NCBI GenBank assembly: GCA_008802785.1
Contig: VUYT01000014.1
Span: forward strand, 407,568 to 471,567
Length of the DNA stretch: 64,000 nucleotides
Origin: Symmetrospora coprosmae
Taxonomy: Eukaryota > Basidiomycota > Cystobasidiomycetes > Symmetrosporaceae
Direction of reading: 5' to 3'
The first letter of the stretch is position 1. Every line of letters starts with the position of its first letter. A program made the translations under genes and the position numbers. Below are positions 1 through 64,000 of this stretch, piece after piece. Under the pieces are notes generated by a model. That model was not told where the DNA came from. It saw nothing but the letters and a program-made list of their open reading frames with translations, and searched no databases.

Positions 1-1037
1 AGACTGTCAGCGCCGACGCCTCGAACAAAAGCGTTGCAGTCAAAGGATAAGAGGACCCACCGGCAGCACGCCGACCTTACTCGCATCTCCGAGCTTGCCG
101 TTCGTAATCTCGAACAGCACCTTCTCCACTTCTGCCTCGGCTTCATCGTCGAGCTCTTCATTCTCGTCGTCCATCATGTCCATCGTCTCGTCGACCATCT
201 CAGACATGATCCCCGCCTGTGGGTGAGTGGAATCGGACGGAATGGACGTTGTCGGCCGGACGGCAGCAGAGTGTTGCCCGTGGGTCAGGCGTGTCGCAAG
301 GACATGGAGGTGAGATGCGCCCCACAGGCAGTGAAGCGAGAGATGCAGAGAGAGATGATCAGCAGGCTGCAGTGACCTAGCACATCGTCTCTAGCTGCTT
401 GGGCTCCTCTCTGCGTGTGCTTGCACCACTGTTCGGGGCTTGCTCGTGCGCCCGCAGGAGAGTAGGACGCACCTTCGTCATCTCCATACTCATCGCCTGC
501 ATTGTTTGCGAGAGCTGAGGCAGCTTTACCAGCTGATTCGACAGCTTCATGATCTCTGTCGACTTCTGGAGGTGCCCCGTGATCTTGAGCGTGGCTGTGT
601 GGTGTCGTCGGGCAGCACAAAGAGCGCACCGCAGCGGCAGAGCAGGCACAAGGGGAGCGAGAACATCAGCTCTAAGTGCACGCGCTCTGCGCCACCAGCA
701 CACGCGCTTCGTCTTGCGCCCAGCCCGCGCCCCGGTACCCACCCAGCTGCTGCCCGAGCTGCATGTTGACGCTATTCAAGCGCGCCTTGCTCATCCCGAG
801 CCTGTCCTTCTGCTTGTTGCTGCGCACGACCTCCCTCGCGAGCACCTTGGCGTTCTTGGTGTCGCCCTGCTTTGCGAGCTGCTTGAGCTGTCCGCGCGTC
901 TTGAGCAGGGCGCTGTCGATGGACCGGATCTCGCGGTCGAGCATCCGCGACTCCTTCTTGAGCTGCGTCTGCCACGACTTGACGCGCTCTTCGGCCGTGG
1001 GGCCGTACACAAACTTGGAGATTGCGGCGAAGGCCAT
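1..1037 (-). CDS. VPS24: ESCRT-III subunit Vps24/CHMP3, 3' end cut by window edge
   Basis: Vps24 is an ESCRT-III subunit that polymerises on endosomes during multivesicular-body sorting. I read exons 743-1037, 473-594 and 61-216, plus a last exon starting near position 20 that runs off the window. The N-terminus starts MAFAAISKFVYGPTAEERVK, followed by a basic helix (LKKESRMLDREIRSID) and the core helix with KNAKVLAREVVRSNKQKDR. Exon 2 gives LVKLPQLSQTMQAMSMEM, the typical Vps24 segment. Exon 3 gives SEMVDETMDMMDDENEELD and VEKVLFEITNGKLG, which precede the C-terminal MIM region. Exon phases join without a break (295+122+156 nt), and the donors are GTGGGT, GTGCGT and GTGGGT. The start is the ATG directly before the amphipathic N-terminal helix; a longer reading upstream lacks family similarity. 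Vps2/CHMP2 is the alternative, but the ITNGKLG signature favours Vps24. Confidence 0.85.
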
Positions 1038-1263
1038 GTTTGGGTCTGACGCAGAGACGTGCCGGCCGGATGTGGTCGGCGGGAGTGAGAAGTAGTCAGC
1101 GAGCACCGGTCTCTGCGCGTCACCGCCGGCCTCCCTTGGCGACCCAGCGCCAGCGAAACAGGACAGGATACGAACAAGGCGAGCGCATTGCACGGCACAG
1201 TCACGACTGGCGGACACGAGGAGGACAACAACAAGCTATGTACGCTGTACGACCGCGACTAGC

Positions 1264-2779
1264 CTAGGCAATGCGCACAAGCACTTCTAGCACGAGCTCC
1301 TGCAGGTCTCCACTTTCGACGGACCTCGCGACAATGTCGCTAATGTCCGTATTCGAGTTCAGCAGCTGTGCAGATATTACTAGGCGGTCAGCGCTGCTGT
1401 CAAGCCTGTCTGTGTGGGCCGAGCCGACCCACTTCCGCTCCTACCAGCCTGCGCTTGACGGCGTCCGAGTAGATGGCGAGAGTTGCTGCTCTGCCCGCGC
1501 TCAGGCCATAGACGATGCGAAGCTCGCCGTTGGGATGTGGCTGGATAGCCTTGATGCCAAGCACAGAGGCCATGAGAGCGGTCCTCTCGGCGAGTCTGAG
1601 CGGCAGACAAGAACCAGCTCAGCTCCTAGCGTCGCCTCGGTCCGGCAGGGTCGGAGCAGCGAGCTGCCAGACGAGTCGGCAACGGCTTACTGTCTGCAGT
1701 TCTCCTCGATGCGCCGGTCCTTGTTCCGCGTCGCGTGTCGTGCCTCTGCTTCGAGCTTCTCTGCGCTGTGCCGTTCCGAGCTGAGGCGGTCGAGCTCGCG
1801 CTGCTTTCCCGCCAGCGCTTGCTTCCTGTCCTGTATCAGAGCCTTATTCCTCTCGAGCTGCTCTGCCAGTGCCTGAAGCGAAACAATCTGTGGCAGTCGG
1901 GCAGAAGTGCTCCATGTTAGCGTGGCACACGTGACCATGCGCGAGTAGGGAGGAACCCCCGCGTGGTGAGAGACTGCAACGCACCTGCTCGTCAAGGTAC
2001 GTATTGGCCTCGTCGACAGTCATTCTCTCCTCCTCTGGCACACAGTTGCGCAGCATGGCGAGCTCGAGCTCCATGTCCTGGATGCTGCGCGTAAGCGACC
2101 TCGCCTCGTCGATGACGGGCGCGAGCTGTTGATTCAGGGCTGCAAGCGGAACGGCACGGGTGTGTGTCAGTAGAACAATACGGCAGTGTGCACCGTGTGA
2201 TGAGGGGTACCTACCGACGTCAAGCTGCCCTGCGACCAGGTGGATGTCCCGCCTCAGGGACTCTGCCTGGACCTTTCGCTCCTTCAAGCCGTGTTTACTG
2301 GCGTCCCGCTCGCGTTCCATCTCTGCGAGCATGTCGCGGCTGACCAGGCCAGCCTCATCTGCGACGCTCGCGTCGAGCAGGCGCTCGAGCGTCTTGCGCT
2401 TGACGCTCGACTCGATCCACTGCATCTTGACATGGCTGAAGTGTGTCTTGAACAGGGCCATCTCGTCGTCGAGGCGCTTGAGGTCGTTCGGGTCCACCGT
2501 GTAGGCGCTGCTCCCGTCGCTCAGGTTCGTGTACGACGTGTAGCTCTCGGTCGCCGTGGAGCGTCCAAGCGGATTCGCATCGCTGCTGCCATTGTGACCG
2601 TTGCTGCTGTTGTTCCTGTCGAGCAGCTCGTTCTTGAGGGCCAGCGCGTGCATGGCGTGCCCGGTGAAGCCGGTGATGAGGGCATTGCTCGCTTCGACGA
2701 GGTCGCTGCTGCTCTTGTTCGTCGACGTGGACGATGGCACGACTGCCATGCTCTCGACTGCCATGGTGTGCGTATACAT
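1264..2779 (-). CDS. Sos7-like kinetochore coiled-coil protein (KNL1 complex)
   Basis: Five exons (2215-2779, 1985-2139, 1691-1887, 1445-1595, 1264-1365) join in phase to about 389 residues. The middle is strongly helical. LDDEMALFKTHFSHVKMQWI and SSVKRKTLERLLD resemble the N-terminal coiled-coil signature of fungal Sos7, the partner of the kinetochore scaffold Spc105/KNL1. Further coiled coil follows (ALAEQLERNKALIQDRKQ), and a small C-terminal domain with GIKAIQPHPNGELRIVYG resembles the RWD-like ends of kinetochore proteins. The first about 90 residues are Ser/Thr/Asn-rich and probably disordered. Several in-frame ATGs (2779, 2764, 2749) compete for the start. The gene is divergent from the kelch gene. 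The Sos7 assignment rests on pattern memory, not a search; another coiled-coil kinetochore or spindle protein is possible. Confidence 0.55.
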
Positions 2780-2914
2780 GGTCGTTTGTCGAGAGCAGAA
2801 GCCTCCAAACCTAGCTGGTGGTGGCGAATCTCGTGCTCCTGCTCGCCGTCCTCCCTCGCCGTGGCTGCCAACTCATCGATGCTCACCTCCGAATAAGCAC
2901 TACGCAGAGCCGCA
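2780..2914. promoter_or_regulatory. Short bidirectional promoter between Sos7-like and kelch genes
   Basis: Only about 135 bp separate the divergent start codons at 2779 (-) and 2915 (+), so both genes must share this upstream space. I see no clear TATA box; the placement is inferred from gene layout. Confidence 0.4.
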
Positions 2915-5757
2915 ATGGGCAAGTCAGGCAAGACAAAGACGTCGGCGTCAAAGCAGGAGGCGAAAGCCGCAAAGAAGGCCAAGCTCGCAAGCAAGGCGGA
3001 GCGCAAGGAGAACAAGAAGGTCCTCGCAGCGGACGCAAAGAAGCCTTCGACAACGAGCGGGAGCAGCAAGCGCAAGAAGAAGAAGGCGAATGCTGCTTCG
3101 GGCGGAGCGGATGGCCCTGTCAAGTCCAGCAAAGGCAAGGGCAAAGGCGGAAAGGACGGGGATGACGTCGAGGAGGACCTGATCCAGACTTTGGAGGAGT
3201 ACCGCAAAGCATGGGCGGCAGAGCACCTCGTCTCGGAGGAGGTCGCCTCGGTGCCTTCGCGCAGAGCGAATGCGACACTTACGGCGTGCCCCGTGTCCAC
3301 ATCGAATCTATGTGAGGAGCTTGCTGCGGTCCCCGTCGCGCACGGCCAAAATCCATGCTCACAGCATGCCCTCCCTTTCTCATCTTCCAAGGGCTGTACG
3401 GCGGCGAGTACTTTGACGGCCAGTCCTGCTTCTTCTATCCGGACCTCTTTCGCTACAATACCGAGAAGAATGAATGGCGAAAGCTCAGCAGCCCAACCCA
3501 GCCGAGCCCGCGGAGTGCGCACCAGGTCGTTGCGAGTCCCGCAGGAGGCGGCAAACTCTGGGTGAGATCGTTGCGGTCGCCTTGACGTGTACATCGGGGA
3601 CTGAGTACATTTGTGCTCTGCGCAGCTCTTCGGTGGCGAGTTCGCCTCCACGAACCAGGTAAATCTACTGCGTGAGCACATGGTCAAACCGAAGCGCAGA
3701 GTAGCTGAGGTGTCAAAGTGCAGACCTCCTTCCACCACTACCGCGATCTTTGGGCTTTCGACATAGGGAACAAGGCATGGGAGCGGTACGACACGAAGGT
3801 CAAGCCATCAGCGCGCTCCGGGCACAGGATGGCTCTGTGGAAGAACTACATTGTCCTGTTTGGTGGCTTTCACGATGTCGGCATCCGCACGACGTACCTA
3901 TCGGACCTCTGGCTGTGGGACACGACAGAGTACCGCTGGCACGAGGTGACGATCCGCGACAGTGACCGGCGGCCGTCCGCCCGCTCGGGCTTTTCATTCC
4001 TACCATGTCCAGAGGGACTGCTCCTGCACGGAGGATACTGCAAGGAGTACAGCGGCAAGCAGGTCAAAGGCGTCGCGCTCGACGACACATGGCTCCTCCG
4101 CATGGACACCGACACGGCAAAGCTCAAGTGGGAGCGGCGGAAAAAGACCGGTTATGCACCGACTCCCCGCAGCGGGATGGCCATGGCCTACTGGCAGAGC
4201 AAGGGTCTAGGCGTCGCCTTTGGCGGCGTGACTGATACATACGACGAGGACGAGGATCTTACGAGCGTCTTCTACAACGAAATGTTCGGCTACCAGATGC
4301 AAGGGAACGGCCGGTGGATCAGCTTGAACCTGAAGCGACCGAAAAAGAAGGGTGGGAATGCAGCTCAGCAGAAGAAGAAAATGCTGAGGAAGCTGCAAGA
4401 GCAGAAGAAGAGGGAAGAGGAGCGTGAGAGGAAGCAGCGTGAGAAGGAGCAGGAGCGGGAAGCGGAGGAGCAGCGCAGGCGAGAAGCGCAACGAGAGGAG
4501 GAGGAATGGGAGTACGGCGATGACGACTCACAGAGTGGCGCCGAGGACAAAGAGGCGGGTGTGACCAATGGTACGAAGCAGGATAGCGCGATAAGCCCAG
4601 CTCCAGATCCAGAGTCGGACTCGGCATCAGAAGAAGGCTTGGGTGATGAGCAGGACGCGCAGGAGCAGGATGACGAGCCCGACGAAGAGGAAGACGACCC
4701 GGACGACCCGCTTAAGACCCTGCCAATGGCTCGCTACAATGCTATGCTCGCGATCCAGCGCAATACGCTATATATCTACGGCGGCATCCTCGAAGCAAAC
4801 GCCAAAGAGTTCTGCCTGGACGACTTCTTCAGTCTACAGCTCGACAAGCTGGACAAGTTCACATGTCACCAGAAGTGTGACATTGCCGAACTCGAGTGGA
4901 AGGAGAGCGACAGCGAGGACGCTGATGAGGAGGATGGCGACGAAGACGATGAGGACAGCGGCAGCGGCAGCGACAGTGAAGGAAGCGAAGACAGTGACGA
5001 TGCTAGCGAAAGTGGCAGCGAAAGCGAAGATGACGGAGACGAGAATGGTACGGAGGTGGAAAGGGATGGCAATCAAGATGCGGCTCAAGACGCGGACGGC
5101 AGCATCACACCTGCCGAGCCGCCGGCAAGTAATGCCGACTCGGTGTTAGCCGGTCATAGCAAGAAGACGAAGAAAAGCAAGAAGAGCAAGAAGGGCGATT
5201 CGGACCCTATCTCGGTCGATCAGGCGCAGTCTGATGAGATGGAATCCGCTATGCCCGTCGAGGACGCACCGGAAGAGGTAAGCGGTCTGCCCATCATCTC
5301 TCTTTCGGATCGAGCTGAGCACACTCTTTGTATCTAGATTTCGGAGCTGCGAGCCCGGGCCACAGCGTTCATGGGAGTCGCCAAGAGCGTTGAGCGATCA
5401 CCTGAGGATCTATTGTCCACCCCACTCCCCGGGGAGACGCTCAAGACCTTCTACGACCGGACTCGTGAGTCGATGGTTTTCACATTCGGCGCATGGTCGT
5501 CATCCGTCTGACACGTCCCACAACACCGCACGTCAGGCGAGTTCTGGACACAGAAAGCGCATGAGCAGTCCGATTCTCGCGGCAAGGAGCTCCGCCGAGG
5601 AGGCTTTGCGATGGCTGACGATCGCTATGAAGAGTACAAACCCATCCTGGAGGAGATCGAGCGCATCCAGGCCGAGGCTGGTCTCGAGGATGAGGACGTC
5701 GCAAAGGGTGGACCAAAGGCGTCTGGTCTGGGCGTAGAGAGCCGGCACCGACGGTGA
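2915..5757 (+). CDS. KEL3: Kelch-repeat protein, KLHDC4/Kel3 family
   Basis: Six exons (2915-3311, 3392-3561, 3626-3658, 3724-5277, 5338-5464, 5537-5757) join in phase to 833 residues. The N-terminus is Lys-rich and nucleolar-like (KRKKKKANAASGG). Kelch blades follow: LYGGEYFDGQSCFFYPDLF, LFGGEFASTNQTSFHHYRDL, VLFGGFHDVGIRTTYLSDL and AFGGVTDTYDEDEDLTSVFY. The last blade pair is split by a Lys/Glu/Arg coiled coil and an acidic tract (about residues 406-530); kelch sequence resumes with LPMARYNAMLAIQRNTLYIY. A second acidic tract precedes a C-terminal domain (ATAFMGVAKSV through REFWTQKAHEQ) that matches the DUF4110-like tail of this family. The 33-nt third exon encodes only 11 residues. Members are nuclear or nucleolar proteins of poorly known function. 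Family is secure; the role is not. Confidence 0.85.
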
Positions 5758-5903
5758 AGAAACTTGGTAGCTCACATGATTGCATATACCCCTCGTCACA
5801 TCATCTCGTCTGTCTGTTTCAAGCTACATCTGCTTGATCATTATAGCCCTGGCGCTTGTGCCTGCGTCTGCATATCTGGCAGGCTGAAGCCTGACATTGT
5901 CGC

Positions 5904-6713
5904 TTACAGGGCATTGGTATCCATCCAGTCTTTGACTCGGCTGCCATGGCGTGTCGCATATGCTGATTAGTCAAGTCCGGCACTGCGCTCGCGCCTCGCC
6001 TGACTTACGCAAAGCCGTCTGGTCCGAGCGGATCTGTATCTGCAGAAACGAGCAAGTTGACGTCATCCGGGTACTCCGTCCGCAACCTGTGTCGTTCAAG
6101 CTCTTCAGCTCTAGTGCGAGCGCAGAGGATTGCGACGGGAAAGAACGGCTCGTAGCTGAATTCGTCCACGTCCTCGAGAGGGAGTGCCGCCATGCTCTCC
6201 GCAGCAGTTTGGATGGTGAGCGGCGGCTCGACGAGAACGAGACCGCTAAGGGGATGCGAGGAAACGTAGGTCTGGGCAATGAGTGTGTTCAGGCCGTATG
6301 CACAAAGGAGAGGAGGGAAAGGCGAGGAGGACTGCCGGATCTCCTTCACGAGTTCTGAGAGAGGGACTCTAGTGAGCCAGAGTCACAGGACAGGGCCTGG
6401 TGATGTACCCACCACTTTCTAGATCTTCGAGCTTGCCGGAGGTATGGTCGAGCTCGATGGATAGGCACGAGTAGCCGGCATCATTGAACGCAGAGATCCA
6501 GGTCTTCCAGTGCCTGAAGAGGGACGCGTGCTCGCAAGTATGTCAGAATGCTGGGCCTGATGGCTCTGGCCGTCAGTATGAACGGACGCACGCAGATGGC
6601 TCGTTGGACCATCTCGGAGCACTCAGAAAAGCCACTGGGAGGGCAAGCTCTCTAGAAGAGGTCGATGGGAAGTTGCGAGTAGTTGATAGCAGCCGCTTGA
6701 CAACACGATGCAT
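5904..6713 (-). CDS. Alpha/beta-hydrolase-like protein lacking the nucleophile serine
   Basis: Four exons (6592-6713, 6413-6513, 6009-6354, 5904-5940) give about 201 residues. The order is strand-like VAFLSAPRWSNEP, then HWKTWISAFNDAGYSCLSIE, then LLCAYGLNTLIAQTYVSSHP with GLVLVEPPL, which follows the alpha/beta-hydrolase core up to the nucleophile elbow and next strand. Normally the elbow reads G-x-S-x-G; here it is CAYGLNT, with no serine. The C-terminus ends ARVKDWMDTNAL with no obvious catalytic histidine. I therefore infer a pseudoenzyme or a binding protein. The first residues (MHRVVKRLLSTTR) could be a mitochondrial presequence. The last intron has an excellent GTAAGT donor and a CTAAT branch point. 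It is convergent with the kelch gene. Exon 1 to 2 joining is the least certain part. Confidence 0.6.
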
Positions 6714-7415
6714 CGGGAGAAACAGGCAAGGCGAGGCGCGCAATGGCGCAAGGTAGAGCGCTGAGACTGCTCGGCTCGGACTGTATCTACGGCGTTTGCC
6801 ACGTGCATCGGACGACCATGATGCCTCAAGGCCAATGCTAGTCCATCTCAACGTATGACCATCGCATTTGAGCTCCTCAACTGTATCTTCGCATACAGGC
6901 CTGCACTTGCTGGATGCGCTGTTGGCTTCTGCTGAAGCTCGAGATACACGTTGTCCTCGCACTGCTCAGATCGTCTCTGGCCTGAAATGCACCCCGCTTG
7001 TCGGCCGGGATCTTTGCTCTGCATCGAATGGACCGGAGTCCGCCGCCGCTGCATATCTACTGAATGCAGCGACCGTACATCTGATGATCAACCAAGTCAT
7101 GCTGTAGCTCTCCCTCAACCGCAGCTGGCTCTCGGCCCTTCGAGCGGGAAAAGCTCCCGGTTGACGTCCGGGATGCTCCCGATGGCCCTTGCCATACCCG
7201 GCCGAACAAGTTGCGGGAAGCTATATGCGCAGAGTAGGACCCATGCAGACGCAATGCAGTGACTGATCAGGTGTTCGAGTACAAATCCTGTCGTCCTGCC
7301 TGCCATCCTCTCTCTTCCTCCCCTCACTCTCACACCTCATCCGCAGCAGCACGCGCGCATCACACATACGCACACGTATCCTCACACCTACCGTTCACCT
7401 TCTCTCACTCTCACA
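6714..7415. promoter_or_regulatory. Divergent intergenic region with pyrimidine-rich leader before 7416
   Basis: No protein-like frame is visible. The last 110 bases before the ATG at 7416 are strongly C/T- and CA-rich (runs of ctctc and cacac), a common leader type in well-expressed fungal genes. The other end drives the hydrolase-like gene. Confidence 0.45.
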
Positions 7416-8246
7416 ATGTTCAAGCTCGCCGCTGTCTCGGCTCTTGCCGCCTCCGCCGCTACGCTCGTTGCCGGGCAGAGCGTCAACGACACCATGACGG
7501 CTGCCAACGTGACCATCCAGTTCATTAACCCCGTTTCCAACACGACATGGGGACTGTCAGAGGTCCAGACCATCATGTGGACTGCGCCCGGCCCACAGGA
7601 TCCTCAGAATGTCAGCCTTCTCCTCGCGAACGTCTACAACGCCTCGGCATTGTGAGTGGCTTTCCCGTGGTCCGGCCGTCAGAATGCCCTGACTCCGGGC
7701 TGACGCATGCCGTCGCGCCCTGCAGGCCTGGCTACCCTACTCCTCTCGCTCTCAACATCCCGAGCGGGCAGCAGAACTTCACCCTCACCAATGTTTCCAT
7801 TCCGGTTGGCCAGGGTTACGTTATCCTGATGTCCGACATCTACAACAGCTCGAACATTGTGAGTGGACGGGACCTAGCCTGTGCGCCCGATTTCGCCTCC
7901 GAGGTCTCATGGCAATGTTTGTGTCGATCTCAGTACGCACAGGGAGGCTTCTTCAACGTTTCCGAGAGCTCGAGCACCAGCGAGGACTCGCAGGGAACTG
8001 GCTTCAGCATCGCCTCGTACACCGTGAGTTCTCCAACGTACGAGCAGCATATACAGCGAGGGACTTTGATCTGACGATACACGGCCCCAACTGCAGACAA
8101 TCACGAGCGGAGCGCCCGCAGGCGGTGATGCCGCGGCAGCTACGTCTACCAGCACGGATCTCCCAGCCGCCACGCCCTTCACGGATGCTGCTGCTGCTAC
8201 GACAACCGCCGCGCCCGCTCGCCGCATGGTTCGTCAGCGAAAGTAA
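7416..8246 (+). CDS. Secreted Kre9/Knh1-like Ser/Thr-rich cell-surface protein
   Basis: Four exons (7416-7651, 7726-7858, 7934-8023, 8097-8246) give 202 residues. A classical signal peptide (MFKLAAVSALAASAATLVAG) precedes a domain with INPVSNTTWGLSEVQTIMWT, the hallmark of the Kre9/Knh1 N-terminal family found in fungal GPI-anchored or secreted wall proteins. It carries many N-glycosylation sequons (NDT, NVT, NTT, NVS, NAS, NFT, NSS). The tail is Ala/Thr/Ser-rich (GGDAAAATSTSTDLP) and thus likely O-mannosylated. It ends ARRMVRQRK without the hydrophobic stretch needed for GPI attachment, so either the protein is released or a further exon was missed. All introns have GTGAGT-type donors. Role in beta-1,6-glucan assembly is possible but not shown. 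Confidence 0.75.
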
Positions 8247-8520
8247 AGCGTTCGCGAAAGCCAAAGCTATCGCGTCCCCCCTTCCTCGCGGCTTTGCGGC
8301 GCTACAGCTTTATACGCGGAGGCCACCGTCTGCTATCGCCACTCTCGCTTCTTTGTTGTCATCAGTAAAAGCGCGTACCCTCGCAGTAGAGTAATCAGGT
8401 GCGGGTCATCACACATCAGTCTGTGGTTCTGCAGTGGACCCTTTCGCCGCCACCCGTGTCCTCGAGCTCGGCCAGTTCCGGCCCGCCCCAGATGGCGCTG
8501 TTGCCGACTGCGCGACTGGC

Positions 8521-9589
8521 ATGGTCCAGCTTCGCCTTGCGCTCGTGCAGTACGATGCGAAGCTAGGGCAGGTACAAGCCAACATTGCGCGCGTCAATGC
8601 TCTCATTGCACACGTCCAGCCGAACGCGATTGATGTCCTCCTGCTGCCCGAGATGGCCTTCACGGGCTACATGTTCGACAGCCGCGAAGATATCGCACCC
8701 TTTCTCGAGATGCACGGTCGAGGACCCAGCGTAGCTTGGGCGCGTAGGACCGCTGAACGGCTCCAATGCTACGTTCTCGTCGGCTTTCCCGAATCGCAAC
8801 GAGCGGCACTCTTCGGAGACTTCGACAGTGCTTCTCAGCCCGGCATCGGAACATCCGTCGACGCTGCCTTCAATGCGCTTGCAGTGGTTGATTGGCATGG
8901 TCATTTGCAGGTGCTTTGACACGGCGCCTGTGCCTGCGTCGGCAGCGTTGCCCGGTGCAAGCTCGATGCTCGCCTAACTCGAATGTGTCGCTTTGTGCGC
9001 AGACTGTCTATCGCAAGCATTTCTTGTTCGACACGGACAAGAATTGGGCGGACCCTGGCAGCTCTTTTGAGACATTCGAGCTCACCCTCCCGGACGAACG
9101 AGGCAAGCTGACTGTGGCTCCTGCGATCTGCATGGACCTCGTGCGTTGCCGTTCCAGCAGGGACCCTACCTGACCCTGTCACAACAGATGCCTGACGCTC
9201 TGATCTGTAATCTACAGAATCCCAAAGACTTTATCGCGCCCTTCACGAGCTTCGAGTTCGCAACGTTCGCCAGGGCTCAACAGGCCAAACTCGTCCTTTG
9301 CGCGATGAACTGGCTCGCGAGCGAGCGGCCTCTAGAGGAGGGCGGCAGGTCTGAAGCAGAGGCGGATGACTGGAAGGACATTGCACAGGTGCTGTCGTAT
9401 TGGGCAACCCGGCTCTCCCCTCTAGTAGGCAGTGAGGCGGTGTTCGCCGGGTGCAATCGCACGGGGCGAGAGAAGGGCATTGCATTCACGGGGGCAAGTT
9501 GCGTTATGCGTCTAGATAAGAGGGTCTCTGTCGCAGCCTATGCTGGTCTGGAGACGGAGACTGTGCTCCTAGCCTCGGTAAATGTATGA
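8521..9589 (+). CDS. NTA1: Protein N-terminal asparagine/glutamine amidohydrolase
   Basis: Three exons (8521-8910, 9003-9140, 9218-9589) give 299 residues of the carbon-nitrogen hydrolase (nitrilase) fold. All three catalytic residues are visible: Glu in LLLPEMAFTGY, Lys in VYRKHFLFDTDKNW, and Cys in PAICMDL. The FxTxxNW-like segment after the lysine and the NPKDFIAPF segment after the cysteine fit Nta1, which converts N-terminal Asn and Gln to Asp and Glu and feeds them into the N-degron pathway. The ATG at 8521 directly precedes VQLRLALVQYDAKLGQV, the usual start of the fold. Intron 2 (77 bp) separates the catalytic Cys exon from the rest. A GTAAAT near the stop could be a donor for a further exon, but none is evident. 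Other nitrilase-branch amidases are less likely. Confidence 0.8.
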
Positions 9590-9678
9590 GGCCTGACGGG
9601 GCTGTCCCAAGCCTTCACCCGCCGAGCTGTTGTTGTCTCTCCTCGAATTGCCGACTGATGTCACAACAACATGATGCC

Positions 9679-12600
9679 TTATGCCCCCGTAGAGATTGAG
9701 ACGGTGTCCCTATCCCAGCTCCCATTGGAAGCGCTATGTGCGCTGTGCTGTCGGGAGTGATGCCCTCCAGGATGCGGAGTGGTACGCGCTGCCGCCCGCT
9801 CTGCAGATAATCGAGCGTAAGCGAGTCGATGAAAGATGTTGAGCGACGCAAGGAACTTGTTTCCGGTCTGTCGAAGCAAAAAGGGGCGAAAAGAGCCAGT
9901 TAGCCTTTGGGAAGTCTTGAGCGGCCATGTCGATGCAGACACGCACAGGGTGGGCATTGAGCGTGTCCAGAAGGTCCAGGGTGTGATTGCGGACCGCAGT
10001 AGATGGATGGAACAGACCAAAAGCGATCGGCAGCAGACCGCTGAAATGAGACGGCAAATGCGAGAGGAGCTGAAGGTGGCGCGACAAGAAGGAGGTCAAT
10101 CTCACGTAGCGCGAAGCTGGGTCATAGGAGCATCACTCACCTCAATGATTTGCTCATCAGTCTTGACACCATCGCGTAGTCCACGCATAACGGCCTCGAC
10201 CTCTGCATCGCTCATCTTCTTGCTGCTCCGCAGGCGCATGATCTGATGATGTAGGTCCATGCCTCTGACAGGACGGGCCGAGGCATCGCTCATCCACTCG
10301 GCCTTGTACGCCTCGTAGCATTTCGTCCTGCGCCATCCTTCGATCCGGCCCGTGTTGCTCGCGAGCTCGCGGCGGACCTCGTCCGAGCTCGTCCCGCTCG
10401 GAAAGACGAGACCCGAGCCCAGGCGCCCCGCAGCCGCCAGTCCGGCGCTGAACGGCATGCTCGCGTGGTCGATGCTCGTCGCGCCAAACGTGTCCTCCTC
10501 CCACCGCGATGCGAGCCGCACGAAGCGCCGCACGTAGTCGACAAAGCGCGCGCGGATGACAGACTCGCCAAAATGCGCCTGCACGGCTTGGACGACTTCG
10601 TCCATGAATAGATTATCAAACGAGTCGATCCGCGTCTCGATCTTTGCTGCGCCCGCGCCCGCCGCTGCGGCACTCCCAGCCCCGGGTCCGCCTGCACCGG
10701 GGACGCGTCCTATCTCCTGCTCGCTGTTTGACCGCTTCATGCCTGTGATGCCGGCGCCCTCACGACCAAAGGGCATTGTGCCCGAGACGGCCGAAATCGG
10801 CTCCGGGCTGGTCATCTCGTCGACGCTCGTCGAAGACATTGACGCTGGCGGCCCGTTACTTCCACCGTGCTGTGTCGACGTGTGCGTTGTCGTCGACGAG
10901 GTAGACAAGGACAGCTGTGAGGCGTTGGACGAGGATGAGAAGGACGAGCCGGTGGTGGGCATTTGCTGAATGTCCTTTGAGATGTGTATGCGGCCAGTCT
11001 CGATGTTGCAGAGCACATCCCAGGTGGAAGTCAGGTCTTCGAAGCGGGGGTTGCTGACGCCGGCGATGTAGCCAGGGCTGTCGCGGCGACATTTATCAGC
11101 TGTACTCCACGACCTGCAGCAAGGAAGCGAGGCAGTCTCACACTCCTAGCTGGTTATCGAGGTTGGTCAGGTTGCTGTAGGGGAAGCAGCGGTCGACCAG
11201 ATCCGAACCGAAGAAGATGCCGCCTCCGGATCCCAGCGCGGCAGCCGAGAGGACAAAGTTTGACACCTGCGATGCAGGCTGACCGCTTCCTCCGAGGAAG
11301 AGAACCCGCTTGTACGTAATAAGCGCATTGAAGAGGACAATAATCGGCGGTGTGAGCGCGCCGTTCGTGTGGAGGTGCGGATGCACGGGCCCGACAGTGC
11401 CCGTGAAGTGGGAGAAGGTCTGAATGAGCGTAATGAGGGAGTACTGTCGTGCGAAAGACAGAGTGTCAGAGCACGGGCGACAAAAAGGCCATGGAAACGG
11501 GTTGACCTACATCGCCGACTTCGTGCTGGAATGTCGCCAAGGGCAGCCGTATCGGCAGGGACAAGCCATTGTACGCCACATGCGTATCGAAGAAGTGAGT
11601 ATCTCGCAGCTCCTTGCTGCGCGACAAAGACCGCTGCATGGGCAAGGGCTGCTGCCTTTGGCCTGATCCTGACCCGGCCCCGGACCCGGACGTCCCTGGT
11701 CGACCGAGGGAGCTACCGCTGACCACGCGAGTGCGAGGCTTGGCTAGCTCGTCGGCGTAGTTGTGAATGCTCGCTGACGAGGTCGGCCGGATGGCGAGCT
11801 CCGGGATGCCGCTCTCCAGCCCGAGTCCCTGCCCCTGCGCCCCGTTCAGAGTATTCGCGGGCGTTGGCGTCTGGCTGCGCGCTGATGCGTCAGCTTGACC
11901 ATCTCCAGTCGCACTTGCAGTGTGACCGTGCGACGGCTCCTCTGGGAAGTGGAACTTCTCATCGAACAAGTCCTTCCTCTCTGAGTTCCGCAAGACGATC
12001 TTTTCGTCAGGAGAGAAGCGCGGAGCGTGGGAGATGTCGATGCTGTTGATGGCTTCGTAGAGGCGCTTGAGGACTGTCGGTAACGGCTCATTGAAATAGT
12101 CTTCCAGGGCGAGGAGCAGGACGGGCTGCCGGGTGAGTCGCAGAGCATTGCGGGCAGCCACGTGAGCCTGAGCTACCGAAGTTATGCCTGGTCCTCCATC
12201 AGCCCGCCGGACGCACCTTGAATATCTGTATGAAGGGATGTCGGCTGCACACTGCCAGAGCTTTGACGAGTGCGCCTCTGTAGCGCAACGCATGAAGAAG
12301 GGCAGCGATGCGGCGCAGGACGTCAATACAGCCCGGCGACATGCACGTGTTGCCGCCCTAGGCAGACTCTCGGCCAGACAAGGCAGACTGACCGCTTGTA
12401 TGTCGAGCCCTGCTTGGTCCTGACCAGGCTCATGACGTAGAGGAGGTCCTGCTGCTCGCCCGTGCCTTTGCCATCTGTCACTGCGGCTCCGGCTCTCCCG
12501 CTGCTGCCAGGCCCCGTCGGATGACCGCTGGCGTCGTTCGCGGCAGCCGCAGCAGCCAGGTCATTGTTGCTATCGCTAAAGTCGATGGCGCTCTGCTCGC

Positions 12601-12898
12601 TGTCCTGCAGCAGCTCTGCCCTCACGGTGGTCGCTCTTGTCTGGTTGAGGTAGAAGACGGTCCAGTCCTCTGAGCGGAGGTGGGCTCCGTCCGGCAGCAT
12701 GAGCTCTGCGAGGAGGCTGCCAGCGCGCGGGGAGATGCGGACGTGGTCAGTGGGAGTTGCTGTCATGGGGAATGAGGCTGCCACCCACTGGGCATCGCAC
12801 CCAGTCGGGGCAGGGTACTCGTGGCGCAGGGTGGAGCCCTCGTCAATGTCGAACTCGGCGAGGAGGATGTACTCGCAGTTGCGCATGGATGGGGCCAT
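9679..12898 (-). CDS. AFI1: Afi1/MesA-type polarity protein (Arf3-docking and SPA/DENN-like)
   Basis: Seven exons (12393-12898, 12217-12277, 11511-12125, 11142-11443, 10141-11077, 9947-10069, 9679-9867) join in phase to 910 residues. The N-terminus reads CEYILLAEFDIDEGSTLRHE, the docking domain by which Afi1 binds the GTPase Arf3/Arf6. GALVKALAVCSRHPFIQIFK and PVLLLALEDYF follow. The SPA (stabilisation of polarity axis) segment begins near residue 395 with PHLHTNGALTPPIIVLFNAL and YKRVLFLGGSGQPASQV, and the fold continues through DNLFMDEVVQAVQAHFGE and WRRTKCYEAYKAEW. Long Ser/Thr/Gly-rich linkers separate the conserved blocks. The last exons (GLLPIAFGLFHPSTAVRNHT, NKFLASLNIFHRLAYARL) finish the DENN-like tail. 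In fungi this protein helps localise polarity factors at growing tips. The upstream side faces separase. Confidence 0.85.
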
Positions 12899-13072
12899 CT
12901 TGGATGGGTTTGCGCACAGAGGCTGCTGCTGTGCTGTGCTGTGCTATGCTGGATGGTCTGCAATTATCATGGCCATTGCGATGGATGGACGTGGGGTGAG
13001 GTGCATCGCAGAGGCGTGGCTGCCTCTCTGTCCCGGACTGACCGGACCGCGCAGCAGCCTGCGAGGAGGAGG
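12899..13072. promoter_or_regulatory. Shared upstream region of AFI1 and separase
   Basis: About 174 bp lie between the divergent ATGs at 12898 (-) and 13073 (+). It contains a short tgctgtgctgtgctgtgctat run near 12930. No TATA box or other known site is recognised. Confidence 0.35.
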
Positions 13073-16000
13073 ATGGCCACAGCAGACGGAGGAAGGGGAC
13101 CACCGCCTCCGCCTCCATCTCGGAGGAGAGCGCTGGCAGGAGGCGCAACTGTGACTGCTGCTGCTGCTGGAAATTCTGGGACGGCTCCGTCAACCGCCGG
13201 CAGGGCAACGCGTCCAGTGCAGCAGCAGCAGCTGCAGCTGCAGCAGTCAACAACGGCGACCGCGGCCAGGACACGTACAGCGGCAACATCAGTGAGAACA
13301 GCAGCAAGCACACACGCGGACAATGATGCCAAGCTCAACAGTGCCGCTCTCGCTGGATCGCGCACCCTCAAACCCCGTCAGCCAACAGCTGCAGCGCCCG
13401 CGACCTCTGGCAGAGCAACAACGGGACTCGTAAAGCGAGAACGCGTCGCAACAGCAGCCAAGTCGGCGGCACCGCCAAAGAAGCCGGAACCCACTCCCAG
13501 GATGACCGCGTCCACCGCGCAGACTGTCTTCGAGCCCCTCGCGGACCGCGACGCCGTCCTGGCCACAATGAATCAGATCAACAGCGTCATCTCCCGCTTG
13601 ACCACCGCCAAAAAACCAGGCTCGACATCCCCGCCAGACCCACGCGCCCGCTATCAGGAAGCTAGCATTGCTCTACGGAGGTTGCGAGCGTACACAGGGG
13701 TCCTCCTGGACATTCGCAAGCGGATGGAAATCGAGAAGGGCGCTCTCATATACGTCGCGTTCCTGAACGAGGCTGGAGACGTGAGTGCCGCGAGCGTTTA
13801 TGGGCTTGGACCCCTTCTGCGTGTCATGGTCGAACATGCTGACGCATGCGATCTTGTTTTCGCAGTATGACCTGGCTTTGCAGCAGCTTGGCGAGTCCAA
13901 GCCTGCTGTGGACAAGCTGTACCCTGCGGCTATGCGCGCGGCGGCCCCGCCTTCAAGCACAGACGATCTAGCAGAGGAGCTTGCCAACCTGACAATCAAC
14001 GCGGAGACTGCGCAGCCGCTGGATCAAGCGAGCTCATCTGCGAGCCGAGCTTTGGCACTGCTCGACTGCCAGCTACCTGCTCATGACAAGAGGTGGACAC
14101 CAGACCTCCTCAATCACATCCTGCTGAGCCAGCACCACGCGCTCACCGCCTCGCTTGGTCAGCTCTCCGCCAATGGCAGTCCCTCCTCGCCCGCACAATG
14201 GCGCGCCCTGCTTGAACAGCTAAAGCAAGGCGCGGGGCCACTGGCGCTTGCTCGCGACGTCTCACCTCAGCTTGTGATGGAGGACAGCACGAGCAGGAAG
14301 ATGGATGCAGCAATGTCTGGTATCTTCAGCACCATCATGCGGCATCTAGGCCCCTCAAACCCGCCTCGATCCGCCGACGAGGCGACCGACCCTCCCGCGG
14401 AGGCGCTCTTCGGGCTCAGGATCTATGCCCTCGAGTGTCTCATGCGCAGCAGGACGTTTCTCAACCCGCAGGATGCGGAAGCCGAGCCCCGGACGGCGAT
14501 GCCGGCTGAAGACACGCTCGCCGTGCATCTGCATCGCGCGACACTAGCGTACTGCAAGGCGCTTGTCACGAATGGCGTACCGGAGACGCAGCTCGCGAGC
14601 GTCATCGGCGAGGCCGTCGCCGGCGTTCTCGGCCGCGTGCAGGAAGTCCTGCCGTCTCGCTCCATGCGTGGAGAATCGAAGATGCGGACGTATTTGGAAT
14701 GGCTGGAGCAGATCGCGAGTAAGGGAGCACATGCGACACTGCTAGGCGCCGTTGCCAGGATGCTGCGATCGGAGGCGAAAATCGAAGACGATGAGCCTGT
14801 TGGCGAGACGGGGCAAGTGACCGCGGAGGAAGTGCAGAAGAAGATCAGCGTGCTCTGCAGAAAGCTCGGAGCGGAGACAGTCCTCTGCGAAAAGTGGATC
14901 AAGCGCGCTGGCGCAGACGCGTACGACTCGACCGTCCTTGAGGGCACGCTCGACGCGCTGCAAGCCGTGCTGCGTGCGCAGTCTGCCACGTCAATCGAAG
15001 ACGCACAGCAGCAGAAGCTCGCCTTGGCTCTGGAGCGGCTACATTTCTACCTTGCTCGTGCGCTGCGGAGCTCAGCTTTCTCGGCAGCTCCGCAGGCGAA
15101 CGGAATGCTCGCAGATCTACTCAGTCGGGCAGCGCGCGTCGTCGAAGACTCTCTTGTCTTCACGCAGGGACAGCCAATCAGTACGCTCCCTTCCGCGGCA
15201 CTGGACAGCCTCCTGCTCCTTGCTCGGAAGACGCTACTCCCCGACGATCCGTCCAGTGCACCCCGCGCTCTGGCCTGTCTCGCGCGTGCCCAAGCCTTTC
15301 TGGCTACCCTCAACAGTCGACCGGACTTCGCAGAGCTCAAACGGGCCGTATCTTCTACGGCCTTCAATCTCGGCGGCACGCTGTACAATGCCGAAAAGTA
15401 CGCCGCGGCGATACCGTTCCTCGCTCTCGCCTGCGAGTTGGCGGACGGTAGCACGCCTGCCAGCTCGGCTGCAAGTCTCGACAGTTCGCCAGCAAGCACG
15501 CAGCTGCCAAAGCGGTGGGAGCTGCTTGGCCTTGCACACCTGCAGGTCCGGGAAAAGAAGGAGGCTGCCGACGCATTTGGCCAGGCTCTGGCCTGCGCCG
15601 CGGCCCCACCTGCGTCTGTGGAAGGCATAGCGCAAGACGCGTCGTTCACCAAGATTCTCTCGAGATACACCAAGTTGAGGCTGTTCGACCTGCTGCAGTC
15701 GCCTCAGGATGCGGCAGTGTCATCACTGTTTCCGGGCGTGGGCTCAAGCGCAAGAGCACGTATGCTCGAGCTGCAGATACAGTGTCTCGACAGCCATACG
15801 TCAAAGCCTGAGGCAGTCGCTGCCATGCAGAGCTGGCTCACCTTGGCAGAAAACTTTCACCGCGATGCTGGAGATGCGGCAGGGGAAAACGTCCAGGCTT
15901 TGGCTTGCGTACTTCTCCGCCAGATGGAGCTCTCCGCTACTCTGACTGGCTCGCTATCTTCGGAGGCTCTCGCCAACAAGGCTGTTGAAATAGGTCGGCT

Positions 16001-19000
16001 CATGGGCGGGAAGGACAGCGAGGACAGGAAAGCTGCGGCTACCATGCAGGGTTTTTCCAAGATCTGGCTTGCGTTCGATGCCGTTCGGCTCAAGCAAAAC
16101 GGATGCTCGAAGACCCTGGCCAAAGAAGCCAAAGAGGCGCTGAAGCTCCTGATCGACGCACAGCCAATCACTGGACCATCTGTGGATGCCTCGTTGACCG
16201 CATCAGCCAGTACTTCCAGCCTGAAGCCACGCACACTAACCAGTGCTGCCCAGCCAGTCACTGCTACTGGTTGTAGAACAGCCCGGACGACCAGGAAGAC
16301 CCTGACGAGCGCCGCAGCTGCAGCGACCGTCTCCAAGAAGCCCGCCGTGGCCAGCCATACCGTCGCCCGCAAGCCACTCTCTCCGAAGAACGCCACTCAG
16401 CCTGCTGTGGCGCGGACCCTCAACAGCACAACGCCGCCCAAAAAGCTACCGAAATCACCTTCGGCAAATGGCCTGCTTGGCTCTGGCTCGCCCAAGGCGA
16501 TAGCTGCCGTATCGAGACCTGCGCAACCCGGCTTCGAGAACGCCCCGAGAGCCCTATCAACTCTGTGTAAGCAATCCCGAAACTCAGGCGCCAAGCCGGT
16601 CGGATGCTGACGCTAGGCGACTTCAGCTGCTCTGGCCAGTCTTCTCGGCGCCTTTGGCCACACTTTCCTCCGCCTCTCGTGCTTGAAGCTCATTCGGCAC
16701 CTGCAAGACGCACGATCAGACGAGGGTGAGCCTGGTCGTCGACTCACGTGCTGCTCTGCCCGCAGTGAACTCAGCTGACGCCCCTCTACGCCTGCCAGAG
16801 TATGTGAAAGTCTCGACGCTGCTTGGCTACGAGTACCAGCAGCTTGGCAAATGGACTCGCGCAGAAGCAGTGCTCGCCAATGCAGAGAAGCGCTCGCAGA
16901 ACTCTGGCGTTTCAACACGGACAAGATTGGCGTGCCTGTTGCGTCAAGCGGACCTCACTTCTATCCGGGGCAAGCCCGAGAAAGGGTGAGTCGGCTCACC
17001 AACTATTATCTCCTGAACGATTACCTGACAGATCAGAGCGCCTTCGCAGCCTGTCCCTATACAGATCGGCTCTAGCTCTCGCCGAGAAGGACGACAAGGA
17101 CGAATGTGCCTCGGGCTCAAGTGCCCGAATCACAGCGAGGAGCCACTTCCTATTCCGGGTGGCGAATGCTGCATTGGTCTGCTCGGGCATTCAATTCCGA
17201 AATGTATGTTGCGCTCGGTCCCAGCCAGCTGTGCCCTTCATCAAGCTGCAGAGGCTGACAGCGCCACCCCGCATACACAGGGCTACCTCGCCGATGCTAT
17301 CACGTCCGCAGCCCAGGCCATCCGCCTCTCCAACCGGGCACTGGCCAACCTTGCCCGCCTCACAGCCTCGAGGCGCTCAGTCCCTTCGCAGACTGGCGCA
17401 AGGAGCAGTGTTTTCGACAAGGACGCCTCTCCAGTTGACACACCTCCCATTCCGCCAGTGGAGAAAGCTGGTGATGCCATCTCCGCCGGCGTGGCCTCTG
17501 TCGAAGATCAAGGCATTGGTTGGGACGTGTCCTCCATGCTTTCTGATGCCTTGCTGTGGATATCACACCTCTACTTTACACGTGGATCGCCTCGACCGGC
17601 CAGCTACTTCCTCGCCCAGGCCGTCGAGCTCGCTACCCATCTTGGTGCACCTCGCCTATTGGCAAAAATCGTCACCAAGCAAATCGACCTTCATCTCAGC
17701 CTCAAGGATAGCACCGCCATGCACGAAAGTCTTGCTCTGCTTACCAAGCTCGCAAGCGAGGATGGTGGCCTTAGTACCATTGAGATCAAGCGGATCAAGG
17801 CACACCTAGCTGTGCAGGAAACGGCTTTCGAGGACGCGGAGACCGGCTACACTGGTGCAGTAACAGCGCTTCAGAAACTCAACAAGGCTTACGCGGACAC
17901 AGAGGGCCAGCTATCAAGCCCTCCCAAGCCTGGATACCAACCTCGAGCCTCCCTCTCATCCTCTCGATCAGCTGCATGTGCGGTGGAAGCCATTCTCCCA
18001 GCTATGCAGAGCCAGATTCTCCAATCACACGGTAAGTTATCAGAGTTCGCGCTTCATCCGGCTTGGCCGCCACTCTAACCGAGCGACCCTGCAGTTTCGC
18101 TACTTTGCCTCGTTGAGCGAAGCGAAGATACCCCTCTTCTACTTCAGAGCATAGCGCAGTTGGCTCTCTCTGGCTTTGAACAAGCGGAAGAAGCGGTTCT
18201 CAATGCCAAGGTGAAGCTTGTTGCTGGCATGGCGAGTCTGCGCAGAGACCCGATAATGGGGCTCCTGCAGGATTCAGGTGCGTCTGAAATGGCTTGTGCC
18301 TCGAGCCAAGACGAGCTTCGCTAACACGTTAGTCTTGCTCCAGTCCTGTCGGTACCCTGCCTTGGTGCAATGTCTGTCGGGAGCCGATCGCCAACTCGTC
18401 AAGAAGCTTTGGCCTTCCTAGCCGAGATCGAATTGCGATTGATGGAAGCTGCCAGCAGTAGCGGGAATGGGCTCACCACTTTCAGGTGGAAAGAGGTCTG
18501 CATTTCAATCGCATTGCTGCGAATTCTCCAGTCGGTGCTTGGTGGAGGGGTCTCGGTTCCTTCTACTGAAGTAGCAGCTGCCCTCGGTACGTCGCGATTG
18601 CCATCTGTGCAGCGAGGCCAGTACAGCTGACTGCCATATAAATAGACGGTAATGCCTCTCTTGCACTCCGCCGGGAGATGCTGGAGTGCATCAACATTAA
18701 GGTATCGCACGGGATTATGCCTGACGATCTACAATGGCCAGGGTCCGCTTCGAAAGCCCGCACAGCGGCAGGCGCATCTTTGGCACAGTACTGGCACGCG
18801 CTTCAGGTCCGATACTCGGCTGGTCTGTCCCAGGGCATGCCCTCTGTTGGCTCGTTCACGACATCATTACCGCTCGACTGGGCCGTGCTCTCGCTGCACC
18901 TGTCGCTCGACCATCTTAGCATCATCGCAGTCAGGTATGCGCATGGCCGCCAGCCTATCGTGATGCAGCTGCCTCTCGACAGACTAGGCAAGCGGGAGGG

Positions 19001-20463
19001 CGAAGATCATCTACTCTCTTGCGACCTTGCGAGGGGCGAGATGCTCGAGATCATCCGAGGCAGCAATACCACCTCGCAGCAGGCGAAGGACATCACCAGT
19101 GTCGAAGGCCGCAGAGCTTGGTGGAAGGAGAGGAAGGACCTCGAAACGCGACTGGCAACCTTACTCGTGAACATCGACGAGCGCTGGTTCGGAGCATTCA
19201 GGGTGAGTGCGGTCCCGGCGACAGGTAGAGAGGGACCCATGGCTGATGTTCCATTGCAGTCCATCCTGACGAGGTCAACAAGCCAGCCATTCGCAAGCAA
19301 GGCCGCGGACACCTTCCAGACGCAACTCAATCAAGTGCTGCGGAAAGCCATTCTGACAACACGAGACAACAAGACCGTGCAAGTCCAGCTCGACGCGCAT
19401 GTTATGGAATGCTTCCTTGCGTTAACCAATGCGACCACCGATGATGATTTGGAAGACCTCTTCCATTTCGTCCTCGACACCTACCAATTCTGCGGAGTCC
19501 GCATTGCGCCGGACGAAATCGACGTTGACCAAGCCGTGGTCGATCTGAGAGCGGCTCTCGATGAATATCTCCAGGCCGCTCACCCGCTCGCGTCAGGTGA
19601 TGACGACCATCTCTTCCTGGTATTGGACAAATCGCTCCACCTCTTTCCTTGGGAGTCCCTGCCTTCGATGCAATCGCGGTCGATCAGCCGACTGCCCTCG
19701 CTGTCGTTCCTGCAAGACAGGCTCGAACTACGCAAGCATCTCGCTACCGACACTAACTACCCTGGTATCATCATCGATCCCAGGAGCACATATTACGCTT
19801 TGAACCCAGGAGGCGACCTCAAGCACACGCAGAACGAGTTCGGGTCCTGGTTGGCCTCCCAAGGGTGGAGCGGTATTGCTGGTCGCAGACCCATGGAAGA
19901 GGAACTCAAGGGGGCTCTCGCCAGCCATGATCTCTTCCTGTAAGTCCTCCTCCGCTGCCCCTGTATGCGTCTGGCCCCCTGACGATCGGGATGTCGGGCT
20001 TGACAGTTACTTCGGCCACGGCGGAGCAGAGCAATACATACGCTCGCAGACGATTCGGAATCTGCCAAAGTGCGCCACTGCCCTGCTCTGGGGATGTTCC
20101 TCGGGCCACCTCAAAGAGCAAGGTGACTTCGAAGAAACGGGCATTCCGTGGACTTACATGCTGTCCGGGTCGTGGGTTCCCGCCAATTACATACCTGCGT
20201 CGCACGCGAGCCTTACTGACCCTAGATCTCATGCTGCTTTGCGCAGTCCGGCTGTAGTGGCCAATCTTTGGGACGTAACCGACAAGGACATCGACCGGCT
20301 CACTAAAAGCACATTCGAACATTTCGGCCTCGGCTCAGGCCAGGTCAACCAAAAGTCTCTTCCCGCTGCTGTGGCCGCAGCTCGAGGCGAATGCACTCTT
20401 CGCTATCTCAACGGCGCGGCGCCAGTCGTCTTCGGTATTCCGGTGAGACTGCTGAGTCGTTGA
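13073..20463 (+). CDS. ESP1: Separase, cohesin-cleaving cysteine protease
   Basis: Twelve exons (13073-13780, 13866-16566, 16627-16725, 16766-16985, 17032-17203, 17281-18031, 18095-18277, 18344-18586, 18646-19202, 19260-19939, 20007-20171, 20247-20463) give 2231 residues. Separase cleaves the cohesin subunit Scc1 at anaphase onset. The long N-terminal part is a TPR-like helical solenoid with basic, low-complexity linkers near residues 40-150 and 1040-1130. The C-terminal protease domain has the catalytic His in LYFGHGGAEQYI (codon 20017-20019) and Cys in ALLWGCSSGHL (codon 20095-20097). FLVLDKSLHLFPWESLPSMQ upstream is also typical. The active site therefore looks intact. The intron at 19203-19259 is 57 bp and stop-free. 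Neighbouring AFI1 is divergent. The 5' exon is Gln/Thr/Ala-rich, and its ATG is chosen as the first before the conserved frame. Confidence 0.93.
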
Positions 20464-20610
20464 ACTTGTATTTTGGTAGTGACTTCAGTCAGTCATCGTC
20501 GTTGTACATAGTCCCGCCCGTTGCGAGCAGCTGCTGCGAGTTCTTCTTTCGCCAGAAGGCGACCCTCATCCATTCCGATTGTTTCGCCTGTTCTATGTGT
20601 GTGTGTATAG

Positions 20611-23600
20611 CTACATGGGCACCAACGGGACCTGGCACGTCGGACAGCGGTTGTTTGTCAAAAAATACGAGCGTATACAGGGTTCCGCGTGGAAGACGTG
20701 ACAGCATAGAGGTAGAACGGCTGCATATCGGGGAGCGTCAGCTAGTCCGTGGAAGCGGCGAGATCTGGACGGCAAGGGCTCACCAGCTAGCTCGTCCTCT
20801 GCGGTACGGCGAAGCGAGCGGCCCATCTCGATAAGCTCGCGCAATACGAACATGCTGTTTAGAAGGGAGCCAACGCACCTTTGAACTGGGTGAGGCAGAT
20901 AGAACACCTGTTACAGGTCATGCCAAGACACGAATGCTTCTGCTTCATTTTACCCTTCTTGTCGATTCTTCGGCGCTCGAGCTCTACGCGGCCGACTGGC
21001 AGGGAATCGATCTCTTCCGCAGTGGCTGGGCGCGTGGTACCCAGGACTTCATCGAGCAGCTGGGACGACTGGCAAAATCCACTCTCTCAGCAGATTGCTT
21101 CGCCACCTCCTTGCACACGCATTTCACTTACGTTCTCTGTCCCCCGATCCTCCATCTGAGAAATCATAACCTCCAGGTCCGTCACATCGGACTGATTCTG
21201 GGGCGGTGGTATCTCTTCTACAGAGTCGACCGGCTCTCGTAGCGTGTCGTTGGCAAGTGGCATAGTATATTGCTCATTTGCCGCAGTCACCGGTGCGGTG
21301 AAGGGATCTTCGCTGATCGGAGGGATTGGCAGAGGTCTTCGAGGGCGAGCGCGTTCTGTCTTGGGGCTGGAAGGAGGAAGCGTAGCATTCGGGACCGATG
21401 ACGAGTAGACATGCCGCGGCCGACTATTCAGAGTCGCTCGAACATTCTCGCTGGGCGGGTTGTTGCCCGAGGGTGAAGAAAGATGTCGGGCCATGTCACT
21501 GGAACGCGATTGGGGCGATGGATACGCCATAGACTGAGGTCTACGCGTTGCTCCGGATCTCTGTAGCATGCTGCCCGAAGGCGACCTTGCCCGGCCGTAT
21601 ATTCCGCCTGCAGAATCGTGGTCTGCGCGACGAGGGGTCAGATCCGCAAACGGGTTGCCTGGTGCGATTGTCTCATCGTCTGCGAGCTCTGGCGGATCAA
21701 TCGACCGTATGCTCGCTGGACGGCTTGGAAGAGCCGGAGCAGCAGAAACCTGTCCTGACAGCTGAACTGGCAGCCGCCTCGCGGATAGGTCGTTTTCCGA
21801 GATGAACGGGTCGTGGTCCGGCACCAGCGCCTGGGCAGATGCTGATTGAGCCGCCGGAGCCGGATGATGAGGCACCGGTGGAAGCCTGCGAGCTTCCGGA
21901 TGTTGTTGTGCGGGCTGAATATGGCGACGAGGCATCGCCGGAACAGGCGCTGCCGCCGAGAAACCCTGGGAGCCGTCTAGGCCGAGGAAGCTAAGAGCCC
22001 TGGTGGTCGCGCTAGCTGCTAGCTGTGCCAGTACTGGGGCATTGGAGTTGTCGTCGCGCCCCGCAGTTTCCCAGGCGAAGTTCGGGAGTCGTGGTTGCAC
22101 TGAAAGCGGCTGCACCGGCTGCCCGACCGTCTCCCAATGATCTGTATTCTCGTCGGCTTCAGCGACACCGGACAGCGCTCCGGGCATAGTCCGAGCATCA
22201 TTCCTGCCTGCCAGCTCCGGCCGCTCATCAAACAGCCTTAAGGTCTTTGCCAGGTTTTCTTGTACGCTCGTGCTCTCCCATATGCCGCCCCACCGCTTGG
22301 CCGGTACTGGCGGAGGCTTTCGCTTGATACTTAGAGGCCTGGAAAGAATGGCAGAATGCCGCTTCCCATCCTCTGTTCTCCTCCACGAGGCTGCTGCCGT
22401 CTCTTTCTGACCGTCATAGCCATGAAGAGTACTATTAGACGTTGAGGGTGGGCCGACTCCAGATGGCAGGGATACGAGCGATGACGCGGGCTTGTGTGTA
22501 GCCGAATCCTCGTCGGCAGAATCGCTATCGGAATCCGATTTGCCTTCTCCTGGAGAAGATAACGAGGTCTCCTCGTTTGCATCACCTTCCGATGAACTCG
22601 AGGGAGAGTCGGTGGAGTGAAGGCTCGGTGATCGCTCCTGATGTCGAGACAGTTTGCGCAAATTGTCCATCGATAGCGGGTCGGACGTGACGCGAGGTGG
22701 CGCCCGGGGGAGTACCATCTCTGGGAGACTCGGTTCTTCTTCCGGTACTCCGACTCTAGCTGTGGATGGGCGTCGCTGGCCGGACGGAGAGCGCACGTCA
22801 GTCTCTACCGCCTTCTTGCCAGTCTTGGTGCCTTCCTTCCGTAAGTTGGCAATCCGCTTCGTGGTGCGCGAGGGTCCCGAGGTAGCGTTGGGTGTTGTGT
22901 CGGTAATTTTGCTCTGGGCGTGGCTGTTCACCGTCGCGGGCTCGGGGGCTAGCTGCGCCTGCTCTTGTACATTTACTGACCGCTGTGCCAGGCTCGCAGA
23001 TGAGCCAGCACTGCTGGCCACTTGTGCGAGAGGCTGGAGCGCCCGCGTTGTAGAGGGCCGCGAGACGCTCCTGCTTTCACCTAGAGGCCTTGTTTCGAGA
23101 TTTGCAGTCAGCTGCTTGACGAGCTCCGACATGGGTCGCTGTCCTGCATTTCCAGCTGCTGCTGACTGAGTTGGCTGTGTCTCTACAGTCGATACGGACT
23201 CGGCAGGTGCTGCTTCGGGCACCGCCGAGGTGCTGGAATCGCGACCGAGGGGCTTGCTCGTGGACCAGGTGGTTTTTGGCCGATCCACAATCGAGCTTTG
23301 CGGAGCAGGTGCCGCAGACGAAGCCGCGATAGCTGGACTCAGACCGCCACTGTTCGAGGATGGCGACCGTGGAGGCTGTACGCTAGAGCTGGTCGGCGAC
23401 GTCTCAATGACGCTTCCGAGCGTCTTTGATGTCTGTCGCTCCGCATCAAAACGCTTCAGCCTGGCTCGACGGACCGAGCCGATGGACGGAAATCGGCCAG
23501 AAAGCGACTCTCGAATGTCGCTGGGAGATATCTGCCGCTGCTGCCCGGGCGACGCATGCCCATTCGGACTAGACATGGCAAGTGACAGCGATGTTGGAAC

Positions 23601-26479
23601 GGGCGAAGGATGTGCAGTAGCTATCTGTGCAGGCTCGGCTTTGCTAAATGATTCCCGCGGATTTGCATATGGCCGAGAAAGCGAGCTTCCGACAGCGACG
23701 TGGTCGGCTGCCCGTTGCACACTTGTTGTGGCGTTTGAGGGCGGCTGTACGGTCAATGCAGGCACCTGCTGAGGTGCGTGCACCAGAGAAGCTGGGCTTA
23801 TCGGAGTGGCGGCCAGTGGCGCAACCAGTGTACGCTCTGTTGCCGGCGCAGGTGCCGAAGAATCCAAAACCGATGGATGCAGCCACCGAGAGGCGGACGC
23901 TACCGGCGCTGAGAGCGGAGACTCGTCAGGTGTCTGACGTCCTGCCGCTGCTGGCGACGTCTGAACGACCACCGGTCCAGGAGCCGTCCGAGCCATTCTC
24001 GCCGCCTGCGCTTCCTCCTTCGCCTTCTTCTGCACTGAAGCCAGCAGTCTCAAGCGATCCTCCATGCCGAGTCCTTCTCTTCTCCATGCTTCCCAATGCC
24101 GGAGCTGCCATCGCCGCCTTTCTTCCTTGCGACGGGCGCGGGATCCATCATCGCAATCTCCTTCGCTGTCCGAGACGAGGACGCCTTCGCCAACTGCACT
24201 TTGGTTCCGGCCTTGTGAGGACAGGAGGTCGAGCTCATTTTCTGATGATGCGTACCCTCGCTCGGCCTCAATGATTGCGCCGGGGTCGATGTCAGGCCAA
24301 CCTTCGTCGGCGGACTCAGCGTCCTGGCCTGGCGTGCCTGTAGGCATGCCTTCGCCTGCATGCACGGGTCGCGTTTCGGGCGTAGGAGGCCGCGAGCGGA
24401 ACTCTGGCGGTGGCGAGTCTGGCTCTCTCGGTAGATTGTTGTCCGTCGTCATGCCGGCATTGCTGTTTGCAGCCTCTCCGGCAGAGTCCCCTTCGTCGTT
24501 ACCGCTCGAGCCGCCGAGGGCGTTCATGAAAGCGGCGGTGGTCGGCGAGTCGGGCATTGGCTCGGCAATGGCCTCCTCCGATGGCTGCGCCTCGACTTCA
24601 GCTTCAAAATCGGCGAGGTAGGCGTGCATCGGCGTATGCGCCAGAGTGATAGTGGTGAGGGGTGCCGACCAGGGAGGAGGCGGCGGCGATGAAGATCGAG
24701 GCGCTTCGTCCGGTTCTGCGAGAGTGGTCAAGAGAGTATGTGGTTCCTGATGGTCTGCTGGGATGATGCGAGCCATAGTGCCTTCGCTTGGCAGCCTTTC
24801 TACCAGATGCGGTCTGATCAGGCTCCGCGCTTGTGTAGCGGAAGGCACGCCGGCTGCGCCGGCGGCCGGACTGCGCACAGGTGCCGGAGAGGCTAGTAAG
24901 CGAGAGAAGAACATTCATCAGTCAGGCTACACATCTGCATCAGCGTAAAGCGAACTTTCTCACCTGGCGAAGCCATCGTGCGCGGTTCGTTTCGCGTCGT
25001 TCTGCTCTGCTCGCCCGGTGACACGCCGGAAGAGATGACAGCAGGCGGCGCCAAAGCCGCTCGGGATGGTCTGCCATGGTCTGATGCAGAGGCGACATGC
25101 CGGACTTGTGGCGGCGGTGACATTGGCGCGACAGGCGCTAGCACGGGGCCCGGCAGTTGTGAGGGGCGAGATGAGGTTGCTGCAGCGGGTCTGTCCGACA
25201 TGTTGGCAATGACAGAGGGCCTGCGCACGTCCAGGTTGGCATTCGTGAGCGCGGATCCTAAGATGGGCTGCTGTGGTTTGCTCCTGTGCGTTGGCTGTAT
25301 TGACTGGCTGCTGCCACCGGCAGATCCTGCAGCCGATTCAAGCGGCTTGACTTTCTTCTTCTTCACCTTCACCTTGCTAGACTGTTCTGCCGCAGGCGAA
25401 TCGAGTGTAGGTCTGGCACTGGTAGAGCCGCTTGGAGTTGTTATCGCAGGTGGCCCTCCGGAAGTTGCCAATAGACCGGTCGAGCTCTTCTTCTTGGTGA
25501 CTGCCTTCTTCGGCTTGGGTATGGCTGGCGATAGTGAGCTGCCTACAGTGAGCACTGTCGTTCCTTTCGGCGTGTTGGCCTTAGACGATTTCGTCTTGAT
25601 CTTGCTGGTGCTCTTGGCGCTCTTTTGCGATGCGCCAGCAGCGGAGGAGGTGGAAGCAATCGTATCCTGAAGACTGAAGCCATCGCTGAGGCTAGGAGGG
25701 CTAGTCGCGCCGTAGTTGCTGCTGGCAGAGACTGTCCTCGACAGGTCACCAGGGGAGCTCGTCCCGGGCAGGCTTAGGCTGCTGGTGCTCGTCGACGGGC
25801 GACGCAATCCGTCCAAGAAGGACGAAGGAGGCGATGACACTGGTGGGGCGAGCCCAGCCATCCGGACGGCCTCTGCTATATCAATTGCGCCAATCTCCTG
25901 CACATTATCGGTCGGAGCCAGACTGCGTCCGCTCCTGCCTGTCGCCCGCCCTTTCCCCTTGACGTCCGGTGCTGCGGCCGGCACATATATGTCTGGCGAT
26001 GGGTCCAGCCGGTGTCCTGTGGACGTAGCGGGTCGTTGCTGCTGCTGCTGGTGCAGCTTGGCCTTGACGTTCGCTGCTGCAGCCTGAGCGCCTTGCCCTG
26101 CACGGGACTGAAAGACGCTCCCGCTGTGGATGGGATACGGCACATCCGGCAGCGAGACTGTGCTGTAGCTGTAGGTAGGATGGTGCAGCCCCAGGCTGTC
26201 TGTGCTGGCAGCGGGTCCAGACCTTGGAAATGGAGAATAGCTTGGAACGGCTGCAGCGACGTCAGGCGGGGGGTTTCAGTTCATCTCAGCTCAGCTCGGG
26301 CTTGCCGCATCGCATCGGAGACTCGGCTCACTATTGGTTGCAGTAAGACGCGCATTGAGTCCCGTACCCGCATTGCTGCTGCTGCCGCCTCCTTCCTCCC
26401 CTGGGCTGGTCAGGGGCGCTCTACGCTTCTTTGGCTTGCCGTCTCCAGCTCCAGCTGCTCCTCGGCTGGACGACCTCAT
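20611..26479 (-). CDS. Very large RING-H2 finger protein, probable E3 ubiquitin ligase
   Basis: Six exons (26332-26479, 24964-26250, 21132-24892, 20879-21059, 20784-20798, 20611-20720) join in phase to 1833 residues. Almost all of it is Ser/Pro/Thr/Ala-rich and predicted disordered, with basic islands (KPKKRRAPLTSP; KVKVKKKKVKPLES) and acidic ones (SEGDANEETSLSS). Only the last about 100 residues fold: EEIDSLPVGRVELERRRIDK leads into the RING with CSICLTQFKEDELA, LPLCCHVFHAEPCIRSYF and NNRCPTCQVPL. Cys/His spacing fits RING-H2, which binds an E2 enzyme. The loop between the first and second zinc pairs needs a 15-nt microexon (20784-20798) to stay in frame. The alternative of two separate genes is less likely, because the intron at 24893-24963 joins both long frames exactly in phase. 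No further family is recognised. Confidence 0.72.
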
Positions 26480-27024
26480 CGCCGCCCCGCTAGCCTAGTC
26501 TAGCCGGCGTGCCCGCTCTCACTGGCCTTTCAGGCTCGAGTGTGGTCGTAGGAGGGATCCATATCGTACAGTCAGAGTCGCTGGGCTGGGTTGGGATGGC
26601 ACAGAGTCGGTGTGAGCAGATGTGCCTGTGGGCGTGCGGTGAAAGCCGCAACGGGGCACGCCAGGACTGGAAAGTGCAGTCATCAAGCATTAGGAAGGGA
26701 GACAATCAGGAAAGAAGACGGACGGAAAGGATTGGAACGAACGGTTCTGTTCGCTTTCGTGGCACTGTACTTGTACAACTCGCCTGCTGCTATTCATGTT
26801 GGGGCGTCGCTCAAACACATACTCGAGTACATGGGGCGGCCATCCCGAGCGCATGACGCGCATACAGCCACGACAAGGACAAGGTCCAGCGGGCGAGGCA
26901 CACTACTGCCATGCACGCGTCAATCAGACAAGATGGTACAAGAAGCCGTGAAAGACTGGGAGAGGGGTGAATGGAAGGCGAGATGTGAAGGCAAGAACCC
27001 TGGGTCGACTAGCATGGATCCGCA
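26480..27024. other. Intergenic, upstream of RING gene and downstream of CCR4
   Basis: This 545-bp stretch holds the 5' side of the RING gene and the 3' side of CCR4. Plus-strand frames are open across part of it, but their codon content is not protein-like. I see no RNA gene or repeat. Confidence 0.4.
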
Positions 27025-29664
27025 TCACCGGTTTGGCGGCTGACCGCTCAAGCGAAACTGTGGTCGCTGGCCAGAGCCCTGCTGGGACGACGCCGTCTCT
27101 GACGTCGGACGTATCTTGAACTCGGCGAGGATGTAGATGTGGTCTGACGGGAAGTGGGCGTTAGGGAAGCCGACAACCTTGTTCAGGTACGACTGGTCGA
27201 CTTCGCCAAGCAGTGCCGTCACTGAGAGGGAAGACGTCGTGTACCAGATGTAATCGATGTGGTCCTTGAAGCCCGGTGTGTAGTTGGTGATGGGCACGCC
27301 AGCAGGGTGGGTCCCTTCGAGATGCGAGTACGACGACTTGAGCGCCAGGCGGTGCGACAAGCCCTCGGACGTGTAGTTGCCGTACACGTGGTGCATAAAG
27401 TCCTCGTGATCCTTCTCGAGCTTGCCATGGGCCATGAAGTCGTACACACCAGAGCCCGGCACAGAGTTGAAATCGCCGCAGACGATGGTGGGAATGTCTG
27501 ACCCGCTGCGGTACGACGGCGCCTTCCTTCCTTCGTACCCCTTGCCCAGGTTGAGCTTTGGCGGGAGGCGTGCAAAGTGGTCGGCGACCTTGCCAAGCTC
27601 CTCCATGAGCATGGCCGCCTGCACAAGCTTGACGTCGCGGAACTTGGCGTCCCAGTACAGGTGCGCGTTGGCGACGATGACCCTTGCGCCAGAATCACGG
27701 TGCTCGAGCAGAGCAAGCACAGCAATGTTGTCCTTGGTCATGACCCTGTTGAACATGTCCTCCGTCTTTTTGAAGTCCGGCCGGCGCATGGCCACTTGGT
27801 TGAACTCGATAAGCTGCTGCTCCACCAGCTGGAAGGTCGCCTTCTTGTAGAAGGTCGCACAGCCATCAACATGCCGTCGCTCTTCCGACGACATGGTGCG
27901 CGCCTTCGTCCGCGGCCAGTGCACTCCCTCATAGCCGTGCTCCTCGAGCAGGCGCAGAAAGTAGTCCTCGTACTGCTCGCCATCAACTTCCTGTGAATAG
28001 GAATATGCGGTGTTAGCACTTCAGCGCTCCGTGGCTTGCGAGGACACTCTGTACCCACCTGAAGACAAAGGATGTCCGAGCCGCACCCCAAGATCTCCTG
28101 CAGAATGAGTTCCTTCCTGTAGTCCCAGCTGAGCGCCCAAGATGGCGTGTAGCCGTACATCTGGCTCGTTGCCATCTTCTCGCAGAGAATGTTGTAGCAG
28201 AACACGCTGAAGATCTCTGGCTCAGGCTGGCCGGCATCTGCCACACTGGGGAACGAGTCTGCCTCGATGGCAATCCACTCGCGGTCTGGCGGCGGGAGCG
28301 GGACGGGGCACGAGTCGCGCAGGTATGCGATAAGGCCCGACGTCCCTTCCTTTTCCATCAGCGACCGCATCGTGTCTGGCAATGGGTTGCCCTCGATGCC
28401 GAGCACGTCGAGCTGGTGCAGAGTGCCGAGCTCGGCAGGCAAGCTCGTGATCTGGTTGTCGAAGAGGAGGAGCTCGCGAAGGTTTGTGAGCATCCCGAGA
28501 TCGCCTGGGACTGACGTGAGCTTGTTGCCGCTCGCGTCAAGGAGGATGAGGTGCGCGAGCGTTGACAAGGCGGCGGGCAGCGAGGTGAGGCTGTTGTGAG
28601 GGACATAGAGCGTCGTGAGGAACGAGTACCGGAAGAGCTCGATGGATAGATTCCGCAAGTGCATTCCGCCCATGTCTATGCTCGTCCACGCCTCGCCGGT
28701 CTTTTCTCGCTCGGCTTCGATGTGAGCCGCTGTGTTCATCTGGGTTGGCGAACTTTCATGGCCGGCGGCTTTGCGGATTGATGCGACTGATGTTGAGCGT
28801 GGCTCGTCGCCTAGGTTCACAAACATGTTAGTCGAGCATTGCAGCGTTCAGGTATTTGCATCACTCACCATTTGCCTCCTTCCCCTGCCGGCCAATGGAC
28901 ATGCTGGGATGCCGCGATGGATCGCCAATGGGCACATTGCCGCTCGTTGTCATGCCTCTCTGCTGCAGATGCGCTGCTCGCGCATGGTGATGTGCAGAGG
29001 AGGACTGTCTGGAGATGTTCGCAAACTGGACTTGCTGCTGGGCGTGAGCGGAAGACGAGTTGTTCCAGTTTGTGAGCTGCTGTGACTGCTGGTTCTGGCC
29101 ACCTCCTTGTTGGCCGTTGGAGCCGTTGCTACTGCCATGCTGCTGCTGCCCCGACTGCTGCTGATGCTGTGAATGCTGACCTTGGTGTCCGAGGTGGCCA
29201 TTGATCTGCCCGGCACCGGCATTGCCCCCGCCTCCGAGGTGGAAAGGCGACTGGCCTGGGTGCTGGTTCGGCGTTCCGACCTGCCCGGGCGGTCCAGAAG
29301 GACCGCTGCTCCCTGCGCCCGGATGATGCAGGCCTGGCGATGGCCCGCCCTGCAGGTGGCTTCCCGGTGGTGGGCCGGCTGGTGGGCCGTGCGACGAGTG
29401 CGAGTGCGGTGCGCCGGGATGCGAAGGGTAGCCGCTTGGGTATCCAGCGGGCGATGCTGGCGGACCAGCGTACGAGAAGCTGTGGTGGTGGTGCTGTTGC
29501 GGTGGCCCTCCACCACTTCCACCACCTCCTGCTCCTCCCCCTCCTCCTACGGCACTTGGGGGTCCCGGCGAAGCTGACGGCGGGCCATAGTGCGATGCAG
29601 GGCTACCGTGCAGCTTATGCATCAGCTGCTGCTGGTGCTGGAAGCGTGCTGTAGCTCCAGACAT
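27025..29664 (-). CDS. CCR4: Ccr4 poly(A)-specific deadenylase (CCR4-NOT catalytic subunit)
   Basis: Three exons (28869-29664, 28059-28810, 27025-27990) give 837 residues. Ccr4 shortens mRNA poly(A) tails in the cytoplasmic CCR4-NOT complex. The first about 260 residues are Gly/Pro/His/Gln-rich. Leucine-rich repeats follow (about residues 310-420: LTTLYVPHNSLTSLPAAL, LLLFDNQITSLPAELG), which bind the Pop2/Caf1 partner. Then comes the exonuclease-endonuclease-phosphatase domain with FSVFCYNILCEKMAT, the catalytic Glu in LCLQEVDGEQY, CGDFNSVPGSGVYDF and the terminal PSDHIYILAEF, so the active site is complete. The start ATG is the first in the long frame. A CTG/CAG run lies just upstream of it. 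The start is well separated from the next gene. Confidence 0.93.
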
Positions 29665-30599
29665 GATTGCTGCCGTCTTGTGCTGCTGCTGCTGCTGCGA
29701 ATTGATGAGCTCTAGCGAGGAGAGGAGACAGGGCGCGGTCCAGCACGGACCGCAAGGGGGGAGCGCAGTATCGCACCAGCATCAGCATCGGTGCACGGGG
29801 ACCGGAGCGTGTGCACACGACGGGCAGTGCTGCACATGGTATGGTGTTGCTGCAACCTCACTGATAGTCGAATGTGCCAGGTCGATACGCTGATTGGTCC
29901 CGCTGCTGCTCCTCCTCCTCCTCCTCTCAAGGTGATGGCGCCTGATTTTGGATAGCTTCTCTCTCAGAACACCCAGGCTCGGGAGCGGCGACGCTTCTGC
30001 TGGAATTCTCCCTGTATGGAATAATGAAGCTGCTGCTTGTGTACACCAGACTTGATTCGTCCTCTAGCATCCTCTTCTCTATCTCCCAGACCCCGGGGCT
30101 CCTCCTTGCGACGTATCTCCCACACAGTGCGCGGCAGTAAGCGGTATGTACAGCAGCGGCTGAGCTGCCTCGTCGCGAACACTGTGGCCTGTTGTGAGAC
30201 GCAATGGTTCAACGGAAAATGACGTGATCGTGGTGGTCAGAGGGAGCTGTCGACTTGTTCACAGTTTGCGCGACAGGTCACAGCTTCTCTCAAACCGCAG
30301 ATGCACATCTCTCCGAGCAAAAGCACCTAGCGATGCGGTGAAGCTCAGCAAAGCTCAAAGCAGACTGTCAAATACTCCGCACCGAGAGAAACGGCATAGG
30401 CTGCTGTAGCATTTCTTCACATTAGGATCTGGCTGGCACACTGTACAGAACTGTGGGTTCTCTCGAACTCTAAGCGATGTTACGCTTCCAGGAATGGTGA
30501 TGTGCCGCGCATCCAAAGAGCACTACAATTCTGTAATGTGATGTTGTCATGCTAAGAAAGAGCTGCCGCGTTGCAGAAACTGGTTGGACCGCGCATGGC
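29665..30599. other. Intergenic region between CCR4 and GT92-like gene 1
   Basis: About 935 bp with no protein-like frame. It contains a CTG-type trinucleotide run near 29680-29698 and a ctcctcctcctcctcc run near 29910-29925, both in the likely 5' leader of CCR4. The rest shows no recognised element. Confidence 0.4.
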
Positions 30600-32410
30600 C
30601 TATGCTTTCCTTGAAACATCTGCAAATGCGGACACGATGGCATCTCTGTCATCCCACAGCTTATTCAAGTACGCTACCAGTCTGTCGGTGACGGGAGTGA
30701 CCCCCTCGTAATCCTCCAGCTGCTTGAATGATGCGCGGTTGTGAATGAACCTTGGTACGCCGGGTTCACCCTTGAGAAAGTTAAGCTTGTCAGTTGCGTT
30801 GCCTTCGCGGAAGTTCTCGGCCCAGTGAATCCACGGGTCTTGGATCGCGTCAAGTCGGTGAATGGCTTTTGTCGCATAACCCCAAGTCAAGTTGGCGGGA
30901 GGCTGATAATGCGACATCATGGCCATCTGGAGCATGGGCGTCTGCCGCCCTCCGCTGTCAATGATAGGGCGTCCGTTGACGTACGTGTCACGAATATTGA
31001 CACTTGCGACTTTGGGATCCAGCTTGTCGAAGAAGTCTGGGATCGATGTGGCGAGTTGGTTATCCATGTGCTCTGGCATGTACCATTCATCGAGATCGTG
31101 AACGGCGACCCAATCCGTAGGAGAGGTATGCCGGGCTCTTGCCATACAGTCCGTGTACCAAACGTTCTGAGGTAGGCGGACGGGCATACATAACATGGGT
31201 GAGGGTTGTATTGGCAGTCAGTAAGCGGGAAGCGACACCCGGATAGGCCGAAGTGCCCCGGATAGAGTGCCAGATACAGCGAATGCGCACGCACCTGATC
31301 CGCATATACTCCCTTGTGCAACATGATGTCTGTCTGCGAGGTGCTTGGACTGACAAACGGGGCGACGGACAGGGTGTCTCGGGTACCAAGGCGTGCATTC
31401 CAGATGTCAATCCATGTGGACATGTTGAACTGTCCGGCGCTGCGCTCGTAGAAGTGCACAGTCTTGAAGCCGACTCGAGCGTGATGTGAGCGCCACTCCA
31501 CGAGCTGGAACATGTCCAAATTCCCATGCAGAGGCGAGACGCAGATGCCAAGCTTAGCGCGTTCCGCCGGGAGGATGTACGCCGAAAGGTGGACCGCGTG
31601 TTGGAATTCTTGACCGTCGTGAAGTTGGAAGGTGAGAATCAAGTCATCAATGTCGGCGGGCGAGAGGCTGGCGGGAATAGTGCAGCGGAAGAGGTTGGTC
31701 TGTGCTAAGTCGCCATTGCGTTCGATGGCTCGTAGGCCTGACGTCTCACTGCCGAAGTGACACTCTTGCATGCGAAATACGCTCTGTGATCGTGCAGCAA
31801 AGATTTGAAAGCCGCTTCTCGTCTCCGGAACCGGGTGTTCGTCTGTCCCGGACGCATTCGTATAAAGCGCGGCATCAGCTGGAGCACCGTGTTGGCCACT
31901 GTCTCGAGTGCCCATGTCTCGATGACGTAAGAGGCACTCACTCTCGATGAAGGCTAATATCTCGACAAAGTTCCTGCCCTTTGTGTCGTTCATCACGTTC
32001 GCATGGAGGACCGTGAAGCGATGATTCTGATATGGTGGAGGCAGATTGCTACTTGTGAAGGTAGCATCGGCATAGGCCACCTCCGAGCTTGCTGGAGGCT
32101 CCAACAGTACTTTTGGGACCAAGTAGACAAGCGTCGAAGCGAGCGCCGCCAGTATCGTGACGAATGTAACGAAAGCAACCAGGAAGTGGTTGTAGCGCCG
32201 CAAGCGACCAGCAGCACGGTTGGGCAGGCCATCTATTGGGTCCGCTTCGGCATCGCTGTAATCCTCCCCGGCAATGGCTTTGTAGTGATTGGCGCCATCA
32301 AGAGGCATGATGAGGCAATCTTGAAGGTATGTTGACGGCCATGTGGTAGCACCGCCAATCAGCGGATCGCCTAGCTGCTTGGCTTGCTTTATGCTGTAAA
32401 GGCTGAGCAT
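30600..32410 (-). CDS. Glycosyltransferase family 92-like type II membrane protein (copy 1)
   Basis: Two exons (31295-32410, 30600-31166) give 560 residues. A cytoplasmic tail precedes one membrane span (HFLVAFVTFVTILAALAST, about residues 76-97), so a Golgi type II topology is expected. The lumenal part has LGICVSPLHGNLDMFQLVEW, then KTVHFYERSAG, and after the intron DWVAVHDLDEWYMPEH with a D-x-D-type nucleotide-sugar site, the pattern of GT92/DUF23 transferases. C-terminal FIHNRASFKQLEDYEG fits too. Acceptor sugar and linkage are unknown. A second ATG at 32308 could also be the start. A GTGAGT at 31944-31949 might be a real donor removing about 200 bp that are oddly unlike the paralogues. 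It lies next to a sugar-transporter-like gene and is paralogous to genes near 55 kb and 62.8 kb. Confidence 0.75.
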
Positions 32411-33108
32411 GTCGTTGTTTGAGTCCGAGGCCTAACCGGAACGAAGAGAAGACCAGATCTTGCCAGATCCACCAGAGCATCTAGAAAGGTCTTCTTACGG
32501 TAGTGCATTCCCGAGCGGACTGTGTGCGATAACCGGGAGCTCTGCGGCTGGTTGGACATGTGCTGCAGCCCTCTTGAGTCGGGAGCTCCCGTGGTACACA
32601 ATCGTCCCGAACCTGCGGCGGATTCGGCTTTCCGTAACGTGCCGTAACGTGCTGGGATCAGAATGGAAGGCGGACGCGGATTGTCTGCTACATGTACCGT
32701 AAGCTGCGGGTATTATATATAGGTAGTATTTATTCCTGAGGGCCTGAAAATCATGGGAGGGCCGTTCTGTCCGTGCAAAGGGCGTCCGAGCAGATCCCGC
32801 TCACGGAAGTCGCTTTCAAGTGAGAGCCTCCGGACCATCGCGGTGTGTGAGCGCTATAGGGCACACCGTTCGTCGCAGAGGTCAGCTACTTCCATACCAC
32901 TCCTCGCAGATTGAAACCGCGTGCGAGTTCCAGGCTAGCAACCTCACACGAGCCGAAATGGGTATGCAAGCTTCGCGATGGCTGACTGCGATGGGCCACG
33001 TGGGATACTGCAGACATGCATGGAGTCTACGCAGCAAGAGAGTGCCATGCGAACGCTTGTAGGAAATGACTAAAGGCTACACCTATGCAATGGAGAGTAG
33101 AGCTGAGC
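32411..33108. promoter_or_regulatory. Upstream region of GT92-like gene 1
   Basis: About 700 bp with no convincing gene. A tattatatatagg element near 32711 reads as a TATA-like box on the minus strand, but it lies about 300 bp from the start codon. The remainder is 3' flank of the transporter gene. Confidence 0.35.
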
Positions 33109-34664
33109 TCACTCAGTGGACACATCATCTTTGGCAAGCAAGAAAAGGGGTAGAAGCGGCACGGTCGACTCCTCGTCACTGATGTGCACAGCGGGCTGCT
33201 GCTGCTGCTGCTTGTCCGAGTACTCGACATACGAATAGTACGCTCCGCCAACGATTGTGCTCGTAATGCCAACGACTTTGGTACCGGTAATGGCTGACTG
33301 GAAGACGAAGATAGCGCTTGAAGTCGATTAGGGCCTCGAAGAAGGTCAGTATCCTTGCGAGCCAAGCCATTCCGGTGATGTGCGCCGCTCACAGAGTGAT
33401 TGTCAGAACCTGCTTCACGTTGCCAGCTATACCCATGGTCAGGGGGCCAACCTTCTTGTTGGCCTGCAGGATAGAGGGAACGGAGGCCGCATCAGCCTTG
33501 AACCCGCGAAGATCAGCGTCTATTGCGCTCACAGTGAAGCTGACTACATTCAAGCCAAACGCAAGACCTCCGTTGAGGATCAGCGATCCCCAATTGGACC
33601 ACGACAAGGTCTGCACAACGAAGGTCCGTTCGTATATCTGCGCCGTTTCGCCGCCCAAGAACGCAAAGAGGAGACACTGCCCAAAGGCGAGCGGACTCAT
33701 GCGAAGCAGGAGGTCTAGCGGGTGTAGCTTGAGCGGTCCAACAAGTAGCTTGTTTGTCGATACGCCCTTCACGCTGGCCAAAAGGGCGCCAAGTAGGGTG
33801 AGAACCAGACCCCAGGTTGTGCAAGAGTAGTCGCCGTACCTAAATAGACACGCGAGCGATTGTACTTAGCCGTCTGACGTACGTTACCGATGTAGGAAAC
33901 ACAGGCGCTCTACTTACGTTGCAAGGCCGACACCAACAATGACGGGCACAAGGGAGAGGTAGGTACGAAGCTGGTATTGCTTGCTGAAGAGCACAAGAGT
34001 GATGAGAATGGTGAAGATCGGTCCCGTCGAGCGGATGACCTGGTGCAATGCAACCGATACCAGATTCAAGCTAAGATTGCTGACGGCGATGTTGATGGTG
34101 TAGAGTGAGCTGTATGCGACGAGAATGAGCTCATCTCGCGTTGTGAGCGTAGTTGAGCGCTCGAAATATCCTCTCTTGTAGGCAATGTATGATCCGATAG
34201 CAGCGCAGAGCGAATGCACGCATGTCAATGACCATGGAAAAGGGAAGCTGGCGAGTACTGCTTTGTTGTAGAGGGTCAAAGAGAGATTGAAGAAGAAGTA
34301 GAGAGCGCTACGTACGATGGACGGGAAACAGGTTCAGCCTCGCGCTGAATCGGCGGACTGCGGTTACGCTGGCACCTTACAGCCAGTAGGGCGCTGACTC
34401 CAAGAAAGGCACGCTCGCATTCTGTCCAGTAGCACAGTCATCATCGCCTTCATCTTCCAATGTATGGAACTCTTGCAATGTCCGTGTCTCCTGCGGTGCC
34501 TGCAATCCCAAGCCGAAGCCAGCTTCCTGTGCCTTGACGAGATGGCCTTGGGATCTTTCGCTCAAATGATCCAGCTCCGAGATAAGCGGCGAGGATGGAG
34601 AGAGCCACGGACTGCCCGCGTCGCTGCCGTAGCCTGGATCTGAGATTGATGGAGACTTAGACAT
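33109..34664 (-). CDS. Triose-phosphate/nucleotide-sugar transporter-like protein (DMT superfamily)
   Basis: Five exons (34381-34664, 33918-34307, 33533-33839, 33393-33463, 33109-33316) give 419 residues. A Ser/Asp-rich cytosolic N-terminus of about 90 residues precedes roughly ten membrane spans. Conserved points are LALYFFFNLSLTLYNKAVL, LVSVALHQVIRSTGPIFTIL, LVPVIVGVGLATYGDY, LLASVKGVSTNKLLVG and ANKKVGPLTMGIAGNVKQVL. The Lys/Arg-containing NKKVGPLT loop is characteristic of the TPT family. The substrate cannot be told from sequence; fungal members include Golgi nucleotide-sugar carriers. The C-terminal tail has a short poly-Gln run (DKQQQQQPAVH) and is acidic. The intron at 33464-33532 is 69 bp and stop-free. 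Position beside a GT92-like gene suggests, but does not prove, a glycosylation role. Confidence 0.85.
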
Positions 34665-35099
34665 GGCGATGGGTGAATATGATATTGTAGGCTGTCGAAC
34701 GTGAAGCAACGTACGGCGTGAGGGAGGACATGGTCAGGAGTAGCTCGTATTATCAGGCTGGTACGTGCTCGTATCCCTCCCGCTGGCCTGACATGCTCTG
34801 TCATATCCGCCGCCTCCAAACCCCAGAGATCGCTCCCGCCGTCCGTGGTCCCGCCCTCCGTGATCCCGTTGTCAGAGTCTTCGTGGCGGTACTGATCGAG
34901 ACGCTGGCCACAGATGTAGTCGTTACGTGCAAGCTTTCAAGATTGCCTATCCTAGCAGATAGACCGGATCCCGCTTCCCGTCTCGGGCTTCGGGAAGGCT
35001 CCCGCGACGGGAACTGGGTGTAAGGTCACGTGCATATCAACCGCTCGACTTATACACACTCGAGACCTTACCAGCGTATCGCTGCGCTTCAGTCTCATT
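34665..35099. other. Intergenic, upstream of transporter gene
   Basis: No gene recognised. It holds the promoter side of the minus-strand transporter gene and runs into the tandem repeat. A half copy of the repeat (gtatcgctgcgcttcagtctc) sits at about 35076-35096. Confidence 0.35.
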
Positions 35100-35263
35100 G
35101 AGCGAAGCGAGTTTAGACTCAGGTCGCTGCGCTCCAGGACCAGCGAGCGAAGCGAGTCGGGATCAGGTCGCTGCGCTCAGAGATAGCGAGCGAAGCGAGT
35201 CGGGATCAGGTCGCTGCGCTCAGAGATAGCGAACGGAGCGATTTGGGTTCAGTCGCTGCTCAC
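35100..35263. repeat. 43-bp tandem repeat with inverted arms, about 3.7 copies
   Basis: Copies run 35100-35144 (45 bp, diverged), 35145-35187 and 35188-35230 (43 bp each and identical), and a degenerate partial copy at 35231-35263. Each has a left arm gagcgaagcga and a right arm tcgctgcgctc, which are inverted repeats with one mismatch in 11 and about 13 bases between them, so each unit could form a hairpin. The array lies in a gene-poor gap about 80 bp upstream of a tRNA gene. No known element is recognised; spacing and host argue against CRISPR. Confidence 0.85.
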
Positions 35264-35345
35264 CAACTACCTTGGATTGGATTAGATCGGTTTGCAATTC
35301 ATATACGTAAACACCCGGTTACTTCTTTCACCTTAAAGCGAAGCC

Positions 35346-35442
35346 TCCGTGCTCGTCTATCGGCTAGGATGACCGCCTCTCATCATCAGCAGCTGCTGTG
35401 GTGCGCTCGCGGTAGGGCGGGGTTCGATTCCCCGGCATGGAT
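35346..35442 (+). tRNA. tRNA-Glu (anticodon CTC) with a 25-nt intron
   Basis: The acceptor stem tccgtgc pairs with gcatgga (one G-T). The D arm gtctatcggctaggat has the conserved A14 and GG pair. The anticodon stem accgc/gcggt encloses loop ctctca plus c, so the anticodon is CTC with T33 and A37. The T arm is cggg/g-ttcgatt-cccc/g, with the B-box core ggttcgattcc. An intron at 35383-35407 sits after position 37, the canonical place for eukaryotic nuclear tRNA introns. The discriminator base is T at 35442. The fold was done by hand. Confidence 0.88.
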
Positions 35443-36353
35443 AAGGGCCCCTGTGTTCATTTTGGTGGCCCTGGCGTTGTCTTCGGTTCTTTTTGCCGCT
35501 TGCGGGTCTTCTCGTTTGCAATCTGACTAGCGGGGCCCTACCGGCTGCAAGGTACTAGAGCGATGCCCGCTCTCCCACTTTTTTGCCCGAAATGCAGCAC
35601 CTGCTGCTTTTTGAGTCACCTGGAGGCGAGCAGGCCGTTGTCACTGCCATCTCCGCGTTGCAGCTCCGCCCTCCCCTTTGTCCGATGCCGGCTTTTCACG
35701 GCCGTAACACTCTAGCCATCCTTCTCTGAGGATGCGACTGCGACAGCTTGTCTTCGACATACACGAAGGTTGTCTGCGAAGATGCTCGGACGTTTCTGCG
35801 AATGTCACTCGAAAGACACATCTCCGCGTTGCTAGGCAGCACGCCCTGCACGTCCTGTCTGTACGCGTCAAACTCCGCTCCGATATCCGCTAGAAGACGT
35901 GTCCGGTTCGGACAGGGCAGACTCCAACCTGAGGAGAGCCAGAGCACTTCTGACTTGGTATGAGACGAACACCTAACCTCGTTGGGCACGCAGTTTCTGC
36001 GTTCTCGATACAGACTGACGGAACTCCGTGCGGTCGGAGCTCCCGCCGGAAGGAGCGGATCTGGTGCCCGGCTCTGGCGGCCCTACGCGTCGACCAGATG
36101 TCGATGACGGAGGTGGCCTTTGCGTGTCCTGATCTCGCGTGGCTTTCTCGGTGGGCCGTCGTGAAGTGCTCGATGCGCGGAGATCGGCTCGGGCGTGCTG
36201 CCCTGCACGCGGACAGCGCACTCTCTCCTCTGCTTCTCTCTGTTCCCCTTCTGCACATCATTCTCTTCTTCCTCATCATCTTCTTCTGCAGCACATTCGC
36301 TCGTCTCGACGTATGGCATAGGCAACTTCCTTACCTTCGCGCACAGCAGAGTC
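35443..36353. other. Intergenic between tRNA-Glu and the LAGLIDADG-domain gene
   Basis: No protein-like exon is convincing. The last 130 bases are strongly C/T-rich (ctctcctctgcttctctc and cttcttcctcatcatc), like the leader of the downstream plus-strand gene. On the minus strand this same tract reads as an acidic peptide, which I regard as an artefact. Confidence 0.4.
35460..35463 (+). terminator. Probable Pol III T-run terminator
   Basis: The first run of four T residues downstream of the tRNA begins 18 bases after its end; a stronger T5 run follows at 35490-35494. Either could end Pol III transcription. Confidence 0.45.
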
Positions 36354-39300
36354 ATGGACGCGCTGTTGGTGCCTTCCCGTGAGTTCCACCGAGCGACTCA
36401 ATAGTGTGCAGCAGACAACACGAGCATGCTAGAGTACTCGCAGACTGATACAATATGCCTGTCTCCTGTGACCTGTGCTGACAGCAGCGAGAGTCAGTCG
36501 AGCGCCGGCTCGTTCCGCTCTGCCCGGAGCACGCTGGGCGGTGAGCATCCGACTCGGAGCGTTTTTCTCAGACCTCAAGAGGGTCTTACTGATACACATC
36601 GCATGCTTGGTGTTCTATACAGCTTCTCTCGAAGATCCCTTCATCCTCGCGGGCGAGACAGACGACGAGAAGAGCGTCAGTGCCGAGAGCGACAGTGATG
36701 GCGCGTTCGATAACGGTTACGTAGACGACAGCCAGGGCTACAGTGAGTAGACACAAGATGCTCGCGCTCTTCGATTGCTACTGTCGTACCGACTGGTCTG
36801 ATGCTCCTTTGCCGTATGCGCCAGATGCCCGCGCAGAACCTCTAGCATACCTCCCCCCAACCCCCAAGTCCAACAAGCAAGTAGCTCGCAAGAGCACCGG
36901 TCGTGGTGCGCTCACCAACGCAGAGCGTTGTCGTGATGGCAGCGCACTTCGCCGCAAGGATCTCGAGGCCATCAAGCGCACCGAGCATCGGACACCGACC
37001 GCCAAGCAGCGCAACAAGAAAACGAAGGATTTTGACGACTTCGCCGATGACGACGAGTTCAGCCCCTCCCAGGCAGCAGAGGAGGTAGAAGAGGAGATGA
37101 AGAACGACAGCGAAAGTCAGCTATCGTCTCTAGTGGAGGAGTCTCAGCTCAACCAGCGAGCGCCGGTCACCTCACGCAGGCGCGCAACATCAGCCGGTCT
37201 CGGCGAGCAGCAGGAGGATGAGGATGAGGATGAGGCTGAGGGTGAGGCTGAGGAGTACGAGGGCGAAGAGGACGACGAGGACGATAGCGAAGACGAGGAC
37301 GAGGAGACGGGAGAGCGGCGTGAGTCGTAGAAGGCCGTGGCCCTGCATACCGCGCTCGCATCTATGCTAACTCATATTCCCCAACTGCAGACCGTTATCT
37401 GACGTACGAGAGAGCTCGACTCCGCCGCTCCCAATCACACTACGACCCTAGTCGCTCTTCACCCGCTACACGCTCCGCCCGCTCGTCGACTTCGAGCCGT
37501 CTGGGTTGTAGCAGCTCGCTCGAGAGCTCGACGACTGCATCAAAGCTGCAGGACTCCTTCGAAGACTCCTTCGTTGAAGACGATCGAGAGAGTGAAGAGG
37601 GAGAGGCTTCGTACCGTCCAGGTCTGTCTTATACGACCTCCTCGGCTAAGCGAGGCGTGCGTGGGGTTGAGGCGGAAGAGAGCCAAGAGAACAGCGACGA
37701 GGATGAGAGTAGTGACGAGGAGGTGGCCGACGTCGGCACGAGCCAAGGGCTGCAGGCTGCCTACGAGCAGGACGACACGGAGATGGACGAAGAGGAGAGT
37801 GGAAAGGAGGATGAGAGGGAGGACGAGAGAGACGAGAGCGAGGTCTCGGGTCAGGAAGAGCTTGCAGTTGGCAGCAAGCGACCTTCAGCTTTTGCACGTC
37901 AAGGTGGATGGGATGTGTCTATATTGGGTTCACGAGCCGAGACTTTTGCTGACACGCCGTTGCTACTCAGCTCGGAACAATACAAAGAGGCCGCGCACGC
38001 ATGCGAGGTCATCCAAGCGAGTCAGCCACTCCCCTCCTATCCTGTCTTCCTCCCTCCCTTCCAGTTGCAGCGGTTCGAAGGAGGAGATACCGGGAAGCGA
38101 GGAGTACGCTGTGACGGGGAAGGGTGTGGATCTCAACAGAGGCAACGATGACGAGCAGGATCAGCCCATAGTCGCAGAGGATGGAGACGAGTACGAGAGC
38201 AGTCAAAGTAAGTCCTCTGTATAGCAATGAGGAGCACAAACGATCTGGAATTGACCTCTAGACACCGCTCCAGGTCAGCACATACCCGGAGCCACTCGAC
38301 CTGGCGCTAAGCCGACACTCTACGGCCCCGGTATCCCTGGCTCTTCTCCTCGCCAGGCTCCTTCCGAGTCAGCATGTTTGTCTCCATATCGGTACATGTC
38401 CAGGTCGCCTTCCATTGCGGCATTTGGAGAGGACAATCAGCATCCTGATCCGCAGGAAAGCGAGGAGAAGGACAAGCTGGAGAGCAGCGCGCAGAAGCAT
38501 GAGAGCCAAGACGATGGCGGAACTGAGCGAGACTTGGCAGACCAGTTCCAGGATGCGCGAGAGGCTTGCGAGCGGGCGGGAAAGCAGCGTGCGATGCAGG
38601 CACGCGTCGACGAAGCGAGCGAAGATGAAGGAGAGCGCGACTTACGCACCAAGCCAAGGCGTGCGGGAGGGCGCCGCAAGGGGCAAAAGCTTGGGAAACG
38701 TACATTCTCGCACAAGTCTGACAAGTCCAACGACGCGGTTCCCGACGATGAGTCAGATGAAGAGGAAATGGAGCGACAAGAAAGGCGCACCAGCGTGCGG
38801 ATCAGGCACGATCCCGCAAGAGCGGCTGATTGGGACATCAACGACGTAAGTTTGGCAGCGCTTCTTCAGTGTTGGCAGCGCAGTGTCTGATACTCTACGA
38901 TGCACTGTCATTAGGCCAGATGGGACAAGCTCGCTGAGCGCATGCACGCCACCTTCACTGCGAATGGGTCGACACCATACAAACCCCAAGACTGGACCTC
39001 ACACAGCAACTCCTACCAGCTTCCTGCAGAGCAAGTATTCAAGCGGGAGGACGTCAAGCTGACGGTGCTTGAAGCATGCAACTGGGCGATAAAGGCCTTC
39101 AAGAACCACAAGCGGAATCAAACATCCGTAAAGTGGCACCTCGTATCTCTCGAGCTGCTGGTCTACATCGTCACACAGCTTGAGGGCGATGGGTGTGTCA
39201 TGGTGGACGAGTCAGATCTACGTGCACCCGAGGACGGAGGCACAGCGTCTCTACACCTCGAACTGGAGGTGGCCGAGAATGGCTATCCGATCCTTTACTT

Positions 39301-40234
39301 CTTTCGATACGTCCTTGGCGGCAACGTCCGCAGCGCCTCGGCCGCCCAAGGCAATCAGCAAGCAACCCGATCTTGGAGGCTTAGTGGTTACCCGGCGTTG
39401 GATCTCATCCGCAACCTCGCTCCCCGCGCTACTTCGAAGCGCAATCAGCACGCTCTCGCGGCGACGTACCCTCTCGCCATCAATCTCTCTACACCAAAAG
39501 ACAACCTCAAACCCTGCGCCATCTACGACAAAAAACGTCGCATCGTCACAAAGTACCGCTCGCAGAGGGCAGCCGGAGTCTACACGCCTCCCGGAGGTGA
39601 AGCTTTCGGTGCGAGCGTCCGCAACATCCTGCAGAGCACGGACCCGCAGAAGAAGAAGAAAACACCACAGAAAGAGGGTTTCGAGTGAGTCTCTTGATCT
39701 CCATCTTTAATACCCATGCTGACATGCGCCGGCGTGAACAGCATCTTTCACATATCGCACGCCTTGACCGCCGCCGAAGCGGCTGTAGAAGTCGCCAGGG
39801 TCAGGGAGGGACTCAGGGAGCTCAAGGAGATCCCGCAGGTGGATGTTACAGAGGATTTGACCAACGTCCAAGCTGCAGGGTGGATCGACAGCGACGGCTG
39901 CTTGCAGCTGAGGACCTTTGGCCTCTGCCAGAAGTACCCGCAGATCCTGTACGCCTTTCAGCGACGATGGGGCGGGTCAGTCACGCGGATGTCGAACTCG
40001 GACGCCTATACCTGGCAGATCCACAGAAAGGAGTTGCGTGATGTCTTCGCGGCCGACGTCTTCCCCTTCCTCCTCGAGAAGTACGACCAAGGCCAGATCA
40101 TCATCAATTCCACCAGCGAGACGGCAAAGGCAGACAATATTCGGCTCAGCAGCCTCAAAGGCCACCAGTTGGGACGCATCACTGTCAAGGAGGGCATGGC
40201 CTTGGACCTCGACGCAACCTTCGAGCGCAAGTAG
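36354..40234 (+). CDS. Acidic, Ser-rich protein with C-terminal tandem LAGLIDADG-like endonuclease domains
   Basis: The proposed exons are 36354-36378, 36433-36540, 36623-36742, 36825-37319, 37391-37903, 37971-38007, 38071-38207, 38262-38845, 38915-39684 and 39742-40234, giving about 1093 residues. An alternative start is the ATG at 36426. Residues 1-680 are acidic, Ser/Glu-rich and disordered, with basic patches such as ARNNTKRPRTHASGSK (a possible nuclear signal). From 38915 a folded region starts (ARWDKLAERMHATF). VYIVTQLEGDGCVMVDES (39161-39214), then PILYFFRYVLGGN and NLAPRATSKRNQHAL, match one LAGLIDADG half. AAGWIDSDGCLQLRT (39872-39916), then ILYAFQRRWGGSVTRM and FPFLLEKYDQGQI, match a second. 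The Asp at the metal-binding position is kept in both. No intein or intron context is visible, so this seems a free-standing nuclear gene. Function unknown; domain call by eye. Confidence 0.65.
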
Positions 40235-40693
40235 CGCATTCTTCTTTTCTTTCGACTTCTGGCTTTTTTTGTCAGACCAATCTCGCTTCTTTCTGTTCAC
40301 GATCCTCTTCTTCCACATGCATCCCTTCTTCCGATTCAGATTCTCGGTCACTTCTTCTTGCCTACGTAGGCCGCACCCGCACTGCTTTGTTCTGCTTTCG
40401 CTTCCTACCGCTCCGCGACATACACAGCCGAACTTGGCGGCCCCGTCAGGCCCGCCCCGTGCTCTATCCGCCCGCTAGGGCTACCGCACAATTACAGTCA
40501 TACACATTCAGCGGCCTCTACGTGCACACGCGAGCTCTTGTACCACAGATGCAAGCTCCCCGTGCAGACCCGCAATGATTACAGCCTCTCAGACACCGGC
40601 TTCTACTCTTCTCGCTTGTGACTATCCGCAGCCTTCGCACCCTGACGAGGCTATACAGGGGGCGTTCGTCAGCCTAGCGTACATCCCAATCCT
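40235..40693. other. Convergent 3' intergenic region
   Basis: Between the LAGLIDADG-domain gene and the minus-strand ATRIP-like gene. It is T/C-rich early on (a T8 run near 40265 and several ttcttctt blocks), fitting 3' end formation. No gene is seen. Confidence 0.4.
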
Positions 40694-43113
40694 CTACCCC
40701 TCCATCTCATCCACATTCTCGTTTGCCAGATCCTCTTCCTCCTCCACCTCCGCCGGTTCATCGTCTCGGCACAGGTCAAACATCTGCACTTCGGGAATCA
40801 GCCACGGCCAAACAGATCAGGCGGACGACTCACCTCATCTATCTCGTCGGACGACAGGACATCCGCCAGCAAGTCCATTGCCAATTCTGCAGAAAGCAGT
40901 CAGCTTGCTTCAAACAGAGAGTTTATGCACGCTTACCCGCCAGCTGATCCAGATTTTGCAGGAGTTCCTCGTCTTCAAGCCAGTCAGGCGTATCCGCACA
41001 TGCCATTCTTCCAACTCCGCTGATGAACCAGTCCCTGGCGTCTGACCTCTCTCGCAGATGAGCGCCGAGCGATTTCGGTGAGCTTTCCGACATGAGCAGC
41101 ATGTAGAGGAGGCGCAATGATGCATCGATGCTCGTGACAACACTGATGGTGGCGTCAGCGTGCTGGCTTAGCTCGATATAGTAGTCACTCACGCCCTGGT
41201 CTTGAGGGGGTAAGCGAGAGGACTCCCCGCATCGAGGAGAAGCGCAGCATCGGTCGCATTCCTTACGACGAGACGCTGGAATAACGTGGACGATGTCCCA
41301 AGCAGCGGGATACCATCGACATGTTTGGTGCACAAGGTAGAAAGGATGGAGAGCACACTTTGGTGTATGCGGCGATTGTCCAGTATCGTACCAGCTTTGT
41401 AGAGCAGCAAAACCGCCATAGACTCGATGAAAGCCAGCTTTGAAGGAGCCGACGGCTGGTCTCTGTTGGCGCTGGGCTGCCGTGTACCGCGCTCCAGCGG
41501 AATGGCCAGGATCGTCCGGAACAGCTTGCCCTCTATGGTTGTAGCCATGTCAGCAAAGTACGAGCATGTATGCATCTCGATGTTCTTACCTGTACTCAAT
41601 AGCCAGAGCATATCGAGCGCGAGACTTGCGACGCCCACTGGCCGATGCGAGTCGAGGAGGACGGGAACAAAGTCTACACTTCGCAGTAGAGCGTCGAAGC
41701 TGGCGAGGGTAGACGCGTCAGTCTTGGTCTTAGTATCCAGTCAAGCACGCACTTCGAGATCATTACATCATCCGGCCGCCATGCAAGCACCAGAAAGGTA
41801 CGTAGAGCAGCTTCCAGCACCGGCTGCACAGTTCTTTCCGCCTTGATGCGCGCCTGTTGACCCTTTGCGTGAGACTGATCGTTCGTCCTGACACGAGATC
41901 TGGGCACGCTGATCTTCATGGGCTGCTGCACCTTTCTGGCCTCGTCCACTGCAGCCTGGCAGAAGTAGTGCTCCTCCTTGACGATGCGCGCAAGTACCGT
42001 GCATGCCTCAGACACCGCAGCATCCAGCTCCTTCACCGAGAATGTCTGATGAAAGAGCATCAACGAGAAGCGAAAGAAGACGTCTTGCAAAAGCTGGATG
42101 GCGAGGATGAGGGGTGCACGGAGTTGTGCTTGATATAGCGCTCCAATGACCCGGACGATGCTGCCGATGAGATGGCCAATGAATATCCGGTCATATTCTT
42201 CGTACTCTGTGCTGGACACTGAAGCTGCTGGCGCACCCAGATAGGCGAAGAGGTCCTGACAGGCCCGACCGTGCGCATCGAGGATCGCCTGGTCCGTCTC
42301 CGGCGGAAAGCGGAGATTGAGAACAGCGTGCAGGGACGAGGCGACAGCTGGCGGTGGTCCGCGATGAGCAAAGAGGAAGGAGATGATTTCATCTCTTCGA
42401 GAGCGCAGTTCCATCCCTGCCGGCACGTCCTCCTCGATATCCAGGTGCGGTGAAGCCTCCCTGCTTTTGCCTTTCCCGCTGCTTCCTGCGAGCGGCACAG
42501 GGCTGAGGTTCGGCCTGGAAGGGCTTGACTGAGGTTCCAAGACAGACGCTTTCGGCTCGTAGAAGGAATTCTTGAAGCCTTTGGGGCCTTTCGGTTTTGC
42601 CTTTGGCGTAGCGGGCCTCTGAGAAGAAGCCTGGGCTCGATAGACGGTCGCCGGCTTCTGCCGAAGACTGGACTGATGCTCCTGCCTCGCAAAAGCGGCC
42701 GCTTCCTTGTACCTGGTCTCCTGCTCAGCAGCCAGCCTTTCGAGCTGGGCGACTTTCGCTTGCAGCTCTGCGTTTCTCGCATGTTCCTTCGCGAGCTGCT
42801 TCTCATGCTCGGCGGTGCTCTTTTCCACCTTTGTACGCAGCATTGTCGCCTCGCCCTCCTTCTGCGTGCGCTTCAGCTTCTCTTCCGTCACGAGCCTCTT
42901 CAGCTGAGCCAGCTCGCTGACATCGGTCTCGTCCTTGTACACTGGTTTGCGAGGTGGAGGTGCGAGATACCGGGATGGGCCTGGGCCCGGAGGGGCAGGT
43001 GCTGACCGTACGACCTGGCTCGCATGGATTCGCTCGACATTGTCCAGTGCAGTGAGTGTATCTGCGTCGAGCTCATCGTCAAATGCATCGAACTCGTCGT
43101 CGTCGCTGGCCAT
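40694..43113 (-). CDS. ATRIP/Rad26/Lcd1-like DNA-damage checkpoint protein
   Basis: Six exons (41753-43113, 41590-41699, 41193-41532, 40937-41142, 40834-40886, 40694-40783) give about 719 residues. The N-terminus (MASDDDEFDAFDDELDADTL) is acidic and resembles the checkpoint-recruitment start of ATRIP proteins. A coiled coil follows (SELAQLKRLVTEEKLKRTQK through QLERLAAEQETRYKEAA), then a basic linker and an all-helical C-terminal region (FGSIV-type repeats such as IFIGHLIGSIVRVIGALYQA). The last residues are acidic (DEPAEVEEEEDLANENVDE). ATRIP partners with the kinase ATR/Mec1/Rad3 and binds RPA-coated ssDNA. The chosen ATG is preceded by an in-frame ATG at 43272 whose extra peptide looks like leader sequence. 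Assignment is from overall architecture, with no diagnostic catalytic motif to confirm it. Confidence 0.55.
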
Positions 43114-43300
43114 GTTCGGCTTCGTGTTGGGTCGAATCGGGACGAAGCCGAGCAGGTCTTGTGCACTCAGACAGAGGTTCATCGTCAGAAGAAGCAACAG
43201 GCACGAGAAGAGAGACGCATGGGCAAGACATGAGTGAGCTGACGAGCCCAAAGATGCGTTCGTATGGGCCATGTTGAAGCTAGCCGATACAGAGCGACAT

Positions 43301-46000
43301 CTAAGGCCTCCTTCTCCTCAGCGTCTTTGCATTACCAACAGCCGCTCGCGTCCCAGCTCCACCTCTGCCAATCATACTATTCTCCAGCATCGACTCATCC
43401 TCCTCATCGTTGTCCTCCGGGTGCATCATCTCCGGATCGCTAGGCGCCACGCTCCCCAATCTCCTGCTTCGGCGAGGGGTTGCTTCCGCCGCTTTCGGAG
43501 GAGGGTTGCGCTTGCCCTTCTTTGCGGGCGTAGGCGCACTCATGCCTTTTGAGGACGTCGTGCGCTGGCGGCTCTTCTTCGCTGACGGTGCCGACTCCGA
43601 CGGCTGCGCCTGCGCGGCCGAAGAGGTCCGGCGAGCAGTTGCCCGCGTAGACCTAGCGGGCGGTGCCGAGAAGTCCTTTGACTTGACCTCGCTGTTGCCA
43701 GCTGACGTTTGCTGCGGAGCATCGCCGTCGTCATCAGAATCGTCCGAGTCATCGGTTCGGGTACCGGCTGTCGACCCGGCCACACTGCCAGACATCGGAA
43801 ATGCGCCAGGCGGGAGCGCCTTGCGGCGGCCCTTCGCAGACGCATATTGACTCTGCTGCGCATCATTCGCTTGTTCCTTGTTGTTGATAGGTACTCTGCT
43901 AGGACCGCGTGGGGTGGAAGAGGTAGCCTGCTGATCCTGCTGTGAATGCTTGCGGAGCTGTTCGTTGAAGTCCAATTTACTCGAAGCGCCATGTCCGAAC
44001 GATGACAGCTTCTGCAGACCAAATGCGGGAACGGTCGGTCGGGCGGCCGCCGCTGCAGCCTGGGCCTGAGCGTGCTGGAGCTGCGCAGATGCATGGTACG
44101 GGCTCGCCATGGCAGAAGCCGCTCTTGAGAACGGCGAACCTTCTCTGCCGGGCTGTGCGGTCATGGTACGTGCCGATCCTGGCGTTCCAGTCGATCTGAA
44201 GGGACTGCTAGGAGCTAGACCCACACCGGAAGCCACGCTCGTGCGAGACACGCCCTTCATTGGACTCTCCGCCCTGCGCACCGCGCCAAGCAGATCTATC
44301 CTCGCGTCTCGTCGCGCGTTGCTTTGACCGACTCCACTTGCAGACGCGGTGCCTTCCCGCAGCAAGCCGCCTGCGGACACTGGCAGGTCAGATACTGCAT
44401 TCAGGCGTGGTCCGCCCGCTTTGGCTTCCGCAAGCACAGCAGCATTGGTCTTGGCATCGAGGAGCGACCGAGGCGCGGGAAGGGCAGGAGGAATGGGCTG
44501 AGCCAGCCACGGTAGCTGTGCAATGTGTCCTGTCGCGGACTCCTGCGTCTTTGCAGCCGCCCCATTCGCTTGTACCTTTCCTTTTCCAGCTTTGCTCGAT
44601 TGGCCTGTGGAAGTCTGCAATTGCAGGTCTACGATCGAGCGTTGAATCGGCGGCAGTGCGGCATAGAGCTCCTTCAGACTCTCCTGCGTGCGCCTCTGGC
44701 CGTCGCTGCTCATGCGCAGACTACTGAGCGAACCAGTCAATATCGTGATGGCGTCGACGTATCGTCCCTGTGCGACCAAGCGGGAGGTCGACCACTCGGT
44801 CACCAGGAGCAGACCGCTGGCCGGTATCTGCGGTTGGCGGCCAACTGAGGCTGAAGAGGCGGAGGATGTGACGCTGCTGATCCAATTGAGTACCGTGGTG
44901 TCCTCTTCAGCAGTGAAAGGTAGGTAGAGCAGCTTTTCGAGGGTTCCGGAATCCGGGTTTTCGGCTTTCGTGCGAAGAAGGCAGGTTGGGTGTTCAAGTC
45001 AGTCAGAGTACGCAGCAAAACAGGGAAGATGGTAACACTCACTGGAGAAGCACGTCTCGAGCATCTCACCCATCATCTGCTCCCTCATTCGTTGCACAGC
45101 GGCCGACGCGGCTTCTTCGTCCTGGCAGTCGGCCTCTGCTGTGACGAGATCCTCATGTATCGATCTCCGCAGCCAGACAAGCGCGTCTGCCGGGCTACCC
45201 CGGATGGCGTGAGCGTTCACGACCAGTTGGATATCCTTGTGAGACCCGAGCTGCAACGCGGCGAAAGTGACAAAATTGGTGATGAGGAGCGAGGACAGCA
45301 GCTTATCTGGAACCGCGGTTGCCAGAGTCTGCAGGATCTCCGAGACGAACTGGCAAGAGGTAAAGGCACGACCCGATCAGTACAGGTGTTGCTGGCGCCG
45401 AGTCTCCCTTGCTGAGCCACACGCACGTCGGGCGTGACACCAGGCGAGCACAGCTTCTTCACACCGAGCTCAAACTGCTTATTGTCGAGATTCCAGTATC
45501 CGTCCGTGCTTGTCACGAACCGCTTTGGCTGCAGGTGCAAATGCTGTTTCAGCGGGCAGATTGCCGTCGTTCGTCTGCAGCTTTGACTTACGATGCGGTT
45601 GCTCCGGGCAAAGGCGACTTCGCGGCCATCCTTGTAGTCTTTCAGGAGGTAGTAGACCAGGCAGGCCTTCTTGAGCGAGTCAAAGGTGTCCGAGTCCTCG
45701 ATAGCCGAGAGCAGGCTTCTCAGACCAGTGTAGTCTGAAGGCGGGTAGAGCGCGGCTGTATGCGTGCATGTACAGACGTTCCAGCTCGTCAGCTCCTGGC
45801 GTGCCGAGGGGGATGTGCCGTCCGAAGTACGGACAGTCGATTCCTGCCAGTGCAAGAAGACGGTCAAAGAGCAGAAGGCCGTCTGGGTTGGCCTGGCGCG
45901 TCCGTCGAACAGCGTTGATGCTCCGCGTCCATGGTATCCCAGCTTCGGCCGCCTCGTCGCTCGCAACAAAGTACGAGAGCAGCGCCGGCAAGGCTAACAT
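43301..46000 (-). CDS. ELYS-domain protein, probable nuclear-pore-associated factor
   Basis: Five exons (45835-46000, 45592-45755, 45427-45543, 45043-45349, 43301-44964) give 805 residues. The first about 300 are helical and match the fungal ELYS-like domain: GLLLFDRLLALAGI, LYPPSDYTGLRSLLSAIEDS, LKKACLVYYLLKDYKDGRE, GYWNLDNKQFELGVKKLCSP and LLITNFVTFAALQLGSHKDI. The remainder is Ser/Ala/Pro-rich and basic, with AT-hook-like or nuclear motifs (ATPRRSRRLGS and AKKGKRNPPPKA) and an acidic stretch before the C-terminus (NDEEDESMLENS). Vertebrate ELYS seeds nuclear pores on chromatin; the fungal homologue associates with the Nup84 complex. The first intron uses an unusual GTCCGT donor. It is divergent from TLG1 across 250 bp. 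Confidence 0.7.
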
Positions 46001-46250
46001 GGTATGATGGTGTGAATCAGATGAAGCGTCTCGTCAAGGCGTATCTGGCGATTTTCTGCTGTGGATCTGCGTATACTAAGTTGACGGGTGGAAGGCAGCA
46101 GGGAGAGCGACGCGGGCGTGCTCGTCATGGATGCGAGCAGGCTTGTCCTCTTCGTTCCTCCGCAACTCATACATCGGCAACAGCCAACAAGAATACACAG
46201 GAGCATCGTCGTACATCATTAGCAGGCTCGCTCGCCCATTAATCATCATC
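46001..46250. promoter_or_regulatory. Bidirectional promoter of ELYS-like gene and TLG1
   Basis: About 250 bp separate the divergent start codons. An in-frame open stretch upstream of the TLG1 ATG is taken as 5' leader because its peptide has no SNARE similarity. No specific box is recognised. Confidence 0.35.
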
Positions 46251-47422
46251 ATGGACAGCAATGACCCGTACTTGGTCGTGCGGAGCGAGGTCGAGGCGTC
46301 CCTCCAGTCAGCCCTGGCACTCCACGGGTCCTTCAGGCGGATAGCAAAGACACTCCCGCCGTCCTTGCACGCTTCGTCAGAGGAGCTCAACTGGAGCAGG
46401 GACGAGCTGAAAGGCAACCTCACAGCGCTCGAGAGCGACCTGGATGAGCTCGAGAGCTCGGTCGACGTTGTCGTCAGGAACCCGGCTGGGTTCGGCGTGA
46501 CGAGCGACGAGATACAGCGGCGCCGCCAGTTCATCAGTCGCGTCAGAGGTGAGCGGGCTGAGCATATACTCTTGCAACACCACTGGCTGATGTCTGCTCT
46601 GCCCTGTCATTGGGCCGGCCAAGACGAGATCCAGGTGAGATAGCTGGGTCTGCACGTGCCAGCCGTGCGCGTCTGTTCGAGGAGGCCAGGCGGTCACCAC
46701 GACAATGCGAGGCAAGGCGTCTTTGCTTGCGATGCTGACGGCCTTTCAATGCTCACCGTACCTCTCCTCAGAGCATGCGAAGGTCAATAGCGTCAAGCGA
46801 ACCGCAATCCTCCCGGTCGCCCAGGGTGAGAGTGGCGAGGAGCTTCTGCTAGAGAATCCGTACGGCTCCCGGTTGACTGGTCCGTGCTTTTCCTACAGCC
46901 ACTCTCCTCCTCTTCATTCCCGTCCGAGGGCAGATCACGCTATACCTACGACGACGGCGGCGGCCACAGCAGAGGCGATACAGACGGGGCCGACAACGAA
47001 GACGATAACGACCGTAACTTTCCGCCGTCACACGGACACCAACAGCAGCAATTCTACGTGGAGACGCAGGACCGCATGCTTGACTCAATCTCTGGCACTG
47101 TGTCTACATTGAAAGCGCAGGCAGGACTCATGGGAAGAGAGGTACTTGATCAGGTTGGCATGCTCGAAGACCTCGAGGCTGGCGTAGACCGCTCGCAGAA
47201 TAGGCTGGACAGAGCGACGAAGCGCATGAACGACTTCATCAGGAAAAACAAGAGTGAGCGTGCCCCGGAAGACGTGGGCAAAGTTGACGGGCATGGTGAT
47301 TGACGGTACCCTCCACCTCTGTCGTGCGCTCTGCCTTTACAACAGACTCAAAGTCATCATGGACCATCTTCCTGCTCACCATAGTGCTTTCATTCCTGCT
47401 CCTGGCAATTATACTGGTCTGA
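46251..47422 (+). CDS. TLG1: Qc-SNARE Tlg1/syntaxin-6
   Basis: Five exons (46251-46548, 46624-46634, 46772-46825, 46899-47253, 47346-47422) give 264 residues. Tlg1 mediates endosome-to-Golgi fusion. The N-terminal helical bundle starts MDSNDPYLVVRSEVEASLQS and includes LNWSRDELKGNLTALESDLD and EIQRRRQFISRVRG. The SNARE helix is DSISGTVSTLKAQAGLMGRE followed by VLDQVGMLEDLEAGVDRSQN, with the zero-layer Gln typical of syntaxin-6. The chain ends in one membrane anchor (WTIFLLTIVLSFLLLAIILV). The second exon is only 11 nt and supplies DEIQ, joining RVRG to SMRRSIAS in phase. An acidic Gly/Asp-rich linker precedes the SNARE helix. Convergent with MOT1. Confidence 0.88.
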
Positions 47423-47532
47423 GTCCGTACCACCTCGGTGAAGTGCTTTGCACCACTCATGCATGCATGTTGTTGTACAACATCAGTGTCTTGCAACGTC
47501 TACCTGCCCGCGGCCCAATACTTTGACAGTCC

Positions 47533-50500
47533 TCACGACTTCAGCGAGGCCGCAAAGGCGTTTGCATCTGCGGCAAAGCCATCGTACTCGCCATCCTGAT
47601 CTCCAAGCTCTGCCAGACCATCCAGCAGTTCCTTCTGCGAGATGGGCCCGTTCTTGGCTTTGCTCCGGACTGCTGCCGCAGCATCTTCGTCGTCCTTCTT
47701 GCTTCCAAGCGAGAAGAGGTCGAGCACATTCTCCGTCTCCATGGTCCCGATGTCGGCATTCTGCTGCGAGACGACAGTGCTCGCAATGTTGAGCTTGAAC
47801 CGCTGCAGGCCCATGATCTTCTCCTCGAGCGTACCGCGCGTAATGAGGCGGTACACATTGACGACGCGCTTCTGGCCCAGTCGGTGCGCCCGGTCCATCG
47901 CCTGCAGGTCCTTCATCGGATTCCAGTCATGCTCGACAAAGATGACCGTGTCCGCCCCGGTCAGGTTCAGACCTAGTCCGCCAACATGCGTCGTGAGCAG
48001 CAAGACGTCGATGGATGGGTCCGCATTGAAAGTCTGCACGACGGCGTGCCGCTTGTGCGAGGGCGTGGCCCCGTCCATACGCATGTAGGTGACCGAGGGG
48101 AGGTGTACGCGGAACAGCGTGTCCTCGATCAGGTCGAGCATCGTCTTCATCTGGCAGAAGATCAGAACTCGATGCGGCGCCACTGCGGACTCATGGAGTT
48201 CCGCCTCGGCCTTCGCACTTCCCTGGGTGCTAGGCGAAGAGGATCCGATGCCGCTGTCGAGCAGAAGTTGCCTGCGTATAGGACGGCATTAGTAGATCGC
48301 ACTAATAGGTAAGGCAGCCCCACTGGAACAACTCACTTCAGAGCCATGAGCTTTGGCGCCTGCGCGATGTCCTTCACCATGCCCTCCGCACCACCAGTGA
48401 CGCTGTGAAGCTGGAGAATGCGATGGTGCTCCTCGTTGTCGGCCTGGAGCACAAGAGTCGGGTGGTTCACCAGCCTCTTCAGGTACTGCAGGGTTCGAAA
48501 GACGTGCGTATCTTTAGCACTTGCAGCCGCGGCCACATCATCTGCATTCCCACCGCCGGACGCTCCTGCGCGGCTATAGCTTTCGTACAGATCCTGCTGA
48601 AGGGGCGAGAGATCGCAGTAGTAGTCCTGGATGATCTTGGGAGGTAGATCGTCCAGAACATCCTCCTTGAGTCGCCGAAGCAGGAAAGGCAGCACTTGCT
48701 TATGCAATGCCTCCAGAGCCAGAGCGCCTGCACAACGTATGCGACTCAGCCTCTTCCGACTGAAGCGCGACGACCGCACCATCGCTCACCAGCCTCCTGC
48801 TCCTTCGAAGAACTCTTTGCGTCACGGCTTTGCTGTATAGGTTTGCCAAAGCGCCGGCTGAAGGATTCCTCCGTGCCGAGAAAGCCGGGCATGAGAAAGT
48901 CGAAAAGTGACCAGAGCTCGAGCACATTGTTCTGAATGGGTGTACCAGAGAGGATAAGGCGATGATTGGCTCTAATCATCTTGATGGCCTTGCTGAGCTT
49001 TGTCTTTGCGTTCTTGATGATGTGCCCCTCGTCGAGGATGCAATACATCCATTCGACCCGGGATAAAGCGTCGATGTCGTTACGCACCACATCGTAAGAC
49101 AGAATGACAACGTCATATGAGCCGAGATTCAAGCTTCGCTTCAGGCGCTCGCTACGATCGCCGCCGTAGATGGTCGCTCGTAAATTAGGAGCATATGTGC
49201 GGATCTCGTGCTCCCAGTGCCCGGTCAGAGTTGGCGGGCAGACAACCAGAGAAGGCAGGTGCACCGCATCTGGAGATCGCGTGTCCTTGAAGCGCTCAGC
49301 TCGCTCGTGTATCTTGCTGGCGAGGATACAGATCGACTGAAGCGTCTTGCCCAAGCCCTGATCAGACGCACATGGATCAGCTGAAATCAAGCCCAGGGAG
49401 AGCGCAAGGGCCAGCGCATGCTTCACCATGTCGTCACATAGAATGCCGTGGAGCTGGTACTTCGCGAGGAAAGCGAGCCAGCTGATGCCTTCCCTCTGGT
49501 ACTTGCGCAGATCGACCGAGACTGAGATGGGCATCTCGTATTCGGCCACTTTGCTCCCGTCCAGCAACTGCACCAGGAACGCTCGCTCATGTGTCCGCTT
49601 CGACAGCATCTCTTCCGAGAATCCAGGAGGGTCCGGCAGACCTGCTTCCAATGGCACGAGCTTGACGAGCGTGGCAAACGTCGATGTTGCCAACATCCGC
49701 ACCTCGTCGTCTGGGTCCGTCATCCGTCCCAAGATCGGGACGATGAGGAAAACTATATATGGCAGGATTCGGATGTCCAGTCTCTGAACCAGACCTGCAG
49801 GGATGACAGAGTATCAGACGGGCAATATCAGCGGGTGACAGGTTCCTTCACGAAAGCCAGCTCGTCAGGCTTACATGCGATCACCTCGACGGCACCCCTT
49901 CGTCTTGGAGCTGAGATTGGATCGCCGATGTAAGGCAGCACGTCCATGATGACGGTCTTCAAACCTTCCTCCACAACAGTGTTGCACACTGTAGCCATGC
50001 ATCGCGCTGCAACGAAACGGATCACAGCGAAGCTACTTTGCACAGCCAGGACGAGCTGCGGGAGCAGCTGCACGATCTGGCTCCGCAGTGCGACAGGAAG
50101 GGTCGGCGTGGCAGCAGCCAGGACTGTCAGACAGTCGAGCAAGTCCTGTCCAACGTTGGCGTCCGAATCACATAGAGCGTCGGCTTGTGCAATGTTGCCG
50201 GACCTGAAGAGTTCGAGAAGCGTCTGCGACATGCAGGACCACAATTTGGGCACGCGGACAAAGAGGTGGTCGCCGAATTGGTCTGCTAGGCTCTGCATAG
50301 CCATTTCGGCACCGCGTCTGACGAGGCGGGCCTTGATGACGTCCTCGCTCTCACCAGCTTCCACTGGTGCACCGGGACCGGATTTCTTGGCGCTGCCATT
50401 GGGCGAGGCAATGGGTGTCTCCAAAGTGAGGATACCTTGGGCCGCATTGCGGTGGGCGGCGAACAGGGGGGTGATGGTGGTGTCTTGGCACAGGAAGGTG

Positions 50501-53500
50501 CAGATATTCTTGACAACCTTGTCCGTCGGATTCGCTTTGACGGGTGTATCGGGTGAAGTGCAAAGGTCGATGAAGGATGCAATCGTTCTAGCTGCGCGCG
50601 ACTGTAGGTCGGGATTTGCCTCGAATTTGACGCCGTTCATGATGCTCCGGATGAGCGGGTTCATCTTGCCAGGCAGGGTCCGCAGGACTACAGCTGCGCC
50701 GGCAAGGCTGGCAAACACCTCGACGTCCATCGATTCCTTGATAGCGCTAGCTCTGGCAATCTCGACCCGGATCTTATTTCTGAGCTCCTCGAGCAGCGGT
50801 CGAGCAGCCGCCTGATTCTGCGGCTTGAGGAGTATCTCTAGAGCCGAGTAGTCGCTGCCAGCAGCTTGCGCTGCACGCTCCAGAGAGAAACCGTGTCCGC
50901 TGGGGCCGGCCAGAGTTGGGATCTTGCCGGCCGCAATTTTGCCCTTGGTCTTGAAGATGCCAAAGAGCTGCTGGCAATGCGCGAAGATTTGCGAAAGAAG
51001 GGCCGATGTTTCCGAGTACGAAGCTGCCGTCTCGCCTTCGAGCGCCTTCACAACGATGGGTGCCAGGCGCGCCACTACCGGGGATGAGACAGCCGACGCG
51101 CTGGTAGCCAGGGCGGAAGAGCCAGCGGACGCTCTTGCCCACTCTTCCAGTAAAATGGACACGAATGAAATCTGGTGACTGGATGCGGAAGTGAGGTATG
51201 CATATAGGAGATGGCCGAAGTCGCCCTCATGCTGGTTGACCGACCAAGCCGATAAGAGCTGAGCCAGCGCCAGTGTGGCAGCGAGTCGACCGCGCAGAGT
51301 CTGCTCGACACTGACTAACGCCAGATCCTGCAGCAGAAGCGGCTTGTCGACGTCGTACGCGCCTGACGAATTCGAATCGTAGTCGGACGGCTTCCAGAAG
51401 TATCCGGTATTGACAGCCTGTCCGACGGGCGTCATCAGGATATCGAGCCAGCCCGCGAGGTGTGGGCGTGCGAGCTCCTGCAATGTGTTGTCACCGTGCA
51501 CGAGGTGTCGGAGAATGGTAGACCAGGCTGCCTGGGTAGCGAGGCATGTATCGACGCGCTCCTCGACGATGAGATTTTGGTAGACGAGTCGGAGGAGCCG
51601 CCCGTCAATCCAAGCGCGGGCGTCGGAGGTCGGCAATGAGAGAAATATGTTCAGGGCTCCGACTACGGCGAACCGTACACTCGAGATCGAGTGTCGGAAA
51701 AAGGGATAAAGCCGCGGAACGAGTTCGGCAAGGCTCCGTCTGTGATGAATGCGATACGTTGATTAGCTAGACATCGAGCCAAACGTGCTGTACGAAGGCG
51801 ATGACACACGCACCCCTTCTTAGACTCCTGCAGCAGTTCCAGGACCAACGGAAACCGGATAAGCCCGGCCAGCAGATCCATGACATTCCCTACCGAGCTA
51901 GACAGGTCGTCCTTGAGATCGCTCAGACACAGATAGATAACGTCCAGGAGTTCGAGAAAGTCCTCAGAAGGTAGCCCATGCACCAGCTCTGGTAGGATAG
52001 GCAGGAGTGCGGACGCGGCCACTCCGCGGACATCGTCGTCGGTGTCTCGCAGACCAAGGATGGCGACGTCTAGCGCATCCTTTAGAAGATTCGGACCCTG
52101 CACTACGCTGTATATGCTACTCTCAGTGATATAGCCTTCATTCGCCTGGACGGCGAAGAGATCCTTTCGCACGGCAACAAGGTACTTGAGCCCCAGGAGG
52201 CCGGCATGCCGGACTTCCCACGAATGCGCCCGCTTTCCTGGCTGGGCAGCCGCGCGCTGTCTTTCTGTGTCCTGCCAGATCATCTGAAGGAGGATGCCGT
52301 GTATGATGATGACCGACTCGTCGGGCGTGAACAGGAGGAGGGCCGAGAGAGTCTGAGAGGCGGTCTCGCGGACGGGCGCAACAACCTGCCAAGAATCAGG
52401 CGATCAGCTGGTGGTCCACCATTGACCTGCTTCGGTGTCAACTCACGTGGTCGCCGAGGTAGTCCCCGAAACGATCCAGCGCAACAACCTGTAGCAGGCT
52501 GCTAGCCATGTCTTCGCACCATGTCCGATGTCCTTGCCGACATTCAGCAGCGCTAGTTCCAGCTACCATGCCGCCTCCTCTTCCTTGTACCTTGAGGAGC
52601 TCTCGAAGTCCCAGCGCTGCTCCGTGCCTGACCTCCCATGCAGGATGCAGAAGATCCGATTGAAGCGATGCACAGAAGTGCTTGAACGGCCATTGATCGG
52701 GTGTGGGGGCCCAAGGTGATGAGCCGTCGTTCTCCTGGCCTGTCTCGTCCTCCTTGACCTCTATCTTGCTGCTTGCATTCCCGCTGCCCCCCCTGTACGC
52801 GACGTTCACAGCCTCGCTCGCGGCGGCATCGCCGTTGACTGACGTCTCTGTTACATCCTCTTCCTCCTTCTTCACGGCGACAGGAGCTGGACTGGCAGTC
52901 CTGGACCCAAGGGCAGAGGACGATGCGGACGCCGAATCAATTATGCGTACTTTGCTGGTATGCGATGGCGGAGCTACAGGCGCAGGGCTAGCAGCAGCGG
53001 CGGCGCCGGCTGCTTTCCTCCGCCGCTTCAAAGCGATCCTCTCTCGAGCACTCAAGTGCTTGGTGTCGTCCTCCTCGATCGAGGGCCCGGGTGAAGAAGC
53101 AGGGGAGGGTGAAGCCGAAGCTTTCCGCTTGCCTTTGGCGTCTGGCTGCAGCAAGTGGGTCGAGGATTGAGCATGCTGCTGCTGCTGCTGCTGCTGTTCG
53201 CCAGCCATGAGCTCCTTCTCGACGTCTATACCCAAGTCCGAGTCACCTGCTCCAGGCATAGATAGTCCGAGGCTCTTGACCATGGCATTCTTGCCGCCCT
53301 CCGCCGACGTGCCGACGTACTCGTTGCCGGTGGAAGACAGGAGCTTTGGCCGCTCGAGGAGCAGGCTGACGAGGTCGAAAGACTCAAGAGCCGTTGCGCT
53401 CGGCTGTGAGACCCCGAGGGGAGTCTGCGTCGCGTCGGTGTCATTGCCCGCTTCAGCCGGTGGCAGCCATACTCCGACAGCCTTGACGATGGCCTCGACG

Positions 53501-53911
53501 GCGAGGCCGGCTGCAGCTCGCGTCTCCCACGACTTGCTCCGGAGATAAGGGATGAGCTTGACGAGGAGTGTGACTATCTCCTGCCATTCGCCATCCAGCC
53601 CGTGGTAGACGCCCGCAGTTGTCGGCTTCTCTGACGCAATGCCAGGGCTCGCTGTGGCAGTCGCAGTCGCAGCAGCGGCGAGGACGCTGGCGGCGCTGCT
53701 CGACGACGCTGAGCGAGCTATCCGCTGTGCAGCAATACCTCCGAGCTGCTGCGCTGCCGTTTGCCTAACAAGCGGTGTGCTGCCCGTGCTGAGCAGCAGG
53801 AGCAGCCGGTCCAGCCTTTGGCCGCGCCGTGGCACAGTACCAGCATCAGCTCAACTCGCGGAATGGTCAATCAGTCAGCATGGACTCGCGGCAGCCTCAC
53901 CTCGTCGTCAT
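47533..53911 (-). CDS. MOT1: Mot1 Swi2/Snf2 ATPase, TBP remover
   Basis: Eight exons (53901-53911, 52447-53815, 51814-52385, 49875-51739, 49427-49794, 48790-49357, 48337-48727, 47533-48271) give 1960 residues. Mot1 strips TATA-binding protein from DNA using ATP. The first coding exon is 11 nt (MTT plus two bases) and restores the classic start MTTRLDRLLLLLSTGSTPLV. HEAT repeats fill residues 1-1250, with an insertion of low-complexity Ser/Ala and Lys/Glu sequence around residues 230-400. The helicase core shows DDM/GLGKTLQSICILAS (Walker A), ILDEGHIIKN (DEGH box), LSGTPIQNNVLELWSLFDF, QVLPFLLRRLKEDVL, RVLIFCQMKTMLDLIE, GGLGLNLTGADTVIFVEHDW and AMDRAHRLGQKR. All motifs look intact. The Walker A motif is split by a 69-bp stop-free intron (49358-49426). 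Confidence 0.93.
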
Positions 53912-54150
53912 GAAGTCTGTCTAGGTCGGTTGAGGTCCGCTTGCATCGTGCACCAGCCTGCTTCATTCGTCTCCAGGGCAACCCGCAAGCTGAAAGCGTT
54001 CCTCGCACATACGTACTCGGGAGACGCCGCACTCGCATTGCCGAGACAACGTCAAAAGTATTAAGACAATAAGCACAACTTGCACTGCCTTCTACGCGTA
54101 TGCAGCGCTGCTCTGTTCTTCACGACTGCATCGCTCCTCCACCGAAAGAG

Positions 54151-55877
54151 TCATTGCGGCTCCTCCATCCGGCGCAGCCTGGCTCCGAGATCCCTCCAAA
54201 AGCTGACCATACCCGGGCTGACGATATTGGGCGTGAAGGCGCCCTTCCAGATATTCGCCTTGCGCCGGACATGATAGACGGCAAAGTCGCCTCCTGATCT
54301 CTGGCTCTGGCCACAGCAAGGAGATCCGTGGTGAACTTTGGCCGACGCCGTCACGTTCGTCCGATAGATGGACTTTGTCGTAAAGAACATGCCGCCATCG
54401 AGTTGCGTCTTCAAGCCGTTGCCGTTCTGCTGCAGCTTGGCAATGTCCTGCAGAGCCTGCTCATCAAGGTCAGGCTGGGCTTCGAGCAAAACCTCCTCGG
54501 GTACCGCCCCAAAGTCGGACTTGTTGATCCACCACCAGGGCAGGTTGACGGCGGTCACCTTTGGATCCAGCTCGTCCAGGTAATCGCTGACAACCTCGCG
54601 TGTCCAGGCTGAATCGTTGCGCGTTGGCGAGAAGGATTCGTCGTGATCCCGGACTCCCATGAATCCTGCAGCGTGCGAGTAAGTCGAGTAGCAGTCGTTA
54701 TTCGTAAAATGCTCCTCCCAGAAATCGTTCTCGGCGCGCTCCTCGAACCGCGGGAAGTATCTGTAGTGGCCGAAAAGGCATCAGGAACGTCGTCGCCCAG
54801 GCGTGGGTGAAGAGCTCTAGCCACAGAGGACTTACGTGAAGGTGTCTTGGTAGCCAGTCAGCCTGTTCAGCTGTTCGAGATCCTGAGCCATCTCTGCGTC
54901 CCGCGAGCCTAATATGGAGGATGTCAAAACCCATGGCGCCGTGAGGGAGTCGCCCTAGAACGGCGTCCGTATAGGCCATGCGTCAGATCTGACAGTCTTC
55001 CGACCAAACGCTGGATGCAAATACATTACTCACATTCTTTGTAGTCCAGAGGTGACATCCCTCCAACAAGCGGTCGAGTGCAGATAGCCTGTCTCGAATA
55101 CGGTGCCCAACTCTGCTCCAGCTCGGCCTTGTAGAAGACGGCCGTCTTCCCCTTCCCACTCCAACGAGAAGCGCACCGGAAAGCGCCGGTGGTCCCTCTT
55201 ACTGTGCTGAGCTGCAGATCCTGGGCAGGAACAAGGAATTCGACAAACTTACAGTCGTAGTAGTGCAGACGTGCCTGGAGTGGATCGGCGCTGCGCGATC
55301 CATTGTGAACCTCGAACCGGACGGTGAAGTTGTTGTGCTTGCGATCGTCGGACAAGGCTGGACCTCGGTGGTGGATCCCTTCGAACCTGTCGAATGGGTA
55401 CGCCCAGAATTGAGCTACGACTCGGATGGCGACGTAGGCTGGGTTCGAGTGCGGCCTCGCGATGACTGAGCGGAATACCGAGTTGATGTCGGTCTTGTTT
55501 CCTCGCTCCAAGATCGCCTGGGGCAGAGCGACCGGCTTTCTGACCCATCCTTCCGCCTCCAAGGGAGGGCTGCGCCAGAAGGCGACGTGTTTGTACTGAG
55601 GCGATGGCGGACCTCACAGGGCCAGCAAAGATGCTCATCGGCAACGCGCGCGTGCTACAAAGCAAGACTGCCAGGACGAGTGCTGCCAGGAGTGCCAGAG
55701 CAGATGCAAGGGCTAGCCTGCGCCGGCGAACGCTTCGGTGCGCCGGCCGGGCTTCGTAATCTCGGACATTGCCTTCTTCTCCGTCCCTGAGATATGCTGT
55801 GTGGGCACTACGCTTCCCCAATAGAGGATCTTCGTCCTCCGCACCGAGGTCTGGGGACAGCAAGTATGCAGCGTCCG
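54151..55877 (-). CDS. GT92-like type II membrane protein (copy 2), with apparent frameshift; 5' end unresolved
   Basis: Recognisable exons are 55618-55877, 55034-55556, 54836-54954 and 54151-54760. A basic cytosolic tail (RSVRRRRLA) leads to one membrane span (LASALALLAALVLAVLL), then a lumenal region aligned with the paralogues: KPVALPQAILERGNKTDINS, DYKE joined to WRLPHGAMGFDILHI, then WEEHFTNNDCYSTYSHAAGF, RDHDESFSP (D-x-D-type site) and LDELDPKVTAVNLPWWWI. Within 54836-54954 the frame must slip by one base near 54893-54900 to pass from FDILHI to RDAEMAQDLEQLNRLTGY, which matches copy 3. No suitable intron fits. No ATG is found in frame upstream of 55877, so a 5' exon is missing or lost. 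It is either a pseudogene or carries a sequence error. Confidence 0.6.
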
Positions 55878-56635
55878 CTAGCGATGAGTGCAGACCGGGA
55901 GAGATGGTGAGAGTGGCGGATGGACGTCAGACAGAATTGGAGATGGATAAGATTAGGAGCAGCGGCTCTACATTACAGTACGCACCTGTTGGGGACTGGG
56001 GACACGGCTGTAGTGGAACGCGACTGTCCAATCGTGGTGAAGGTCAGCCTGGCTGCGTGTCCTGTCGTTAGAGAACGGGGGAATGAATGCAACTTGGAAA
56101 GCAGGAATGAAGAGAAGGACGAAGGGTGAGCATTGGATAGGGTACTAAGGTACGCAGAATGGACTGGTCCGGCGCTCTGGTGTGCGTGGCAAGCCGTGGC
56201 AAGCCGTGTCATCCTGCCCGCCAACGTCAAGCCGGGAACGGGAAGTCGGAAAAGAAAAGGTCGAAAGGATCCGGAACATAGCAAGCACTCCCAGTGATAA
56301 GTGTCAATAGCACGCCATGGGAGACTGATGTTGCTCTGTGTATACGGGTGGATGGGGCTAGCCATAAGCGAGCGAAGTCTTGGGAGGGTACAGCAGCCAG
56401 TTCCGACGAGGCACGTCCCCGCGGTCGAGGACAGGTGGCTGTAGAATCTGACGACGACCGTGTCGTTCACTGTGAAGCGCTGCAATGATGATGGGGGATA
56501 TCCCCCGCCGTTCCGCAGGCAGTATCGGAGACTCAGACTTGCACGCGCGATGGCATAGAGTCAACGACGGTGCTCCTCGGCCGGGCTGGCTACCTGACCC
56601 TCCTATCGACTCCATTCCCCCCGGAACAGACCATC
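55878..56635. other. Intergenic region upstream of PRP28 and of GT92-like copy 2
   Basis: About 760 bp between divergent genes. A pyrimidine tract and CTGAC branch-like site upstream of a TAG at 55878-55880 (minus strand) suggest an intron in the 5' end of the GT92-like gene, but I cannot place its first exon. No other gene is convincing. Confidence 0.35.
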
Positions 56636-59205
56636 ATGATGGGTCCTGCAGCAGCGTCTACCAGTGGCAGCAATGGGAGTGCCAAGGGCGACACCAAAAA
56701 GACGCCAATGTCGATAGATGCGCTCCTGGCTGCGCAGAGAGCAGAGAAGGCGGCTCAGGCAAAGCCAAAGTTCCTCACAAAGGCACAGCGAGAAGCACAG
56801 GCAGCAGAGGAGAAGACGCAGGCGGAGAAGAGCAGGCAGATGAGAGGGGAAGAGGCAAAGCGACAGAGGGACGCGTTGGAGCGAAAGATTCAGGAGGAAC
56901 GGTATGGCAGTGGAGGTGGGAGTGGCTACGGCAGAGGAGGGGACTACCGCCGTGGAGGAGGTCAGGATCCACGGGACAGTAGGGACAGAAACGGGTATCA
57001 GCAGCAGCACAGAGGAGGTCCTGGTGGGGATCGAGATCGCCATCTCAACTATGGCGGCGGCAGCAGGGATAGCAGGGATGGGCCGCCGACAGGGCCCAGA
57101 GGGACGCAGCGTGACGGACGCGATGACGGGAGAGGTCCGCCACCGCCTCGAGACCAGTACAGCAGAGGTCCCGCACCTAGCGCATATAATGGCGGCGACC
57201 GCAGGGAGCAGGGACGCCGACGAGATGGACCTTCCGCATCCTCTTCGGCCGGCGCGACGCACAACGATGATCAGCTCGCTGCCCTGCCAGTCTATGACCC
57301 AGCTGCTCTCAAAGCCAGATACCTAGGTGACAAGGCTGGCCAGAAGAAGCGGATCCGCAAGCAGTCCGACAAGAAGTTCATCTTTGACTGGGACAAGGGA
57401 GAGGACACGGCCACGCTCAACGAGGTCGACCCACTGTACATCACCCTCCGAGCAGGAGGAGGGCATTCGCAGCAACCGGACGGAAGCAATGGCGTCTCCG
57501 GCAGCGGTACGCGGTACTATGGCAGCTCATACACCAACGGCAATGCCACTCCTAACAGCGCGGCTGCCGATGACGGCCTCGACGACGAACCGCTGGCGGG
57601 CCCAACAATCCGCACCAAGGGCGTCGTGAAGAGCCTCATTGACGAGCGGCACTGGTCAGAAAAGACACTAGCCGAGATGAAGGACAGAGACTGGCGGATC
57701 TTCAGAGAGGACTTCAGCATTGCGGCGCGAGGCGGGCAGATCCCGCTACCATTACGGTACTGGAAGGAAGCCAACATCCCCTCGCAGATCCAGGAAATTA
57801 TCGACGACGTTGGCTATGCCGAGCCTTCCGCAATCCAGCGGCAGGCTATCCCAATCGGCCTCAATATCCGCGACATGATTGGCATTGCCGAAACTGGGTC
57901 AGGAAAGACGGCCGCTTTCGTCATTCCCATGTTGACGTACATCTCGAAGCTGCCGCCTCTCACGGACGCAAATCGTCAATCAGGCCCGTACGCCCTCATC
58001 CTCGCACCCACACGAGAACTGGCGCAGCAGATCGAGGGCGAGACGCGCAAGTTCACGAGCCGGCTAGGTTACAAGTGTGTCTCCATCGTCGGAGGACGGT
58101 CCATCGACGAGCAGGCGCTCAACTTGAGGGATGGAGCAGAGATTGTCATCGCGACACCGGGACGACTCAAGGACTGCATTGAGAAGTCCGTCGTCGTCTT
58201 CTCCCAGTGCACATACGTCGTCATGGACGAGGCCGACAGGATGATCTCGCTCGGCTTTGAGGACGTCATCAACTTCATTCTCGACACGCTGCCAGTCAGT
58301 AATCTCAAGCCCGATACAGAAGAAGCAGAGGACTCTGGGAAGATGCTGGCGACGCTTATCGGTGGCGACGAGGGACGCCCGCTAGCCGAGGTCTACGCAT
58401 ACCGACAGACAGTAAGTATCCTTTGCTGGCTGCGGCTCATGCAGTCCTTAGCTGACTATCTGCGCTTTGCGCACACAGATGATGTTCTCGGCAACCATGC
58501 CTGCAGCTTGTGAGCGCCTGGCGCGCAAGTATCTCCGTCGTCCCGCCATTGTCACCATCGGTGTGGCAGGTCAGGCCGTCGACCGAGTCGAGCAGCGCGT
58601 CGAGTTCATCGCAGGCGACGACAAGCGCAAAGCGCGCTTGCTCGAGATTTTGCGGCAAGAGGGCTTCTCTCCGCCAATTATTGTCTTTGTCAACACCAAG
58701 AAAGCGGCCGACATGCTGGCCAAGGACGTCGCCCGGGCCGGGTGGTCATCCACGACGCTGCATTCAGGCAAGACGCAGGAGCAGCGAGAGGCGGCCCTGC
58801 AGTCGCTGCGTGATGGCGCGTCGGACGTTCTCGTCGCCACGGATCTGGCGGGCCGAGGTATCGATGTCCCCGATGTCTCGCTCGTCGTCAATTACGAAAT
58901 GTCGAGCACGATCGAGGCCTACGTCCATCGTATCGGCCGAACAGGCCGAGCAGGCAAGATGGGAGTCGCAGTCACCTTCCTTGGCGCGGGTGACACTGAC
59001 GTCATGTACGACCTCAAGCAAGAGATCAGCAAGTCGCCCGTTTCAAAGGTGCCACAGGAGCTGGCAAAGAATGAAGCAGCCCAGTCAAAGGTACAGAGGA
59101 GTGCCGGATGCGAATCAAGCCAACGTCGTTGATCCTCATGAATGCCCCTTTGCACACCAGGTCTCGGCAGCAATGAAGCGGAAGGCGGACGAGATAGGTG
59201 ACTGA
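56636..59205 (+). CDS. PRP28: DEAD-box RNA helicase Prp28 (U5 snRNP, DDX23)
   Basis: Three exons (56636-58411, 58479-59090, 59161-59205) give 810 residues. Prp28 swaps U1 for U6 at the 5' splice site during spliceosome activation. The N-terminus has the Prp28-specific [19 protein letters not shown] and [17 protein letters not shown], a Gly/Arg/Asp-rich stretch, then [20 protein letters not shown] and [18 protein letters not shown]. Helicase motifs are all present: [95 protein letters not shown] and [10 protein letters not shown]. The ATG at 56636 (followed at once by another) is the first in frame with the conserved N-terminus. The tiny last exon adds [14 protein letters not shown]. Confidence 0.94.
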
Positions 59206-59534
59206 CCTTCAGCTGCCCCGTTCGCCGAATATTCGACTGCAAGCCATATACGCGTGACCCATATTGCGCTGAAGCAGTAACGCATTCGCTCCCAATTGCC
59301 TTGTGAAGTGCCCATCCGTGCGAAGCACCATCACCAAGATCTCCATATCAGGAGTTTACATTATTCATCCACACTATACACACTGTACAAGGTCAGATCC
59401 CTTTTTCTCTTTACCACTTTAGCCCTGTGTGCAACAACCATTTCGGTTAAAGAAAATTTGTTCTATTCCGGGTTGATGGGAAAGTCTGGTCTGTTTAGCA
59501 TGTTGAATAGCTAGCTCGTCGGTCTTTGGCGCAT
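59206..59534. other. Convergent 3' region between PRP28 and SGNH gene
   Basis: About 330 bp, AT-richer than its surroundings, consistent with 3' flanks on both strands. Nothing else is recognised. Confidence 0.4.
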
Positions 59535-60716
59535 TCACTGATTGTAGTCCGGGTAAGTTCTGGCCAAATAGAGTTGATGTAGCAGAGCTTGGGCCATCAA
59601 GATGCCTCCGGGCCACAAAAGAGGATGAACCTTGTCCTGGTACTTCTGAAATCCTTCAAAAGCTTCTCCAAAGTCCCAGACTGCGATGCCCGCCTCTTCC
59701 GCTACAATGTCCTGCAGGTGCCGTAGCTGATGGATTCTTACACTGGTGAAGAAATTCGTAGAGCCGCCGTAGTCGTAGCTAGCTTCCATGGCATCGCCGA
59801 TGCGGTGCAATTTCCGGAAGACGATGGGCACTCCTGGCCAGGTAGCTTTGATCTTCCGGATAGTCGAAAGGGTCCGGACCCTCCAAGCTCGCATTCTCTC
59901 CGGTGTCAAAGGTGGGCTGGTATCCAAAGTAGTCTCCTTGTCCTGCCGGCCAAAGTATGCCAGGTCCCACACTGGGGTGAGCAGAATACCGGGATGGTCA
60001 CCTCGTATATCGTCAGCGCAGGGTCGACGAAGCCAGGGGTAGAGTAGAGGCTGACTTACAGCCGACGTGAAACTGTATCAATCCTACGGGGAATTCCAAC
60101 CTTTCCGTGAAAGGTTTGAAGAGGGCTTCTATCCTATCTTCTGCTCTTCCAGGCGGGAGCCAGTCGGCAGCTGTCGAAAAGACATCGCTTTCATCCATGG
60201 CTCCGTACAGGAAGAGATTGGCTAGACGGAGATTTAATCCCGAGCGGATGGTGGCAGAATGAGGGAAACCCCACGACTTGATGCTGGACGCGTTAAAGGG
60301 TTTGCCGTCGAACGCCTCTTGGTAGTGCTCCGCTTGCATCACCCATGCAAACTGATCCACGAAATTTCTGTCCACGCTGTCACCAATGAGTAGGATGGTA
60401 GCGTTTTGCAGATCCGACAGCTTCGCGAGAGCCTCTTTACGTATTCCAGCTTTTGCAGATTCAGGCGTGTCATCCAGCTCCCTCTTCTGCCACGCTCCCA
60501 GCTCAAATGTCGGGATTGCACCGTTCCAATCCATCCACGGTATCAAAGGGCTGTCCGGACGGTGTTCATCCAGTCAGGCGCGCTAGGCGCAGAAGTATCG
60601 TGTGGAATCCATCGGGTCTGGAGTGGCTCAGCCAAGCTGAAGTTGAGATAGCCGGCTTGTTTGTAGGGGTCTGGAGTGGTTCGGCTTCTCCGTGGCTCGA
60701 AAAGCCTATAGTACAT
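59535..60716 (-). CDS. SGNH/PC-esterase-like protein, 5' part uncertain
   Basis: Two clear exons, 60060-60545 and 59535-59971, join through a GTAAGT donor. The nucleophile block is ATILLIGDSVDRNFVDQFAW (G-D-S), and the C-terminal D-x-x-H is in YQDKVHPLLWPGG, the pair expected of SGNH-fold esterases acting on acylated glycans or lipids. VPIVFRKLHRIGD and IAVWDFGEAFEGF fit the same fold. Upstream, GYLNFSLAEPLQTRWIPHD belongs in front, but its frame ends in TGA at 60543-60545. Either a 59-bp intron with a weak GTCCGG donor (ending at TTTGAG) restores the frame, or the gene has a one-base lesion. The ATG at 60716 is the nearest start, and a membrane-anchor exon may lie farther up (near 60970, MDCTVIHDCAPSRFILVLLG). 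Confidence 0.6.
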
Positions 60717-61943
60717 AAAGAAAACCCCGAGGGAAAAGGAGGAGGGGGAGTCCAAAACAAGAGGACGCGTCTCAGCGGGCTGTGATCAGCAGCTAAGTAC
60801 GGGGCCATGAATGCAAGCAAGTCGGAGAAAATTGGAGGGAACAGACGAACCCAACAGCTGCGGGTTGGGCAGATGACCTCAGCGCGCTTGGCTGCGCGAG
60901 GTAATACGACACGGAGAATCGGTGTATTGCGGAGCCAAGGAGCACGAGAATGAACCTGCTTGGAGCACAATCATGAATGACCGTACAATCCATCTGTGCG
61001 TCCAGTCTTGCTTCGTACGGGCCCACGAGGAGCTCTCCAAAGAGGACTCACAGATTTCTAACTAGAGACCTCCTTAGGAATGACCCTCTGCTCCATCTCC
61101 AGCTTGTCGCCCGCGGTGCGGTTGCAGCGAATTCTTCATCGTATTTGCGCGCCAAGCTGTCCGGAGCCTCGCTGCGTCTCCTGGTAGGACCAATCGAAGC
61201 CATGCAGATCTCTATAGATCAGATTTCGAGTTCGAGGGAAGACGCCAGATCCAGAGTGTCGTGTAGTTTGTGTGTTCCGCGTATCCAGACACACGTCGCC
61301 GTGCGTACTAGCTTGTACCGTTACCTTATCGGCGTCAATACTCGTATCTTTTACTATGCACAAAGCCACTGAGCTGTCATCCCAAGTTTCGTCAGGTTTA
61401 GTCTAAATGGAACGGCAAGTAACGATTGGGTCCACCACAGGTCCCGGCCTGCCTTCCTATCCGAAAGCCCCCGGGTAGGTCTCGGGCCGTAACCCGAAAA
61501 GGGAAGCCTTCTAAAAACATCCGGCAACGCACCCACTGGGGACCACGGGGCATCCACGCTGTCCCGAAACAGGCAACTCATCCAGTAAGTGTCAGTAGCC
61601 TTTTCTCACCCTCTATCGTAAAGGTCTCGGGCCATAGATCTTCGTTATAATCAACGCGGCTGCTGTCAGGAGGCCACCAACCCAGACAGCTGTAATCTAC
61701 ACTCTCGATCTCACAGTGTACGTACTGCTCAGCAGCTCCCGAATCTTAAGGAGGAGTTTGTCACCCCTACAACAAGCCAGCGACAGTTTGGGTGAGAACC
61801 GATACCTGTGAGGCTGTAAGCTCTGTATTCGCATAGATCCTCCACCCTCTAGCTAAGTACGGTGTGTATTTCCACAGTCTCTCTCCCGGCCAGCGTATAC
61901 TCGCCGCTGGCAGAGCGAAAACCCGATATAAAGAATCAGGAGG
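60717..61943. other. Intergenic region between SGNH gene and GT92-like copy 3
   Basis: About 1.2 kb between divergent genes. It may include a first exon of the SGNH gene on the minus strand (about 60930-60995), supported only by a hydrophobic stretch. The rest shows no protein-like frame, RNA gene or repeat that I can recognise. Confidence 0.35.
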
Positions 61944-63589
61944 ATGAATATGCCCAGCAGCCATGACCTGGGCGCCGAGATGGACTCCTTTCTGCTCGCC
62001 TCTCCAAATGACGGCTGCCGGTCCCGGTTGGACGCATATTTGCCATACTCGTCACCAGGATACAAGCAAAGACCTGTGTCGCGAGTGATGCATACAACCC
62101 GCCATTTCCGGTATCTAGTTGGAACCATCACAGTTGCACTCCTGCTCTACTGCCTGCATCGCTCCGGCAGCCTTCCTGCGAAGGATTACCTTTCACGTAA
62201 ATACGGTTTTTCGACATCGACGGACAAAGGCAACCAGATACCCGTCTGGACTTCTCTCCAATTCGCCGAGGGTTTTCAGAAGCGACGGCTCACGATCCCG
62301 CAAGATCACCTTCAGAACGAGAATAAAACATCAACGCACGCAGTGCTTCACTCAGTAGTCGTGGATTACATCGGCCTAGCAGAAGACCCCTCGAAGACCA
62401 CTATCAGGGTACTCTTCGCTGCATGGGACCATCCTATGAACAAGGATTCGCATATCGCTTGTTCGCGCTTCCTGGAGAACGGGGACTACAAGCGCCGCTT
62501 CAGCTTGATACTCCGACCGGATTCGACCGATCCGTCCAAAGTCATCGAGGGCCAGCACTCACACTTCTGGACGCACGAGATGGGCTTCAAATTCCCTTCT
62601 CAGAGTCTCGACTTCACCTCTCTACCCGCCAATCACGAGATACCGGGCGAACTCAATGTCTTCCTCAACGAGACTGTAGTCGGCACCTTCCCCTTCACCC
62701 TCACCCGGCAGCAGCTTCCCACAAGCCGCTTAGCTATCTGCATGAAGCCTTTCTTCGGAAACACTGATTACAGCAAGCTGTTAGAGTGTAGGTCTGACTC
62801 TTTGTCTTCGGTTTGCAATATTGCTTCCGCGCTGAACAACTTGGTGGCCTTGCATCGCGTCTTTGCATTTGCACAGGGCGAGAACACCATCGCATGCTAG
62901 GCTTCGACGTAGTTCACTTCTCTCACAGGCACAAGGATTTCGGCGAAGTCATCAAGCGTCTGAACGCAGCAACTGGAGGGCGAGATACCTTCCGATGGAA
63001 GCCCGTATTTGAGAAGGGAACAGACAGTCCATATTGGGACGAATCGATGATGTTCGACGAGTGTTACACTATACACCGTCAGACGGCAGACTGGATAGGA
63101 GTGTGGGATATGGATGAGTTCTTCGCGCCTCTCCCCAAGCACCCGTGGACTAGCGAGTGGCTGGAGGACTGGATGTCCAAGCTTGATCCGGGTATAGTGA
63201 GCCTGGCAATGCCCATGACCTGGGTCGATAGGAATCGCTTCGGCATGATCCCCAACGAGCGACTGCTGGCAATCGATCCGACTTTGTCGCAGAGCGAGTT
63301 GGGGACCATTAGCTCGTTTCAGCAGAACGCCAACGGTGTCCGGGAGTGGCACGACACCCACTTCCACAAGTCTTTTCACAGAACTTCCAAACAATTCTCG
63401 TCAGACATCCACTACGGCTGGCCGGGTCCTGAGACGCAAACAGACCCTCTGGCGGTGGTTATCTACCATGCTCGACACGACCCACTGTTCGACAGGAACG
63501 ATTACATCCACTATCCTCTCAATGCCCACGTAGTAGCGTTCTGGAAAGCGCTCGCGTTGAAAGTGCAGTCGGCATTTTCTGCCGCCTGA
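61944..63589 (+). CDS. Glycosyltransferase family 92-like type II membrane protein (copy 3)
   Basis: Two exons (61944-62787, 62877-63589) give 518 residues. A cytosolic tail of about 55 residues precedes a membrane span (YLVGTITVALLLYCL), so a Golgi type II orientation is likely. The lumenal region has RLAICMKPFFGNTDYSKLLE, then across the intron WREHHRMLGFDVVHFSHRHK, the typical GT92 block, and DWIGVWDMDEFFAPLP with the D-x-D metal and nucleotide-sugar site. LDPGIVSLAMPMTWVDRNRF and FHKSFHRTSKQFSSDIHYG complete it. Unlike copy 2 it is unbroken. The intron lies at the same place as in copy 2 (after the first base of the WR tryptophan codon), supporting common descent. Sugar donor and acceptor are unknown. 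Confidence 0.8.
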
Positions 63590-63914
63590 AGTTCTGCTAG
63601 CATGTCTTTTCGATGGCCTGTAAATGCAAGAAAGATGCTGTAAGCCTCATGTGTCATTACTTCAGTGTCAGGCCGCGAGGACGAAGTCGAGAGGAGCAGT
63701 TATCATCGTGGACGGCGTACTTCACGTTACTGAGTACGGATATTGTCTCCGTGCAAAGCGACCGTCAGGGCAGTCAGCTTATAGGACAAGACACAAACGG
63801 TGAGGGTATACGGCCCAGGACGACCTTTTCGTCATATCGGCAGAATGCGTCGTATCAGCAGAGTGTAAGCCGCCAGGATGCATAATCGATCTGCTGCTCA
63901 GCAAAGAGCCTTAC
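63590..63914. other. Intergenic or intronic tail region
   Basis: No convincing gene. It may be intron or 3' sequence of the partial minus-strand gene that enters from the window edge. Confidence 0.3.
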
Positions 63915-64000
63915 CTCGATCTCTCGTAGTGGTGGTATGGCCAGTAATGATCGTCTGGTGTCAAGAACTTTTCGCGGTACTTGACTGAGATTTCGAAACC
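63915..64000 (-). CDS. Partial gene entering from the right edge
   Basis: On the minus strand one frame reads GFEISVKYREKFLTPDDHYW then PYHHYERSR before a GTAAGG donor at 63913-63914. The aromatic- and charge-rich composition looks like real coding sequence, and the donor is good. No family is recognised in 28 residues; the remainder lies outside the window. Confidence 0.35.

Follow-up and report, generated by a model that had tools for sequence, protein, structure and literature searches.

A candidate double-motif LAGLIDADG endonuclease gene with spliceosomal introns in the nuclear genome of Symmetrospora coprosmae

A plus-strand gene ending at position 40234 of the window (the whole stretch of 64,000 nucleotides of the Symmetrospora coprosmae genome that was analysed) encodes two LAGLIDADG halves in one chain. 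It lies outside any self-splicing intron or intein, free-standing among ordinary genes. Homing endonucleases of the LAGLIDADG type are usually parasites inside organellar introns, and the double-motif enzymes are a familiar class that includes free-standing genes of viruses. For this gene, the relationship of the two domains, a predicted fold, residues of active-site type, the gene structure, a paralogue and a selection-like pattern of differences were computed. We prefer the reading, with a probability of about 0.55, that the product binds DNA site-specifically and is still able to cleave it, and that it is encoded by a nuclear double-motif LAGLIDADG gene that is a long-term resident of the genome. 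Cleavage, action in the nucleus and an acidic tail that would steer or place the enzyme are what we infer from these data.

Results

Gene structure and nuclear setting

Contig C5 ends with this window; the genome has 20.05 Mb in 77 contigs and a GC content of 58%. The first-pass annotation of this DNA had quoted six motifs in two LAGLIDADG-like halves, and all six were found where it had placed them (Table 1). The stretch 38915-40234 contains a single intron, of 57 bases with GT-AG ends, and the last two exons together encode 420 amino acids. Upstream of them, we picked N-terminal junctions that have GT-AG ends and keep the frame open. The resulting nine-exon model is tentative; it has 1087 open residues and eight introns that are all GT-AG, from junctions selected to be open, and its start codon and the introns 37904-37970 and 38008-38070 are uncertain. 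Within this tentative model the long acidic N-terminus of the annotation is present, and no Pfam match at E 0.01 was obtained in the three N-terminal exon pieces that were scanned.

Table 1. Positions of the gene's exons, introns and motifs in the window
Feature	Position	Strand	Remarks
Tentative N-terminal exons 36426-36540, 36623-36742, 36825-37319, 37391-37903, 37971-38007, 38071-38207, 38262-38845	36426..38845	+	667 residues, 24% Asp+Glu
Intron ahead of the LAGLIDADG exons, 69 bases, GTAAGT...TAG, phase 0	38846..38914	+	Paralogue intron agrees in position and phase
Penultimate exon, N-terminal linker then first LAGLIDADG half	38915..39684	+	phrog_5046 alone E=7.2e-4; predicted alpha-beta-beta-alpha-beta-beta-alpha unit
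QLEGDGCV	39176-39199	+	Motif of first LAGLIDADG half
VLGGN	39311-39325	+	First half; Gly-Gly 39317-39322
KRNQH	39437-39451	+	First half; catalytic-type Lys 39437-39439
Spliceosomal-type intron between the halves, 57 bases, GTGAGT...CAG, phase 2	39685..39741	+	GT-AG; the paralogue has a phase 2 intron at the corresponding site
Last exon, linker helix, second LAGLIDADG half and stop codon	39742..40234	+	phrog_5046 alone E=9.3e-5; core pLDDT blocks 83-95
WIDSDGCL	39881-39904	+	Motif of second LAGLIDADG half
Gln of second half	39929-39931	+	Last exon
RWGGS	39965-39979	+	Second half
KYDQG	40079-40093	+	Second half; Lys 40079-40081

The description of the gene as free-standing, nuclear, fungal and rich in introns holds on all four counts, given its neighbour genes, the chitin synthase matches and the intron model. 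The neighbours carry ELYS, SNF2/HEAT and DEAD-box domains (Pfam), the GC3 of the gene resembles theirs, and the genome has five matches to the fungal chitin synthase N-terminal domain. A 20-Mb genome in 77 contigs with these matches, these neighbours and this GC3 rules out organellar contamination. Read by eye, the neighbours could be named ATRIP, MOT1, PRP28 and CCR4. No Rfam family scored above threshold anywhere in the window when a self-splicing intron context was sought, and an intein origin was set aside because the C-terminal 420 amino acids have no intein or Hom_end match in Pfam. A genome search with PF05204 gave no match; this is a weak type of search, and with PF00961 and PF14528 it missed even both known copies of the gene. 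In a look for a link to the mating type, the STE3 family had no match in the genome, and neither had its control.

An insertion linked to tRNA genes was also considered and rejected: a tRNA-like gene precedes the tentative start of the window copy by about 1 kb, but there is none around the paralogue (three loci) or around a small fragment of it (three loci). This tRNA-like gene, at 35346-35442 (+), was called tRNA-SeC with anticodon tca by ARAGORN and by eye is better read as an intron-bearing tRNA-Glu(CUC). Close to it, at 35100-35259, is a tandem array (period 43, 3.7 copies, 88% matches) with many GAGCGAAGCGAG and CGCTGCGCTC words. Elsewhere in the window, two look-alike genes at 30920-32431 (-) and 61932-63589 (+) resemble glycosyltransferases, the former by a GT92 match below the cut-off (E 6e-4) and the latter by eye.

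Sequence evidence for two LAGLIDADG halves

The layout of two LAGLIDADG halves that had been read from the motifs is borne out by profile matches of the individual exons, by a profile match of one half with the other and by the predicted double fold. The profile phrog_5046 of the PHROG collection matched the window protein, with the intron read through, in two stretches (E=1.3e-10), and it matched all 15 rows of our alignment A4. Each of the two window exons matched it singly (Table 1), as did the paralogue exons (1.3e-9 and 1.3e-4). These separate matches of each half rule out a chance resemblance of motifs. When the two halves were compared as profiles, that single comparison gave a probability of 98.4 and an E-value of 6.8e-15. 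Against Pfam, with E-values of up to 10 admitted, the C-terminal 420 amino acids matched PF00961 alone (E=0.019, 16.3 bits), below its cut-off of 23.1. The window gene thus does not reach the curated cut-off of PF00961 or PF14528, which is a rule of recognition and not a structural feature. In the paralogue, the first half scored 17.5 bits against Pfam LAGLIDADG and the second half had no match.

In PHROG, phrog_5046 is labelled 'HNH endonuclease'. We judge this label, and with it an identity as an HNH nuclease, to be wrong, because the profile matches (1.4e-38) an open reading frame on the viral contig L014 that is clearly LAGLIDADG by Pfam (PF00961, 1.8e-12, over the cut-off). A 12-row profile (A3) matched solved LAGLIDADG enzymes, the best being an I-MsoI chain (4.4e-12). 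With the fungal rows only, the profile gave one weak match in the PDB, to a homing endonuclease (E 1.2). The PDB search with the single sequence returned two weak, unrelated matches and nothing else, and the NCBIfam search returned no relevant match.

Predicted fold and active-site residues

The fold prediction that the annotation had proposed as a check was carried out in part, and both the model and the PDB comparisons returned a double LAGLIDADG fold. The predicted model is built of two alpha-beta-beta-alpha-beta-beta-alpha units, and its linker and ends are of low confidence (mean pLDDT 61.4, pTM 0.62). LAGLIDADG relatives were already among the 15 rows of the alignment used for this prediction. 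In blocks of 10 residues, the pLDDT of the first core is mostly 78-90 but falls to 44 and 58 in places; that of the second core is 83-95. The last core helix is modelled at residues 401-414 of 439, leaving only 25 residues after it. Two structure comparisons were made with the PDB, and the best 50 rows of each were all LAGLIDADG enzymes. The top viral structure match was a LAGLIDADG protein of Clandestinovirus, a giant virus (E 8.6e-12).

Profile alignments to I-CreI put the acidic residues of the motifs on the catalytic Asp and pair the K-x-x-Q Lys with the I-CreI Lys. We take the I-CreI counterparts, with their roles, to be Asp20, Gln47 and Lys98. The motifs of the window gene end in EGDG and DSDG. 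Among the A4 rows with a letter at the position, Asp or Glu occupies both motif positions (13/13 and 13/13) and the K-x-x-Q Lys is present in each half (13/13 each), as are the Gln of the second half and the Gly-Gly of the first (both 13/13). The proposed check on conservation of the acidic motifs, run in part, found both of them kept in the paralogue and in two metagenomic orthologue pieces. Such kept residues speak against a WhiA-like regulator stripped of its active site. Two sites of the first half vary. At residue 121, both fungal paralogues have Glu; among the 13 rows, Gln occurs in 9, including the orthologue, and Ala in 2. In helix 1, the window gene and the orthologue piece P0001 have Val-Thr in place of Ala-Gly (residues 86-87), whereas the paralogue and all 10 distant relatives have Gly in the second place; helix packing may be altered because of this replacement.

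Paralogue and pattern of differences

The 20-Mb genome has at least two whole copies. The other one, L002 on contig C14, is 43% identical to the window gene and was modelled with five exons and 643 residues, several alternatives differing upstream. Two introns are common to both genes, one of phase 0 ahead of the LAGLIDADG part and one of phase 2 between the halves. Therefore, introns and N-terminal extension are older than the duplication. The N-terminal parts differ: that of L002 is predicted to have 217 residues with 10% Asp+Glu and 18% Lys+Arg, compared with the longer, acidic one of the window gene. A PKKKRAG stretch in it resembles a nuclear localisation signal. The regions around the two copies have in common only the exon match and one match of 28 bases at E 0.009, and target repeats flanking both copies, as in WHO elements, were not seen in this comparison. 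In addition, an isolated piece of 150 bases at 1674-1823 of locus L003 (G000:C14:278551-278700, minus strand), 50 kb from L002, is 91% identical to exon 4 of L002; at protein level the match extends further and contains two stops.

The two metagenomic orthologue pieces, P0001 and P0003, are open and are 83% and 86% identical to the window gene. Orthologue changes fall on 7 of the 147 columns that the paralogues share and on 41 of the 193 other columns (P 7.6e-6). Sorted by columns conserved across the family, the counts are 4/48 and 30/199, and the difference is not significant (P 0.35). The pattern, which is not a dN/dS ratio, fits selection on the protein. In public assemblies, the paralogue was found at 100% protein identity (P0008/P0012) and the window gene only at 83-86% (P0001/P0003). 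By eye, P0012 matches the paralogue even through the translations of introns, and its first residues differ. If these four sequences are from one strain, the window gene would be evolving far faster than the paralogue, unless the genome has a third copy.

Relatives in other organisms

Three protein searches over about 5.8 billion sequences returned 2, 5 and 11 proteins, 15 of them different. Two of the 15, P0008 and P0012, are the paralogue itself (100%), and the others include colinear double-motif proteins with both halves and the linker. P0004 to P0007 are over at least one Pfam LAGLIDADG cut-off, and P0002 (phmmer E 8e-4), P0009, P0010 and P0011 are below. No named fungal protein was among the matches of these searches, a method that needs shared words of five residues and that distant fungal relatives could escape. 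Among the relatives, P0004 alone carries an organism name, that of the dinoflagellate Durusdinium trenchii. Its contig is 1.54 Mb long, which suggests that P0004 is a nuclear gene. At the source this double-LAGLIDADG protein is named 'Kinesin-like protein KIF28P', probably wrongly. The metagenomic proteins P0002, P0006, P0007 and P0009-P0011 are colinear with the window gene in both halves and the linker, but all six have a C-terminal extension (A5) and no N-terminal one. Pfam scans of five of these extensions gave AP2 in P0007 (3.1e-4) and weak Arm-DNA-binding matches in P0006, P0007 and P0011, all below cut-off. In a tree of 12 rows the fungal pair is sister to this group of six with weak support (74/67); 5 of its 9 inner branches are well supported and it carries a long-branch warning, so that its use is descriptive only.

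One scan of a viral collection gave at least 15 distant loci, one of which, L014, is a free-standing two-motif gene, and four other scans of that collection gave no match. The phage collection had no tblastn match at E 0.1 to three exon queries. Prokaryotic genomes yielded one distant locus from 507 pattern stretches.

Discussion

A protein of the I-CreI/I-MsoI structural type would bind one long DNA site as a pseudo-dimer, and in the LAGLIDADG family the DNA site is about 20 bp. One acidic residue per motif would hold metal ions at the interface, and the site would still be cut. Such a protein could have arisen from an ancestral free-standing endonuclease gene that acquired an N-terminal extension and spliceosomal introns. 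A duplication would then have put a copy elsewhere in the genome, both copies being held by selection on the protein, and the acidic tail may control or position the enzyme. The gene was probably taken up from a free-standing source of viral type, and an organellar source is also conceivable.

Several known systems are comparable in part. Natural I-CreI and I-MsoI are small homodimers from organellar introns. Unlike these and their engineered single-chain forms, the protein described here is one nuclear-encoded chain, from a gene with spliceosomal introns and an extension of 667 residues. Free-standing viral endonucleases of the phrog_5046 type, such as the L014 open reading frame (319 aa, two motifs), belong to the same profile family, but they are viral, intronless and without a long N-terminus. 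HO/WHO of budding yeasts are free-standing nuclear genes of the LAGLIDADG superfamily, intein-derived and with a C-terminal zinc finger, and HO is a domesticated cutter (PMC7282813). In contrast, the C-terminal 420 amino acids of the window gene have no intein, Hom_end or zinc-finger match in Pfam. UMAG_11064 of Ustilago maydis is likewise a homing-endonuclease-type gene in a fungal nuclear genome; it differs in being of the GIY-YIG type and is described as recently inserted and inactivated, with mitochondrial codon use (PMC7593156). A report on Schizosaccharomyces osmophilus deals with LAGLIDADG genes of the mitochondrion only (PMC10085805). Recruited LAGLIDADG domains are described in OTP51, which has PPR repeats and serves chloroplast intron splicing (PMC8393795), and in WhiA, which has an HTH domain and has lost the catalytic residues (PMC3781837). 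The window gene differs from the WhiA type in keeping the acidic residues and Lys and in having no HTH match in Pfam in its C-terminal 420 amino acids.

It is possible, and in our view doubtful, that the protein is a DNA-binding regulator, in which the pair of halves has been retained to bind specific sites, with cleavage weakened or blocked and with the acidic N-terminus serving as an activation or chromatin-interaction domain. The acidic N-terminus of 667 residues, the changed residues of helix 1 in the window gene and the precedent of WhiA, whose LAGLIDADG domain is without the residues for metal binding and catalysis (PMC3781837), are in line with this. However, the window gene, the paralogue and the orthologue pieces all still have both acidic residues of catalytic type and both Lys, and a pure regulator is hard to square with their being kept in both halves of both paralogues. 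Moreover, the predicted N-terminus of the paralogue is not acidic.

The same residues would suit an active selfish element. As a free-standing homing endonuclease of the nucleus, it would cleave its own vacant insertion site, repair would copy the gene into the break, and it would be inherited in excess. Such an element would also agree with the free-standing LAGLIDADG genes among the viral-contig relatives and the viral structure matches, with the sporadic occurrence of the family among the sequences searched and with the small diverged piece 50 kb from the paralogue. We nevertheless regard it as improbable: the whole copies found in 20 Mb are only two, a lower bound, their flanks share only the 28-base match and no common target fragment as in WHO elements, and the shared introns indicate an old duplication, all of which argues against current spread. 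A decaying relic, that is a nuclear endonuclease gene which reads open and has no function, could account for the change in helix 1. It is very improbable, since the frame is open across nine tentative exons, the orthologue pieces are open at their high identity and the differences cluster at sites that vary between the paralogues. The retained cutter with long residence in the nucleus is the preferred reading. A bolder extension of it is a speculation to which we give little weight: an undescribed nuclear, non-intein LAGLIDADG lineage from a viral-type source (separately in dinoflagellates) would have been domesticated for programmed cutting of host chromosomes, as a counterpart of HO, with the different N-termini of the paralogues making two separately controlled cutters.

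In the open-access literature we found no description of this nuclear fungal LAGLIDADG family. Free-standing nuclear LAGLIDADG genes seem to be rare, and the fungal cases found in print are HO/WHO, which are intein-derived. The dinoflagellate relatives suggest that settling in the nucleus may have occurred more than once. If the gene represents a second, unrelated route, marked by an old paralogue, by introns of the spliceosomal type and by active-site-type residues that are still intact, it would illustrate how selfish cutters of DNA become established in a nucleus. The gene may be a tamed or a still selfish genome cutter, and it offers a candidate nuclease for target discovery.
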